DNA of 57,533 nucleotides from Actinomycetota bacterium. Lineage in GTDB: Bacteria; Actinomycetota; Actinomycetes; Nanopelagicales; Nanopelagicaceae. The stretch is from positions 1 to 57,533 of the forward strand of contig RGHD01000005.1 in the NCBI GenBank assembly GCA_010024385.1. The letters are read 5' to 3'. A program made the position numbers and the translations under genes. A model generated the notes under the pieces. The model worked only from the letters and a program-made list of their open reading frames with translations. It was not told where the DNA came from and did not search any database. Below are positions 1 through 57,533 of this stretch, in pieces; position 1 is the stretch's first letter, and every line of letters starts with the position of its first letter.

Positions 1-282
1 TCATCTCCCACTACTTTTCTTGATGAATTAGAGCAGATTGATGCAATTGAGAAATACCCCGGAGATAATAAGGAGTTGCCGCAGCTAACTAGCATCCAAC
101 GAAGCGCTCTCCTTGGAGTAATTGGTGGGCCGATCTACATAATTGCAGTGCAGATTCTTGGTTTAGATCTGCTTGGCCTTGGTCCTTGGCCTGGAGGAAT
201 TGCTCTAGTTGCTGGAATTTTTGCTTTCTTCTACCAAATCAAGCCAGATGCAGATGAAGATGGAGATGGATCTGCGATATGA
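1..282 (+). CDS. C-terminal part of a small membrane protein, function unknown (5' end outside window)
   Basis: The reading frame is open from the first base, so the gene starts upstream and only about 93 residues are visible. A polar segment is followed by two hydrophobic stretches (around residues 36-55 and 60-77 of the visible part, separated by a short GPWPGG turn), and the protein ends in an acidic tail (DADEDGDG). This shape, a Pro/Leu linker before two membrane helices and an acidic Asp/Gly tail, resembles a small hypothetical family common in Actinobacteria, but I cannot name it with certainty. The stop overlaps the ATG of the next gene by 4 bp (ATGA), so the two are probably translationally coupled. 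Confidence 0.6.
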   Translation, partial: SSPTTFLDELEQIDAIEKYPGDNKELPQLTSIQRSALLGVIGGPIYIIAVQILGLDLLGLGPWPGGIALVAGIFAFFYQIKPDADEDGDGSAI

Positions 283-1259
283 GTGAGAATTTTCGTTGGG
301 GAATCTTAGGAACTGGAGGCATTGCACAGGCATTTGCTAAAGATCTGACCTTTACTAGCGGCCATGAAGTTAGCGCTGTTGGATCTCGCTCTTTAGATAA
401 AGCTTTAGATTTCAATAAAGAATATGGTGGCAACGCCTATGGCAGCTATGAAGAGCTGGTGGCAAGTGATGTAGATGCTATTTATGTTGCAACCCCGCAC
501 CCTTCCCATAAAGAAAATGTGATAGCAGCCCTTAATGCGGGTAAGCCGGTTCTATGTGAGAAACCATTTGCGGTAAATGCTGCGCAGGCAAAAGAAATGG
601 TGGCAGCGGCTAAGGCTAATAATGTGGCTTTGATGGAAGCGATGTGGGCAAGGTTTTTACCTCATTATTCAAAAATTCGCGAAATTGTCTCAAGTGGAGT
701 TTTGGGACAGATCACAGCAATTCACGCCGATCACGGGCAGCGTTTAGCCGATCAAAACATCCCACGCCTTGTTGAGCCATCACTTGCCGGAGGGGCCTTA
801 CTTGATCTTGGAATCTATCCAATCTCCTTTGCGCATATGATTTTAGGAGTTCCACAATCGATAACCGCCACCGCAGTCTTCACCGACAAAGGTGTTGATG
901 GGCAGAGCTCAATGATTTTTGATTACTCCAATGGGGCACAAGCCGTACTCAATACGACAATGATTGTGCAGACACCCTGCACGGCAGTTATTGCAGGGCT
1001 CAATGGATATTTAGAAGTTAACCGAACCTTCTATAACCCAACATCTATGTCCCTTACACTCTTTGATGGCACCACTACAGACTATCCTTCGGACTACAAA
1101 GGCCATGGATTGCGTGAACAAGCAGTTGAATTCGCCCGTGTAGTGAATAGCGGAGCCAAGGAATCTCCGATTCTTACATGGGCAGACACAATTGCGATTA
1201 TGGAGATTATGGATACTGTCCGCTCTCGCATTGGGTTGAAATACCCATTTGAGAATTAA
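279..1259 (+). CDS. Gfo/Idh/MocA-family NAD(P)-dependent oxidoreductase
   Basis: This 326-residue protein has the two-domain plan of the family. An N-terminal Rossmann fold carries the dinucleotide motif GILGTGGIA (residues 8-16) and the EKP signature (94-96) whose Lys contacts substrate and cofactor. A C-terminal alpha/beta domain carries DLGIYP (176-181) and a conserved His (186). Such enzymes oxidise or reduce sugars, inositols or dihydrodiols; the family closest to this pattern includes trans-1,2-dihydrobenzenediol or xylose dehydrogenase-like proteins, but substrate cannot be read from sequence. Length is normal. The start overlaps the upstream stop by 4 bp, and the stop overlaps the stop of the convergent ROK gene by 4 bp. 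Confidence 0.88.
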   Translation: MSENFRWGILGTGGIAQAFAKDLTFTSGHEVSAVGSRSLDKALDFNKEYGGNAYGSYEELVASDVDAIYVATPHPSHKENVIAALNAGKPVLCEKPFAVNAAQAKEMVAAAKANNVALMEAMWARFLPHYSKIREIVSSGVLGQITAIHADHGQRLADQNIPRLVEPSLAGGALLDLGIYPISFAHMILGVPQSITATAVFTDKGVDGQSSMIFDYSNGAQAVLNTTMIVQTPCTAVIAGLNGYLEVNRTFYNPTSMSLTLFDGTTTDYPSDYKGHGLREQAVEFARVVNSGAKESPILTWADTIAIMEIMDTVRSRIGLKYPFEN

Positions 1260-2170
1260 CTTCTAGCTAAATCAGCAACTCCAACAAGCCCAGCTTCATT
1301 TCCTAACTCGGCCGCAATAATCTGCGGATAAGGATGCTTGCCAGCAAATGGCATATTGCGCTCAAGTGATTCACGCGTTGGCTTTAAAAGAATCTCACCT
1401 GCATCAATTACTCCACCACCAATAACAACACAGGCAGGATCTAAGAGAACAGAGAGAGATGCAATACCGGCGCCTAACCACTGGCCAGTTGTATTAAAAG
1501 CAGCCAATGCCACGGGATCACCATCACGGGCAGCATCAGTAATAGCTTGACCTGTCAGCCCTGCAACAGTTCCATCGCCGCGCGAGAGCAGGTTGCGTGC
1601 AACTTCAGGACTGGCGTTAATTGCTTCTCGCGCATGGCGCAGTAAAGCATTTCCTGATGCATATTGCTCGAAACAACCACGAGCCCCACAGCCACAGATG
1701 TGTCCTTCTGGAACTACGCGCATGTGCCCAAACTCTGCTGCAATTCCAAAAGCGCCTCGGTAGAGAGCACCATTCACAACAATGCCTCCGCCAATTCCAG
1801 TTCCAACTGTGAGCATCATCATGTGATCTTGATTCTTGCCTGCACCAAACTTTGCTTCACCCCATGCTGCTGCATTTGCATCATTTTCAATGACAACCGG
1901 AAGTCCGATGAGTTTGGTGAGTTGATTATCTAAATCAACACCATTCCAGTCGGCAATGTTGGGAGTTGCCAACATGGTCTTTCGATCAGAGGAAACAAAA
2001 CCTGCAGCAGAAACTCCAATAGATGTGACTGAATGTTGTGTGAGTAATTCTCTTGCGACATCAGCAATTGTCTGAGTTAGCGCACTTCCACCTTGACGAG
2101 GCGTGTCTTTTCTGGCTGTAGTGAGAACTTTTCCAGCTTCATCAACAACGCTTGATGGAATAAGAACCAT
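1256..2170 (-). CDS. ROK-family glucokinase missing its N-terminus
   Basis: ROK sugar kinases phosphorylate glucose or related sugars with ATP. The C-terminal nine tenths are intact: catalytic END (residues 95-97), GTGIGGG (123-129), EFGH with a zinc-binding His (146-149) and the zinc cysteines CGCGARGC (159-166). The protein should begin about 18 residues earlier with the DxGGTK phosphate-binding loop. Instead, homology starts at VVDEAGK (about residue 8), preceded by a few residues that are an out-of-frame reading of the upstream SRPBCC gene. The listed ATG lies inside that gene. Without DxGGTK the product should be catalytically dead. A deletion of roughly 200 bp, or a misassembly, explains both broken genes. 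Confidence 0.75.
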   Translation of the reverse strand: MVLIPSSVVDEAGKVLTTARKDTPRQGGSALTQTIADVARELLTQHSVTSIGVSAAGFVSSDRKTMLATPNIADWNGVDLDNQLTKLIGLPVVIENDANAAAWGEAKFGAGKNQDHMMMLTVGTGIGGGIVVNGALYRGAFGIAAEFGHMRVVPEGHICGCGARGCFEQYASGNALLRHAREAINASPEVARNLLSRGDGTVAGLTGQAITDAARDGDPVALAAFNTTGQWLGAGIASLSVLLDPACVVIGGGVIDAGEILLKPTRESLERNMPFAGKHPYPQIIAAELGNEAGLVGVADLARS

Positions 2171-2444
2171 CCATTCCTGTTAGAAGATCTGCATCATCGA
2201 GTGAAAAAGAAAGTTGCCCCGGAGCCTGGCTCCAGTCATAATCTAAAATCACGCGATCTTTCATCATTCCTGCATCAATAGTCATTTTTACTTTGATGGC
2301 CCGGCCTTGGTCATCACGTTCAACGACCTCGCTGGACTTAATCGCACTCGACCAGGTTGGATATTGGTCAAGAGCAAAAAGGGCTCCTTGGACATCGGCT
2401 AATGGGGCTTCGATCGTTATTGTTGAACTGCTCAAATCGCTCAT
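2142..2444 (-). pseudogene. SRPBCC-family (polyketide cyclase/START-like) protein, 3' truncated
   Basis: The first 96 or so residues match the actinobacterial SRPBCC lipid/hydrophobic-ligand-binding proteins that sit next to acyl-CoA ligase and glucokinase genes: an N-terminal strand SSSTITIEAP, a YPTW helix turn, then DGSYSI. Family members are about 145 residues. Here the frame ends at 100 residues, four codons after DGSYSI, where it runs into the ROK kinase gene in another frame. The last third, including the C-terminal helix that closes the ligand cavity, is absent. The promoter end looks intact (a TAACCT hexamer 6 nt before the ATG). No function is proposed for the fragment. Confidence 0.7.
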
Positions 2445-2450
2445 GGGACA

Positions 2451-2456
2451 AGGTTA
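2451..2456 (-). promoter_or_regulatory. -10 hexamer TAACCT for the SRPBCC gene
   Basis: On the minus strand TAACCT lies 6 nt before the ATG at 2444, with no Shine-Dalgarno sequence between. This predicts a leaderless transcript starting at or next to the start codon. Confidence 0.45.
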
Positions 2457-2485
2457 CCCTCTTCCGTATTTCATATTCCTCACGC

Positions 2486-2491
2486 TAGCGT
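2486..2491 (+). promoter_or_regulatory. -10 hexamer TAGCGT inside a 10-bp palindrome, before the acyl-CoA ligase
   Basis: TAGCGT sits 7 nt before the ATG at 2499, and the spacer AAGCCCC is not a ribosome-binding site, so the transcript is probably leaderless. The hexamer is half of the perfect palindrome ACGCTAGCGT (2482-2491), which could also be bound by a dimeric regulator. The same hexamer precedes coaD, the desaturase and the DUF3093 gene. Confidence 0.5.
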
Positions 2492-2498
2492 AAGCCCC

Positions 2499-4289
2499 AT
2501 GAATGAAGTCACAACTCCCGCCCTTGTCCCTTCTGCCACTGCTGGCAATCTGACAAATCTGATTGCTGAACGCGCCTGGTTTGAGCCAGAGCGCATCACC
2601 ATGTCTCGTCCACTTGGAGATGGATGGCAAAGTGTCACTGCCCGTGAAGTTGACGAGGAGGTGCGAGCAACTGCCAAAGGATTGATTGCTGCAGGAATTC
2701 AAATAGGTGATCGTGTGGCAATCATGGCTCGCACTCGTTATGAGTGGACCATTCTTGATTTTGCGATTTGGTATGCCGGAGCTGTCGTAGTTCCAATCTA
2801 TGACACATCATCTGCAGAACAGATTGATTGGATTCTTAATGACTCATCAACTGTTGGCATTATTGTTGAAACTCCAGCGCTACGTGAATTAGTTCAAACT
2901 GTTATCCCTTCACATACCAAGCATGTTTGGGTGATGACTGAGGATGTTCTTACAGTGCTTCGCAATGCTGGTGCTCACGTATCAGATGATGAAATTGAAC
3001 GTCGCCGCGCAGCACTTGGCCCAGATACTTTGGCAACGCTTATTTACACTTCAGGTACAACTGGAAAACCAAAGGGTGTTTCACTCACACATGGCAACTT
3101 CTTAGCTGAGTGCGGAAATGTTGTTCAAGGTGCAAGTGATCTATTCCTTAAGCCAGGCGGATCAACTTTACTTTTCTTGCCTGTTGCTCACGTCTTTGGC
3201 CGTATGGTTCAAATTGGTGCAATTAACTCTGGTCTACACCTTGCGCACTGCAGCGACCCACTTGGACGTCTACCAATTGATCTAGCTTCCTTTAAGCCAA
3301 CATTTGTTTTGGCAGTTCCACGTATTTTCGAAAAGATTTATAACGGAGCTGAAGCTCGCGCTGAAGCTGCAGGTAAGGGAAAGATTTTTAGAAAAGCAGC
3401 AGATGTAGCAATCGCTTACTCTGAGGCATTGGATAAAAAGAGAATCTCTCCTATCCTTAAACTCAAGCATGGCCTCTTTGACAAGTTGGTCTACTCAAAG
3501 ATTCGTGCGGGTATGGGTGGACGTGTTGAAGCTGCAATCTCTGGTGGTGCCCCGCTAGGAGTGCGTTTAGGCCACTTCTATCGTGGTGCCGGCGTAACAA
3601 TTTTAGAAGGCTACGGTTTAACTGAAACAACTGCTGGCGCAACGTTAAACTTAACTGGTGCACACCGCGTTGGTTCAGTTGGTCGTCCAATCCCAGGCAC
3701 TTCAATCAAGATTGCAGAAGATGGCGAAGTTCTTATCCGTGGCGCAATTGTTATGCGTGGGTACTGGCAAAACGATGCTGCAAACGCTGAGGTTTTCGAC
3801 TCTGAAGGTTGGTTTAAGTCAGGTGACTTAGGAAAGCTCGATGATGAAGGTTTCCTCTACATAGTCGGTCGTAAAAAAGAACTTATTGTTACTGCAGGTG
3901 GAAAGAATGTTGCCCCTGCTGTCCTAGAAGATCGCTTACGTGCTCATCCACTGGTAAGTCAGTGCTTGGTCGTTGGTGATAATCAACCATTCATTGCAGC
4001 GCTTATAACTATTGACCAGGATGCACTTAAGGGTTGGGTAGCAAATCACAAGAAGGAAGGTGCCTCAATGGCTGACCTTGCTAATGACCCTGATTTGATT
4101 GCTGTTATCCAAACCGCAGTTGATGATGCAAATAAGGCAGTGAGCAAAGCAGAATCAATCCGCAAGTTCACTATTCTTACAACAGATTTCACAATCGCTG
4201 GTGGACACTTAACTCAGAAGCTCTCTATTAAGCGACACGTAGTTGCGAAGGAATTCGCAAAGGAGATTGACCAGCTCTTCACAAAGTAA
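2499..4289 (+). CDS. Long-chain fatty-acid--CoA ligase (AMP-forming)
   Basis: This 596-residue ANL-superfamily enzyme activates fatty acids to acyl-AMP and then acyl-CoA. The P-loop YTSGTTGKPKG lies at residues 183-193, the adenylate motif GYGLTETT at 371-378, SGD at 441-443 and the hinge GRKKE at 457-461. The C-terminus ends in GGHLTQKLSIKR, typical of the FadD15-like long-chain ligases of Actinobacteria, and the length is normal. It faces away from the SRPBCC gene across a 54-bp promoter region. In other Actinobacteria this ligase also sits near SRPBCC, ROK kinase and PimB genes. It would feed the FadA/FadB pair found at 11.8-15.1 kb. The function class is sure; the chain-length preference is inferred. 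Confidence 0.93.
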   Translation: MNEVTTPALVPSATAGNLTNLIAERAWFEPERITMSRPLGDGWQSVTAREVDEEVRATAKGLIAAGIQIGDRVAIMARTRYEWTILDFAIWYAGAVVVPIYDTSSAEQIDWILNDSSTVGIIVETPALRELVQTVIPSHTKHVWVMTEDVLTVLRNAGAHVSDDEIERRRAALGPDTLATLIYTSGTTGKPKGVSLTHGNFLAECGNVVQGASDLFLKPGGSTLLFLPVAHVFGRMVQIGAINSGLHLAHCSDPLGRLPIDLASFKPTFVLAVPRIFEKIYNGAEARAEAAGKGKIFRKAADVAIAYSEALDKKRISPILKLKHGLFDKLVYSKIRAGMGGRVEAAISGGAPLGVRLGHFYRGAGVTILEGYGLTETTAGATLNLTGAHRVGSVGRPIPGTSIKIAEDGEVLIRGAIVMRGYWQNDAANAEVFDSEGWFKSGDLGKLDDEGFLYIVGRKKELIVTAGGKNVAPAVLEDRLRAHPLVSQCLVVGDNQPFIAALITIDQDALKGWVANHKKEGASMADLANDPDLIAVIQTAVDDANKAVSKAESIRKFTILTTDFTIAGGHLTQKLSIKRHVVAKEFAKEIDQLFTK

Positions 4290-4293
4290 CTAT

Positions 4294-4776
4294 GTGAGCC
4301 TTACACAGCGAATAAAACTCGCACAAGAGCTCCACGATGGCATAGCCCAAGATCTCGTGGGGTTGGGCTATGGGTTGGATTCACTATTATTTCAAGAAGT
4401 TGATGAGACTAAGCGTGCTACTTTGCGATCTGTGCGCTTTGATATCAACATATTGATAGAGAAAGTGCGTAGCGAAATTCTAGAACTTCGCACAGGGTAC
4501 AACAACCAAGAACTCCTTAGTTCTCAACCAGAATTTACTTATGAACTTAATAGAGTTTTTAGTGAAATCATCAATAATGTGACTGAGCATTCGCATGCGA
4601 CTCGCCTAGATGTAATTTTCACTGATAATGGAATTGGTGGGGCTTCAGAGGTGGAGAATCATTATGGAATGCTAGGAATCTCTGAGCGAATTATGGCTTT
4701 GGGTGGTCATGTAGATATCCACTCTGATTTCACCGGTACTAATGTTGCAATTTCATTGGACCTACTGAATCCATGA
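4294..4776 (+). CDS. Short cytosolic histidine kinase (HisKA_3/HATPase_c), N-terminus and internal segments missing
   Basis: A NarL/LiaS-type sensor kinase reduced to its core. With the GTG at 4294 as start, the phospho-acceptor His is residue 14 in QELHDGIAQDL. The ATPase N-box (EIINNVTEHS) and the G1 region (DNGIGG) followed by GMLGISER are present. No sensor or membrane segment exists. The stretch between the H-box helices and the N-box is about 20 residues shorter than usual, and only two residues separate RLDV from the TDNGIGG motif where 12-15 are expected, so a beta-strand of the ATP-binding fold appears lost. No clear ribosome-binding site precedes any start; TTG at 4243 or 4267, inside the ligase gene, are alternatives. 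Its stop overlaps the regulator's ATG. Confidence 0.65.
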   Translation: MSLTQRIKLAQELHDGIAQDLVGLGYGLDSLLFQEVDETKRATLRSVRFDINILIEKVRSEILELRTGYNNQELLSSQPEFTYELNRVFSEIINNVTEHSHATRLDVIFTDNGIGGASEVENHYGMLGISERIMALGGHVDIHSDFTGTNVAISLDLLNP

Positions 4777-5381
4777 GCAGATTGTTGATAGTTGATGATC
4801 ATGCCCTTGTGCGTGAGGGATTAAAGCGCGCACTTATCCATGAAGGCTTTAGTGAGATTAAAGAGGCCTCATCTGTTGTTGAGGCCCGTGCCTCTATTGC
4901 AGCATTAACACCCGATGTTGTAACTGTCGATATAAATCTTCCAGATGGCAGTGGCTTTGAGTTGGTTAGCTGGATAAGAAGCATCTCTCAAGAAATTGGA
5001 GTTATTGTCTTAACACTTAATGATCATGAGAACTATATACGTGCTGCCATGAAAGCTGGTGCAAGTGCATTCGTATGTAAATCTGAACCAATTCCTTCTC
5101 TAGTAGCTGCGATTAAACATAGCCTTGTTTCTCCACTTGGCTTTAGTGCCAAGGGATTGGATAAAGTTTTTAAAAATACTCACAACCTTCTTACAGCCCG
5201 AGAGTTTGATCTCTTGGCTCAATTAGAACTCGGTCAAACAACTGCGCAAATTTCTGAGAGTTTATTCATAAGTCCGGCAACCGTTAAAACACATCTTGCA
5301 TCAATTTATAGAAAGCTAGAAGTAACTAACAGAACTGCGGCAATTCATGCCATGCACGAGAAGGGATTATCTGGTAAGTAG
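4773..5381 (+). CDS. NarL/LuxR-family response regulator
   Basis: This 202-residue DNA-binding regulator has a receiver domain with acidic pair Asp8/Asp9, phospho-acceptor Asp53 in TVDINLPDG, the switch Thr81 and Lys103. It ends with a LuxR-type helix-turn-helix (about residues 138-190, with SPATVKTHLASIYRKL). All receiver residues needed for phosphorylation are present, unlike the degraded appearance of its partner kinase. ATGA overlap with the kinase gene implies co-translation and a cognate pair. Its target genes are unknown. The stop lies 15 bp inside the 3' end of the convergent glycosyltransferase gene. Confidence 0.9.
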   Translation: MSRLLIVDDHALVREGLKRALIHEGFSEIKEASSVVEARASIAALTPDVVTVDINLPDGSGFELVSWIRSISQEIGVIVLTLNDHENYIRAAMKAGASAFVCKSEPIPSLVAAIKHSLVSPLGFSAKGLDKVFKNTHNLLTAREFDLLAQLELGQTTAQISESLFISPATVKTHLASIYRKLEVTNRTAAIHAMHEKGLSGK

Positions 5382-6518
5382 TTCAGAAAACTTACCGGCC
5401 CAAATCGCCCAATGCCATTCTTTTTCAATCCAGGCTCGGCCTGCGCTACCCATATCTCGGCGCAGTTTTTCATCAAGTAAGAGTTGAATCGCTCTGTTTG
5501 CTATTAACTCTGTGTTAGTTCCATCAACAACAAAGCCAGTTACACCTTCTATGACCGCATCAGGTGCTCCCCCAGATGCACCTGCAATTACTGGTAGTCC
5601 GCATGCACTTGCTTCCAGATACACAATTCCTAAGCCTTCGACCTCTAGTCCACCAAAGCGCGATCTCGATGGCATCGCAAAGATATCGCCTACACAGATA
5701 TAACTCGGTAAATCTTTGTATTGAATACGGCCAATGAAGCTCACACTCTGTTCTAGCGAATGTTTCATCACTAGTTTTTCCAAGTGAGCCCTATACGGAC
5801 CTTCACCGACAAGCAAAAGGTGAGCTTCTGGGACTTGAGCGAGAATCTGTGGCATAGATTCGATGAGAAAATCTTGACCTTTGCGGTGCACAAGTCTGCC
5901 CACACTAACAATTACTTTTTTCTCACACAGTCCCAAGGATTGTCGCAGGGATTTTGCATCTACTTCCATGAAATGTTCAATATCAATGCCTGGAGCAATT
6001 TTCTGCATAGCTGATGCACTCTTAGCTGTGAGAGCTTTAGAAATTGCTGTTCGAGTGAAATCACCAAGATATGTAAGTGAGTCAGTAGTGGATCCAATGC
6101 GTCTCAAAATCAAATTGAAAGGAAAAACTTTTGCCCACCAGACTTCATGTCCATGCGTAAGTGCAACTATTCGTAGTGCTCCGGCTTTGCGCAAAGTTGA
6201 AGACATCCAACCCAAGGGCGCAGCTGCACCAAATGCCACGGTTTTAATACCTTGCTGGCTAACAATTCTGGCCACCGCGCGACTTACCCGTGGAGTCGGT
6301 AATAATATTTTTGCTTTGTCCCTTATGACTTCAACACCAAAATCACGCAGCCATTGGGCATCATAATGCGCTGTTTCCTCTTGCGCTGAGGTGTAAACAA
6401 TGATGCTCGACTTTGGTAATCGTTGGATCAAGCCAATGATGAAGGTTTCTATGCCTCCAGCCCGTGGGCCAAAATCATTAGTTACGAATAGAGTTTTGTT
6501 AGAAACGGCGTGCTCCAA
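5367..6518 (-). CDS. GT4 glycosyltransferase, PimB-like phosphatidylinositol mannoside mannosyltransferase
   Basis: This 383-residue GT-B enzyme probably adds the second mannose to phosphatidylinositol monomannoside (or a related glycolipid) using GDP-mannose on the cytoplasmic face. Evidence: the N-terminal glycine loop NDFGPRAGGIET (14-25), ILLPTPRVSR (71-80), GAAAPLGW, THGHEVWWA (121-129), the phosphate-binding VGRLVHRKG (206-214) and the nucleotide-sugar Glu motif EVEGLGIVYLEA (292-303). These match corynebacterial PimB' proteins; the neighbourhood (acyl-CoA ligase, NlpC/P60 protein) is the one seen for this gene in Actinobacteria. The start is TTG and lies 20 bp inside the upstream NlpC gene, implying coupling. 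Acceptor specificity is inferred. Confidence 0.8.
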   Translation of the reverse strand: MEHAVSNKTLFVTNDFGPRAGGIETFIIGLIQRLPKSSIIVYTSAQEETAHYDAQWLRDFGVEVIRDKAKILLPTPRVSRAVARIVSQQGIKTVAFGAAAPLGWMSSTLRKAGALRIVALTHGHEVWWAKVFPFNLILRRIGSTTDSLTYLGDFTRTAISKALTAKSASAMQKIAPGIDIEHFMEVDAKSLRQSLGLCEKKVIVSVGRLVHRKGQDFLIESMPQILAQVPEAHLLLVGEGPYRAHLEKLVMKHSLEQSVSFIGRIQYKDLPSYICVGDIFAMPSRSRFGGLEVEGLGIVYLEASACGLPVIAGASGGAPDAVIEGVTGFVVDGTNTELIANRAIQLLLDEKLRRDMGSAGRAWIEKEWHWAIWAGKFSELLTR

Positions 6519-7503
6519 CTAAAGGTTTTCTTCCAAGTGAGCCACTCGTTGTGATTTTCACACGTGAACCTGAGCGCGGTGCGTGCACCATCTTTCCGCC
6601 GCCGATATACATTCCAACGTGTGAAACTGGACGACCATAAAATAGTAGGTCACCCGGCTTTAGAGACTTAATTGAGACTTGCTTACCCAATCGCGATTGG
6701 GCAGCAGATGAATGTGGAAGTGAAACTCCTGCTGCTTGGTAGGCACGCATTGTTAAACCAGAACAATCCCAAGTTACTAAACCTGCAGAACCGAATACGT
6801 AGCGATCACCTATTTGCTTGAGCGCATATTTAATTGCAATTCCTGCGCGCCCCGAAATTCCAGTAAGAGCCCGAGCTGCGGCCTGTGAATCGGCTTGATC
6901 TGCATCCTCTTGTTCAGCAGCTAATTTTGCTAAACGCTCTCGCTCGGCTTTTGTTAACTTGGAAAGCAAAGCTTCAGCCTCTGCCAGTTTCTCTTGGGCT
7001 TTCGCAGATTGAGCCTTAAATTTCTTTTCAGCTGCAGCTACCAGTGCCAATTTATCGTTGACAGTCAGAGTTGTTGCACTTAGGCGCTGTTGAGCTGCTT
7101 CATACTTTCGCAGTTGGGCAGATTTGCGGCGGCTAATTGCATCTAGAGCACCGGCTGAGGACAAATACAGAGTGGGATCTGAAGAAAAGAGAAGTTCAAG
7201 AGATTGACCAAGTCCCCCGGCCTTGTATTGCTCGATTGCAATAGTTCCTAAAGATTTTTGAAGCGCTGAAAGTGTTTCTCCCTGGACGGCCGCTTTCGCT
7301 TTGATGCCGTTAAGTGTGCGAGTCAGGGCAATTAACTTCACTTTCGCTTCTTGAGCACCTTCAGCTGCCGTGGTTGCTTCTTCCTCTAAATACCGCACCT
7401 TTGCCTGAATCTCGGCAAGTGATGGAGCCGCGTTGGCAGGGGCCATTAAGCCAACTGCCATTGCAATAGCAACGAGTGCGTGGGCAAGAGTGCGGCGATA
7501 CAT
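6499..7503 (-). CDS. Secreted NlpC/P60 peptidoglycan endopeptidase (RipA-like)
   Basis: This 334-residue cell-wall hydrolase has a signal peptide (residues 1-25: basic start, hydrophobic core, ANA before the cut). A long Ala/Lys/Glu-rich coiled coil (about 30-205) follows, then a C-terminal NlpC/P60 domain. The catalytic Cys is 247 in WDCSGL, the first His 295 in SHVGMY and the polar/His position 307 in VHAP. The family cleaves D-Glu/meso-DAP bonds in stem peptides; in Actinobacteria, coiled-coil members act at the division septum and are held inactive until partnered. The gene is first in a two-gene unit with the mannosyltransferase. A TAGCCT hexamer 6 nt upstream supports this start. Confidence 0.9.
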   Translation of the reverse strand: MYRRTLAHALVAIAMAVGLMAPANAAPSLAEIQAKVRYLEEEATTAAEGAQEAKVKLIALTRTLNGIKAKAAVQGETLSALQKSLGTIAIEQYKAGGLGQSLELLFSSDPTLYLSSAGALDAISRRKSAQLRKYEAAQQRLSATTLTVNDKLALVAAAEKKFKAQSAKAQEKLAEAEALLSKLTKAERERLAKLAAEQEDADQADSQAAARALTGISGRAGIAIKYALKQIGDRYVFGSAGLVTWDCSGLTMRAYQAAGVSLPHSSAAQSRLGKQVSIKSLKPGDLLFYGRPVSHVGMYIGGGKMVHAPRSGSRVKITTSGSLGRKPLVGARRF

Positions 7504-7509
7504 GGTTCA

Positions 7510-7515
7510 AGGCTA
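7510..7515 (-). promoter_or_regulatory. -10 hexamer TAGCCT for the NlpC/P60 gene
   Basis: Minus-strand TAGCCT ends 6 nt before the ATG at 7503 with no Shine-Dalgarno sequence; predicted leaderless promoter. Confidence 0.45.
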
Positions 7516-7595
7516 ACGAGGTTTATTGCGACATCTCAACTTATGAGCGTGATTTACGCCTGAGAATTCTCACAGAATCTGCAATAGTAGGACAA

Positions 7596-8087
7596 ATGAG
7601 CACAGTTGCATCGCTGGTGGTCGGGCGAGATGGTTCTACATCAAAGGATAAAAGCTCTAACGGGGTTTCATCTGATGCCGATCGAAAAGCTTTTCTAGCA
7701 AGGCGACGCAAAGTCGATTGCATACTAATTGGTGGAAATACTGCTCGCCATGAGCCTTACAAGCAGAGCCCAGTGCCTTTAGTAATTGTTTCGCGATCAA
7801 CGATTAATCCAGTTGTTGGCAATGATTTATCACATTTATGGAACATGTCTCCTGCAGATGCCTTAGCAAAAGCTAAATTACAGTTCGGAGAAAGAATTTT
7901 AGTAGAAGCAGGTACATCAATTATTTTCGAACTCATTGAGCAAGGTTTAATTGATCAACTAGAGCTTAGTGTTACACCTGTAACCGGTGGTGATGATCCT
8001 ATCGATTGGCAGGCTCTGCTCAATAGATTTAAAAACCATACTCACTCTCACGTTGATGGAACTGATTTCTACGTTGCTCGTAACTAA
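7596..8087 (+). CDS. RibD C-terminal-like / dihydrofolate-reductase-fold protein
   Basis: This protein resembles the stand-alone pyrimidine-reductase-like proteins of Actinobacteria, which share the NADPH-binding fold of RibD and DHFR. Visible elements are VASLVVGRDGS near the start, SSDADRKAFLARR, CILIGGNTAR (cofactor loop) and LVEAGTSIIFELIEQGLIDQLELSVTP (given here as separate motifs VEAGTS and LIDQLELSVTP). The ATG at 7596 gives 163 residues and has a weak AGGA upstream. The frame is open back to a GTG at 7476 and the upstream residues (YERDLRLRI) look protein-like, so the true start could lie further upstream. Whether it acts in riboflavin synthesis cannot be decided; no rib genes are near. 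It overlaps the convergent EamA gene by 4 bp. Confidence 0.7.
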   Translation: MSTVASLVVGRDGSTSKDKSSNGVSSDADRKAFLARRRKVDCILIGGNTARHEPYKQSPVPLVIVSRSTINPVVGNDLSHLWNMSPADALAKAKLQFGERILVEAGTSIIFELIEQGLIDQLELSVTPVTGGDDPIDWQALLNRFKNHTHSHVDGTDFYVARN

Positions 8088-8923
8088 AAGGCAGAAATAA
8101 GCGCCACACCTGCAACAGCTAACGCAATTCCGATGTATTGAACCTTCTGTAAACGCTCTCGCAAGAACTTAAATGCTAGAAGTGCAGTTACTATTGGAAA
8201 GAGCGAGCCCAGAACCATCGCAATTGAAACCAAGCCCTTAGTACATGCAATGCCCAGCAACACGTTGGCTAAGAAATCTGCGACACCAATGAATATAAGA
8301 GATGGGTATTCTTTTTTGGTAAACCCACCCATCGTGCGGAATTTAAGCGCTAAAGCGATGGTTACAAAGAAAGTTGCACCACGCATAGACACCATTGTCA
8401 TGAGTGCACTTGACTGCGCACCAATCGACATTGAGGTTAATGCTGTTCCAAATCCAAGTGCTGCACCTATCGCTAGAAGCAAAGGCTTTAGAGGAAGACC
8501 TTGGGAGAGCTCTGGACCACTGGCACAAAAAACTCCTACCAAAGCCAGTACTACACCGATGGAAGTAATTGTTGAAAGTTTGTCACCGTTAATCAATGCA
8601 TACGTTAAAGGGACAATTGCTCCCATAGAACTAATTGGTGAGACAACGCCCATTCGGCCCGTTGATAAACCTGCATAAAGACAAAACAATCCTAAGTAAC
8701 CAAATAACCCAGCAATGATTCCAGGGACTAAATATCCGCCAGATCCAAGTGGCTGTGCACTCCAAGCACCAGAGACAAGCATTAAAAATATGCCAAAAAC
8801 TAAACCAAGGACTTGTGTGAATCCGAGTACTGCCAAAGGTGCATGCTTTTTACTTAGACGACCACCTTCAAAATCTGAAGTTCCCCACAAGATGCTTGAA
8901 AGAATTGCGAGTATTGAGGCCAT
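8084..8923 (-). CDS. EamA/DMT-family transporter (10 membrane helices)
   Basis: This 279-residue integral membrane protein consists of two repeated five-helix EamA units. The first begins LSSILWGTSDF (about residues 8-18) and the second after the SMSIGAQ region; the C-terminal half contains FKFLRERL followed by a last helix. Members export or import amino acids, nucleotides or other small metabolites; the substrate cannot be read from sequence. The ATG at 8923 is chosen over the upstream GTG codons because TATCCT lies 7 nt before it, the spacing seen at most other leading genes here. Its stop overlaps that of the convergent RibD-like gene by 4 bp. Confidence 0.85.
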   Translation of the reverse strand: MASILAILSSILWGTSDFEGGRLSKKHAPLAVLGFTQVLGLVFGIFLMLVSGAWSAQPLGSGGYLVPGIIAGLFGYLGLFCLYAGLSTGRMGVVSPISSMGAIVPLTYALINGDKLSTITSIGVVLALVGVFCASGPELSQGLPLKPLLLAIGAALGFGTALTSMSIGAQSSALMTMVSMRGATFFVTIALALKFRTMGGFTKKEYPSLIFIGVADFLANVLLGIACTKGLVSIAMVLGSLFPIVTALLAFKFLRERLQKVQYIGIALAVAGVALISAF

Positions 8924-8930
8924 ATGCACA

Positions 8931-8936
8931 AGGATA
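8931..8936 (-). promoter_or_regulatory. -10 hexamer TATCCT for the EamA gene
   Basis: TATCCT on the minus strand is 7 nt before the ATG at 8923. This supports 8923 as the start and a leaderless transcript. Confidence 0.45.
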
Positions 8937-8972
8937 CCGCCCTGCCTCCCATGAAAAGGACTCCTCACTGTT

Positions 8973-8978
8973 TATTCT
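8973..8978 (+). promoter_or_regulatory. -10 hexamer TATTCT for DUF3000/RNase D
   Basis: TATTCT ends 6 nt before the GTG at 8985; no Shine-Dalgarno sequence is visible. Predicted leaderless promoter for the DUF3000-rnd unit. Confidence 0.4.
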
Positions 8979-8984
8979 TAAGCA

Positions 8985-9563
8985 GTGGATGCCAAAGGAT
9001 TTGAAGATTTAGTCAACTCCTTACGTACCTTTACACCGCGTGCTGAAATAGTTTTAGAAGAGGTTCCAGCCCCCCAAAAACTAGCTACGTATTCTTTCGC
9101 ATTTTCAGCCGATGTCAGTAATGGCTTACTAGGCGATGCTGAGGATGAGATAGCTTCAGGTCGCTTTGTCTTATTGCATGAGCCTGGTGGACAAGACACC
9201 TGGGAAGGTGAATTTCGTTGTGTAACTTTCGTCCGTGCAGATGTTGATCCAGTGATGCAACAGGATCCACTTCTACCAGAGGTTGGCTGGAGTTGGTTCC
9301 TTGAAGCTCTAGAAAGTGAAGAGTGCGCTTTAGCTGCACCAAGTGGAACTGTCACTCGCGTATCAAGTGCCTCTTTCGGGAAACTATCACCACGAAATGA
9401 TGAATCAGAAATTGAGATTCGTGCTTCTTGGACACCAGCAATAACAAATCCCATTGAAATCATGAAACACATCGCTGGATGGTGTCGCTTGATTACCGAT
9501 GTCGCTGGACTCGAACCGATTCCTGACGGTGTTTCAACTATTTCATCTTCCAGACGTCGTTAA
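8985..9563 (+). CDS. DUF3000-family protein
   Basis: This 192-residue protein matches the actinobacteria-restricted DUF3000 family, whose function is unknown. Recognisable parts are PRAEIVLEEVPAP near residue 18-30, a GRFVLLHEPGGQ segment, DPLLPEVGWSWF and EIRASWTP. It has no signal peptide or membrane helix, so it is cytosolic. Family genes lie directly upstream of the HRDC ribonuclease D gene across Actinobacteria, and this is the case here (8 bp gap), so a role linked to RNA processing is possible but only by association. The GTG start is supported by a TATTCT hexamer 6 nt upstream. Confidence 0.85.
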   Translation: MDAKGFEDLVNSLRTFTPRAEIVLEEVPAPQKLATYSFAFSADVSNGLLGDAEDEIASGRFVLLHEPGGQDTWEGEFRCVTFVRADVDPVMQQDPLLPEVGWSWFLEALESEECALAAPSGTVTRVSSASFGKLSPRNDESEIEIRASWTPAITNPIEIMKHIAGWCRLITDVAGLEPIPDGVSTISSSRRR

Positions 9564-9571
9564 GCCGGCTG

Positions 9572-10861
9572 ATGTCTGAAGAAGTAACTGCAACACCACT
9601 GCTCACCCCCGCCGGTGGCACTCCTGCTGTTATTGATAGTGAGACATCTTTTAAATCTGCATTAGAACAACTATCAATGGGAAGTGGTCCATTTGCCGTT
9701 GATGCCGAAAGAGCATCAGGTTTTCGCTACAGTGCACGTGCATATCTCATTCAAATTAAGCGCACCAATGGTGGATTACATCTCATTGACCCAATCCCCT
9801 TCGGTCCAGCTCATCCACTGATGCTCGAGCTCAATAATCTTCTTAATACAGATGAGGTAATTCTTCATGCCAGCACACAGGATCTACCATGTCTTCGAGA
9901 ATTAGGAATCAACCCAAAGCGCTTATTTGATACTGAATTAGGGGGGCGAATAGCAGGCCTGCCCCGTGTTGGTCTTGGCCCACTTCTGGAATCTTTGATG
10001 GGTGTTTCTCTTGCAAAAGAACACAGTGCTGCAGACTGGTCTGTTCGTCCACTGCCTCAAGACTGGCTGACATATGCAGCATTAGATGTTGAACTTCTTG
10101 TAGAACTGCGCGATAAAATTGAAGCACTATTAGTTGAAACCAAAAAAGACTCCTGGGCCAAAGAGGAGTTTGCTTCAATACTTCTTGCCCCGCCACCACC
10201 ACCTCGTGTGGATCCTTGGCGTAGAACTTCTGGAATGCACAAAATTAAGCGAAGAGATCAATTAGCAATTATTCGTGAACTCTGGATTACACGAGATGAG
10301 ATTGCAAAGTCACTAGACATTGCGGCTGGAAAGCTACTCAATGATTCAGCAATAGTTGAAATTGCACTTAATCCAGTTACAACTAAAAAAGAGTTTGAGA
10401 AAGTTTTGCGTCCTCTTGGACTTCGGGCTCGTTGGCTAGAGAATCTGAAAGCGTGGCTAGATGCTGTGGCACGCGCAGTTGCTCTTGAAGAAAAAGACTG
10501 GCCAACACTTCGCACTAATGCAGATACTTTGCCGCCGATTAAACTGTGGAGAGATAAGTTCCCAGAAAAATACGCACCACTATCCCATGCACGAGCTCGC
10601 ATAGAAATCCTTGCTCAAGAGAACAATATTCCGGTGGAAAACCTCATCACCCCCGAGCTGGTCCGCCGAATTTGTTGGGCTCCCCCAGCACCATCAACTT
10701 CTGAATCCTCTCCAGAGATTGTCAGGGAGCATTTGCTCTCACTCGGTGCCAGACAATGGCAGGTGGATCTGGTCTCAGAGGCAATTACGGCCTCCTTGCT
10801 GGAGAAAGAGGCGATTCCCACGCCTGAACCTGTGCCAGAAACCACACCTGAGGATGCCTGA
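9572..10861 (+). CDS. rnd: HRDC-domain ribonuclease D-like 3'-5' exoribonuclease
   Basis: This 429-residue protein has an N-terminal DEDDy exonuclease domain: Asp44 and Glu46 in VDAERASG, Asp104 in the second Exo motif, Asp120 in FDTELGGRI, and Tyr168/Asp172 in TYAALDVELL. An HRDC nucleic-acid-binding domain follows (roughly residues 230-300), then an actinobacterial C-terminal extension. All metal-binding acidic residues and the Tyr are present, so it should be active on tRNA or other structured RNA 3' ends. It is co-transcribed with the DUF3000 gene. The gene ends just before a perfect 9-bp inverted repeat that lies upstream of the iron permease. Confidence 0.9.
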   Translation: MSEEVTATPLLTPAGGTPAVIDSETSFKSALEQLSMGSGPFAVDAERASGFRYSARAYLIQIKRTNGGLHLIDPIPFGPAHPLMLELNNLLNTDEVILHASTQDLPCLRELGINPKRLFDTELGGRIAGLPRVGLGPLLESLMGVSLAKEHSAADWSVRPLPQDWLTYAALDVELLVELRDKIEALLVETKKDSWAKEEFASILLAPPPPPRVDPWRRTSGMHKIKRRDQLAIIRELWITRDEIAKSLDIAAGKLLNDSAIVEIALNPVTTKKEFEKVLRPLGLRARWLENLKAWLDAVARAVALEEKDWPTLRTNADTLPPIKLWRDKFPEKYAPLSHARARIEILAQENNIPVENLITPELVRRICWAPPAPSTSESSPEIVREHLLSLGARQWQVDLVSEAITASLLEKEAIPTPEPVPETTPEDA

Positions 10862-10862
10862 A

Positions 10863-10886
10863 TTACGCAACATAAGAGTTGCGTAA
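10863..10886. promoter_or_regulatory. Perfect 9-bp inverted repeat (TTACGCAAC-N6-GTTGCGTAA) between rnd and the iron permease
   Basis: The arms are at 10863-10871 and 10878-10886 with a 6-nt loop (ATAAGA). No T-run follows on the plus strand, so it is a poor intrinsic terminator. The right arm lies about 16 bp upstream of the permease's -10 hexamer, where a -35 or repressor contact is expected, so an operator is the better guess. It does not match the known DtxR/IdeR iron box. Confidence 0.5.
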
Positions 10887-10901
10887 ATACCCCCCACCCC
10901 C

Positions 10902-10907
10902 TAGATT
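10902..10907 (+). promoter_or_regulatory. -10 hexamer TAGATT for the iron permease
   Basis: TAGATT is 7 nt before the ATG at 10915 and the spacer TTCTCCC is not a Shine-Dalgarno sequence; predicted leaderless promoter. This also argues against upstream TTG codons as start. Confidence 0.5.
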
Positions 10908-10914
10908 TTCTCCC

Positions 10915-11733
10915 ATGTTGAGCACATTTATCATCGCCCTTCGTGAAGGACTTGAAGCAGCGCTGATTATTGGCATTTTGGTCGCCTATATTCTAAAAAC
11001 CGACCGCAGACATTTATTAGCTCCACTATGGAGTGGAGTAGCTGCAGCCATCGTTGGAAGTATTGGCCTTGGATTAATACTTTCTAAAACTTCTGAGGAG
11101 TTAACTGAGCGCGCTGAGAAACTCTTTGTAGGAACAACTTCTTTTCTAGCTGTAGCACTTGTTACATGGATGGTTTTTTGGATGAAGCGCACTGCTCGCA
11201 CTTTAAGGTCAGATCTACATGGCAAGGTTGATTCAGCTTTGCGCACGGGGCCTCTAGCCCTTGCTGGGGCAGCGTTTTTCGCTGTTATTCGTGAAGGTCT
11301 AGAAACCGCGCTCTTTGTTTATTCAAATTTCAATACTGTTGCAAATACTGGTAGTTCTGCACTGGGATTAATTCTCGGTTTTGCAGTTGCAATCTCTCTT
11401 GGATATTTGATTTTCAAATCTGCAATCAAACTCGACTTGAGCAAGTTCTTCCGCTACACCGGAGTTGCTCTCGTTGTCGTTGCAGCAGGAGTTCTCTCAT
11501 ATGGAGTTCATGAGTTCCAAGAACTCGGCTGGCTTCCTGGTGCAGACTCATATGCCTGGGATGTTTCAAGCCTGATTCCTAAGGACTCACTGCTTGGCGC
11601 AACACTGGGTGGCTTTGTGGGCTTTGATAACACAACCTCATGGCTACAACTAGGCATCTGGACGATCTATCTCACCACTGTCCTTGGGGCCTATCTCTCA
11701 AAGCCTCGCACGCGTGCGCTAACTCCAGCCTAA
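10915..11733 (+). CDS. FTR1/EfeU-family high-affinity iron permease
   Basis: This 272-residue inner-membrane protein has about seven helices. The two iron-binding REGLE motifs diagnostic of the FTR1/EfeU family are present: REGLEA at residues 10-15 in the first helix and REGLET at 126-131 in the fourth. The family moves ferric iron after oxidation, in bacteria usually with EfeO (periplasmic cupredoxin/M75) and EfeB (Dyp peroxidase). Neither partner is adjacent here, so the protein either works alone or with unlinked partners. The start is set by ATG at 10915, just after REGLE-containing helix expectations and a TAGATT hexamer. An inverted repeat upstream may be its operator. Confidence 0.9.
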   Translation: MLSTFIIALREGLEAALIIGILVAYILKTDRRHLLAPLWSGVAAAIVGSIGLGLILSKTSEELTERAEKLFVGTTSFLAVALVTWMVFWMKRTARTLRSDLHGKVDSALRTGPLALAGAAFFAVIREGLETALFVYSNFNTVANTGSSALGLILGFAVAISLGYLIFKSAIKLDLSKFFRYTGVALVVVAAGVLSYGVHEFQELGWLPGADSYAWDVSSLIPKDSLLGATLGGFVGFDNTTSWLQLGIWTIYLTTVLGAYLSKPRTRALTPA

Positions 11734-11760
11734 GCGCTGTCACAAATCCTTACTGGCGGG

Positions 11761-11766
11761 TAACAT
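11761..11766 (+). promoter_or_regulatory. Possible -10 hexamer TAACAT for fadA-fadB
   Basis: TAACAT lies 33 nt before the ATG at 11800, and a good Shine-Dalgarno sequence (AAAGGA, 5 nt before the ATG) follows. This gene is therefore one of the minority here with a normal leader. The hexamer assignment is tentative. Confidence 0.3.
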
Positions 11767-11799
11767 GACCGCTATATCCACTCCTAGTAAAGGATCACT

Positions 11800-12990
11800 A
11801 TGTCTCGCTCAGTTGTCTTAGTCGATGCCGTTCGTACCCCTTTTGGAAAAGCAGGAGGGATGTATGCAGGTACACGTGCCGATGATTTGATGGTGCGCGC
11901 AATTCGCGGACTCTTAGATAGAAATCCAAATGTTGACCATAGTGCAATAGATGATGTTGCAATTGCCGCTGCAACACAAACAGGTGATCAGGGAATGAAC
12001 ATCGGCCGCAGTGCCACTCTCTTAGCCGGATTACCGAATACTGTGCCTGGCTATTCAATTGATCGTTGGTGTGCAGGTGCATTAACTGCAGTAACAACAA
12101 TTGCAGGTGCCATTGCTTTTGGTTCAAACGATATTGCTATTGCCGGCGGTGTGGAACATATGGGAAATCATCCAATGGGTGAACTCATGGATCCTAATCC
12201 TCGCTACTTAGCTGAAAAACTAGTTGAACAAGATGCTCTTGCAATGGGTGCAACCGCTGAAAGATTGCATGATCGTTTTCCAACTATCACAAAAGAGCGT
12301 GCGGATAGATATGCACTAAACTCACAACTAAAGACAACTAAAGCATATGAAGCTGGTTTAATTCAGCGAGATCTCATTCCTACGGCTGCACGTAGTGCAG
12401 AGTTGGGTTGGACAATTGCAACAGTTGATGAAGCACCTCGCCCAACTACAACGATGGAAGGTCTAGCAAGTTTAAAAACTCCCTTTCGTCCAGCTGGTCG
12501 AGTCACTGCCGGTAACTCTTCTGGATTAAATGATGGAGCAACTGCGGCGCTTCTAGCCAGTGAAGATAAAGCAAAAGAGTTAGGTCTAAGCATTAAGGCG
12601 CGATTGGTTACCTACGCATTTGCTGGAGTGGAACCTGAAGTAATGGGATTTGGGCCAGTTCCTTCAACTATTAAAGCTCTTGCACAAGCAGGGTTGAGTA
12701 TTGAAGAAATTGGTCTAATTGAAATCAATGAGGCATTTGCCGTGCAGGTGCTAGCTTTTCTTGAGCACTTTGGAATTGCCGATGATGACGCCCGCGTTAA
12801 TCCATTCGGTGGAGCAATTGCAGTTGGACACCCACTTGCATCATCTGGTGTTCGTCTTATGCTCAATCTTGCTAGATCTTTTGAAGCTCATCCGGAGGTG
12901 CGCTATGGCTTAACAACTATGTGTATCGGTCTTGGTATGGGTGGTTCTGTTATTTGGGAAAACCCACACTTTAATGGTCAGGTGAAATAA
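11800..12990 (+). CDS. fadA: Acetyl-CoA C-acyltransferase (thiolase), beta-oxidation
   Basis: This 396-residue thiolase cleaves 3-ketoacyl-CoA with CoA. The acyl-accepting Cys is 91 in DRWCAGAL (a variant of the usual NxxCxSG), the catalytic His is 344 in AVGHPLASSG, and the second catalytic Cys is 375 in MCIGLGMGG. NEAFA, another thiolase signature, precedes the His motif. Length is normal. The gene has a clear AAAGGA ribosome-binding site and is followed immediately by fadB (stop TAA then ATG with no gap). Together they form the thiolase and trifunctional subunits of a fatty-acid oxidation complex. A biosynthetic acetoacetyl-CoA role is less likely given fadB. Confidence 0.92.
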   Translation: MSRSVVLVDAVRTPFGKAGGMYAGTRADDLMVRAIRGLLDRNPNVDHSAIDDVAIAAATQTGDQGMNIGRSATLLAGLPNTVPGYSIDRWCAGALTAVTTIAGAIAFGSNDIAIAGGVEHMGNHPMGELMDPNPRYLAEKLVEQDALAMGATAERLHDRFPTITKERADRYALNSQLKTTKAYEAGLIQRDLIPTAARSAELGWTIATVDEAPRPTTTMEGLASLKTPFRPAGRVTAGNSSGLNDGATAALLASEDKAKELGLSIKARLVTYAFAGVEPEVMGFGPVPSTIKALAQAGLSIEEIGLIEINEAFAVQVLAFLEHFGIADDDARVNPFGGAIAVGHPLASSGVRLMLNLARSFEAHPEVRYGLTTMCIGLGMGGSVIWENPHFNGQVK

Positions 12991-15099
12991 ATGAGCGTAG
13001 ATATCAAACTTCCAGAAGGTGCACCAGAAGAAGTTGTCACTCAAGCTCTTGTCCGACAAGTTGATTTGAGCGCCTTCGGTGCCAAAGGCGTCTTAGCTCT
13101 AATCACTTTAGATAACACACTTGATCATAATCGCCCCAATACTTTTGGCCCACAGTCTCTACTTGCATTAGATGCAGCAATTACGGCAGCTACTGCGCTC
13201 AATCCAGCTGCAATTGCACTGACTGGTAAGCCATTTATTTTTGCTGCAGGTGCTGATTTATCTGCGCTCTCATTTATTACGACCCGAGAGCAATCACTTG
13301 GTATCGGAAAATTGGGTCATGATGTCTTTCGCCGCTTAGGTGAATCAAAAATTCCAACATTTGCTTTCATCAACGGTTTAGCACTTGGTGGCGGACTTGA
13401 AGTTGGACTGCACTGCCACTACCGCACACTTGCCTCCACAGCATTTACTGCTTTGCCTGAAGTATTCCTTGGCTTAGTTCCTGGTTGGGGTGGTGCAACT
13501 ATTTTGCCTAAGTTAATTGGGCCCGAGCGTGCTGTTCAAGTAATCTTGTTAAATGCTCTCAATAACAACACCATGATGAAAGCTAAAGATGCTTTCAAAC
13601 TTGGTGTTGTCGATGCTGTGTATGAACCCTCTGATTTCCTAGAGCGCTCCATTGCATTTGCAGCAAATATTCTCAATGGAACAACTAAAGTTGAGCGCAA
13701 GGACTACAGCCAAGATCCAGCATGGGAAAGCGCCCTTGCAACTGGAAAAGCTGCAGCACTCAAAAAATATGGCGGAGCCGAAATAGCATCACCAATGAAG
13801 GCTCTTGAACTCATCAGCGCAGCCAAGAGCAACACATTAAGTGCTGGCTTTGATGCTGAAGATTTAGCGCTAGCTGATTTAACAATGAGTGATCCGCTGC
13901 GTGCATCTCTTTATGCATTCAATATTATTCAAAAGAAGCGCAAAAAAGTAGAAGGTGCCCCAAAGCCAGCTCTTGCTCGCAAGGTGGGGAAAGTAGGAGT
14001 TGTTGGCGCAGGACTCATGGCATCACAACTAGCACTACTTCTTCTACGTAATCTCAAGTGCCCAATTGTTATGACAGATATTGATCAAGAGCGCGCCGAT
14101 AAAGGTGTGGCCTGGGTCAAAAATGAGTTGGCTAAGTTAGTTGAGAAGAAGCGCATGAGCGCTGAATCTGCAGCTCGTTTGTCCCTTCTAATTTCAGGAT
14201 CATCTGATCAAAATACGTTCGCTGGATGCGATTTTATTATTGAAGCGATCTTCGAAGAACTCTCTCTCAAGCAGGAGCTATTCAAGAAGCTTGAAACAAT
14301 TGTTTCTCCTGAGTGCGTTTTAGCTACGAATACCTCATCGCTTTCTGTAGAGCGCATGAGTGAAGGACTTAAGAATCCAGAGCGAGTCGTAGGATTCCAC
14401 TTTTTTAATCCAGTCGCCGTCATGCCTTTGCTTGAAGTCGCTCGAACAAGTAAGACTGATGATGCAACTACGGCAACGGCAATCTCTGTGGGTAAAGAAC
14501 TCAAGAAGACCATGATCATCTGTAAAGATGCACCTGGCTTTGTTGTTAACCGCCTGTTGACTCGCTTTATGGGCGAAATCACCGATGCAGTAGATGAAGG
14601 AACTTCGCCAGAGGTTGCCGATAACGCTATGCGCTCTATTGGTTTCCCAATGTCACCATTCCAACTTCTAGATTTAGTTGGTCCAGGAGTTGCATTACAC
14701 GTATCAGAAACTTTGCATGCAAATCTTGGTGATCGCTACCGTATTTCACCAACCATGGCTGCGATGGTGAAAGAAGGCGTTCGAAACTTCTATGTTAAAA
14801 ATGAAGATGGAAGTTATGGCCCCAACCCAGCAGCTCTAGCTCTTATTCATAAAGGTGATTCACCATCAACTGCTGAGCAAGTTCGCAGCCGCGCACTAAC
14901 CGCACTTGCCGTAGAGGCGCGAATGATGCTCGATGAAGGTGTTGTTTCAACTGCCGCTGAGATTGATCTTTGCATGTTGATGGGCGCAGGATGGCCGATG
15001 CACCTAGGTGGAATATTGCCGTACTTGGATCGTGAGGGTATTAGCGAGGCTGCTTGCGGTGCGCGTTTTCATCCGAAGGGAGTTGCATCTCTTCCTTAA
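12991..15099 (+). CDS. fadB: Fatty-acid oxidation bifunctional enzyme: enoyl-CoA hydratase / 3-hydroxyacyl-CoA dehydrogenase
   Basis: This 702-residue fusion has an N-terminal crotonase domain (to about residue 310) with the oxyanion-hole motifs FAAGADLSAL and ALGGGLEVGL and the catalytic Glu in PEVFLGLVPGWGG. A Rossmann dehydrogenase domain then starts at VGKVGVVGAGLMA (about residue 330), with NTSSLS, GFHFFNPV and the C-terminal DAPGFVVNRL segments. It hydrates enoyl-CoA and oxidises the 3-hydroxyacyl-CoA with NAD. It pairs with the abutting fadA. Its last 59 bp are also coding for the C-terminus of dxs on the other strand, an unusually long tail-to-tail overlap. Confidence 0.93.
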   Translation: MSVDIKLPEGAPEEVVTQALVRQVDLSAFGAKGVLALITLDNTLDHNRPNTFGPQSLLALDAAITAATALNPAAIALTGKPFIFAAGADLSALSFITTREQSLGIGKLGHDVFRRLGESKIPTFAFINGLALGGGLEVGLHCHYRTLASTAFTALPEVFLGLVPGWGGATILPKLIGPERAVQVILLNALNNNTMMKAKDAFKLGVVDAVYEPSDFLERSIAFAANILNGTTKVERKDYSQDPAWESALATGKAAALKKYGGAEIASPMKALELISAAKSNTLSAGFDAEDLALADLTMSDPLRASLYAFNIIQKKRKKVEGAPKPALARKVGKVGVVGAGLMASQLALLLLRNLKCPIVMTDIDQERADKGVAWVKNELAKLVEKKRMSAESAARLSLLISGSSDQNTFAGCDFIIEAIFEELSLKQELFKKLETIVSPECVLATNTSSLSVERMSEGLKNPERVVGFHFFNPVAVMPLLEVARTSKTDDATTATAISVGKELKKTMIICKDAPGFVVNRLLTRFMGEITDAVDEGTSPEVADNAMRSIGFPMSPFQLLDLVGPGVALHVSETLHANLGDRYRISPTMAAMVKEGVRNFYVKNEDGSYGPNPAALALIHKGDSPSTAEQVRSRALTALAVEARMMLDEGVVSTAAEIDLCMLMGAGWPMHLGGILPYLDREGISEAACGARFHPKGVASLP

Positions 15100-16960
15100 G
15101 AGTGCTGCTCCATTCAACAACGCTGCGTGAAATGTTTTGAGCTGTAATACCGATATCGCTCAAAATCTCACTTCGCTTTGAGTGCTCAATAAACTCAAGT
15201 GGAACGCCTATGGAATGAAGAGGGATTAATACTCCTGCATCTCTAAACATTTCAGAGATGGCACTTCCTATACCTGCATGTCTAATGCCATCTTCTAGAA
15301 CAACAACACTCTTATAGCGCTCTGCCATCCGAACTAGTGATTCTGGCAATGGCTTTACCCAACGTGGATCAATGACCGTTACACCCACACCTTCACGATA
15401 TGCAGAAGATGCAGCTTCAACTGCAATTGCTGCCATAGCTCCAACGCTAATCATCAAGACATCAGCACTCTCACCGCGATAGAGAACATCTATTCCATCG
15501 CGGCGCTCGAATGCGGGAATATCCTCTTGCACTGCACCCTTTGGAAAGCGCACCATAGAAGGAGCATCGTTAATTGAAACAGCTTCACGCAAAAGCTCTT
15601 TAAGACGTGCACCATCTCTAGGTGCTGCCACATGCATTGTTGGAACAATTCCAGTTAAAGCTAAGTCCCAAATGCCGTGGTGTGATGGTCCATCATCACC
15701 TGTCACACCGGAGCGATCTAGAACAAATGTGACTCCAGCCTTGTGCAGAGCAACATCCAAGAGTAATTGATCAAAAGCGCGATTAAGAAAGGTTGAATAC
15801 ACGGCAACAACTGGATGAAGTCCAGTGAAAGCTAAACCAGCTGCGCTAGTTACTGCATGTTGTTCTGCAATTCCCACATCTATTGTGCGTTCAGGATAAG
15901 CGGCTTGAAATTGATCTAGGCCAGTTGGTCCAAGCATCGCAGCAGTGATTGCCACAATATCTGTGCGGGTCTTACCAATCTCAACTAACTCTTGTGCAAA
16001 AACTTTCGTCCACGATGTTCCACTCTTAGCCAATGGCTCCCCTGATTCAGGATCAATAACGCCTACTGCATGGAACTTCTCAGCTTCATCGGCAACTGCT
16101 GGCTTATGGCCCTTACCCTTTTCAGTAATAACATGAACCAAAATTGGCGCACCATACTCTTTGGCTTGTTGCAGCGCTCTTTCGATTGCAGAAATATCGT
16201 GACCATCAATTGGTCCTAGATACTTAAGCCCTAAATCCTCAAACATGCCTTGCGGGGCAACAATATCTTTAATTCCCTTTTTCATTCCATGTAAAGTCTC
16301 ATAAATAGGCATTCCAACAACTGGAGTCTTATGCAGAACTTCTTTTCCCCAATCCAGGAACTTCTCATATCCACTAGTAACGCGCAGAGTTGAAAGATAG
16401 GTAGCTACTCCACCAATTGTTGGTGAATAAGAACGCTCATTGTCATTAACGACTATAACTAGGTTTCTCTTTTTTTCTGGAGCAATGTTGTTTAATGCCT
16501 CCCACGACATTCCACCAGTTAGTGCGCCATCTCCGACCACGACGACTACATGTCGGTCCTTGGCTCCTTGTAATGAGAAACCTCTAGAAATCCCATCGCC
16601 CCATGAAAGCGCCGTTGATGCATGTGAATTCTCGATAACATCGTGTTCACTTTCCCTGCGATTTGGATATCCAGAGATGCCACCACGTTGGCGCAAAGTA
16701 TCAAAAGCTCCACCACGGCCCGTTAGCATCTTGTGAACGTAGGACTGATGTCCGGTATCAAAGACAATGACATCTTTTGGTGATTCAAATACTCTGTGAA
16801 TTGCAACTGTAAGTTCGACCACACCTAAGTTTGGACCTAAGTGACCACCTGTCTTTGAAACTTTTTCGATGAGCAACCCACGAATCTCTGCACTGAGTTC
16901 AATGAGATCATCGTAAGAGAGAGCAGCCAAATCGGCTGGGGAGTTAATCTGGCTCAACAT
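15041..16960 (-). CDS. dxs: 1-deoxy-D-xylulose-5-phosphate synthase
   Basis: This 639-residue thiamine-diphosphate enzyme catalyses the first step of the MEP isoprenoid pathway, condensing pyruvate and glyceraldehyde 3-phosphate. Motifs: GHLGPNLG (39-46), the TPP/Mg motif GDGALTGGMSWEALNN (143-158), NDNERSYSPTIGG (172-184), the catalytic Glu366 in GIAEQHA and DRSGVTGDDG in the pyrimidine domain. The C-terminal transketolase domain is complete, then a roughly 20-residue polar tail (ending HRKQPR) reads through the end of fadB on the opposite strand. The ATG is supported by TAAACT 7 nt upstream. The gene stands alone between fadB and acnA. Confidence 0.95.
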   Translation of the reverse strand: MLSQINSPADLAALSYDDLIELSAEIRGLLIEKVSKTGGHLGPNLGVVELTVAIHRVFESPKDVIVFDTGHQSYVHKMLTGRGGAFDTLRQRGGISGYPNRRESEHDVIENSHASTALSWGDGISRGFSLQGAKDRHVVVVVGDGALTGGMSWEALNNIAPEKKRNLVIVVNDNERSYSPTIGGVATYLSTLRVTSGYEKFLDWGKEVLHKTPVVGMPIYETLHGMKKGIKDIVAPQGMFEDLGLKYLGPIDGHDISAIERALQQAKEYGAPILVHVITEKGKGHKPAVADEAEKFHAVGVIDPESGEPLAKSGTSWTKVFAQELVEIGKTRTDIVAITAAMLGPTGLDQFQAAYPERTIDVGIAEQHAVTSAAGLAFTGLHPVVAVYSTFLNRAFDQLLLDVALHKAGVTFVLDRSGVTGDDGPSHHGIWDLALTGIVPTMHVAAPRDGARLKELLREAVSINDAPSMVRFPKGAVQEDIPAFERRDGIDVLYRGESADVLMISVGAMAAIAVEAASSAYREGVGVTVIDPRWVKPLPESLVRMAERYKSVVVLEDGIRHAGIGSAISEMFRDAGVLIPLHSIGVPLEFIEHSKRSEILSDIGITAQNISRSVVEWSSTLKEEMQLPSDENAHRKQPR

Positions 16961-16967
16961 GGGCTTA

Positions 16968-16973
16968 AGTTTA
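16968..16973 (-). promoter_or_regulatory. -10 hexamer TAAACT for dxs
   Basis: Minus-strand TAAACT ends 7 nt before the dxs ATG at 16960; no Shine-Dalgarno sequence. It lies in the 18-bp gap after the acnA stop, so dxs has its own promoter. Confidence 0.45.
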
Positions 16974-16978
16974 GATGC

Positions 16979-19627
16979 TTATGAGTTTAAGAGCGAGCGA
17001 AGAACGTACTGCATGATTCCACCGTGGCGGTAGTAATCGGCTTCTCCTGGAGTATCTATGCGCACAGTTGCAGCAAAGGTCTTGCTTCCAGCACTCACTG
17101 TCAGCTCCTTTGGAACTTTCCCAGTATTGAATGCTGTGATGCCGAGGATTGAGAATTCTTCCTCACCTGTCAGGCCAAGAGACTGAGCACTATCGCCATT
17201 CTTAAATTGAAGAGGTAGGACCCCCATTCCAATTAAGTTGGAACGATGAATGCGTTCAAAGCTTTCGGCAATTACTGCTCGCACTCCAAGTAATGCAGTT
17301 CCCTTAGCAGCCCAGTCACGTGAAGAGCCAGAGCCGTATTCTTTACCTGCCAAGATAACTAGGGGTGTTCCAGCGTTTTGGTAGGCAACAGATGCATCAT
17401 AAATCGTTGATTGTTTTCCGTCGGTTGCAAAGTTGCGAGTAAAACCACCCTCAACGCCATCTAGTAATAAATTCTTCAGACGAATATTGGCAAAAGTTCC
17501 ACGAATCATTACTTCATGATTTCCTCGGCGTGAGCCATAAGAGTTGAAATCTTTACGATCAATTCCATGCTCAGCTAAGTACTTACCTGCTGGTGAATCA
17601 GCTTTGATGTTTCCTGCAGGTGAAATGTGATCAGTTGTTACTGAATCCCCAAGAATTGCCAAGACGCGCGCTCCAGAGATATCTACAACCGGAGCAGGAG
17701 TTTTTGGCATTCCATCAAAGTACGGAGGCTTTCTCACATAGGTAGATTTAGGATCCCACTCAAAAACTTTCCCAACTGGAGTGGCCAATGACTTCCAGCG
17801 GTGATCTCCTTCAAAGACTGAAGCATAATCTTTTGTAAACATGGTAGATGAAATTGAGGAGTCAATAACTGATTGAATTTCAGCTGGTGTTGGCCAAATA
17901 TCGGCTAGGTATACATCTTTACCATTTTGATCTTGCCCCAGAGAGTCTTTCTCAAAGTCATGATCCATAGTTCCAGCGATTGCATAAGCCACAACCAATG
18001 GTGGTGAAGCTAAATAGTTCATCTTCACATCAGGACTAATGCGGCCCTCAAAATTTCGGTTACCAGACAGGACTGCTGTGACTGCTAAATCTGAGTCATT
18101 GACGGCCTTGCTAATTTCAATAGGCAGCGGACCCGAGTTACCAATACAGGTTACGCAACCGTAGCCAACTAAGTGGAAACCTAACGCTTGCATGTATTTA
18201 GTTAAATCAGCACGGTCATAGTAATCAGTTACAACCTTTGAGCCTGGAGCAAGAGTTGTTTTGACCCAAGGCTTTGATTTCAAACCTTTTTCAACTGCCT
18301 TTTTTGCTAGAAGTGCCGCACCAATCATTACTGATGGATTTGATGTGTTGGTGCACGATGTAATGGATGCAATAACTACATCTCCATTTTTCACACGTGT
18401 AGACCCTGCTTTTACTTCTTCTTTAGATGTTTTGTCTGAAAAGTAACTAGGCAAAATTTTTTCAAATGCTAACTTTGAATCACTCAAAGAGATGCGATCT
18501 TGTGGACGTTTAGGTCCAGCAATAGATGGAACCACGGTAGAGAGATCTAACTCAATTTGTTCAGAAAAACGTGGCTCAACAGATGGGTCATGCCAAAGGC
18601 CTTGCTTCTTTGCATACTGCTCAACTAATGCAACTTGATCATCACTTCGCCCAGTTAGGCGCAAGTAACGCAAAGCTTCTTCATCGATAGGGAAAATTGC
18701 ACATGTTGAACCGTACTCAGGACTCATATTTCCAATAGTTGTGCGATTAGCCATAGGGACTGAAACCACACCTGGGCCATAGAACTCGACAAACTTTCCA
18801 ACTACTCCGTGCTTGCGCAAGATTTCAGTGATGGTCAGGGCCATATCTGTTGCGGTAGTTCCAAGAGGTAGTTGACCGGTTAACTTAAATCCCACAACAC
18901 GTGGGATAAGCATTGAAACTGGCTGACCAAGTAGCGCTGCTTCTGCCTCAATTCCACCAACACCCCACCCAAGAACTCCTAAGCCGTTAACCATCGTTGT
19001 GTGTGAATCTGTTCCAACCACGGTGTCTGGATAAGCACGTAACACGCCGCCAACTGTGCGAGTCATGACTACGCGAGCTAGGTACTCAATATTTACTTGG
19101 TGGACAATTCCAGTTCCTGGCGGTACTACCTTGAACTCATCAAAGGCAGTTTGGCCCCAGCGTAAAAAGCGATAACGCTCTTGGTTGCGCTCATATTCAA
19201 TATCAGTATTTTGCTCAAAAGAATCTTTTGTTCCAAAAACATCTGCAATCACTGAGTGATCAATTACTAACTCTGCTGGGGCAAGAGGGTTAACTTTCGA
19301 TGGATCTCCACCCAAATCCACGATTGCCTCACGCATTGTTGCAAGATCCACAATGCAGGGCACGCCCGTAAAGTCCTGCATGACTACGCGTGCAGGAGTG
19401 AACTGAATTTCAGTATCTGGTTCTGCTGCTGGATTCCAATTAGCTAGCGCCTTGATGTGATCGGCTGTGATGTTAGCGCCATCTTCTGTGCGAAGAAGAT
19501 TCTCTAAAAGTACTTTTAGTGAGAATGGAAGGCTAGTAGCGCCCTCTATGCCGGAGATATCGAAAATCTCGTAACTCTTGCCCGCAACTTCTAGATTCTT
19601 CTTTGCGTTGAAAGAGTTCTTACTCAT
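16979..19627 (-). CDS. acnA: Aconitate hydratase A
   Basis: This 882-residue aconitase interconverts citrate and isocitrate in the TCA cycle. The [4Fe-4S] cluster ligands are Cys425 ([11 protein letters not shown]) and Cys491/Cys494 ([11 protein letters not shown]). [14 protein letters not shown] and the C-terminal swivel domain ([27 protein letters not shown]) are present, giving the AcnA/IRP1 type. The frame is open further upstream, but ATG at 19627 is preferred: it follows AGGGGAG, starts with [14 protein letters not shown] as in homologues, and leaves a 34-bp gap to the methyltransferase stop instead of an overlap. In eukaryotes and some bacteria such proteins moonlight in RNA binding; nothing here speaks to that. 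Confidence 0.95.
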
Positions 19628-19661
19628 CATCTCCCCTAATAAATCTTCGCTTTCTTGAGCG

Positions 19662-20876
19662 TCAAGATACCTTAGCGGGCTCAAAGCGCGCAACACATTC
19701 GATGTGATGTGTCATTGGAAAGAGATCAAAAGCTCTCAATTTTACGAGTGAATATCCACGTTCCAAAAAGTAACCAGTATCACGCGCTAATGCCGCTGGA
19801 TCACATGCCACATAGACAATTGTTCGTGGCTTGAGTCTGGCAATTTCTTCGACCACTATTTTTCCAGCACCATCGCGGGGCGGGTCTAGAACTACAACAT
19901 CTGCCGAATTTATCCTTGGTAGGTGCGTGGCCACATCTCCAGTTATAACTTTGACATTTACGTTTTCAGCAAAATTTCTAGAAGCATCAGAGGTTGCACT
20001 TTTGCTACCTTCGATGAGTTCTATTCTTCCTTCTGGTCCCACGAGTTCAATAAGAGCTGCGGCAAAAAGTCCAACACCTCCATAGAGATCCAAAACATGA
20101 TCGGCGTTCTTAACTCCAGCAAAATCTCGGACAACTTCACTCAACACACTAGGGGCATTTACATGGCCTTGCCAAAAAGAGTTATTGCTAACCTCTAAAG
20201 TTTTATCCAAAACCTTTTCATGCAATATTGCCGGTCCTTCGCTCAAGCGAGACTTGCTTTCTCCGCGAGTTGGCATAAGTGAAATAGAGCGTTCATCACT
20301 ATTGGAGGCAGCTATCTCAACGCGCATATCCCCTTTCCACGTTCTAGCAGCTAATTCAGAAAATCCAATCTCCTTAGCAGCAACCAAACAATTAGAAACT
20401 GGAATCACTGTGTGACTTCGAGAGCCAATAAATCCAAGCCGACCATTTTTATCAGTTGTTGAAGTGATCCGAGAGCGCCAACCAAGTTCTGGGCCAACAC
20501 CTTCAACCTCAACCACTATTTCCATCTTTGCAATTCGTGCAAATTGCTCAGTTACGACATCAGCTTTTAGTTTTCGTTGCCGCTCGATAGTGATGTGCTG
20601 AAAATCGCAACCTCCGCACCCGTTACGGTTTGAGTATTCACATGGTGCAACAACACGGTCACTGGATGCTTCCAAGGTTTCAACAACATCTGCGCGATTA
20701 AAGGAACTTCCTACCGAAGTGATTTGGATGCGGCACTTTTCGCCGGGAATGGCATGGCGCACGAAAATCACGCAGCCTTCGTGTCGGGCAATAAAGTGGC
20801 CGCCGTGGGCAACCTTTTCTATTGTTACCTCGATAACTTCGCCGACCACAAGGGTTCTTTTCATAGTTGGTGCCAC
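19662..20876 (-). CDS. TrmA/RumA-family SAM-dependent RNA uridine-C5 methyltransferase
   Basis: This 404-residue enzyme has an N-terminal TRAM RNA-binding domain (residues 10-65). An iron-sulfur cysteine set follows (Cys79, Cys87, Cys90, Cys163: C-x7-C-x2-C and a distant fourth). The C-terminal methyltransferase has SAM motif [13 protein letters not shown], catalytic-domain motif [11 protein letters not shown] and the nucleophile Cys358 in YVACDPAAL. It methylates uridine C5 in rRNA or tRNA; which base is not decidable. GTG at 20876 is the start because TAAGGT lies 7 nt upstream. It is divergent from trkA with only 32 bp between the start codons. It probably continues into acnA (34-bp gap). 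Confidence 0.88.
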
Positions 20877-20883
20877 AGAACTA

Positions 20884-20889
20884 ACCTTA
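20884..20889 (-). promoter_or_regulatory. -10 hexamer TAAGGT for the RNA methyltransferase
   Basis: Minus-strand TAAGGT ends 7 nt before GTG 20876. It is back-to-back with the trkA -10 hexamer, 6 bp away. Confidence 0.5.
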
Positions 20890-20895
20890 TGGGTG

Positions 20896-20901
20896 TAAGT
20901 T
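20896..20901 (+). promoter_or_regulatory. -10 hexamer TAAGTT for trkA
   Basis: TAAGTT ends 7 nt before ATG 20909; spacer AATACAT has no Shine-Dalgarno sequence. Predicted leaderless promoter, sharing a 32-bp divergent region. Confidence 0.5.
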
Positions 20902-20908
20902 AATACAT

Positions 20909-21577
20909 ATGCACGTAGTCATCATGGGATGCGGTCGAGTCGGCTCATCACTGGCCAATGATCTTGAAGCCGCTGGCCACACCGTTGCTGTAATTGACCA
21001 AGCACGTGAAGCGTTTCGCCGCTTGGGTCCAAACTTCAAAGGCAAAACAGTCACTGGTGTTGGCTTTGACCGAGATGTACTGCGCGAAGCTGGAATTCAA
21101 GATGCCGATGCATTTGCAGCTGTTAGTAATGGTGATAACTCAAACATTTTGGCCGCACGCGTTGCTCGAGAAACGTATGGAGTTCAAAACGTTGTAGCCC
21201 GCATTTATGATCCAGGTCGTGCTGAAATTTATCAGCGCCTAGGAATCCCAACAGTTGCGACAGTTCTTTGGGCAACAGATCAAATTTTGCGCAGATTGCT
21301 TCCAGAAGGTTCACGTTCTGAATGGCGCGATGCCAGTGGAACCGTCCAACTCTGTGAAATGCACCCACACAATGATTGGTATGGACGACAGATTCTTCTT
21401 ATAGATGAGCTCACTCCAGCTCGTGTGGCATTCATTACTCGCCTTGGAGTTGGCCTCATTCCTGACGAACACACCGTTTTGCAACAAGGCGATCTGATCC
21501 ATGTAGTGGTGCGCGATCAAGACATTGCTAAGACTGAAGAAATCCTGGCTAATTCACCAGATGGAGAGCGTCAATGA
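20909..21577 (+). CDS. TrkA-type potassium-uptake regulatory protein (first of two)
   Basis: This 222-residue RCK protein has an N-terminal RCK_N Rossmann domain (VIMGCGRVGSSLA, residues 4-16, with the acidic end VIDQ) that binds NAD(H) or ATP. A C-terminal RCK_C domain follows (about 140-215). Such subunits form gating rings on TrkH/KtrB-type potassium channels at the membrane's inner face. It is paired with a second TrkA gene through a 4-bp ATGA overlap, the CeoB/CeoC arrangement of Actinobacteria. No channel subunit is adjacent, so the partner must be encoded elsewhere. Confidence 0.9.
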   Translation: MHVVIMGCGRVGSSLANDLEAAGHTVAVIDQAREAFRRLGPNFKGKTVTGVGFDRDVLREAGIQDADAFAAVSNGDNSNILAARVARETYGVQNVVARIYDPGRAEIYQRLGIPTVATVLWATDQILRRLLPEGSRSEWRDASGTVQLCEMHPHNDWYGRQILLIDELTPARVAFITRLGVGLIPDEHTVLQQGDLIHVVVRDQDIAKTEEILANSPDGERQ

Positions 21578-22233
21578 GAGTTGCAATCGCTGGTGCAGGA
21601 AACGTGGGTCGAGCCATTGCGCGCGAACTTCTAGATAACGGACACCAAGTATTACTTATCGACAAAGATCCCAAAGCCCTAAAACTTGAGAGCGTCCCAG
21701 ATGCTGAGTGGTTGATGGCAGATGCTTGTGAGATTACATCTTTAGATAATGCTCACCTCAATACATGCCATGTTTTAGTTGCTGCAACGGGTGATGACAA
21801 AGCAAATTTAGTGACATCACTTCTGGGAAAAACTGAATATGGTGTGCCACGTGTGGTTGCTCGAATTAATCATCCAAAGAATGAATGGCTCTTTGACTCT
21901 TCTTGGGGCGTAGACGTAGCGGTATCAACTCCTCGCATTATTGCAGCCCTTGTTGAAGAAGCTGTAAGTGTTGGTGACGTTGTTCGCTTATTTTCATTTA
22001 AAAAGGGTCAGGCAAATCTTGTGGAGTTGACTCTTCCTGATGGATCATCATGCATTGGAAAAACCGTGGAAGAGATTGAACTTCCAGAGGATGCAGCCCT
22101 TGCAGCAATAGTTCGAGATGGCCGTGTAATTACAGCTAAAGCCCATGATGTATTTGCTGCTGGAGATGAACTTCTATTTGTTGCTTCATCTGATGCTGAA
22201 GCTCACATTAAATCTTGCTTCATAACTAGCTAG
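21574..22233 (+). CDS. TrkA-type potassium-uptake regulatory protein (second of two)
   Basis: This 219-residue RCK protein has MRVAIAGAGNVGRAIAREL (nucleotide-binding glycine loop, residues 1-19), the acidic LIDKD after strand 2, and an RCK_C domain ending in DELLFVASSDAEA. It is distinct enough in sequence from the gene before it that the pair is an old duplication rather than a recent repeat. The two products probably assemble as a hetero-octameric gating ring. Its start overlaps the first gene by 4 bp, and its last 8 bp overlap the stop of the convergent DUF3159 gene. Confidence 0.9.
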   Translation: MRVAIAGAGNVGRAIARELLDNGHQVLLIDKDPKALKLESVPDAEWLMADACEITSLDNAHLNTCHVLVAATGDDKANLVTSLLGKTEYGVPRVVARINHPKNEWLFDSSWGVDVAVSTPRIIAALVEEAVSVGDVVRLFSFKKGQANLVELTLPDGSSCIGKTVEEIELPEDAALAAIVRDGRVITAKAHDVFAAGDELLFVASSDAEAHIKSCFITS

Positions 22234-22843
22234 ATTTAATCACAGGCGGGGCAGTTTTAATCACTAACCAACTTCCGTAGGCTGTAGCAAAAAATAACGG
22301 ATAACCCATCGCAAGATTAACTGTGCCAAGTAAGTTCACATTGCCGCTACGATAAATTGGGTACTGAACTGCAATGCGTGAGAAGAACATGGCAACCCAG
22401 ATCCAGCTAGCCCGTGTGTAAACCTTCTTGCGAGCTGGATTTTTGCGCCATTCAAAGTTTTCACCTAGCAATGGCCCTAGAACAATTCCCAATAAGGGCC
22501 ACCCAATAAGATTTGCGACTAAATACGCAGTTCCATATGCAAGATTTGTGAGTAGTTTAGGTATGTAAAAGTCAGATGCGTTTCCGGAACGATTGGCAAA
22601 ATAAGCACATATCAAAACACCCAAAATACCCGAGACTGAATGCTGAATAGTATCTTTTTTGGCTAGACGCAAAATTGCTAAAAAGATTGAAAGACTCAAC
22701 GCCGCAATTATGGCCTCCCGAAGATTATTTCTGAGGTTAAAAGTTACAAGGAAAATTAGAGCTGGAAGACCTGAGTCAATAAGCCCTTTCTTTCCTCCAA
22801 GGGCTTTTATTACAGTCTCTTTGTCTTGATTATGTTCGCTCAT
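22226..22843 (-). CDS. DUF3159-family membrane protein
   Basis: This 205-residue protein has about five to six hydrophobic segments and the family's opening pattern (ALGGKKGLIDSGLPALIFLVTF is reduced here to motifs ALGGKKG at about 14-20 and DSGLPALIF at 23-31). DUF3159 proteins are restricted to Actinobacteria and of unknown function. The gene follows dut with an ATGA overlap, and in related genomes it sits in the same dut / TrkA neighbourhood, usually with a DUF3710 gene that is absent here. Later motifs include RIAVQYPIYRSGN and a final hydrophobic helix. Membrane location is seen from sequence; nothing indicates the substrate or partner. Confidence 0.82.
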   Translation of the reverse strand: MSEHNQDKETVIKALGGKKGLIDSGLPALIFLVTFNLRNNLREAIIAALSLSIFLAILRLAKKDTIQHSVSGILGVLICAYFANRSGNASDFYIPKLLTNLAYGTAYLVANLIGWPLLGIVLGPLLGENFEWRKNPARKKVYTRASWIWVAMFFSRIAVQYPIYRSGNVNLLGTVNLAMGYPLFFATAYGSWLVIKTAPPVIKSS

Positions 22844-23283
22844 ACCACTCCCGTTGATCCAAAACCATCACTACCTCGGCTAGATCCAGGTAATTCTTCT
22901 ACTTCAATGAACTCGGCTCTTTCAACTTGTTGAATAACCAATTGGGCAATCCGATCGCCCTTCTTGAATGCAACTGATTCTTTAGAATCATGATTAATCA
23001 AAATGCAAGCAATTTCACCACGATAGCCAGCATCTATGGTTCCAGGTGTGTTCACTAATGTAACTCCATGTTTAATTGCCAATCCAGATCGCGGATGAAC
23101 CAGCGCCACATAGCCATCAGGAAGTGCGATTGAAATACCAGTTGGAATGATTGCGCGTTCCCCTGGAGCTAAAGTGAAATCTTTTGTAGTTACTAAATCA
23201 GCTCCAGCATCGCCACCTTTTGCATAGCGTGGAAGTGGAACAGAATGATCCAAGCGCTTAATCAAAACCTTAAGTTGACTCAT
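22840..23283 (-). CDS. dut: Deoxyuridine 5'-triphosphate nucleotidohydrolase (dUTPase)
   Basis: This 147-residue trimeric dUTPase hydrolyses dUTP to dUMP and pyrophosphate, keeping uracil out of DNA and supplying dTMP synthesis. The conserved motifs are all present: AGADLVT (motif 1, about 27-33), HPRSGLAIKHGVTLVNTPGTID (as PRSGLA and GTIDAGYRGE, motifs 2-3), GDRIAQLVI (motif 4) and the C-terminal arginine/glycine arm GSSRGSDGFGSTG (motif 5) that closes over the active site. The ATG directly abuts the stop of the upstream thioesterase (TAGATG), and the stop overlaps DUF3159, so the three genes form one unit. Confidence 0.95.
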   Translation of the reverse strand: MSQLKVLIKRLDHSVPLPRYAKGGDAGADLVTTKDFTLAPGERAIIPTGISIALPDGYVALVHPRSGLAIKHGVTLVNTPGTIDAGYRGEIACILINHDSKESVAFKKGDRIAQLVIQQVERAEFIEVEELPGSSRGSDGFGSTGVV

Positions 23284-23868
23284 CTACGGATTAATCTCAA
23301 AATCAGGATCAACAAATGCCAAAATCTCAGGACTCTTAGCAATGTGGTCTAAGTACTCCTTGGGCGCATTATTGAGGAAGTGATCCATTGGAACAATGAC
23401 AAATAAAGCAGCTGCACGAACTGCTAGAGGACCATCTGGTGTATCTAAACGACCTTCAGCGGAGGAATAAACTTTTCGTTTTACTTGACCAGTAATTTTT
23501 GCACTTATGTGCAAGGTTGATCCCATAGGAACAGGTTTTAAGAAATCTGTTTCTAGGCGGGCAGTAACCGCAGGCGCACGAAGTAACCACATTAATTTTC
23601 CAAGTGCTTCATCAAAGGCTAGTGAAAGTAATCCTCCATGGGCTAGACCAGGTGCTCCTTGATGATTTTCAGTTACAGTAAATTGTGCAGTTATGTCAGC
23701 ACCAACTCCGGCATAAGCAACAAGATGTAAACCAGTGGGATGGAGTTCACCACAACCAAAGCAGTGGCCAAAATGGGAAGGAATTTTTGAGCCAACTGGT
23801 GGAGCTTTTGGATGTCGCTCTGGAATGATGGCACCTTCAGGTGGCACGGTCGATGCGATACGGCTCAT
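23284..23868 (-). CDS. PaaI-type hotdog-fold acyl-CoA thioesterase
   Basis: This 194-residue hotdog protein shows HCFGCGELHPTGLHL (about 40-54), the catalytic/helix region APGLAHGGLLSLAFDEALG (about 82-100) with His-Gly-Gly, and ARLETDFLKPVP. The family hydrolyses small or aromatic acyl-CoA thioesters. The frame is open far upstream, but ATG at 23868 is right: a TACTCT hexamer lies 7 nt before it, and longer versions would run through the divergent DUF3093 gene. The physiological substrate is unknown; it may recycle CoA in fatty-acid oxidation given fadA/fadB in the genome. Confidence 0.82.
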   Translation of the reverse strand: MSRIASTVPPEGAIIPERHPKAPPVGSKIPSHFGHCFGCGELHPTGLHLVAYAGVGADITAQFTVTENHQGAPGLAHGGLLSLAFDEALGKLMWLLRAPAVTARLETDFLKPVPMGSTLHISAKITGQVKRKVYSSAEGRLDTPDGPLAVRAAALFVIVPMDHFLNNAPKEYLDHIAKSPEILAFVDPDFEINP

Positions 23869-23875
23869 GAAGCAA

Positions 23876-23881
23876 AGAGTA
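23876..23881 (-). promoter_or_regulatory. -10 hexamer TACTCT for the thioesterase-dut-DUF3159 unit
   Basis: Minus-strand TACTCT ends 7 nt before ATG 23868. The divergent DUF3093 -10 lies only 5 bp away. Confidence 0.5.
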
Positions 23882-23886
23882 TCCGA

Positions 23887-23892
23887 TAGCGT
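23887..23892 (+). promoter_or_regulatory. -10 hexamer TAGCGT for the DUF3093 gene
   Basis: TAGCGT ends 7 nt before ATG 23900; the spacer ATGACCT has no Shine-Dalgarno sequence. Predicted leaderless promoter. Confidence 0.5.
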
Positions 23893-23899
23893 ATGACCT

Positions 23900-24334
23900 A
23901 TGCGATACCGCGAAGTGATCCGTATGCCATTATGGCTAATCGCACTCATATACTTCTTTTTTCTCTCCTTTGTACTCTCAGTTTGGGCTGCACTCGGAAA
24001 CTCTGCAGCACTAGTTACCTTTCTTGCACTTAGCGCCTTATTGGTATTGATTTCGATCCGCACGCGCTTAATAATTCAAGTTGATCACTCTGAACTCATG
24101 GTGGGCAAAGCTCATATTGAATTGAAATACATAGGACAGGTTACAGAGTTAGATAGCGCAGCTATGAAAGCCATCAGATCTCGTGATGCAAATCCAAAGG
24201 CCTTTTTAGTATTTAGATTTTGGTCATCAACGGGGGTGAAAGTAGAAGTAATTGATGAACGAGATGAAACGCCTTACTGGTTAATTACAAGTAATAAAGC
24301 GAATCAACTGGCTAAAGCTTTGAAAGAGAATTAA
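23900..24334 (+). CDS. DUF3093-family membrane protein
   Basis: This 144-residue protein starts with a YREVIRMPLW segment followed by two membrane helices (about 9-31 and 33-50). A soluble part follows with the family's RLIIQVDHSELMVGKAHIE-like strand pattern (as VDHSELMVGKAHI) and a PYWLITSNKANQLAKAL C-terminus. DUF3093 is found in Actinobacteria and is usually near dut and DUF4193 genes, exactly as here; its function is unknown. The soluble half resembles a PH-like domain facing the cytoplasm (inference). The stop overlaps that of the convergent DUF4193 gene by 4 bp. Confidence 0.82.
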   Translation: MRYREVIRMPLWLIALIYFFFLSFVLSVWAALGNSAALVTFLALSALLVLISIRTRLIIQVDHSELMVGKAHIELKYIGQVTELDSAAMKAIRSRDANPKAFLVFRFWSSTGVKVEVIDERDETPYWLITSNKANQLAKALKEN

Positions 24335-24627
24335 TTACATTCTCTACAAATAGCCTTGGCACCTTCGCCTTTTGCAAGCTGAGTGATATGATGCACAAGG
24401 AAGCAACGTGAACATGTGAATTCATCAACCTGCTTTGGTACAACTCGAACTGCTAATTCTTCACCTGATAAATCTGCACCAGGCAGTTCTAGGCTTTCAG
24501 CAGCTTCAGCTTCATCGACATCGATCTGGCCGGATTGAGCATCGACACGTTTAGCTTTTAATTCTTCTAACGACTCTTCATGTAGTTCTTCATCGGTTTT
24601 TCTGGGTGTGTCGTAATCTGTTGCCAT
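24331..24627 (-). CDS. DUF4193-family zinc-ribbon-like protein
   Basis: This 98-residue acidic protein begins MATDYDTPRKTDEE and ends with a cysteine motif FTCSRCFLVHH...CRECN (two CxxC pairs, about residues 72-98), suggesting a bound zinc. DUF4193 proteins are conserved across Actinobacteria, where some are annotated as dksA-like or RNA-polymerase-related; that role is not shown by the sequence. The start at 24627 is set by the ribosome-binding site GAGGTGAG about 4 nt upstream and by family N-termini; the frame is open to an ATG 57 bp earlier. It overlaps the DUF3093 stop by 4 bp. Confidence 0.85.
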   Translation of the reverse strand: MATDYDTPRKTDEELHEESLEELKAKRVDAQSGQIDVDEAEAAESLELPGADLSGEELAVRVVPKQVDEFTCSRCFLVHHITQLAKGEGAKAICRECN

Positions 24628-24722
24628 TGCTCTCACCTCGATTCCATACTTGACTAGTACCTGCGGGCGCATCATGGCGCACATCAGCCTTTACTGTTGC
24701 TATAACGCTCGGCGTGTCGGGG

Positions 24723-26189
24723 TTATTCCCCCCTCACTTGCACCTTTTCTATCGCCGCAGCCAGCATTGCATCGACCCGACCATGAATAGCAGTCCCACC
24801 CTCTACATACACCTCAGAAAAGATTTCTCCACGCTCATGAATCTCATGCACTAAGTCACCTCGCTCATATGGAATCACTGCATTAATTTCAACTGATGGC
24901 CGTGGCAATGAACGCTCAATTGCATAAACCAGACCTTCGATACCAAAGCCAGTTCTGACTGAAAATGCATAGCTATTTGGTTCTTTCCGCAAAATCTCCA
25001 TGACAACCTCAGGATTAGCAACATCAACTTTGTTAATCGCGATAATTTCAGGAATATCTCCGCCGCCAATTTCTGCAATTACTTCACGAACTGCGCGAAT
25101 CTGTTCAAATGGATCTGGGTGAGATCCATCGACAACATGCACAATGACATCAGAACCAGAGACCTCTTCGAGTGTTGATTTAAAGGCGTCAATTAACTGA
25201 TGAGGTAGGTGTCGAACGAATCCCACCGTGTCACTTAATGTGTATACACGGCCATCACTTGTTTGCGATTTACGAACAGTTGGATCCAGTGTTGCAAAGA
25301 GTGCGTTCTCAACAAGGACACCGGCATCAGTGAGACGATTGAGCAGCGATGATTTACCAGCATTGGTATATCCGGCAATAGCAACAGAGGGGATGTTAAA
25401 GCGTTTGCGCTCTTGTCGCTTGGTATCGCGCGCGACTTTCATCTCAGCAATCTCTTTGCGCAGTTTTGCCATCTTGTCGCGGATTTTGCGCCGATCGGTT
25501 TCAATCTTTGTTTCACCTGGACCACGTCCACCAATACCAGCACCACCAGCTGCACGACCGCCTGCTTGGCGTGAGAGTGAATCACCCCAACCACGTAGAC
25601 GTGGAAGAAGATATGCAATTTGTGCCAGCTCTACTTGTGCCTTACCTTCTTTGCTCTTAGCGTGTTGAGCGAAAATATCTAGAATCAAAGCGGTGCGATC
25701 CACAACCTTTACCTTGATCTTCTCTTCTAACTGTCGAAGCTGGGAAGGAGAAAGTTCTCCATCGCAAATCACGGTATCAGCCCCAGTTGCAACAACAATC
25801 TGCTTTAGCTCTGCGACTTTTCCAGAACCAATATATGTCGCTGAATCTGGTTTATCGCGACGTTGAATAATGCCTTCCATAACTTCTGAACCTGCAGTTT
25901 CAGCCAATGCTTTAAGTTCTGCTAATGAATTCTCAGCCATCTCTGAAGTGCCCTCAGTCCACACACCTACTAAAACAACTTTTTCAAGTTGTAATTCACG
26001 ATTTTCAACCTCAGTAATATCTTGGAGCTGTGTAGAAAAACCCTTTACGCGTCTTAATGAATGCCGCTCTGAAAGTTCCTGAGTTGGTTCTACTAATTCA
26101 TCCTCATCACTGGCATCGTATTCAGCGGCAACGCGCGCGCTTTCAGCAAGCAGAGCTTCAAACTCGTCATCAAACTCTTTATCAGGCAA
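24723..26189 (-). CDS. hflX: GTPase HflX
   Basis: This 488-residue ribosome-associated GTPase splits stalled or stressed 70S ribosomes. An N-terminal HflX domain carries YIGSGKVAEL and DGELSPSQLRQLEE. A helical linker contains GGRGPGETKIETDRR (as GPGETKIE). The G domain has G1 GYTNAGKS (about 273-280), G2 DPTVR, G3 DTVGFVRHLP (about 320-329) and G4 NKVD. TTG at 26189 is chosen because GGAG lies 7 nt upstream inside dapF; it overlaps the dapF stop by 8 bp. A further upstream frame extension exists but lies within dapF coding sequence. It is the last gene of the miaB-miaA-dapF-hflX unit. Confidence 0.93.
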   Translation of the reverse strand: MPDKEFDDEFEALLAESARVAAEYDASDEDELVEPTQELSERHSLRRVKGFSTQLQDITEVENRELQLEKVVLVGVWTEGTSEMAENSLAELKALAETAGSEVMEGIIQRRDKPDSATYIGSGKVAELKQIVVATGADTVICDGELSPSQLRQLEEKIKVKVVDRTALILDIFAQHAKSKEGKAQVELAQIAYLLPRLRGWGDSLSRQAGGRAAGGAGIGGRGPGETKIETDRRKIRDKMAKLRKEIAEMKVARDTKRQERKRFNIPSVAIAGYTNAGKSSLLNRLTDAGVLVENALFATLDPTVRKSQTSDGRVYTLSDTVGFVRHLPHQLIDAFKSTLEEVSGSDVIVHVVDGSHPDPFEQIRAVREVIAEIGGGDIPEIIAINKVDVANPEVVMEILRKEPNSYAFSVRTGFGIEGLVYAIERSLPRPSVEINAVIPYERGDLVHEIHERGEIFSEVYVEGGTAIHGRVDAMLAAAIEKVQVRGE

Positions 26190-26979
26190 GTAGAAACTCC
26201 GAAATATCCACATCTTTCACTAGAACTGCAGGACCAATTAATGTGGCGTTGGAGTGTCCATCAATAGAAACCTCTAGACGTCCCCCTGGTGGATTGATAA
26301 TCCAATGTGCTGGAAGTCGTTGCTTTGTATGAAGGGATGCAGCAAGTGCGACAGCGCATGTGCCTGTGCCACATGAGCGCGTTTCACCGCTTCCTCTTTC
26401 AAATACACGCATCTTAACTTCGTTGTCTCCTATAATCTGAACAAATTCAACGTTTACACCTTCAGGATATGTGTCCTTTGGTCTAACAATCGGAGCGTCA
26501 TCTAAGGCGCCTACCTGAGCAATATCATCAACAAATACAACTGCATGGGGATTGCCAACATTAATGTTGTAGCCATTCCAAATATGTCCATTATTTGCCG
26601 CAGTTATTGCTATCTCTTCATCGGTAACCTTGCCCATGTTTACGGATATATCGCCAACCATCGGAACGCGTAAATGCTTCATTCCATCACGTGTATTAAT
26701 CCCAAAAATACCCTCAGGTACATGGCCACGTTCCACCAAAAATCTTGCCATCACTCTTATGCCATTTCCGCACATTTCTGCCAAAGAGCCGTCAGCGTTG
26801 CGGTAATCCATAAACCAATTCTCATCACGCTTAATAATTCGTATTAATCCATCTGCACCAATTCCTGATTCACGGTTACAAATCGCAGCGGTCTGGGCAG
26901 TAGTTATGGAGTGTTCATCTTTTGGGTCAAAAACGAGAACAAAGTCATTTTCAGTTCCGTGACCATACGTCGCAATCAT
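26182..26979 (-). CDS. dapF: Diaminopimelate epimerase
   Basis: This 265-residue cofactor-independent racemase converts LL- to meso-diaminopimelate for lysine and peptidoglycan synthesis. The two catalytic cysteines lie in AEMCGNGIRV (about residue 69) and in SCGTGTCAVALA (the GTGTC Cys, about 211). GHGTENDFVL at the start and GNPHAVVFVD in the middle are family signatures. The ATG has AGGA about 4 nt upstream and starts 5 bp after the miaA stop. meso-DAP is the cross-linking residue expected for this lineage and matches the NlpC/P60 enzyme's likely substrate bond. Confidence 0.94.
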   Translation of the reverse strand: MIATYGHGTENDFVLVFDPKDEHSITTAQTAAICNRESGIGADGLIRIIKRDENWFMDYRNADGSLAEMCGNGIRVMARFLVERGHVPEGIFGINTRDGMKHLRVPMVGDISVNMGKVTDEEIAITAANNGHIWNGYNINVGNPHAVVFVDDIAQVGALDDAPIVRPKDTYPEGVNVEFVQIIGDNEVKMRVFERGSGETRSCGTGTCAVALAASLHTKQRLPAHWIINPPGGRLEVSIDGHSNATLIGPAVLVKDVDISEFLLA

Positions 26980-26984
26980 TATTC

Positions 26985-27890
26985 CTAGTTTATCTTCTCT
27001 AGATGTTTCAGTGCAGTTTCAAGACGTGGCTGGGCTTGTGATATCCACGTAATGCGATCATCACGCGAAAACCAAGTCTCTTGGCGACGGGCGTATTGGC
27101 GTGTGGCCCGTTTTGTGTCCTCTTTAGCTTCTTCCTCACTCCAAAGCCCATTCTTCATAGCAATGAGTTGTGAATACCCCAAAGCTAACTGGGCTGTGCG
27201 CCCAGAAGTAATTCCATCTTTGAGTAACTGCTCAACTTCTTCAACAAAACCTAACTGCCACATGCGATCAACGCGTGCACTTATTCGCTCACTTAGATGA
27301 TCTCGGTCCATTACTAATCCGAACTGGACTGCATTGGGATAACGAGTGCTTGCCTCTCGTGGCAGATTAGCTGTGAATGGTTTACCTGTAATTGTGATCA
27401 CTTCTAGTGCGCGAATTACTCGACGAGAATTAGCGCGATCAATGGCAATAGCGGCTGCAGGATCGAGTTTTTCTAAGCGCTCAAACAGTGCATTCAACCC
27501 AATAGTTGCTAATTCAAGTTCTAATGATGCGCGCACTACTGGGTCAGTATCTGGAAAATTCAGATCATCTAAAATTGCCTTAATGTATAGCCCTGTGCCA
27601 CCAACAACAATGACATCCTTACCGCGGCTATGGATTTCACTTACTGCATTACGTGCTTGTTCTTGATACCAAGCAACCGTTGAATCTTGCGTCACTTCCA
27701 AGACATCGAGCATATGGTGGGTGATTCCTGCTCGCTCGCTCACGGGAAGTTTTGCGGTACCGATATCCATGCCTTTATAAATCTGCATCGAGTCAGCATT
27801 AATAATTTCAGCCCCTAAGTGTTGAGCAAGCGAGATTGCTAAATCGCTCTTTCCGGTAGCAGTAGCCCCGCAAATAACAATCAACTTCAT
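26985..27890 (-). CDS. miaA: tRNA dimethylallyltransferase
   Basis: This 301-residue enzyme transfers the dimethylallyl group of DMAPP to A37 of tRNAs that read UNN codons. The P-loop [11 protein letters not shown] (about 8-18), [17 protein letters not shown] (as [15 protein letters not shown], about 33-47), [10 protein letters not shown] and [12 protein letters not shown] are all present. Length is normal. Its start overlaps miaB's stop by 4 bp (ATGA), and the two act in sequence on the same base, MiaB adding the methylthio group. DMAPP comes from the MEP pathway that begins with Dxs, also encoded here. Confidence 0.95.
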
Positions 27891-29308
27891 ACTTTTAACG
27901 TCGGCATTCCTAGTAATGTCGCTGCACTCTTCTTTTCTGCAGTGCGTGCTGCATGAGCATCCCCACCGCGCGTGGCTCTCACTTTCACTGGATTTCCGAT
28001 TAAGTAGTGCGCTGAAGCTTGAGTAATAGATACCTCTACTTCATCACCTGGACGTGCTTCGATACTTTTTGAGAAATGAACTAACCTGAAATCCTCACTA
28101 CGCCCAGTCATACGCCCCTGCGATTCATCTCTGCGGCCTTCATAATCACCAACTAATACTTTAAATTCCTTGCCGACTGCTTCTTCATTTACAGAAAGAG
28201 ATATTGCCTGTTGATGATTATGTAAACGCGTATAGCGCTCACCAACAACTTCTGGCGAAACTTGATTGGTCATAGAAGCTGCCGGTGTTCCGGGACGCTT
28301 TGAGTATTGATAGGTATAGGCGGCAGCAAAGCGTGCCTGCGTACAAATGTCCATTGTCGATTGGAAATCACTTTCAGTCTCACCAGGGAAACCAACAATG
28401 ATGTCAGTTGTAATTGAAGCATGTGGCATGGCAGTGCGGACCCGATCAATTATTCCTAAATATCTATCGGTTCTATAAGAGCGACGCATAGCCTGCAAAA
28501 TTGAATTTGAACCTGACTGAAGCGGCATATGAAGATGTGGCATGACATTAGCTGTTGTTGCCATAACTTCAATAACATCATCGGTGAAATCACGTGGGTG
28601 CGGAGACATGAAACGCACTCGCTCTAATCCATCAACTTTGCCACATTCTTTAAGTAAGTTTGAGAATGCACTTCTATCTCCAAAATCAACTCCGTAGGCG
28701 TTCACATTTTGACCAAGCAAAGTAATTTCTATGACGCCTTGATCAACTAGCGCTCGAACTTCATTCAATATATCGGTCGAACTTCGATCCTTTTCAATGC
28801 CACGCAAAGTTGGCACGATACAAAAAGTGCAGGTGTTATTACACCCAACCGAGACTGATACCCAGGAAGAGAACGCTGATAAACGTCTTGCCGGAAGAGT
28901 AGATGGAAAATGCTCCAAAGATTCAAGAATTTCAATCTGAGACTCTTCTTCGATTCGAGCTCGCTCAAGTAAGACAGGGAGTGAGCCAACATTGTGAGTT
29001 CCAAAGACCACATCGACATATGGTGCTTTTTTTAAGATTGTTGCCTGATCTTTTTGAGCTAAGCATCCTCCAACTGCAATCTGCATATTGGGATTAGCTT
29101 TTTTGATAGGCGCTAAGAAAGACAAGTTTCCATACAATTTGTTATCTGCATTTTCACGCACTGCACATGTATTGAAAACAACAATGTCTGCCTGTGTTCC
29201 CGGCTCGGCTGGACTAAAACCTGCCTCATCAAGTAATCCAGAAATACGCTCTGAATCATGCACATTCATCTGGCAGCCGTAAGTTTCGATGGCATAGGTG
29301 CGGTTCAT
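27887..29308 (-). CDS. miaB: tRNA-2-methylthio-N6-dimethylallyladenosine synthase
   Basis: This 473-residue radical-SAM methylthiotransferase has an N-terminal UPF0004 domain with three cluster cysteines (Cys12, Cys48, Cys82), the radical-SAM CxxxCxxC (Cys156, Cys160, Cys163) and a C-terminal TRAM RNA-binding domain (about 375-440). It converts i6A37 to ms2i6A37 in t[19 protein letters not shown] and LQSGSN are MiaB signatures that separate it from RimO and MtaB. TACGAT 6 nt before the ATG suggests a leaderless start for the four-gene operon. Length is normal; the C-terminal extension past TRAM is Ala/Lys-rich. Confidence 0.95.
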
Positions 29309-29314
29309 GCACCT

Positions 29315-29320
29315 ATCGTA
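29315..29320 (-). promoter_or_regulatory. -10 hexamer TACGAT for the miaB-miaA-dapF-hflX operon
   Basis: Minus-strand TACGAT ends 6 nt before ATG 29308. It sits in the 22-bp gap after the upstream amidotransferase gene, so the operon has its own promoter. Confidence 0.42.
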
Positions 29321-29330
29321 ATGGGGGAAA

Positions 29331-30071
29331 TTAGAGGTTGATTACGTCAATCTCAAAAGTTGAACGGTTCACGATGGCCGCATGGTGATTTTCTAAGGTG
29401 TGCCAGCCTGGTTGGTTCCATCCACTTGATGCAAAGAGAACCCCATCAGAGTTTTTCTTATACTTGATGACGTAATAGTCAGCAGGTGCCCAATCTGGTT
29501 TCTTTTCAGAATTGTGCTCACTACCAATAACAAAGCTCTCTTTGTTCATCAACATAAAGTTCAAAGATGTTGTCTTTCCATGTTCTTTAATGATAGCAAC
29601 AGTTGTCTTGATTCCATCAGCTAAACCTAGTTTCTCGATCTGTGTCATCATCAGATAGAAATAGCGCTCACTATCAGTGTCACCAACAATTAACTTCTTG
29701 AATTTTTCATCAATGAAGTCAGAAAAAGAATCCGGAGGGAAAATTGATCCATTATGGATAAATGAGTAATCCCCATAAACAAATGGATGTGTATTGTTCT
29801 CACTAACTGATAAGCCTTTGGTTGCCCAACGCAGATGCAATAGAGCACCATCGGATGCATTGTCAGCAATTACTTTTTGAAAAGTTGCGCTTTCGGCTGC
29901 AGCTTCAACTTTTTTTTCTAGCACTGCGTGTGCGTGCTGTCTATCATTTGTGGAGATTCCCCAGCCATCGCAGTGGACAGATGACAGGGCGATGAATTCT
30001 TCAAAATCTTTACCCACTTGTGCGGGAAATGAGGATTCGGCCTGCGACACGTAGCCCATAAGACGGCACAT
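29331..30071 (-). CDS. Class II glutamine amidotransferase (EgtC/YafJ-like)
   Basis: This 246-residue N-terminal-nucleophile hydrolase begins MCRLMGYVS, so Cys2 becomes the catalytic N-terminal residue after Met removal. [15 protein letters not shown] and FIHNGSIF are the amide-binding and oxyanion motifs of the class. There is no synthase domain, so it is a stand-alone amidase or gamma-glutamyl hydrolase; EgtC of ergothioneine synthesis is the best-known relative, and no egt genes are present here. ATG 30071 is chosen to expose Cys2 although the frame is open upstream; a GGAAGGGG stretch lies about 11 nt before it. It diverges from the APC permease, suggesting a shared role with that block. 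Confidence 0.85.
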
Positions 30072-30149
30072 TTTTGAGAAAACCCCTTCCATTTCAGTCA
30101 CACTGTGGAGTAGAAAGATTACCCCAAATGGCTCAAGGAGGAGAACATC

Positions 30150-31685
30150 TTGGCACTTACAGACGAACAACGCTTAAATGAACTCGGTTATAAGCAAGAA
30201 CTTAACCGAACATGGAGTTCATTCTCGAACTTCGCGATCTCATTCTCAATCATTTCAATTCTCGCAGGTTGTTTCACAACATTTGCGCAGGCTTGGAATA
30301 ACGGTGGTCCGGTTGCAATTTCAATTGGCTGGCCCCTTATCTCACTTTTCATTTTGGTCATCGGCTTTTGTATGTCAGAACTTGCTTCTGCATATCCAAC
30401 ATCAGGTGGTATTTACTGGTGGTCATCAAAGCTAGGTGGAGCTAGAGCTGGTTTCTACACTGGTTGGCTTAACCTAATTGGCCTAGTTTCTGTAACAGCA
30501 TCTGTGGGTTACGGCGTGACTGGATTCCTTAACAACCTCATTGGCTTGTACTCACCTTCATATGCAACAAACTTTATGGGTGGGGATTACATCAAGCAGC
30601 AGTTCATGCTCTTCCTCATTGTTATAGCTTTTGCAACCTTGGTAAACGTTTACAGTGGTCCACTTCTAGCTATGTTCAATAACATTTCAGTATGGTGGCA
30701 CGTATTCGGTGCTGCGCTCATTGTTGGAATTCTGGTCTTTGGTACAGATAAGCATCAATCACTCAACTGGATGTTTACTACACAAGTAAACAACTCAGGC
30801 TTTGGTGACAACGCTTACTGGTATTTTGTGCTTCCACTGGGATTCTTGCTCACTCAGTACACAATTACTGGTTTTGATGCTTCAGCTCACTTGTCAGAGG
30901 AAACTCACAGCGCTCACTTAGCGGCTGCAAAGGGAATTTGGAAGTCAATTGCTTACTCAGCAATTGGTGGATATATCCTTTTGATGTCTTTCCTTTATGT
31001 TGCAACTAACACTGATTACATCAACTCATTTGATCCAGCTGTAAACCCTTACGGTGGCGGTTCAATCATCGCGTTGCTATACAGCGCACTTGGTGGAGGC
31101 GCATCATTTAAAATCATTATGCTCATCACTACGGTTGGTCAAATTTTCTGCGTTACAGCGTGCCTAACCTCTTGCTCACGCATGATGTTCGCATTCTCAC
31201 GCGATGGTGCTGTACCCGGAGGAAATCTATGGAAGAAAGTAAACAAGCACCAGGTTCCATCTAATGCAGTACTCGTATCTGCTATTGCCGGTGTCGTATT
31301 GACACTTCCGGCACTTTGGAAGTCACCTACTGGTGCACCAACAGCATTCTATGCAGTCGTATCAGTTTGTGTGATTTCTCTTTACTTAGCGTTCTTAATT
31401 CCAATTTACCTACGTCTCAAGGCTGGTGACAAGTTCAAAGTTGGTGAATGGAACCTTGGATCTAAGTACAAGTGGATGGGTACGATTGCAGTTGCCGAAA
31501 TTGCAATTATTTCGGTTTACTTTATTCTTCCATTCTCACCCGCTGGTGTTCCGGGAAATGAAGGCTTCACTTGGACTGCAGTGAACTATGCACCGATTAT
31601 TACTGGCGGAGCGTTAATCATTCTGTGGATCTGGTGGAACCTGTCTGCTAAGAAGTGGTACACAGGACCTCGAACAAACCTATAA
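30150..31685 (+). CDS. APC-superfamily amino acid/amine permease
   Basis: This 511-residue permease has 12 predicted helices. NRTWSSFSNFAISFSIISI near the start (as SFSNFAISFSII), ELASAYPTSGGIYWW in helix 3 and GFDASAHLSEETHSA in helix 8 place it in the amino acid/choline/polyamine transporter branch that takes up GABA, choline, ethanolamine or polyamines. The TTG start has the strongest Shine-Dalgarno sequence of the window (AAGGAGGAGA, about 5 nt before). It is followed by a strong intrinsic terminator, so it is probably a single-gene transcript. The neighbouring ligase and dehydrogenase suggest an amine substrate; this is inference. Confidence 0.87.
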   Translation: MALTDEQRLNELGYKQELNRTWSSFSNFAISFSIISILAGCFTTFAQAWNNGGPVAISIGWPLISLFILVIGFCMSELASAYPTSGGIYWWSSKLGGARAGFYTGWLNLIGLVSVTASVGYGVTGFLNNLIGLYSPSYATNFMGGDYIKQQFMLFLIVIAFATLVNVYSGPLLAMFNNISVWWHVFGAALIVGILVFGTDKHQSLNWMFTTQVNNSGFGDNAYWYFVLPLGFLLTQYTITGFDASAHLSEETHSAHLAAAKGIWKSIAYSAIGGYILLMSFLYVATNTDYINSFDPAVNPYGGGSIIALLYSALGGGASFKIIMLITTVGQIFCVTACLTSCSRMMFAFSRDGAVPGGNLWKKVNKHQVPSNAVLVSAIAGVVLTLPALWKSPTGAPTAFYAVVSVCVISLYLAFLIPIYLRLKAGDKFKVGEWNLGSKYKWMGTIAVAEIAIISVYFILPFSPAGVPGNEGFTWTAVNYAPIITGGALIILWIWWNLSAKKWYTGPRTNL

Positions 31686-31687
31686 AA

Positions 31688-31699
31688 GAGTTATAACTC
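31688..31699. repeat. 12-bp perfect palindrome GAGTTATAACTC
   Basis: The palindrome lies 3 bp after the permease stop and just before the terminator stem. It may be part of the transcript's 3' structure or chance. Confidence 0.3.
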
Positions 31700-31703
31700 T
31701 CAT

Positions 31704-31739
31704 AAATCCCCCCGTACTTAAAGTGCGGGGGGATTTTTT
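31704..31739 (+). terminator. Intrinsic terminator after the APC permease
   Basis: An 11-bp perfect stem (AAATCCCCCCG at 31704-31714 with CGGGGGGATTT at 31726-31736), extendable by three pairs around the loop TTAAA, runs into a T-run. It separates the permease from the glutamine-synthetase-like gene and could work on both strands because of the A-rich left flank. Confidence 0.92.
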
Positions 31740-31767
31740 AACCCTAGATTTTAAAGACGTATATCGT

Positions 31768-31773
31768 TAGGCT
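31768..31773 (+). promoter_or_regulatory. -10 hexamer TAGGCT for the glutamine-synthetase-like gene
   Basis: TAGGCT ends 7 nt before ATG 31781 (spacer ATTGGGC). This selects 31781 over the TTG at 31775 and predicts a leaderless transcript for this gene and the aldehyde dehydrogenase. Confidence 0.5.
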
Positions 31774-31780
31774 ATTGGGC

Positions 31781-33139
31781 ATGACATCAATGACAATTGC
31801 TGATTTAACAGCCAAGATCAAGAGTGGTGAAGTAGATACCGTTGTAGTTGCAATGACCGATATGCAGGGCCGCTTAACAGGTAAGCGCATCCACGGGGAG
31901 TTTTTTCTTGATGAAGTGCTTAAGCATGGCACTGAAGGTTGCAACTACCTTCTAGCAGTCGATGTCGATATGAATACCGTAGATGGATATGAGATGTCTT
32001 CATGGGAGCGCGGATATAGTGATTTCGCTTTGGTTCCAGATATGGACACATTGCGCATGATTGATTGGCAAGAAGGTGCCGCACTTGTATTAGCTGATGT
32101 GCAATGGCTAGATCACACAGATGTTGTGGCATCCCCTCGTCAGATTTTGCGCAAGCAAGTTAAAGCCCTTAAGGATGCTGGTATGGAAGCCATGTGTGGA
32201 ACTGAGCTTGAGTTCGTTGTGTACAAAGACACATATGAGGAAGCTTGGAACAAGGGCTATAAGAACTTGATCCCTGTTAATCAATACAACGTTGACTATT
32301 CAATTTTGGGTGGATCACGCATAGAGCCTCTATTGCGCAGAATCCGATTGTCTATGGCAAAAGCTGGAATGACTGTTGAGTCTGTTAAGGGTGAATGTAA
32401 CTTTGGCCAGCATGAAATTGCTTTCAAATACTCTGATGCTCTATCAAATTGCGATAATCACGTCATTTATAAAAACGGTGCTAAAGAGATTGCGGCACAA
32501 GATGGCTATGCACTCACATTCATGGCTAAGCCAAATGAAAAAGAAGGAAACTCTTCACACATTCACCTTTCATTCCGCGGATTAGATGGTTCCCTGGTGA
32601 TGGCTGATGATTCAGATAAAGAGCAGGGTCTGAGCGATCTTGGTCGCCAGTTCATTGCGGGACAGATTGCACATATGCGCGAGATGTCATTGCTCTTTGC
32701 GCCAAACATCAACTCTTATAAGCGCTATGTTCCAGGCTCATTTGCTCCAACAGCTATCCGCTGGGGTCGCGATAACCGCACATGCGCTCTTCGTTTAGTT
32801 GGAAAGGGTGCAAGCCTTCGTCTTGAAAACCGTGTTGCAGGTGGAGATGTAAATCCATACTTAGCTGTTTCTGGAATCATCGCAGCAGGCCTTGATGGAA
32901 TTAAGAACAAGATGGTTTTGGAACCAGCTTTCACAGGGAATGCATACGCCTCAGACTCAGAGCGTGTTCCTTCCTCAATGAATGAATCACTTGCACTGTG
33001 GGAGGGCTCTGCTTGGGTTAAGGAAACCTTTGGCGCTGAAGTTCAGGCACACTATGCAAATATGGCCAAGATTGAAATTGCTGCTTATGGCAAGGCAATC
33101 ACCGATTGGGAATTAGTCCGCAACTTCGAAAGGTTCTAA
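31781..33139 (+). CDS. Glutamine-synthetase-family gamma-glutamyl-amine ligase (GlnA3/GlnA4/PuuA-like)
   Basis: This 452-residue enzyme has the GS beta-grasp domain (about 1-105) and catalytic domain with metal/ATP motifs ELEFVVY, GECNFGQHEIAF, GNSSHIHLSF and the Arg/Glu motif SLRLENRVAGGDVNPYL (as RLENRVAGGD). True ammonia-fixing GlnA carries NGSGMHVHQS and a Tyr adenylylation site near the C-terminus, both absent, so this is a relative that ligates glutamate to an amine (putrescine, ethanolamine or similar). A downstream aldehyde dehydrogenase, flanking GATase genes and a nearby APC permease fit that role. In Streptomyces, GlnA3 and GlnA4 act on polyamines and ethanolamine; which applies here is open. 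Confidence 0.85.
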   Translation: MTSMTIADLTAKIKSGEVDTVVVAMTDMQGRLTGKRIHGEFFLDEVLKHGTEGCNYLLAVDVDMNTVDGYEMSSWERGYSDFALVPDMDTLRMIDWQEGAALVLADVQWLDHTDVVASPRQILRKQVKALKDAGMEAMCGTELEFVVYKDTYEEAWNKGYKNLIPVNQYNVDYSILGGSRIEPLLRRIRLSMAKAGMTVESVKGECNFGQHEIAFKYSDALSNCDNHVIYKNGAKEIAAQDGYALTFMAKPNEKEGNSSHIHLSFRGLDGSLVMADDSDKEQGLSDLGRQFIAGQIAHMREMSLLFAPNINSYKRYVPGSFAPTAIRWGRDNRTCALRLVGKGASLRLENRVAGGDVNPYLAVSGIIAAGLDGIKNKMVLEPAFTGNAYASDSERVPSSMNESLALWEGSAWVKETFGAEVQAHYANMAKIEIAAYGKAITDWELVRNFERF

Positions 33140-33145
33140 ACAACC

Positions 33146-34504
33146 GTGTCCACTTCATACGATGTAATCAACCCTGCCACTGAACAAATTGTTAAGAATG
33201 TTCCGCACTTAGATTTGGAACAGACTGATGCGATCATTGCAAAGGCAGCTAAAGCTTTTGAAACTTGGAAAAATGTCACTCCTGGTGAGCGTGCTCGCTT
33301 ACTTCGTGCCTTTTCCCAAGTTGTAACTGATCACCGTGAAGAATTAGCACAGCTAGAAATCACTAATGCTGGCCACACACGAGGCAATGCCCTCTGGGAA
33401 GCAGACAACGTTGCCAATACGCTGATGTATTACTCAGCAGCACCAGAGCGCTTATTCGGTAAGCAAATTCCAGTCCCTGGTGGAGTAGATATAACTTTTA
33501 AAGAGCCTATGGGTGTTGTTGGGATCATTGTTCCGTGGAACTTTCCCATGCCAATTGCTGGTTGGGGCTTTGCTCCGGCGCTAGCTGCAGGAAATACTGT
33601 CGTACTTAAGCCTGCTGAATACACACCCCTAACAGCTATTCGCCTTGGTGAACTTGCGTTGTTGGCAGGAATTCCTGAAGGTGTTCTCAACATTCTGCCC
33701 GGCAAGGGAAGCGTTGTTGGTAATCGCTTTGTTACTCATCCTCTAGTTCGAAAAGTTGGCTTCACAGGTTCAACTGAAGTTGGTAAGCAAATCATGGCTG
33801 GATGCGCCGATCAGGTGAAGCGCGTGACTCTTGAACTTGGTGGCAAGAGCGCCAACATCATCTTTGCTGATGCAGATATTGAAAAAGCTGCAGCTGGGGC
33901 GCCTGGCGCGGTCTTTGATAACGCTGGCCAAGATTGCTGTGCAAGGTCGCGAATCCTTGTGCAAAAGTCAGCATTTGATAAGTTCATGGAGCACTTCGAA
34001 GTTGCGGTTAAGAAATTCCGCTGCGAAGATCCAAATCTTGCTACTGCTGAAATGGGACCACTGATTTCAAAGAAGCAATTTGATGTTGTTGAGTCTTATC
34101 TTGACGAAAAAATTGCTTTCCAAGGTTCAGCACCTTCAGGGCCTGGATACTGGATGCCACCAACCGTCTTGCTCCCTAAAAACGCCCAAGCAAAATCATG
34201 GCGTGAAGAGATCTTCGGTCCAGTTGTTTCAATATTAACTTTTGAAGATGAAGCAGAGGGCATTAAGATGGCAAACGATAGCGAATATGGATTGTCCGGT
34301 TCTATCTGGACACGCGATGTCGGAAAAGCTCTTCGTGTTTCCCGCGCGATTGAAACAGGCGCACTATCTGTGAATTCAAATTCTTCAGTGCGTTTCTGGA
34401 CACCATTTGGTGGCTTTAAGCAGTCTGGCCTAGGACGTGGTTTAGGTCCAGATGCAGTTGATTCCTACACAGAGTTAAAGAACGTATTTATCTCTAACGA
34501 TTAA
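33146..34504 (+). CDS. NAD(P)-dependent aldehyde dehydrogenase
   Basis: This 452-residue ALDH has the cofactor-domain motifs PWNFPMP (130-136), LKPAEYTPLTA and FTGSTEVGK (206-214). The general base is Glu230 in LELGGKS, and the nucleophile is Cys264 in GQDCCARSR. It oxidises an aldehyde to a carboxylate. It starts 6 bp after the glutamine-synthetase-like gene, so the two share a transcript; a gamma-glutamyl amino-aldehyde or the aldehyde from ethanolamine is the likely substrate (inferred). The short length compared with 480-500 residue relatives is typical of this branch. Its stop abuts the stop of the convergent GATase gene with no bases between. Confidence 0.9.
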   Translation: MSTSYDVINPATEQIVKNVPHLDLEQTDAIIAKAAKAFETWKNVTPGERARLLRAFSQVVTDHREELAQLEITNAGHTRGNALWEADNVANTLMYYSAAPERLFGKQIPVPGGVDITFKEPMGVVGIIVPWNFPMPIAGWGFAPALAAGNTVVLKPAEYTPLTAIRLGELALLAGIPEGVLNILPGKGSVVGNRFVTHPLVRKVGFTGSTEVGKQIMAGCADQVKRVTLELGGKSANIIFADADIEKAAAGAPGAVFDNAGQDCCARSRILVQKSAFDKFMEHFEVAVKKFRCEDPNLATAEMGPLISKKQFDVVESYLDEKIAFQGSAPSGPGYWMPPTVLLPKNAQAKSWREEIFGPVVSILTFEDEAEGIKMANDSEYGLSGSIWTRDVGKALRVSRAIETGALSVNSNSSVRFWTPFGGFKQSGLGRGLGPDAVDSYTELKNVFISND

Positions 34505-35233
34505 TTAAATTGTGCGGATTGGCGCAGTTGCTATGCGATCAAGAAATTGATCGACTAAATCGTAACCACGCTGATTGCTTTCAGCCTCTAATTTTTTAGT
34601 CTCTGCTCGCAGCTGATCTACATCCACTCCTTCAGATTCAACTTCGGCGCATCCACCTTCCATTGCCAACCACATATCCAAAACTTCAGAATCAATTTCA
34701 GGGTGAAACTGTAGGCCTAATGTGCGACCAAAGTGATAGGCCTGTGGGCATAGTTCGGTTCGAGCAATTTCTGTAGCCCCTGGTGGAACTGTGAATCGAT
34801 CCCAGTGGTATTGAAACCAAGGTCCCTTAGGGATCAAACTCTCATCATCGCTATCTATTTCATACCAACCAAGCTCTGCACGTGGAGAGCGCGAAACTGT
34901 GCCCCCCAGCACGCGAGACATAAGCTGTCCCCCAAAGCAAATACCCAACACTGGGATTCCAGCGTTATGTACTTCGCGCATTTTTGCCACCTGTGGAATT
35001 AACCAGTTACCAATTGCACCATCATCATATGCAGCATATGGAGCACCCATAACAACTACTACATCAAAGGCAAGCAGATCTGGCCACACTGGTGTGACAT
35101 TGGGAGCCTTTGCATTTTCTTCATCGACGATGATGAAACGAGAAATTTCATAGCCACGCTTTTCAAACTGTTTCCAGATTGGACCACCAGCAGAGACATG
35201 GTCATGCTCGATGAATAGAACTCGCTTGGACAT
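34505..35233 (-). CDS. Class I glutamine amidotransferase (GMP-synthase-like GATase domain protein)
   Basis: This 242-residue protein has the triad of the family: Cys99 in GICFGGQ, His177 and Glu179 in QFHPE. It has no synthase partner domain, as in PuuD-like gamma-glutamyl hydrolases and other stand-alone GATases. Placed opposite the gamma-glutamyl ligase and aldehyde dehydrogenase, it is the likely enzyme that releases glutamate from the oxidised gamma-glutamyl product. ATG 35233 is chosen because TAGTAT lies 7 nt upstream; that hexamer contains the stop codon of the desaturase gene. The frame is open further upstream but that extension falls in desaturase coding sequence. Confidence 0.85.
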   Translation of the reverse strand: MSKRVLFIEHDHVSAGGPIWKQFEKRGYEISRFIIVDEENAKAPNVTPVWPDLLAFDVVVVMGAPYAAYDDGAIGNWLIPQVAKMREVHNAGIPVLGICFGGQLMSRVLGGTVSRSPRAELGWYEIDSDDESLIPKGPWFQYHWDRFTVPPGATEIARTELCPQAYHFGRTLGLQFHPEIDSEVLDMWLAMEGGCAEVESEGVDVDQLRAETKKLEAESNQRGYDLVDQFLDRIATAPIRTI

Positions 35234-35240
35234 GCAGGCA

Positions 35241-35246
35241 ATACTA
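35241..35246 (-). promoter_or_regulatory. -10 hexamer TAGTAT for the class I GATase, containing the desaturase stop codon
   Basis: Minus-strand TAGTAT ends 7 nt before ATG 35233, and its TAG is the stop codon of the upstream desaturase gene. Confidence 0.45.
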
Positions 35247-36212
35247 CTTAATGATTCGCAGTGGTTCTTGTCCACGTGCAATGAGACGCTCGAAATGAAG
35301 TTCACGTTTTTCATTAAAGCGGTTGGACTCTGCTGTGGCCTTGGCCAAGAATACTGAAAGTTCATCCCGGGCAGCTAGGCCATCACCGCTAAGGTCTGTG
35401 CGATCAAAGACATTCCAGGCACGAAGGACTGGAGCAACAACCTCTTCTAAATGCTGCTGCATGTCATAAATACCAGCTAGCGCAATCTGAACGGCTTTAC
35501 GACCAAAGCCAGGCATGTTTGCACCTGGCATATCAAAGTTAGTTACTACATCAGCAATAGCGCGCATTGAAGCATTAGGCTCCATTTCAAGGGCAGCGCC
35601 TAATGTGTTGCGATAGAAAAGCATGTGTAGGTTCTCATCCAAAGAAACACGTTGCATCATAGATTCTGCAATCGGATCATCTGAAATCTTGCCGGTATTG
35701 CGGTGGGAAATGCGTGTGGCTAATTCTTGGAAAGACACGTATGCAATAGTGTGCAGCATGTCGTTTTCATAGGGAGTTTGATAGCCCAATGACATGTGTG
35801 CCATGCGCAAATCTTCAAGTTCATATGGATCAACACCACGTGTTGCCATTAAATAGTCACGGATAACAATGCTGTGCCGTGCCTCTTCAGCTGTCCAACG
35901 TTCAATCCACGTTCCCCATGCACCATCACGGCCCATAGATAGAGCAATTTCGGTGTGATAACTAGGCAGATTATCTTCGGTTAATAAGTTAAGAATTAAA
36001 GAGTCTTGTGCAACAGGGGTAAGGCGTGAATCTTTTGCTTCCCATGCATCACCGTTCAGAGGTCCGGCATAATCGCGGCCTTCAGACCATGGGACATACT
36101 CGTGTGGATACCAATTTTTTTGTACCTTCAAATGTCGATCTAATTCGACAGCAACCACAGGTTCTAAATCTCGAATAAGTCGAGCCTGAATCGCCTTGCT
36201 GTCGTAACTCAT
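35244..36212 (-). CDS. Acyl-ACP desaturase (soluble di-iron)
   Basis: This 322-residue soluble desaturase inserts a double bond into acyl-ACP (plant stearoyl-ACP desaturase / mycobacterial DesA type). The di-iron ligands form the pattern Glu79, Glu110-x2-His113 (EEARH), Glu163 (FQELATRISH) and Glu193-x2-His196 (DENLH). No membrane helices are present. It sets membrane unsaturation, sensible for a cold-water or planktonic cell, and needs ferredoxin or a flavin reductase encoded elsewhere. TAGCGT lies 7 nt before the ATG. The gene is separated by 38 bp from trmD and stands as its own unit, with the GATase promoter embedded in its stop. Confidence 0.9.
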   Translation of the reverse strand: MSYDSKAIQARLIRDLEPVVAVELDRHLKVQKNWYPHEYVPWSEGRDYAGPLNGDAWEAKDSRLTPVAQDSLILNLLTEDNLPSYHTEIALSMGRDGAWGTWIERWTAEEARHSIVIRDYLMATRGVDPYELEDLRMAHMSLGYQTPYENDMLHTIAYVSFQELATRISHRNTGKISDDPIAESMMQRVSLDENLHMLFYRNTLGAALEMEPNASMRAIADVVTNFDMPGANMPGFGRKAVQIALAGIYDMQQHLEEVVAPVLRAWNVFDRTDLSGDGLAARDELSVFLAKATAESNRFNEKRELHFERLIARGQEPLRIIK

Positions 36213-36219
36213 AGGCGCA

Positions 36220-36225
36220 ACGCTA
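36220..36225 (-). promoter_or_regulatory. -10 hexamer TAGCGT for the acyl-ACP desaturase
   Basis: Minus-strand TAGCGT ends 7 nt before ATG 36212; no Shine-Dalgarno sequence. Predicted leaderless promoter. Confidence 0.5.
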
Positions 36226-36250
36226 CGGTAGATATTGGGTTACTGACGAG

Positions 36251-36919
36251 TTATAAATTCTCTTTCGCACGCTCAATTGCTTGTGCCGCTCGCCACTTTG
36301 CAATTTCGCCGTGATTTCCACTTAATAAGATCTCAGGAACTGGGATATCGCGCCAATTCTGAGGCTTCGTGAAGGTTGGATATTCAAGATATCCCTCTTG
36401 ATTATGTGATTCTTCAGCAAGTGAATCGGGATTTCCAAGAACTCCTGGGATTAATCGAGTGATAGCTTCAATCATCACAAGGGATGCAACTTCTCCCCCA
36501 CCTAAAACGTAATCCCCAATTGATACTTCATGAACACGATAATTCCTTGAAAGATAATACTGGCGCACTCGATCATCAATACCTTCATAGCGCCCACAAG
36601 CAAAAACCAGATGAGATGCTTTGGAAAACTTTGCTGCCATTGGCTGATCAAAGCGCTTTCCTGCTGGAGTTAAAATGATTAAATCTGTTTCAGCATGCAT
36701 CAATGGATCTAGGGCTTGTCCCCACACTTCAGGCATCATAACCATGCCGGCGCCTCCACCATAAGGAGTGTCATCAACCTGATTATGAAAATTTGTAGCA
36801 AAGCTGCGTAGATCGTGAATACCGAATTCAACTATTCCGCTCTCTTGTGCTTTGCCTAAGAGAGATAGCTTAAGCGGTGCAAAATACTCAGGAAATATTG
36901 TTACAGCATCAATTCTCAT
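36251..36919 (-). CDS. trmD: tRNA (guanine-N1)-methyltransferase
   Basis: This 222-residue SPOUT methyltransferase makes m1G37 in tRNAs, preventing frameshifts. The trefoil-knot SAM motifs CGRYEGIDDRV (about 105-115) and SIGDYVLGGGE (about 131-141) are intact, and the N-terminal MRIDAVTIFPEYF is typical. The start overlaps rimM's stop by 4 bp (ATGA). Together with rpsP, the KH protein and rimM it forms the classic ribosome/tRNA maturation operon. The protein is at the short end for the family, losing part of the C-terminal tRNA-binding tail. Confidence 0.95.
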   Translation of the reverse strand: MRIDAVTIFPEYFAPLKLSLLGKAQESGIVEFGIHDLRSFATNFHNQVDDTPYGGGAGMVMMPEVWGQALDPLMHAETDLIILTPAGKRFDQPMAAKFSKASHLVFACGRYEGIDDRVRQYYLSRNYRVHEVSIGDYVLGGGEVASLVMIEAITRLIPGVLGNPDSLAEESHNQEGYLEYPTFTKPQNWRDIPVPEILLSGNHGEIAKWRAAQAIERAKENL

Positions 36920-37419
36920 TTAACTTCCCCCGACATATCAGGTGGAATTACAACCACTCTACGAGCAGCAACATCAACAACCGGAACTAGCTGATGAACA
37001 AAAGGAATTAGAACTTCACCAGTTTCTGTCTTAATCGCAAGCAAATCCTGTCCTGGAAGATTAACTACATCACTTACTTCGCCAATAACTTGACCAGATT
37101 CAAGTTCAGCTGAACACCCTATAAGCTGAAGCACGTGATAATCATCATCATCAATACCTGGCTCATTGATATCCACATCACAATAAATCAAAGTATTGCG
37201 CAGCTTTTCAATTCCATTGCGATCAGTGATGCCGTTGAAACCCAGCAATAAAATGCCGTTATGGACACGGCCAGAGGCAATTGTTAACTCACCATGGGCA
37301 TCTGTTTGAACTTTGTTACCAATGGCAAAACGACGATCAGGTTCATCAGTTCGAACCTCAATCGTGGCTTCTCCAAGAATTCCGTGGGCGCGACCGATAC
37401 GCCCCACGAGTAAACGCAT
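36916..37419 (-). CDS. rimM: Ribosome maturation factor RimM
   Basis: This 167-residue 30S assembly factor has an N-terminal beta-barrel (VGRIGRAHGILGEATI pattern, about 5-20) and a C-terminal PRC-barrel domain (DLLAIKTETGEVLIPFV pattern, about 130-146). It binds ribosomal protein S19 and helps mature the 30S head. The gene lies 2 bp after the KH gene's stop and overlaps trmD. All expected domain elements are present, and the length is normal. Confidence 0.94.
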   Translation of the reverse strand: MRLLVGRIGRAHGILGEATIEVRTDEPDRRFAIGNKVQTDAHGELTIASGRVHNGILLLGFNGITDRNGIEKLRNTLIYCDVDINEPGIDDDDYHVLQLIGCSAELESGQVIGEVSDVVNLPGQDLLAIKTETGEVLIPFVHQLVPVVDVAARRVVVIPPDMSGEVK

Positions 37420-37421
37420 TG

Positions 37422-37661
37422 TTAGCGTGCTTCGTCGGTCTCGATGAGATCGACGCGGACAGTACGTCCTGCAATTGCACTTACGACCGTGCGAAGCGCT
37501 TTTGCAGTGCGACCATTACGACCAATAACTTTACCGATATCCTCAGGGTTCACACGAACCTCAAGAGTTGTTCCTCGACGATGATTCTTTTCAGCAACAA
37601 TTACATCATCGGGATTATCGACGATTCCCTTTACTAAATGCTCTAGGGCTTCATCCATCAT
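37422..37661 (-). CDS. KH-domain RNA-binding protein (KhpA-type)
   Basis: This 79-residue protein is a single type II KH domain with the RNA-contacting loop IGRNGRTAKALR (GxxG = GRNG, about 47-50). In Gram-positives KhpA, with KhpB/Jag, binds many RNAs and affects cell elongation; in Actinobacteria this gene always sits between rpsP and rimM. It is 2 bp from each neighbour, so it is co-translated with them. No KhpB gene is in the window. Confidence 0.92.
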   Translation of the reverse strand: MMDEALEHLVKGIVDNPDDVIVAEKNHRRGTTLEVRVNPEDIGKVIGRNGRTAKALRTVVSAIAGRTVRVDLIETDEAR

Positions 37662-37663
37662 TG

Positions 37664-38218
37664 TTATTCGGCAGCCACTTCTTCAGTTGAAGTTTCAGCA
37701 ACAGCTTCTGCTGGAGTTTCACTTACTGCTTCTGCTGCTACTTCAACAACTTCCTCCACTGCAGCTTCAGCAACTGGTGCTGCAACTACTGCTTCTTCGA
37801 CAACTGGGTTTGCCTTTGCGGCTAACTTCTCTTGTGCCTTCTTCTTAAGCGTAGTCGCGCCTTCTTTTGGTTCATCCATCGCCTGTTTCATAGCTGCTTC
37901 ATAAGCAACATGCTTGCCGACCTTTGGAGCTGCAACGCGAAGTGTTCCTTCAGTTCCAGGAAGACCCTTAAATTTTTGCCAATCTCCAGTGACCTTCAGA
38001 AGAGCCTCTACAGCCTCTGAAGGTTGTGCACCAACACTGAGCCAGTACTGAGCACGCTCAGAGTTAATCTCAATAAGTGATGGTTCTTGCCCTGGAACGT
38101 AACGACCAATTTCTTCAATAGAAAGACCGTTACGTGCCTTGCGTGAGTCTGTGACAACTACGCGGAAAAATGGTGTGCGGATTTTACCCATGCGCATTAA
38201 ACGAATTTTTGTAGCCAA
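37664..38218 (-). CDS. rpsP: 30S ribosomal protein S16 with long Ala/Glu-rich C-terminal tail
   Basis: Residues 1-80 are standard S16 ([17 protein letters not shown] pattern, [11 protein letters not shown]). Residues about 105-184 form a low-complexity Ala/Val/Glu tail with lysines at its start, so the protein is about twice the size of E. coli S16. Actinobacterial S16 proteins often carry such tails of variable length; no function is known. TTG is the start; a GGAG lies about 12 nt upstream, further than ideal. It heads the rpsP-KH-rimM-trmD operon. The 163-bp region upstream (to ffh) holds no gene or ncRNA that I can recognise. Confidence 0.93.
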
Positions 38219-38381
38219 GTGAGGTTGTGCTCCTGTTTATGTGTGTCATAAAAATCAATCGCAGCGGGGTGCGCAATCAATTACATACAACTATCGGTCG
38301 TGGATGTTGAACGGGGGTAGAGGGCCCCATCAACAGGTGCCCAATTCTGCCATCTAAGGGTGGCAAAGGTGAAATCGAGCT

Positions 38382-39818
38382 TTACTGTCCCTCTTCCAGG
38401 GCCCGTTTGGCTGGATTACCTGATTTGGACTTCTTCTTGGGTGGAGCGCTCTTGATAGAGGACTTAGGCATCGCAGGAAGACCCATACCGCCCATACCTT
38501 GTGGCATTCCACCATTTCGCACCTGCTTCATCATTTTCTGTGCGGCTGAGAAGCGATCAACCAAGTTGTTCACATCAGAGACTTTTCGACCAGAACCCAA
38601 TGCAATTCGCGCGCGTCGTGAGCCGTTGAGAACTTTGGGATCTCGTCGCTCCGTTGGAGTCATTGATTGAACTATTGCTTTTGTGCGAACTATTTCGCCT
38701 TCATCAAAGTTTTCAATCTGCTTCCTCATCGCTCCAGCACCTGGCAACATGCCCAATAACTTAGACATAGAACCCATCTTGGACATAGCTTGAAGTTGCT
38801 CTAAGAAATCTTCCAATGTGAAATCTTCACCGCTTGCAAACTTGGCTTCAAGCTTTGCAGATGTGTCACTATCAAATGCCTTTTTAGCCTGCTCGGCAAG
38901 AGTTGCAACATCGCCCATACCAAGGATACGAGAAGCCATACGATCTGGATAGAAAATATCAAAATCACTGAGCTTTTCACCAGTAGATGCAAACATAATC
39001 GGGCGTTTAGTGATTGAAGCGATAGACAGCGCCGCACCACCGCGAGCATCACCATCGAGCTTAGTTAAAACAACTCCATCAAAGCCGACACCATCTAAAA
39101 ATGCCTGCGACGTTCTCACCGCATCTTGACCAATCATTGCATCAACCACAAAGAGAATCTCATCTGGATTAACGGCATCTCGAATGTCTGAAACTTGTTT
39201 CATTAACTCTTCATCAATACCCAAACGACCTGCAGTATCGACAATAACTATGTTGTATAGTTTTGATTTAGCAAACTCAATTCCACTCTTTGCAACCTTT
39301 ACTGGATTGCCAACACCATTGCCAGGCTCTGGTGCAAATACTGGAACACCAATACTTTCACCAACAACTTGGAGTTGGGTAACAGCATTAGGGCGTTGCA
39401 AATCAGAGGCAACGAGAAGTGGTGTGTTTCCCTGATCGGCATAAAACTTGGCAAGCTTACCGGCCAAAGTAGTTTTACCAGCACCTTGCAAACCTGCCAA
39501 CATAATCACTGTTGGCGGATTCTTTGCAAAACGAACTCTGCGTGCTTCTCCCCCAAGAATTTCAATAAGAGATGCGTTAACAATTTCAAATATTGCTTGA
39601 CCCTGATTAGTTCCAGACTGCATTGTTGGCAACGCTGCCAGAGATTTCTCGCGTATCTGCTCAATGAAGCTTTCCATGACAGATAGGGCAACGTCTGATT
39701 CAAGTAGAGCTTGGCGAATCTCAGCACAGATTGCATCGATTTCAGCGCTTGTTATCTTGCCTCGAGAGCGCAGGGATGAAAACGCGCTACTAAATCTGGA
39801 GGTGAGTGACTCAAACAT
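38382..39818 (-). CDS. ffh: Signal recognition particle protein Ffh
   Basis: This 478-residue SRP GTPase targets nascent membrane proteins. The N domain leads into a G domain with G1 GLQGAGKTT (about 107-115), G3 DTAGR, G4 TKLDGDARGG, then the Met-rich M domain with MLPGAGAM and a flexible Met/Gly finger (GMPQGMGGMGLPAM) that binds signal peptides and the SRP RNA. A basic tail (PPKKKSKSG) closes the protein. It follows glnD by 12 bp, so it may be read through from the nitrogen operon. Its receptor FtsY is encoded about 4 kb away. No SRP RNA gene was found nearby. Confidence 0.96.
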   Translation of the reverse strand: MFESLTSRFSSAFSSLRSRGKITSAEIDAICAEIRQALLESDVALSVMESFIEQIREKSLAALPTMQSGTNQGQAIFEIVNASLIEILGGEARRVRFAKNPPTVIMLAGLQGAGKTTLAGKLAKFYADQGNTPLLVASDLQRPNAVTQLQVVGESIGVPVFAPEPGNGVGNPVKVAKSGIEFAKSKLYNIVIVDTAGRLGIDEELMKQVSDIRDAVNPDEILFVVDAMIGQDAVRTSQAFLDGVGFDGVVLTKLDGDARGGAALSIASITKRPIMFASTGEKLSDFDIFYPDRMASRILGMGDVATLAEQAKKAFDSDTSAKLEAKFASGEDFTLEDFLEQLQAMSKMGSMSKLLGMLPGAGAMRKQIENFDEGEIVRTKAIVQSMTPTERRDPKVLNGSRRARIALGSGRKVSDVNNLVDRFSAAQKMMKQVRNGGMPQGMGGMGLPAMPKSSIKSAPPKKKSKSGNPAKRALEEGQ

Positions 39819-39830
39819 AAGGGGCTAAGA

Positions 39831-42104
39831 CTACTTGAGCAGTTGCAATAAACGCGAAGCTACTTCGTTAGCCCGCTCATCGCTTAGCGGGCCCCCCGTA
39901 AGTTCGGTCACATATAAAGTATCAATTGCTTCAGCGCCCAGGGTTGTAACAATGGCCGATCTGATATCGACTTTGGATTGTGTGATTCCAGCACCTATTC
40001 TAAAGAGTAGGCCTGGCCTATCGTGGCTTCGCACTTCAATAATAGTTGCCTCCGTTGCGCCATCATTGTAAAACTCAACAATTGGATCTGGCACTGGAAT
40101 CGAAGGAATAGATGCATAAGCCTGCGCTCGTGCAATTAACTTGTCATGAATATGGGATGAATCATTGAATGCCTTTTCAATTTCACTGCGTAGGTTTTGC
40201 GCTGTTACTGCTGGTGCATATGGCTCTGGTGTGACAATCCATTTCATAACTGCTGAAGAACCATGAGTCTTTGTTCTTGCAGATCGAACATTTAAGCGAG
40301 AGGTATTAATTACACCAGCAACTAAAGAGAGTAGACCGGGCTTATCTGGCGAAATAATTTCAATCGAATACCCATTCTCACGTTGTTCTAGACTAACTTG
40401 TAGGACTCCACTTTCAGCCACTTCGAGTTGTTCGGGGGTTATCTCAGGTTGGGCAGCAATGGTACTCGACCCAGACATTGCTTTCTTAACACGTCTTACT
40501 AAATCAGAGACTAACGCTGCTTTCCAATCACTCCAGCCAGCACTGCCAGTTGCCTCACCATCGGCGATACTGAGTGCGTGTAATAGCTCTAACGTCGTTA
40601 AATCTGGAATTACAGCAAGTATCGATTGAATTGTCGCAGGATCATCTAAATCGCGCCGTGTGGCTGTTGCAGACAACAGTAGATGGTGTTTAACAAGAAT
40701 CTTTATAACTTCAATATCTTCTTCAGGAAAACCAATGCGCTTTGCCAGTGGTCCAATTAAACGCTCTCCCCTGATCGAGTGATCTTCCGTCTCGCCTTTA
40801 CCAATGTCATGGAATAGGGCTGCAAAGAGAAGTAGGTCTGGGCGGTGAACTTTACGTGTCAATGAAGCGGCATGAACGGCAGTTTCGACCATGTGTCTAT
40901 CAACTGTGTGGCGATGCAGTGCATTTCGCTGAGGCAAAGAGCGCAGTGCTCTCCATTCTGGAATCCAGTGAAAAATAATCTCTTCTTGATCAAGTGCTTC
41001 AAAGATAGGGACCATAGATTCACCTGCTCCGATAAGTGAAATCAAATGTTCACGCGCCTCTCTTGGCCAAGGATTTGGAAGTAACCCTTTTCCTTCATTT
41101 AGAGCAGTTGATAAAAGTGAATATGACTCTAGAGAGATAGGAAGACCTAACTGTGCTGCCGTTGCTGCTGCGCGAAGACCTAACATCGGATCGTTATGCA
41201 AATCAGTCAGTGGATTGATCACAACTTCTCTTTGAGAAACATTCAGATTCTTTGCAACCACCTCTGTACGGGGCTTGCGAAGAAAACGTCCAAAACCATC
41301 TTTAGCTCTCTGCTCAAGTTGGTGCCACGTGAATTCGAGTAGATAGTCAACAGATCTAGCTGCTCGTGCCACATCACTCATGAGCGCGTCAGCATCGATG
41401 TATCCAAGTTCTCGGGCCACGGCATCTTGTTCCTGAAAAAGTAATCTGTCTTTATTTCGCCCACTCGTTTGATGCAAAGTTTCGCGAACATCATTGAGCT
41501 TTGATTCAGCCCAACTAATGCGCTCAAGTGGAACACTGGTTGCACCCGATAAAGAGATTGCTCGTAGCGCATTAATATCTCGAAGTCCTCCGCGGGCTTC
41601 TTTTACATCAGGTTCAAGTAGATAAGCCAGCTCTCCTGCCCGCTCATGTCTGAGCTCTAAAGATTGCTTGAGCTCTGGCAATCGACTGCGAGCCTGTTTT
41701 CTCCAGGAATCTAAACTCTCACTTTGAATGCAGGCAACTAAATCTGCATCTCCTGCGACACGACGGATATCTAATAGTCCAAGTGCAACTTTTAAATCTG
41801 ATTCGGCAGCATCACGTGTCTCTGTGCGTGTGCGAACCGAGTGATCAACGCTCTTGTTCTCCCAAAGAGGATACAGAAGCTCATTTACAAACTCACTCAA
41901 AGCACTCTGTGAAAATTGGCCTTGATGCAAAATAACTATGTCTAAATCAGAGCCAGGAGATAGTTCTCCTCGACCATAACCACCCACGGCAGCTATTGCT
42001 AAACCTTTAGCGCTCTTTCCAGTTTTTCCTAAAGCTTCATTAAAAAGCGAGAGAAGGAAGCGATCGCTCTGGTTTGATCGCTCCCTTCGCTCACGTGTAC
42101 TCAT
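39831..42104 (-). CDS. glnD: PII uridylyltransferase/uridylyl-removing enzyme GlnD
   Basis: This 757-residue nitrogen sensor has a nucleotidyltransferase domain (GGYGRGELSPGSDLDIVIL, about 42-60, with the catalytic Asp pair SDLD), an HD phosphohydrolase domain (HRHTVDRHMVET and LFHDIGKG), and two C-terminal ACT domains (around residues 580-650 and 690-755) that read glutamine. It modifies and demodifies the T-loop of GlnB. In Actinobacteria GlnD can adenylylate rather than uridylylate; the sequence does not decide. A TAAGAT hexamer (whose TAA is the glnB stop) ends 6 nt before its ATG, so it may also have its own leaderless promoter. Confidence 0.94.
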   Translation of the reverse strand: MSTRERRERSNQSDRFLLSLFNEALGKTGKSAKGLAIAAVGGYGRGELSPGSDLDIVILHQGQFSQSALSEFVNELLYPLWENKSVDHSVRTRTETRDAAESDLKVALGLLDIRRVAGDADLVACIQSESLDSWRKQARSRLPELKQSLELRHERAGELAYLLEPDVKEARGGLRDINALRAISLSGATSVPLERISWAESKLNDVRETLHQTSGRNKDRLLFQEQDAVARELGYIDADALMSDVARAARSVDYLLEFTWHQLEQRAKDGFGRFLRKPRTEVVAKNLNVSQREVVINPLTDLHNDPMLGLRAAATAAQLGLPISLESYSLLSTALNEGKGLLPNPWPREAREHLISLIGAGESMVPIFEALDQEEIIFHWIPEWRALRSLPQRNALHRHTVDRHMVETAVHAASLTRKVHRPDLLLFAALFHDIGKGETEDHSIRGERLIGPLAKRIGFPEEDIEVIKILVKHHLLLSATATRRDLDDPATIQSILAVIPDLTTLELLHALSIADGEATGSAGWSDWKAALVSDLVRRVKKAMSGSSTIAAQPEITPEQLEVAESGVLQVSLEQRENGYSIEIISPDKPGLLSLVAGVINTSRLNVRSARTKTHGSSAVMKWIVTPEPYAPAVTAQNLRSEIEKAFNDSSHIHDKLIARAQAYASIPSIPVPDPIVEFYNDGATEATIIEVRSHDRPGLLFRIGAGITQSKVDIRSAIVTTLGAEAIDTLYVTELTGGPLSDERANEVASRLLQLLK

Positions 42105-42113
42105 ATGAGTATC

Positions 42114-43753
<1,640 letters not shown>

Positions 43754-43877
43754 ATTTTCATCTGCTTTCGAGATTGTTGAATGAAATTTCTCGCCTTTGA
43801 GATGGCCATACCTTCTCTAGACCCGGTTACGACAGATGGTGTGAACTATTGCGGGGGCGTGACAAATTCGCCCATGT

Positions 43878-43893
43878 GTTACGGCTAGGTTAC
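43878..43893 (-). promoter_or_regulatory. Possible GlnR-type box (GTAAC-N6-GTAAC) upstream of amt-glnB-glnD
   Basis: Read on the minus strand, GTAAC (43893-43889) and GTAAC (43882-43878) are exactly 11 bp apart, as the a and b half-sites of actinobacterial GlnR boxes are. The box overlaps the ftsY stop and lies about 125 bp before amt, a textbook GlnR target. A third GTAAC lies at 43826-43830. No glnR gene is in the window. Confidence 0.45.
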
Positions 43894-44726
43894 GAAAGCA
43901 GGCCTTGGATGTAGCTATCAGCTTCAAAATGAGCAAAATCTGATTCAGACTCCCCCGTGCCGACCCATTTAATCGGGATGTCTAGTTCTTTCTCGATTGC
44001 CAGGGCAACTCCGCCACGGGCACTTCCATCTATTTTGGTCAGGATAATTCCACTCACTTGTACTGCTTCAGTAAAAATCCGTGCTTGCTGCAAACCATTT
44101 TGACCAGTAGTTGCATCAATTACTAGCAAGACTTCATTAATTGGGAAGACTTTTTCAACTACACGCTTAACTTTTTCAAGCTCTGCCATCAAATCATGCT
44201 TATTATGTAAACGCCCTGCTGTGTCGATAATCAGAAATTCAGCTTTGCTCTCTTGGGCTTTCTTTGCAGCATCAAATGCAACAGATGCTGGATCACTATT
44301 TGCTTTGCCAGAAACTACCTCAACACCAATTCTCATCCCCCACGTTTGCAACTGCTCAACAGCTGCGGCACGGAAAGTATCTCCAGCTGCCATCACAACA
44401 TTCTTGCCGCTCTTTTTTAAATTTGCGGCAAGCTTTGCAACACTTGTTGTTTTGCCTGTCCCGTTAACGCCAACAACCAAGATGACAGTTGTCTCTTGTC
44501 CAAGTATTGGCCCGCGATCTTTAGTTGACAGATGCGTTGAGAGTATCTGAAAAAGCGCCTCTTGAGCATTCTCACTCTTAACTTTACGAGCTTGTTCTAA
44601 GAATGCCTTGGTCAGTGATGGACCCAAATCAGAGAGTAGTAGCTCTTCTTCTAACTCTTTCCAGTCTGAAGGTGCAAAATCATTTGTTCCCTTGATTTTG
44701 GCAATGAATTTGCTAAATAAACCCAT
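43890..44726 (-). CDS. ftsY: Signal recognition particle receptor FtsY (NG core only)
   Basis: This 278-residue SRP receptor GTPase has G1 GVNGTGKTT (about 86-94), DTFRAAAVEQL, G3 DTAGRLHN and G4 TKIDGSARGG. Only about 25 residues precede the N domain, so the acidic or membrane-inserted A region found in most actinobacterial FtsY proteins is missing; a short amphipathic N-terminus (MGLFSKFIAKIK) may serve as the membrane contact. The gene lies 13 bp after smc. Its last bases overlap the possible GlnR box of the amt operon. Confidence 0.94.
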   Translation of the reverse strand: MGLFSKFIAKIKGTNDFAPSDWKELEEELLLSDLGPSLTKAFLEQARKVKSENAQEALFQILSTHLSTKDRGPILGQETTVILVVGVNGTGKTTSVAKLAANLKKSGKNVVMAAGDTFRAAAVEQLQTWGMRIGVEVVSGKANSDPASVAFDAAKKAQESKAEFLIIDTAGRLHNKHDLMAELEKVKRVVEKVFPINEVLLVIDATTGQNGLQQARIFTEAVQVSGIILTKIDGSARGGVALAIEKELDIPIKWVGTGESESDFAHFEADSYIQGLLS

Positions 44727-44739
44727 GAGAAAGCTTTAC

Positions 44740-47700
44740 TTAACTTGCGTCAGATTCGCGCAAACGCTGAGAAATAACTTCAGTTACACCATCACCACGC
44801 ATAGTCACGCCATAGAGTGCATCGGCAATCTCCATTGTGCGCTTTTGGTGAGTAATGATGATGAGCTGAGAACTTGCACGAAGCTCTTCCAAAATTACTA
44901 GTAAACGTCCAAGATTAATATCATCAAGGGCCGCTTCAACCTCATCGAGGACATAGAATGGGCTAGGACGCGCTTTGAAGATTGCAACTAACATGGCAAC
45001 AGCAGTCAACGACTTCTCTCCACCAGAGAGCAGAGACAATCTCTTAATACGCTTTCCTGGTGGCCGAGCTTCCACATCAACACCACTTGTCAGAGGATTA
45101 TCTGGATCAGTCAAAATCAAGCGGCCATCGCCACCTGGGAACAAGCGAGAGAAAATATCTTCAAAATGAGTCGCGGTTGATTCAAAAGCTTCCATGAAGA
45201 TTGACTGCACCCGATCATCAACTTCTTTGATGATATCCAACAAATCCTTCTTCGTGTTCTTCAAATCTTCTAACTGCTCAGCTAAGAACTTCAAGCGCTC
45301 TTCAAGTGAAGAGAACTCTTCTAGGGCTAAAGGATTAATCTTGCCGAGCAAGGCCAAAGAGCGCTCTGCTGAAGCCAAACGTTTTTCCTGTTGATCACGG
45401 CGGTAAGGGATGAGTTCGGTAGTGACAATTTCTCCAGCTTCATTTTCAAAAAATGTTGGAACATCTTTATCTGGACCGTATTCAGAAACCAGAACTTGAG
45501 TGTCTATTCCAAACTCTTCCATTGTCTTATTTTCAAGTGTTTCGATACGCATACGTTGTTCAGCACGTGCAATCTCATCCTTGTGAACACTTGAAGTAAG
45601 TTGCTCAAGTTCGGCAGTTAATTCACGGCCTCGTGTGCGAACAGCGAGTGTCTCACCATCTCTGGTAGTGCGTGATTCTTCTAGACGAGCACGCTCTGTT
45701 GCAGCTTTAGCAATAGAGCGCTCAATATGAATTAGAACTTCGTATGCAGCTTCAGCAATATCTTGAGATATAACTGCCGCTCGCGCACGAGCACCACGAC
45801 GCAGAATTGCACGCTCAGATGCTTCACGCTCATTTCGCGCTGAATCTTCAAGGGCTTTAGCACGTGCTGCAACTGAATCCACGCGCTCTTCAATTGTTCT
45901 AACAGCTAATCGAGCCTCAACTTCGGATGTGCGAGCAAGTGAGACAGCATTGCGTAAGTTTTCAGTGAAAGTGTGATCAGGTTCTGCAACTGCGCCTTGT
46001 TGGTGTAACTGGTTCTGTGCAATAACTAATTCACCCTCATCACGTCTTTTGGCAGAGCTAGCTTCTTGTATTGAGGCATTGAGACGCTCAACTTCAGCTA
46101 GAGCAGATTTCATATTCTGTCCAGAAACAGCGAGCTGCTCAGTTATGGATGCAATGTGAGCATCTGATTCATTGAGCTTTGAGAGTGCTACATCAAATGA
46201 GCTCTGGCAATCTGCGACCTCAGTAGTTGCAGTTGCAATCTCGAATTTGAGTCGATCACATGTGTGAGTAATCTCAATTAACTTGGTCTCAAGGCTTTCA
46301 ATCAACGCCTTAATTTCAATTAGTGAAGATGAAGATTTAGAACCACCGCGCGCACTGGACTTAGTGATTAGATCGCCATCTCGTGTAACAACATTTACTG
46401 ATGGATGTGAGCGAAGAATTGCCTCAGCATCACGTGCATTTTCAGCCACAACAGTTGAGGCCAAGAGCGATGAAATGAGTTCACCTATTGAATGTGAGCG
46501 TATATGAGATGAAAGTGCGTCTAATCCTGATGGAATATTTGAATTTCCAATAGTGCCTGCCTCATATACCAAAACATTAGCTTGTCCTAAGTTTTGATTG
46601 CGCAGAGTTGTTAACGCAGTTACTGCCGAAGATAAATCTTGAACCACGATTGCATCAGCTAATGATCCAAGAGCTGCAGCTGCTGCTGACTCCCAACCGT
46701 TATCAATTTCAATTAAGGAAGCTATTGAACCCAGGATATGAACTCCCCGTGAATCGCGCATGAGAGCCGATGCCCCATCGCGATTTTGTGAAGTTAACTT
46801 CATCGCTTCTAACTTAGATTCAACAGCATTTCTCTCACGATCTGCAGCACGCTCAGAATCAATCAAAGCATTTAATCTAGCTTTTGATGCATCCAGTGCT
46901 GACTTAGCGCTTTCAAAAACAGAATCAAGACCTAGTTCACCAGAGTCAGCGCTAGCAATTTCAAGTTCAAAGGAGGCGTATTCACGTGATGCACTATCAG
47001 CGCGATGTTGGGCATCATCACGGGCTTTAGTAAGGCGTGCGATTTCTTCAGCGATGGCTTCTAGGCGGGCCTTTAGAGATTTGATGTGCCCCTCTTGACG
47101 CGCAGTACCTTCACGAGCATCGGCGATAGCGCGCATTGCTGCAGCAATTTTATCTTCATCCATCTTTAACGCTTGCTCGGCATTTGCAAGTGCAGAAGTT
47201 GCTGCAGCTAGAGCCGCGCGAGAATCATTCATATTGTTTCTTAATGCATTTTCTTCATTGCGCAAAACTCGAGCCTCTTTTTCTAGCGCTTCTGGGTCAC
47301 GGCCAGCTGAACGGGCTTCTTCTGCTTCCTCATTAAGAAAGCGTGAGCGCTCTTGTGCAAGGCTCTGTGTTCCACGGAACTTTTCGCGCAAAGAATTTAA
47401 CTGGTAATACGTTTCTTGTGCTTGTACAAGTAATGGAGTCTCAACTGCTGACTGTGCCTCTAAAGCTTCTTCACGAGATCGAATTGTTTCAAGTTCTCTC
47501 TCAACTTCTGCACGCTTTTGACGCAATGCAGTTTCATCGGCTACCTCTGCATCGAGTGTGCGAGACATCGAAATAAAATCATCTGCAAGCAAACGAAGTT
47601 TTGCATCACGCAGATCAGCCTGAATAGTTGCTGCCTTTTTGGCAACTTCTGCTTGCTTACCTAGTGGGCGAAGTTGTCGACGAAGTTCAACAGTTAAATC

Positions 47701-48276
47701 TTGAACACGTGCCATGTTGGCTTGCATCGAATCAAGTTTGCGCAAAGCTTTTTCTTTACGTTTACGATGCTTGAGAACACCGGCAGCTTCTTCAATAAAT
47801 CCTCGGCGCTCTTCGGGCGTTGCCATCAAAATTGCATCTAGCTGACCCTGACCAACAATGACGTGCATTTCGCGGCCAATACCTGAATCACTGAGTAGTT
47901 CTTGAATATCGAGTAAGCGCGAAGCTTCGCCGTTAATTTGATATTCAGACTGGCCATTACGGAAAAGAATGCGAGAAATAGTGACTTCGGTGTAATCGAT
48001 TGGTAGCGCGCCATCAGTGTTATCAATTGTTAACGAAACTTCTGCGCGTCCAAGAGGTGCACGTCCGCTAGTTCCGGCGAAAATAACATCTTCCATCTTG
48101 CCGCCACGAAGGGATTTGGCGCCCTGTTCTCCCATAACCCATGTCAGAGCATCAACTACGTTACTTTTACCTGAACCATTAGGACCAACAACACAGGTAA
48201 TGCCTGGTTCAAGACGCAAGGTAGTGCTAGAGGCAAAGGACTTGAAGCCCTTTAAGGTCATGCTCTTGAGATACAC
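44740..48276 (-). CDS. smc: Chromosome segregation protein SMC
   Basis: This 1178-residue ATPase has the N-terminal Walker A (VGPNGSGKSNVVDALTWVMGEQ, as GPNGSGKS around 32-39), a first coiled coil, a hinge (about 500-650), the second coiled coil, and the C-terminal ABC signature LLSGGEKSLTAVAM with Walker B YVLDEVEAALDD. It condenses and segregates the chromosome with ScpA/ScpB, which are not in this window. GTG at 48276 is the start, backed by TAGGTT 6 nt upstream. In most Actinobacteria mutM sits between rnc and smc; here that gene is absent. Confidence 0.95.
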   Translation of the reverse strand: MYLKSMTLKGFKSFASSTTLRLEPGITCVVGPNGSGKSNVVDALTWVMGEQGAKSLRGGKMEDVIFAGTSGRAPLGRAEVSLTIDNTDGALPIDYTEVTISRILFRNGQSEYQINGEASRLLDIQELLSDSGIGREMHVIVGQGQLDAILMATPEERRGFIEEAAGVLKHRKRKEKALRKLDSMQANMARVQDLTVELRRQLRPLGKQAEVAKKAATIQADLRDAKLRLLADDFISMSRTLDAEVADETALRQKRAEVERELETIRSREEALEAQSAVETPLLVQAQETYYQLNSLREKFRGTQSLAQERSRFLNEEAEEARSAGRDPEALEKEARVLRNEENALRNNMNDSRAALAAATSALANAEQALKMDEDKIAAAMRAIADAREGTARQEGHIKSLKARLEAIAEEIARLTKARDDAQHRADSASREYASFELEIASADSGELGLDSVFESAKSALDASKARLNALIDSERAADRERNAVESKLEAMKLTSQNRDGASALMRDSRGVHILGSIASLIEIDNGWESAAAAALGSLADAIVVQDLSSAVTALTTLRNQNLGQANVLVYEAGTIGNSNIPSGLDALSSHIRSHSIGELISSLLASTVVAENARDAEAILRSHPSVNVVTRDGDLITKSSARGGSKSSSSLIEIKALIESLETKLIEITHTCDRLKFEIATATTEVADCQSSFDVALSKLNESDAHIASITEQLAVSGQNMKSALAEVERLNASIQEASSAKRRDEGELVIAQNQLHQQGAVAEPDHTFTENLRNAVSLARTSEVEARLAVRTIEERVDSVAARAKALEDSARNEREASERAILRRGARARAAVISQDIAEAAYEVLIHIERSIAKAATERARLEESRTTRDGETLAVRTRGRELTAELEQLTSSVHKDEIARAEQRMRIETLENKTMEEFGIDTQVLVSEYGPDKDVPTFFENEAGEIVTTELIPYRRDQQEKRLASAERSLALLGKINPLALEEFSSLEERLKFLAEQLEDLKNTKKDLLDIIKEVDDRVQSIFMEAFESTATHFEDIFSRLFPGGDGRLILTDPDNPLTSGVDVEARPPGKRIKRLSLLSGGEKSLTAVAMLVAIFKARPSPFYVLDEVEAALDDINLGRLLVILEELRASSQLIIITHQKRTMEIADALYGVTMRGDGVTEVISQRLRESDAS

Positions 48277-48282
48277 GCGGTA

Positions 48283-48288
48283 AACCTA
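48283..48288 (-). promoter_or_regulatory. -10 hexamer TAGGTT for smc-ftsY
   Basis: Minus-strand TAGGTT ends 6 nt before GTG 48276; no Shine-Dalgarno sequence. It lies in the 40-bp gap after rnc. Confidence 0.42.
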
Positions 48289-48316
48289 TCGCGCCACGTG
48301 CTTGTTTTTAGCGATA

Positions 48317-49009
48317 TTACTGCTCGGGCAGCTCAGTTTTTAGAGTTTCATATGCAATACGGGCCGCAACTTGCTCAGCTTCTCGCTTGCTCTTTCCAGT
48401 TCCCACCGCCACAGCGTTTCCAGCAACCATTGCCGTAGCCGTGAAATCTTTATCGTGATCTGGCCCCTGTTCAGTAAGAACGTATTCAGGTGCACCTTTT
48501 CCAAGGCTAGCGGCTAACTCTTGAAGAGCCGTCTTGCCATCTAAACCTGCTCCGCGCGTAACGGCTGAATCCATAGTTGATGCAATCAATCGGCGCACAA
48601 TTTCAGAGCATTTCTCAAAGCCGCACTGAAGATAAATTGCTCCAATTAAGGCTTCTAGCGCATCGGCAAGAAGTGAGTTTTTATCACGGCCATTTGTAAC
48701 TTCTTCACCTTTTCCAAGGCGAATATATTGTCCAAGTTCTAATGTGCGCGCAATGTCTGCGAGCGCACGCATGTTTACTACACCTGAGCGCAATGGTGAT
48801 AAACGTGATTCATCTAAATCGGGGTAACGTTTGTAGAGTTCTTCGGTAACAATTAAACCGAGTACGGAATCTCCAAGAAATTCAAGACGCTCGTTAGTTT
48901 CTTTACTTGCAGATTCATAAGCAAATGAGCGATGAGTAAAAGCTAACTCCAGAAGTGAGGGTTCAAGTTCAACCCCCAACGCTTCATTGAGCATAGAACT
49001 AACGATCAA
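48317..49009 (-). CDS. rnc: Ribonuclease III
   Basis: This 230-residue double-strand RNase processes rRNA precursors and antisense duplexes. The catalytic signature ERLEFLGDSVLGL holds Glu43 and Asp47, a second metal pair lies in DALEALIGAIYL, and a C-terminal dsRNA-binding domain (about 160-228) ends KSKREAEQVAARIAY. The TTG at 49009 overlaps the rpmF stop by 4 bp (TTGA); ATG at 48994 (MLNEALGVELEP) is an alternative start and neither has an ideal ribosome-binding site. The rpmF-rnc order is conserved in Actinobacteria. Confidence 0.93.
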   Translation of the reverse strand: MIVSSMLNEALGVELEPSLLELAFTHRSFAYESASKETNERLEFLGDSVLGLIVTEELYKRYPDLDESRLSPLRSGVVNMRALADIARTLELGQYIRLGKGEEVTNGRDKNSLLADALEALIGAIYLQCGFEKCSEIVRRLIASTMDSAVTRGAGLDGKTALQELAASLGKGAPEYVLTEQGPDHDKDFTATAMVAGNAVAVGTGKSKREAEQVAARIAYETLKTELPEQ

Positions 49010-49179
49010 ACCTCTAGAACTTGGCGGCGGTTATATGTACCGCATGTTGGACATGCTGTGTGTTGAAGCTTTGGGGATTGGCATTGTCCGCATGTTGCTA
49101 AAGAGGCGGCAGTTGTCTTCCACTGGCTACGGCGTGAGCGCGTCTTTGAACGCGACATTTTTCGCTTTGGTACTGGCAC
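49006..49179 (-). CDS. rpmF: 50S ribosomal protein L32
   Basis: This 57-residue protein opens with MPVPKRKMSRSKTRSRRSQW, is rich in Arg/Lys, and has a zinc-ribbon of two CxxC pairs (Cys30/Cys33 in TCGQC and Cys43/Cys46 in ACPTC), ending RRQVLEV. The start is GTG with AGAGG about 8 nt upstream. Keeping all four cysteines means a zinc-dependent L32, the C+ form. It lies between DUF177 (the usual L32 partner gene) and rnc, overlapping rnc by 4 bp. Confidence 0.95.
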   Translation of the reverse strand: MPVPKRKMSRSKTRSRRSQWKTTAASLATCGQCQSPKLQHTACPTCGTYNRRQVLEV

Positions 49180-49271
49180 GGTTCGAACCTCTTCTTATCT
49201 ATTTCTAAAAGCAGCGGTGGCTGCAAGGGGTAAGTATCCCCCAAAAGGGCTAATTCTTGAAATCGGCCTCC

Positions 49272-49838
49272 TTACTCCAGATCCAGCCCATTCAGGGAGG
49301 CCCAGCGGGCATCGAAAACCTCATGAGCATGATCTGCTGGCAGCTCAGCCCACTTGCCGCCACACTCTGGACATAGCCCACGGCAATCATCACTGCAGAG
49401 TGGATTAATCGGAAGATCGAGAACGATGGCATCTCGAATAGGTGGTTCTAAATCCATGATGTCACCATCCATCATCAACTCATCATCTTCGCCTAAATCA
49501 TCCTCATCATCGTTTTTTTTCTTCTTCTTTGGTCGCTCTAACTTCTGGGCATAGTAGTAGAGCTCTTGCACTTTACGTTCAATCTCTATTTCAACTGGAT
49601 CTAAGCAGCGTATGCATTCACCTTTAGCGATTGCAAAGATATCGGCAGTGAGCAAGATGCCTTCAGTAACTGATTCCAGGCGGGCATCAACCTCAATTAC
49701 TTCTCCAGCGGGGACGGATATGAGTTCGACTCCCAGTTTTTCGAGAAGTTTGATGTCGAGTTCATACTCCTTCATCTCCCCTGCGCGACGTGCAAGCTCA
49801 TGGGTATTGAGCTTAAAAGGCTCCGGTAAGCGTGCCAT
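49272..49838 (-). CDS. DUF177/YceD-family protein
   Basis: This 188-residue protein matches the YceD family, encoded next to rpmF in most bacteria and implicated in 23S rRNA accumulation. Elements seen are LNTHELARRAGEMKE at the start, ECIRCLDPVE with a CxxC, and a second cysteine cluster CSDDCRGLCPECGGKW near residue 149-164 that likely binds zinc. An unusual charged insert, a run of lysines then Asp/Glu (about residues 103-128), separates the halves. The 92 bp between this gene and rpmF hold no recognisable feature other than the L32 ribosome-binding site. It is 5 bp from the preceding gene. Confidence 0.88.
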   Translation of the reverse strand: MARLPEPFKLNTHELARRAGEMKEYELDIKLLEKLGVELISVPAGEVIEVDARLESVTEGILLTADIFAIAKGECIRCLDPVEIEIERKVQELYYYAQKLERPKKKKKNDDEDDLGEDDELMMDGDIMDLEPPIRDAIVLDLPINPLCSDDCRGLCPECGGKWAELPADHAHEVFDARWASLNGLDLE

Positions 49839-49843
49839 AGGAG

Positions 49844-50326
49844 TTAGTCGGCATCTGAGAGTTGCGAAAGAACATCTTTGTCATTTGCACCAGCAAGACG
49901 CTCTCGGCCACGTGCAACCGCATCTTGAGTCTTATTTAAAATTACCTCTAACGTGGCCAAACGACCATCAATATACTCCTCAACTTCTTGCTTCTCTTGT
50001 TCACCTAATGTGCGGGCTTCATCGAGAATCTTGCGGGCTTCATCACGTGCCATTTGAACAATTGAAGTCTGCTCAACCATTCTTGCCACATCTTCTCTAG
50101 CCATTGCAATCATCTGCTCGGCGCTAACTCGACCTTCTTCAATAATTGCATCTCGAGCTGCAAGAAGTTTTTGTGCTGATTCAAGATCAGTAGGAAGTGC
50201 AGCACGCGCTTCATCGAGCAGTTCTAGCATTTCACCACGGTGTACTACGCAGCTAGCAGAAAGTGGGACCCCACGAGCTTCTTCAACCATAGTGATTGCA
50301 GATGTTAACTTTTCAACTGAATCCAT
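49844..50326 (-). CDS. DivIVA-like coiled-coil protein (cell division initiation protein family)
   Basis: This 160-residue, highly charged, mostly helical protein has heptad-like runs (LLDEARAALP, RDEARKILDEART, EVEEYIDGRLATLEVIL). Actinobacteria carry a similar gene between coaD and DUF177, often annotated as a cell division initiation or ATP-synthase-like protein, with DivIVA-like coiled coils. No membrane segment or catalytic motif is visible. It starts 2 bp after coaD, so it belongs to the coaD unit. Its exact role is not known; a scaffolding or polar-growth task is a guess from the coiled-coil content. Confidence 0.75.
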   Translation of the reverse strand: MDSVEKLTSAITMVEEARGVPLSASCVVHRGEMLELLDEARAALPTDLESAQKLLAARDAIIEEGRVSAEQMIAMAREDVARMVEQTSIVQMARDEARKILDEARTLGEQEKQEVEEYIDGRLATLEVILNKTQDAVARGRERLAGANDKDVLSQLSDAD

Positions 50327-50328
50327 TT

Positions 50329-50808
50329 TTACTTCCCGCCTACTCGAAGTTTGAGTGCTGCATTTATCGATGCTGGCACCATCGTGGAAACATCTCCCCC
50401 GTAATGGGCGAGTTCTTTAACTAATGATGACGATAAGAATGAGTGAACGGGTGAAGTTGCCATAAACATAGTTTCAACTCCTGAGCCTTGCAGGTTTACT
50501 TGGGCCATTTGAAGTTCGTAATCAAAATCACTCACTGCTCGCAATCCTTTAACAATGGTTTGAATCGAATTGCTCTTGCAGTAATCAACCAGCAAACCAG
50601 ACCATGAATCAACACTGACATTAGAGAGATGAGAGGTGGTGTCACGAATCATCTCAATACGCTCAGCAACTGAAAATAGAGAGGATTTTGTGCGATTCTC
50701 AAGAACGGCAATCACAACATGTTCAAAGTGAGCACTTGCACGAGCAATGATATCGAGATGACCAAATGTGATTGGATCAAAGGATCCAGGACAAACCGCG
50801 CGTCTCAT
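50329..50808 (-). CDS. coaD: Phosphopantetheine adenylyltransferase
   Basis: This 159-residue hexameric enzyme joins phosphopantetheine and ATP to give dephospho-CoA. CPGSFDPITFGHLDII (residues 5-20) holds the nucleotidyltransferase TxGH motif, and ISTRS-type C-terminal elements appear as SSSLVKELAHYGGDV. The ATG has TAGCGT 7 nt upstream and no Shine-Dalgarno sequence, so it leads its own transcript although rsmD is only 29 bp away. It supplies CoA for the acyl-CoA ligase and beta-oxidation enzymes also in this window. Confidence 0.95.
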   Translation of the reverse strand: MRRAVCPGSFDPITFGHLDIIARASAHFEHVVIAVLENRTKSSLFSVAERIEMIRDTTSHLSNVSVDSWSGLLVDYCKSNSIQTIVKGLRAVSDFDYELQMAQVNLQGSGVETMFMATSPVHSFLSSSLVKELAHYGGDVSTMVPASINAALKLRVGGK

Positions 50809-50815
50809 GGTCTAA

Positions 50816-50821
50816 ACGCTA
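50816..50821 (-). promoter_or_regulatory. -10 hexamer TAGCGT for coaD
   Basis: Minus-strand TAGCGT ends 7 nt before ATG 50808 (spacer TTAGACC). It shares GCTAGCGT with the acyl-CoA ligase promoter. Confidence 0.5.
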
Positions 50822-50837
50822 GCAAGAGATGGGTAAG

Positions 50838-51416
50838 TTATCCATTCTTAGGCGTGTAATTGCCATAGAAAATCGTGGCCTGCCCATAGTTGCGTTCGCG
50901 CAATGCGCTATAGCCTTCTGGCCATAAAAAATTAGAACGCTTTGCCGTGCGCTCAACTGCTATCACCGCATCATCTTTAAGGAATGAGCCGGCATGTAAC
51001 TTACTTAAAATCTCTTGAATCTCTACATCTAAAAAATCAAAAGGCGGATCAATATAAACTATGTGGTATTTCTCTTTCGGTGCATCGCTCACAAATCTTT
51101 GAGCTGACATTGAGTAGAGATGAAAATTTCCTGCAGGCTTATTTTTATTGACAAGCTCAAAGTTGTTCTCAATTGTCTTTTGTGCTTCAGGATCTTTTTC
51201 AACGATGTGAACAAGAGTTGCTCCACGCGAAAGGGCCTCAAGTGCAATTGCGCCAGATCCTCCAAATAAATCTAAAACGTGGAGCCCTATAAAATCACCA
51301 AACTCAGATAGCAGGGAAGAGAACAAGCCTTCACGTGCGCGATCTGAAGTTGGGCGTGTGGCACCGGCAACTGTGCCCAATGTGCGACCCTTTGCAACGC
51401 CTGCAATGATTCTCAA
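50838..51416 (-). CDS. rsmD: 16S rRNA (guanine966-N2)-methyltransferase
   Basis: This 192-residue SAM enzyme has RIIAGVAKGRTL at the start, TRPTSDRAREGLFSSL, the SAM-binding LDLFGGSGAIALEALSRGA (as DLFGGSGAIALEA) and the catalytic IDPPF. It modifies one guanine of 16S rRNA in assembled 30S subunits. TTG at 51416 is the start: it lies 4 bp after the recG stop and has AAGGG 8 nt upstream; longer versions would overlap recG. The recG-rsmD-coaD order is typical of Actinobacteria. Confidence 0.93.
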   Translation of the reverse strand: MRIIAGVAKGRTLGTVAGATRPTSDRAREGLFSSLLSEFGDFIGLHVLDLFGGSGAIALEALSRGATLVHIVEKDPEAQKTIENNFELVNKNKPAGNFHLYSMSAQRFVSDAPKEKYHIVYIDPPFDFLDVEIQEILSKLHAGSFLKDDAVIAVERTAKRSNFLWPEGYSALRERNYGQATIFYGNYTPKNG

Positions 51417-51420
51417 CGCA

Positions 51421-53592
51421 TCAACCCTTATCCAAATAATCCACGGCCATATCATTGGCCATCGAGTTCAATTCTTTCTTAAGCGCAGGATAACTTGATA
51501 AATCTAATGATGTCGCAATTAAATCCTGGGCGGCTGCTCTTGCCTTTTCGATCAACTCTTCATCACGCAAAACCCGAAGTAGGCGCAGATGTGACTGAGT
51601 TCCAGATTGAGATGCACCTAAAACATCTCCTTCTCGGCGCTGTTCTAAATCGATACGAGAAAGTTCAAATCCATCAACGGTTCCTGCAACTGCATCTAAG
51701 CGTTCACGCGCTGGAGTTTCGGCCATGGCATTTGTTACTAGCAAACAGAGTCCAGGTGAAGTTCCACGTCCTACACGACCGCGCAGCTGGTGAAGCTGTG
51801 AAACTCCAAAGCGATCTGCATCCATAATCACCATAATCGTTGCGTTTGCAACATCCACACCCACTTCAATAACTGTGGTTGAAACCAAGACATCTATTTC
51901 ACCGGCGGTAAAGGCTTTCATGGTGCTTTCTTTTTCTTCATTACTAAGGCGCCCATGCAGCATTGCAACGCGCAAACCGGCTAAATCCCCCGCATGCAGG
52001 CGAGGTGCAAGCTCTTCAACTGATGCAATATCACTTGATTCTGTGCCAAAGAGAAAATCAATATCAGCGTTCTCATCACTTCCGGCGGCAATACGTGGTG
52101 CAACAACGTATGCCTGATGTCCTTGCCCCACTTCTTCACGGATGCGTGCCCAAGCACGTTCTAAATATGTTGGCTTCTCCATGACAGGAATGACATGCGT
52201 TGTGATGGGCTGACGTCCAAGTGGAAGCTCACGCAAGGTTGAAACATCTAAATCACCAAAGACTGTCATAGCAACCGTTCGTGGAATTGGTGTAGCAGTC
52301 ATTACAAGTAGATGTGGAGGCTTTTGTGCTTTTTCCTTAAGTGCATCACGTTGTTCAACACCAAAGCGGTGCTGTTCATCAACAACAATGAGACCTAAAT
52401 CTTTGAACTCAACTTTCTCACTCAGCAATGCATGTGTTCCAATAACGATTCCTGCATCACCAGATGCAGCTAGAGAAAGTGCCGCTTTGCGTGCTGCAGC
52501 GCTTTGGGAGCCAGTAATGAGAGTTACTTGTGTGGCACCTTCTTGTGATCCCAGAGTTCCACCTTGTGCCAGCGGACCTAAGAGTTTTTCTATTGTTCGC
52601 AAATGCTGAGCGGCTAGAACTTCAGTTGGTGCAAGCAGTGCTGCTTGTCCCCCGCTATCAACAACTGCCAACATTGCACGCAGCGCCACAATCGTTTTAC
52701 CTGAACCAACTTCACCTTGTAATAATCGATGCATCGGATGGTCTTGGGCTAAATCAGCTTCAATTTCAGCGCACACAGCCTTCTGTCCACCAGTTAGTTT
52801 GAAAGGCAATGAAGCATCAAAGGAATCCAAAATTCCTCCTTTGATCACTTTGCGGGAGGCGGTATTGAGCTTTCTTAATTCATTGCGGCGCAAAACTAGA
52901 AGTGATTGAAGTAAGAAAGCTTCATCAAAAGTTAATCGCTCACGAGCGTTTTCTGCTGAATCAAGATCTGCTGGACGGTGCAGCTGAACTAATCCCTGGT
53001 GCAAGGTGGGATAGCCAAAGCTTTTTCTAATGTGCTCAGGTAGGAAATCTTGCACTTCATCGAGTGAATCAATGGCCATCTCAACACATTTGGATATCTT
53101 CCACGATGGCATCTTCGCACTGGCTGGATAAACCGGCAGATACTTTCCCGCAAATGAACTTGCTGCAGCATCAACATCATTGCCATCTGGAATCATTTCG
53201 TAATCAGGATGGGCTAACTGCTTCTTGCCGTTAAAGACTCCAACTTTTCCGGCAAATAGACCTTGACGTCCAGGCTTTAACTCTTTCTCTCGCCACGCTT
53301 GATTGAAGAAAGTCAGTGAGAGTTTGTCGGTGCCATCGGTGACTACTACTTCAAAGATGCTTCCCTTGCGCCCACGCAGCGGCCTGTTAGATGAGCTAAG
53401 AACTTCGGCCAGAATAGTTACTTCATCACCCGCTACCAACTCTGAAATATCTGAGAGCTCTCCTCGCACTAAATACCTACGCGGATAGTGGCGCATCAAA
53501 TCGCCAACGGTTCTTATGTCAAAAGTATCGGCAAGAACTTTGGCAGTGCGATCTCCTATAACTGAGGAGAGTTTGCTCTCAAGATTTGCCAT
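51421..53592 (-). CDS. recG: ATP-dependent DNA helicase RecG
   Basis: This 723-residue superfamily-2 helicase reverses stalled replication forks and processes Holliday junctions. The N-terminal wedge/OB-fold (about 50-145) is followed by helicase motifs GEVGSGKT (motif I), DEQHRFG (motif II), TATPIPRT (motif III) and QLRGRVGRG (motif VI). The C-terminal region is complete. It diverges from rpmB across a 168-bp region. In many Actinobacteria a DAK2/FakA-like gene sits between rpmB and recG; it is absent here. A TAGGAGAG sequence lies about 9-11 nt before the ATG. Confidence 0.95.
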   Translation of the reverse strand: MANLESKLSSVIGDRTAKVLADTFDIRTVGDLMRHYPRRYLVRGELSDISELVAGDEVTILAEVLSSSNRPLRGRKGSIFEVVVTDGTDKLSLTFFNQAWREKELKPGRQGLFAGKVGVFNGKKQLAHPDYEMIPDGNDVDAAASSFAGKYLPVYPASAKMPSWKISKCVEMAIDSLDEVQDFLPEHIRKSFGYPTLHQGLVQLHRPADLDSAENARERLTFDEAFLLQSLLVLRRNELRKLNTASRKVIKGGILDSFDASLPFKLTGGQKAVCAEIEADLAQDHPMHRLLQGEVGSGKTIVALRAMLAVVDSGGQAALLAPTEVLAAQHLRTIEKLLGPLAQGGTLGSQEGATQVTLITGSQSAAARKAALSLAASGDAGIVIGTHALLSEKVEFKDLGLIVVDEQHRFGVEQRDALKEKAQKPPHLLVMTATPIPRTVAMTVFGDLDVSTLRELPLGRQPITTHVIPVMEKPTYLERAWARIREEVGQGHQAYVVAPRIAAGSDENADIDFLFGTESSDIASVEELAPRLHAGDLAGLRVAMLHGRLSNEEKESTMKAFTAGEIDVLVSTTVIEVGVDVANATIMVIMDADRFGVSQLHQLRGRVGRGTSPGLCLLVTNAMAETPARERLDAVAGTVDGFELSRIDLEQRREGDVLGASQSGTQSHLRLLRVLRDEELIEKARAAAQDLIATSLDLSSYPALKKELNSMANDMAVDYLDKG

Positions 53593-53760
53593 GGAGGCAT
53601 TCTCTCCTACTGTGCCTCACTAGCAGTGGAGCGTTTCAGGCTCAGTAGCTGGCACTCAAGTGCGATTTTGCCTTGATTGGCGTCAGCCCCCACGTTCGCG
53701 ATACCCTTACGCCTTGTCCGTTAAGGACTACATTCGTTTACATATAAGAGGAGTACCGCT

Positions 53761-53946
53761 GTGGCATCAACATGCGATATCTGTGGCAAAGGGCCCAGCT
53801 TTGGCAATAACGTTTCACACTCTCAGGTAAAGACACGTCGCCGCTGGAATCCAAATATTCAGCGCATCCGTACCTTGGTAAAGGGAAACTCCAAGCGTCA
53901 AAACGTCTGTACTTCATGCCTCAAGGCTGGAAAAGTTACACGCTAA
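53761..53946 (+). CDS. rpmB: 50S ribosomal protein L28
   Basis: This 61-residue protein has the L28 opening [19 protein letters not shown], the [11 protein letters not shown] core, and a C-terminal CTSCLKAGK, giving two CxxC pairs (the zinc-binding C+ form, matching the C+ L32 here). The GTG start has AGGAG 7 nt upstream, a normal leader unlike most genes here. An intrinsic terminator follows 23 bp after the stop, sitting inside thiL's last codons. The 168 bp upstream hold no other gene. Confidence 0.95.
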
Positions 53947-53956
53947 CTAGTTTTGC

Positions 53957-54724
53957 TTAACTGAAATGGCGCCAGGTTTCTGGCGCTTTTTTCATTTCTA
54001 AACCAAGTACCCCACTACCTTCTTTAACCACTCCCACACACAAGCCAGGCAGATCTTTTCCCGTGGCCAAGAAAACATGGTCTTCTCCACCAGCAAAAAT
54101 CCATTGCCAAACATCTCTGCCACTAACTTCTGCTAGTTCTGATAACTGTGAAAACTCTTCACTTGCCTTAAAAGCCTCGGGATCAAAAACTAATTGAACG
54201 TCAGATGCATATGCTAACTGCGCAGCTTGTGTAACTAGCGCATCACTGATGTCACACATTGCATGGGCGCCTTTATTTGCAAAGGCAACTGCCAACGAAT
54301 AATCAAGAGTTGGAGAACAGAACTCTTCTACAGCATAGTTTTCTAAATCACTTAACTCACTTTTCTCAATAAAGGAAAGCCCAGCGCCAGACCATCCTGG
54401 TAATGATGATAAATAGATTAAATCTCCCACTTGTGCACCAGATCGAGTAACTACCTTTTCTACTTCACCGAGTGCGCTCATTGAGATTACCTTTATTGCC
54501 CCGCGTGCAAGGTTTGCAGCCGTTATCTTTCGACCGATCTGAAAAGCACCTGACCACTGGCAATCAAAGTGCGTTCCCTCTACTGCCATGTCAGTTGTAA
54601 TAACGGTGTGCTCACCTGTGGCAACAACTGCAGCGTCATCGCCAATTCCAACCTGAACGCCTCGGTGGTTGGTGCCAAAGATCTCGGCGAGTGCACCGAT
54701 AATCTGGGCTTCATTCAAGGTCAT
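53957..54724 (-). CDS. thiL: Thiamine-monophosphate kinase lacking an internal segment
   Basis: ThiL phosphorylates TMP to thiamine diphosphate, the cofactor of Dxs. The N-terminal GIGDDAAVV (about 26-34) and TDMAVEGTHF, the later TRSGAQVGDLIYL, CDISDAL and GGEDH motifs are present. Residue 73 of NLA is joined directly to RGAIKVISMSALGEV, where family members have about 50 more residues, including the DLAAMGA strand and the GGDTT metal/ATP motif. The protein is 255 residues against about 310-330 usual. The frame is kept, so this could be a real in-frame deletion or an assembly error; as drawn, activity is doubtful. The last codons also encode the rpmB terminator on the other strand. Confidence 0.8.
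   Translation of the reverse strand: MTLNEAQIIGALAEIFGTNHRGVQVGIGDDAAVVATGEHTVITTDMAVEGTHFDCQWSGAFQIGRKITAANLARGAIKVISMSALGEVEKVVTRSGAQVGDLIYLSSLPGWSGAGLSFIEKSELSDLENYAVEEFCSPTLDYSLAVAFANKGAHAMCDISDALVTQAAQLAYASDVQLVFDPEAFKASEEFSQLSELAEVSGRDVWQWIFAGGEDHVFLATGKDLPGLCVGVVKEGSGVLGLEMKKAPETWRHFS
53969..53992 (+). terminator. Intrinsic terminator of rpmB inside the 3' end of thiL
   Basis: GCGCCAG (53969-53975), loop GTTT, CTGGCGC (53980-53986) and six T's. It is placed just after rpmB and overlaps the codons of the last residues of ThiL (AxExWRH), so one sequence serves both. Confidence 0.85.
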
Positions 54725-54731
54725 AGTGATA

Positions 54732-54737
54732 AGAGTA
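54732..54737 (-). promoter_or_regulatory. -10 hexamer TACTCT for thiL
   Basis: Minus-strand TACTCT ends 7 nt before ATG 54724; no Shine-Dalgarno sequence. Predicted leaderless promoter. Confidence 0.48.
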
Positions 54738-54799
54738 ATCGACTAGCCAGTTGCTATATCTCTCAAGTAGCCTTTACCCACCAACGAAAGGAAACTCTT

Positions 54800-55036
54800 A
54801 TGTCAATACAGGCCTACATTTTGATTCAAACCGAGGTCGGCAAAGCGTCATCCGTAGCAAAGGCTGTTTCAGCTATCGCTGGTGTAACTCTGGCCGAAGG
54901 TGTAACTGGTCCTTACGATGTCATCATGCGTGCAGAAGCACCCAGCATGGAAGATTTCGGCCGTTTGATCTTATCTAAGGTCCAAGGTGTTGCAGGCATT
55001 ACTCGCACACTGACCTGCCCAGTTACTTACCAATAA
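54800..55036 (+). CDS. Lrp/AsnC ligand-binding (RAM) domain protein without DNA-binding domain
   Basis: This 78-residue protein is a single AsnC_trans_reg/RAM domain (about 5-75, with the GPYDVIMRAEA segment) and no helix-turn-helix. Such stand-alone domains bind amino acids and form rings; in Actinobacteria one sits next to thiL and ddl, as here, with unknown purpose. ATG 54800 has AAAGGA about 7 nt upstream, a normal leader. The frame is open upstream but those residues overlap thiL antisense sequence. The downstream amidohydrolase starts 13 bp after the stop, so the two are probably co-transcribed. Confidence 0.85.
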   Translation: MSIQAYILIQTEVGKASSVAKAVSAIAGVTLAEGVTGPYDVIMRAEAPSMEDFGRLILSKVQGVAGITRTLTCPVTYQ

Positions 55037-55049
55037 AAAGCTCGCTTCT

Positions 55050-56612
55050 ATGAGCACGCTTTATACAAACGCGCGCTTTTGGTCTGCTGGCAAAGAAATC
55101 TTTCACGACTTATTAGTTAAAGATTCGTTCATTCTTGCCGTAGGTGAAGATGTTAAGAATTTCGAGCCAGAAATAATAATTGATTTAGATGATGCTTTTA
55201 TTATTCCTGCATTTCTAGATGGCCATGCACATCCTATTTTTGCAGGACGTGAAGCTGCTGGCCCAAAAATTAATGGCATCAACAGTATTGAAGAGATTAA
55301 AGTACAAGTGAAAGCTTTCGCAGATGCAAACCCTTCCATAGCGTGGATTATTGGCGGTGCTTATGAGGCCGCCATTGTTGAAGGCGGAGACTTTGATGCA
55401 AAGTGGCTGGATGAAGTAGTTAGTGATCGCCCAGTTGTTTTACATGCAGTTGACCATCACACCATCTGGGTTAACTCCAAAGCACTTGAATTAGCAGCAA
55501 TCACTAGTGCCACTAAAGATCCCCAAGGTGGAACTATCGCGCGCAATAGCGATGGAAGTGCAAAAGGAACCTTGCGAGAGCCATCAGCCATGGCCTTAGT
55601 TCTAGATCACGCACCTGCAAACACATTGGAAAGTGATATTGCTGCAATCAAGTATGCCTGCAAGGAATACAGAAAAGTCGGCGTGATCGCTGCTATTGAT
55701 TCTTGGTGTGAGAAAGATATGGCGCAGGCATATATCACTGCTGCGCAATCTAATGAGTTAACAATTGCTTTCAATCTCTCATTACTTGCAACTCCCACCA
55801 CTTGGTCTGGGGATATTGATGATTTCAATAAAATTCGCGAGCGATGTCTAGAACTAGATAATCCATCACAACTACAAGCTAATAGCATCAAGTTTTTACT
55901 TGATGGTGCCTTATCTGCTGGAACTGCGAATTTAATGCAGCCATATGTGGATGATCCAACTTCGCATGGAATTACTATCTGGAGCGATGAAGAACTACTC
56001 AATGCTCTTGTTGCATACGATGCGTTGCAATACCAAGTTCATTTACATGCCATTGGAGATGCCGCAGTCAAGCAGGCTTTAGATGCACTAGAAGCAATGC
56101 AAAGGATTAATCCCCGATGGGATAGACGCCCAGTCATTGTGCACGCCCAGTTGATTCGTGATGAAGATCTACCCCGCTTTGCTCAACTTGGAGTTATCGC
56201 AAACATCCAACCGCTCTGGTGTTACTTAGATCCCATGAATAAAGAACTGATTGCACCGCGAATTGGCAATGAGCGAAACAACCAGCAGTACCGTCTTCGC
56301 TCAATGGTAGATGCTGGTGCCATGATTTCATTTGGTAGTGATTGGCCTGTTACAAGTCATGTGCCAATGCAGGCTATTGGTGTGCCAGTTACTCGTTCAA
56401 ATCCAGCCGATGGAGTTACCAAGCCCTGGGTGATTGGCGAAGCCCTCACAATGGATGAATCGCTTACCTTCTATACAAAAAACGCTGCCTATCAACTCTT
56501 TCGTGAAAATGAATATGGTGTTTTAGAAGTTGGTAAAAGGGCTGCGTTCATAATTTTGGACTCAGATCCTGCTCTAAATCCCGCAGCAAAGATTGTTGAA
56601 TTAGTTTCCTAA
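55050..56612 (+). CDS. YtcJ-like amidohydrolase (metal-dependent hydrolase, amidohydrolase family 3)
   Basis: This 520-residue TIM-barrel hydrolase has the metal motif DGHAHP (about 59-64), HAIGDAAVKQALD (central His), IVHAQLI and FGSDWPV (the catalytic Asp), typical of the YtcJ/LAF family. Members cleave amide, N-acyl or imine bonds of varied, mostly unknown, substrates. No signal peptide is visible, so it is cytosolic. Its position between the Lrp domain and ddl is unusual; related Actinobacteria generally have a DUF3515 gene there. It ends 12 bp inside the 3' end of the convergent ddl gene. Confidence 0.87.
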   Translation: MSTLYTNARFWSAGKEIFHDLLVKDSFILAVGEDVKNFEPEIIIDLDDAFIIPAFLDGHAHPIFAGREAAGPKINGINSIEEIKVQVKAFADANPSIAWIIGGAYEAAIVEGGDFDAKWLDEVVSDRPVVLHAVDHHTIWVNSKALELAAITSATKDPQGGTIARNSDGSAKGTLREPSAMALVLDHAPANTLESDIAAIKYACKEYRKVGVIAAIDSWCEKDMAQAYITAAQSNELTIAFNLSLLATPTTWSGDIDDFNKIRERCLELDNPSQLQANSIKFLLDGALSAGTANLMQPYVDDPTSHGITIWSDEELLNALVAYDALQYQVHLHAIGDAAVKQALDALEAMQRINPRWDRRPVIVHAQLIRDEDLPRFAQLGVIANIQPLWCYLDPMNKELIAPRIGNERNNQQYRLRSMVDAGAMISFGSDWPVTSHVPMQAIGVPVTRSNPADGVTKPWVIGEALTMDESLTFYTKNAAYQLFRENEYGVLEVGKRAAFIILDSDPALNPAAKIVELVS

Positions 56613-57533
56613 AACTCCGTTTGTGCGAAGCAAAGCAGTTTCAATCAAAGCTGTAATCAGGCTCGTGTAATCAACCCCACTTGCAGCCCACAGCTTTGGA
56701 TACATAGATGTTCCTGTAAAGCCTGGCATTGTGTTTATCTCATTTATGAAGATTTCGCCCTTATCGGTATAGAAGAAATCACATCTTGCTAATCCGCTAC
56801 AGCCCAAAGCTTTAAATGCCTGAACTGCCATTTCACGAATTTCTTCAGTGGCTTTTGCTGGAATATCAGCGGGAATTTTCACAGTCGTTGCGCCATCTAA
56901 GTACTTGGCTTCAAAGTCATAAAACTCAAACTTGCTATCAATAACAATTTCACCAACTACTGATGCCTTTACCACACCATTAGATTCAAGTACTGCGCAC
57001 TCAATCTCACGGCCCACTACTGCCTGCTCAATCATTACCTTGTGGTCATATAAAAAGGCATCTTTGAGGGCATTGTTTAGTGCATCCACGGATTTCACTT
57101 TGTGAGTACCGCGACTTGAGCCTCCGCGAGCAGGTTTAACAAAGACTGGGTATGCCAAATCATCAATTGAAACTTGCTTGTCTTTGCTTGTTATCACAAT
57201 TCCATCAGCAACCTTCATGCCAGCTGCAGCAAAAATTGGCTTGGTAAAAGACTTATCCATCGCAACTGCTGATGCTAAAACTCCGCTGCCAACATAGGCC
57301 AAGTTTGCGATTTCAAGTAGGCCTTGAATCGTTCCATCTTCACCATAAGGTCCATGCAATACAGGAAAGACAACATCAATCTGTAACGCTTTGCCCGCAA
57401 CAGAAAAACCATGAATATCAGCCACAACTGCCGGCGCATTTTCATCAACTGTTGGAAGCTTTCCACTAACTATTTCTAGCGGATAGTCATTGGGTAATAA
57501 AACCCAGTTGCCAGCCTTGGTGATTCCAATCGG
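56601..57533 (-). CDS. ddl: D-alanine--D-alanine ligase, C-terminal part (5' end outside window)
   Basis: About 310 residues are visible; the frame stays open to the window edge, so the first 50 or so are missing. Seen are PVLHGPYGEDGTIQGLLE, the Lys/Ser loop MDKSFTK, VKPARGGSSRGTHKV, GREIECAVLE and the metal-binding EINTMPGFTGTSMYP (as EINTMPGFTG) near the end. This ATP-grasp enzyme makes the D-Ala-D-Ala dipeptide of peptidoglycan. The GTG at 57425 is not the true start because the upstream codons continue the ligase sequence (PIGITKAGNWVL). The Phe in MPGFT differs from some families but is common in ddl. Confidence 0.93.
   Translation of the reverse strand, partial: PIGITKAGNWVLLPNDYPLEIVSGKLPTVDENAPAVVADIHGFSVAGKALQIDVVFPVLHGPYGEDGTIQGLLEIANLAYVGSGVLASAVAMDKSFTKPIFAAAGMKVADGIVITSKDKQVSIDDLAYPVFVKPARGGSSRGTHKVKSVDALNNALKDAFLYDHKVMIEQAVVGREIECAVLESNGVVKASVVGEIVIDSKFEFYDFEAKYLDGATTVKIPADIPAKATEEIREMAVQAFKALGCSGLARCDFFYTDKGEIFINEINTMPGFTGTSMYPKLWAASGVDYTSLITALIETALLRTNGVLGN

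Follow-up and report, generated by a model that had tools for sequence, protein, structure and literature searches.

On the minus strand of the window, by which we mean the whole 57,533-nucleotide stretch of DNA that was analysed, an SRPBCC gene is followed downstream by a ROK glucokinase gene, and both are broken at one position. The features of the window discussed here, relative to a one-contig genome (G015) and a draft genome (G004), are as follows.

1256-2151, minus strand: ROK glucokinase remnant lacking the first 17 codons; its open reading frame spans 1256-2170, and the start at 2170 is a product of the join
2151: join, where 203 bp (relative to G004) or 204 bp (relative to G015) are absent
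2151-2444, minus strand: SRPBCC remnant without its last third; its frame ends at 2142, beyond the join
4243-4776: short histidine kinase, 177 aa, of the same length in the nearest relatives
53957-54724, minus strand: thiL, with a join at 54506-54508 where 153 bp are absent relative to G015, in frame

A preliminary description of this DNA had the SRPBCC protein cut after DGSYSI with its last third gone, and the remnant (ORF 2142-2444, minus strand; 100 aa, versus 145 aa in G015) is indeed genuine up to DGSYSIK and off-family after that motif. The ROK remnant (ORF 1256-2170, minus strand, 304 aa) is genuine from VVDEAGK onward; the seven residues at its N-terminus come from SRPBCC sequence translated in a different frame. 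In the intact pair of G015, the SRPBCC protein has 145 aa and the ROK protein 314 aa, with 10 bp between the genes and a ROK N-terminus reading MSLTIGIDVGGTKVLGG. We estimate the loss relative to G015 at about 47 residues for SRPBCC and about 17 for ROK, in keeping with the roughly 18 N-terminal residues, DxGGTK loop included, first proposed for the kinase. The D-x-G-G-T loop of ROK-family glucokinases, an N-terminal element that binds phosphate, was not found in the ROK remnant. Against TIGR00744 the ROK remnant scores 271.7 bits, above the curated cut-off of 260.35, and its Pfam match begins at profile position 14; the SRPBCC remnant reaches 23.6 bits against PF10604 (Polyketide_cyc2), below the gathering cut-off of 27.4, over profile positions 5-65 of 142.

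Alignments to G015 and to G004 stop and resume exactly at 2151. The two breaks, although in different frames, therefore meet at a single point as originally described, and one deletion of about 200 bp (204 bp by G015, 203 bp by G004) accounts for both. Identity to G004 is even on either side of the join (94.9% left, 94.6% right), and a fusion of two strains at this point was rejected on that basis.

Comparison of the locus with related genomes, as had been proposed, separates the window from its relatives. A contig scan gave 104 relative loci, of which the best 80 were used, with titles including Candidatus Planktophila and Nanopelagicaceae, among others. Among these best 80 of 104, the SRPBCC gene is present in 71 and encodes 144-145 aa every time, and the kinase loop reads D-x-G-G-T in 77 and D-x-G-G-S in 2, with the remaining one cut by a contig start. 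Both flanks of the join are present in 61 of the same 80, at a spacing of 190-259 bp and never 0, so that the fused arrangement at 2151 occurs in none of the 61 comparable loci. Several records (L068, L093, L094, L100, L080, L079 and L086) are titled Bifidobacterium breve, Streptomyces griseus or Streptomycetaceae, yet carry an acI-type locus with a ROK identity of 82-90%; these look like misnamed bins.

In the analysed draft (G000; 99 contigs, scored 99.61% complete), matches to the region are confined to the two flanks, with no copy of the missing segment of about 200 bp on other contigs; the remnant is the sole ROK match in the genome, and the PF02685 glucokinase family has no match in it. 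An alternative glucokinase elsewhere was rejected for want of either match, and the draft, taken at face value, describes a strain without glucokinase.

The preliminary description also held thiL and the histidine kinase to be shortened alike, which was correct for thiL only. Relatives match the thiL of the window as two pieces with an intervening gap, and the 153 bp lost relative to G015 correspond to 51 codons following ...KITAANLA. The histidine kinase was rejected as a third join: it is not broken in this way, since its length is the same in the nearest relatives, and it aligns without a gap to G015 and without a gap to G004. It was matched in 62 of the best 80 of 104 relative loci, 16 of them gapless and including those of highest identity; gaps are present in more distant relatives.

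Elsewhere in the window, a 757-aa ORF at 39831-42104, glnD-like by sight, is missing at the equivalent place in G015, where G008 carries no additional sequence relative to G015 either. At 15106-16983, G004 is short of 1.88 kb with a sharp join; almost all of a gene that by sight resembles dxs is missing, and the loss is either real or another draft artefact. The ORF at 56601-57425, a D-alanine--D-alanine ligase by sight, has a GTG start about 100 bases from the contig end and may be cut by it.

A total of 722 kb of the draft, drawn from 30 contigs or contig parts and including the window, was set against the 1.16 Mb of G015, and 652 kb of it aligned; six of the 30 sampled contigs (C10, C20, C50, C62, C70 and C80) gave no alignment. 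A join was called where the alignments had an identity of 70% or more and a length of 100 bp or more, no more than 15 query bases were unaligned, and 30-800 bp were missing. Nineteen sharp joins were obtained, at which the draft is short of 74-432 bp (median 183), spread over 13 of the 30 contigs; two of them, SRPBCC-ROK and thiL, lie in the window. In the reverse direction the same 652 kb yielded one sharp join of 30-800 bp, and by our own arithmetic the probability of at most one of 20 under equal rates both ways is about 2 in 100,000. At the sampled rate, the genome would hold about 39 such joins. Three kinds of site were not counted among the 19: those where the unaligned sequence on both sides is longer (examples are C13, 41/941 and 74/914, and C24, 43/762), those where the gap is internal to an alignment (in G000 five, of 12-37 bp; in G015 three, of 12-18 bp), and a sharp loss in C28 that, at about 4.4 kb, exceeds the size limit. 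Insertions of whole-gene size (1.0-1.9 kb) in the draft relative to G015 are also present, and are ordinary. The sampled draft sequence contains no Ns except in C70 (L145) and C80 (L146), both of which read wholly as N. The common artefact suspected in the preliminary description thus gains thiL and 17 further joins in the sample, and loses the histidine kinase.

Hit genes were named with NCBIfam on the G015 ORFs unless stated as by sight. The joins cut leuS, dapA, murA, purB, carB, lipA, glgB and thiL; further joins fall in ftsK, in menF, and in genes for a polyprenyl synthetase and an ABC transporter ATPase, all four named by sight alone, and some of the 19 lie outside any named core gene. 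In purB, carB and thiL the missing length is a multiple of three, and the murA join removes the first 33 bp including the start codon. Two of the genes hit, leuS and dapA, are needed for life; without leucyl-tRNA synthetase, a cell is not expected to live. At the leuS join (L131, contig C5, 14533-14536) the draft is 172 bp short relative to G015, with a frameshift; a few initial codons are kept with the remainder in another frame, and the only match in the genome above 32% identity starts at residue 59 of 827. At the dapA join (L139, contig C32, 2931) 316 bp are absent relative to G015, again with a frameshift, leaving pieces 1-92 and 196-296 in different frames and no further match in the genome. 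In another example, the C8 join cuts a tRNA-Val(gac) found in G015, where ARAGORN instead calls a tRNA-Leu that spans the join. The defect thus recurs across the genome in unrelated core genes, as expected of an artefact, and the frameshifts in the sole leuS and dapA are not what a living cell would be expected to carry.

As a control, G008 was compared with G015, a more diverged pair (86.5% identity); over 353 kb, three sharp losses within the 30-800 bp range were seen in G008 (267, 701 and 724 bp) and one, of 678 bp, in G015 relative to G008. The 267-bp loss begins at a gene end and the 724-bp loss removes one whole small gene. The 701-bp loss overlaps the site of the draft's C3 join; because G008 lacks sequence there too, that join may be natural. 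The G004 control, of 32 kb, contained a single loss, of 1880 bp. Compared by counts alone with the G008 and G004 controls, the draft has a moderate excess of joins (P 0.015, or 0.0012 with a size limit chosen after seeing the data), and the argument for an artefact is carried by the 19-to-1 imbalance and the identity of the genes hit rather than by the control counts.

The ends of the joins bear few marks. Exact homology is absent in 15 of the 19 and amounts to 1-3 bp in the other four, and the missing length is divisible by three in eight. For 17 of the 19, the longest word shared near the ends is matched or exceeded by at least 23% of random placements; the exceptions are 2151, with a 7-bp word within 20 bp of the ends (reached by 9.5% of random placements), and C8, with an 8-bp word (3%). 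Slippage at direct repeats was rejected, the shared word being at chance level outside these two. Segments that are hard to assemble were likewise rejected as an explanation, the G+C of the missing parts (0.461) being close to that of the flanks (0.464). Identity to G008 was measurable for nine of the 19 missing segments, and as four of these nine are at least 5 points below their flanks (one on 11 bp only), strain variation may contribute.

Four readings of the break at 2151 can be weighed against these results. We consider it very probably an assembly artefact that mimics the loss of glucokinase, the SRPBCC-ROK pair being most likely whole in the living organism. A real deletion, by which the strain or population lost glucokinase together with the SRPBCC protein, would fit the sharp join with its even identity to G004, the 7-bp word common to the vicinity of both ends, and a genome devoid of any other ROK or PF02685 match, as expected of a true loss. 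It is nonetheless very unlikely, for like joins break the sole leuS and dapA and also sit in murA, purB, carB and lipA, and the segment is present in all 61 comparable loci among the best 80 of 104. Of the two possibilities raised in the preliminary description, a lost glucokinase or a skipped segment, the latter is thus strongly favoured. Deletion-bearing DNA molecules that predate assembly, be they amplification chimeras or a rare variant, and that the assembler then followed, would likewise yield sharp joins in any class of gene and leave no Ns, as in the 19. Such molecules usually arise at short repeats, whereas 17 of the 19 joins have no shared word beyond chance, and we regard this origin as unlikely; amplification from a single cell is compatible with, though disfavoured by, the 99.61% completeness. 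Lastly, a natural population with frequent mid-sized deletions in single-copy core genes, leuS and dapA included, that survives through mixed or complementing genome copies is hardly credible.

Under an assembly artefact, two true stretches would have been joined over an unassembled gap of about 200 bp that no Ns mark. We postulate that read pairs served to order the contigs, which were then joined with the gap dropped, although another local assembly error would look identical; all of the missing lengths could fit within a read-pair insert. The joins are most likely artefacts because a cell with these breaks, in leuS, dapA and other genes, is not expected to live, though some of the 19 may not be.

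The loss of glucokinase is therefore almost certainly not a real feature. A draft that scores as 99.61% complete would, at the sampled rate, still contain about 39 silent joins, and the gene losses it suggests, those of glucokinase and thiamine-phosphate kinase among them, are accordingly not credible without the reads. A simple test for any draft is to compare it with a close complete genome and look for numerous sharp, one-sided losses of 70-430 bp.

Errors of a related kind have been described. In the parts of the source drawn on here, Chen et al. 2020 (PMC7111523) state that uncurated gaps and local errors occur in genomes from metagenomes, and that when curation is skipped, public databases propagate protein-coding genes that are incomplete or incorrect; the portion of PMC6509639 consulted mentions error fixing only. 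That part of PMC7111523 treats N-filled gaps and, besides these, consensus unsupported by reads, whereas the gaps of the draft carry no Ns. The incomplete or incorrect protein-coding genes are a shared feature of such metagenome-assembled genomes, as far as that part describes them, and of the draft, which may or may not be a metagenome bin. With the intact SRPBCC-ROK pair of acI-type actinobacteria, such as G015 and G004, the window shares the two genes, their order and their orientation, and its ROK is 97% identical to that of each; it differs from the intact pair in the 203-204 bp spanning both gene ends.
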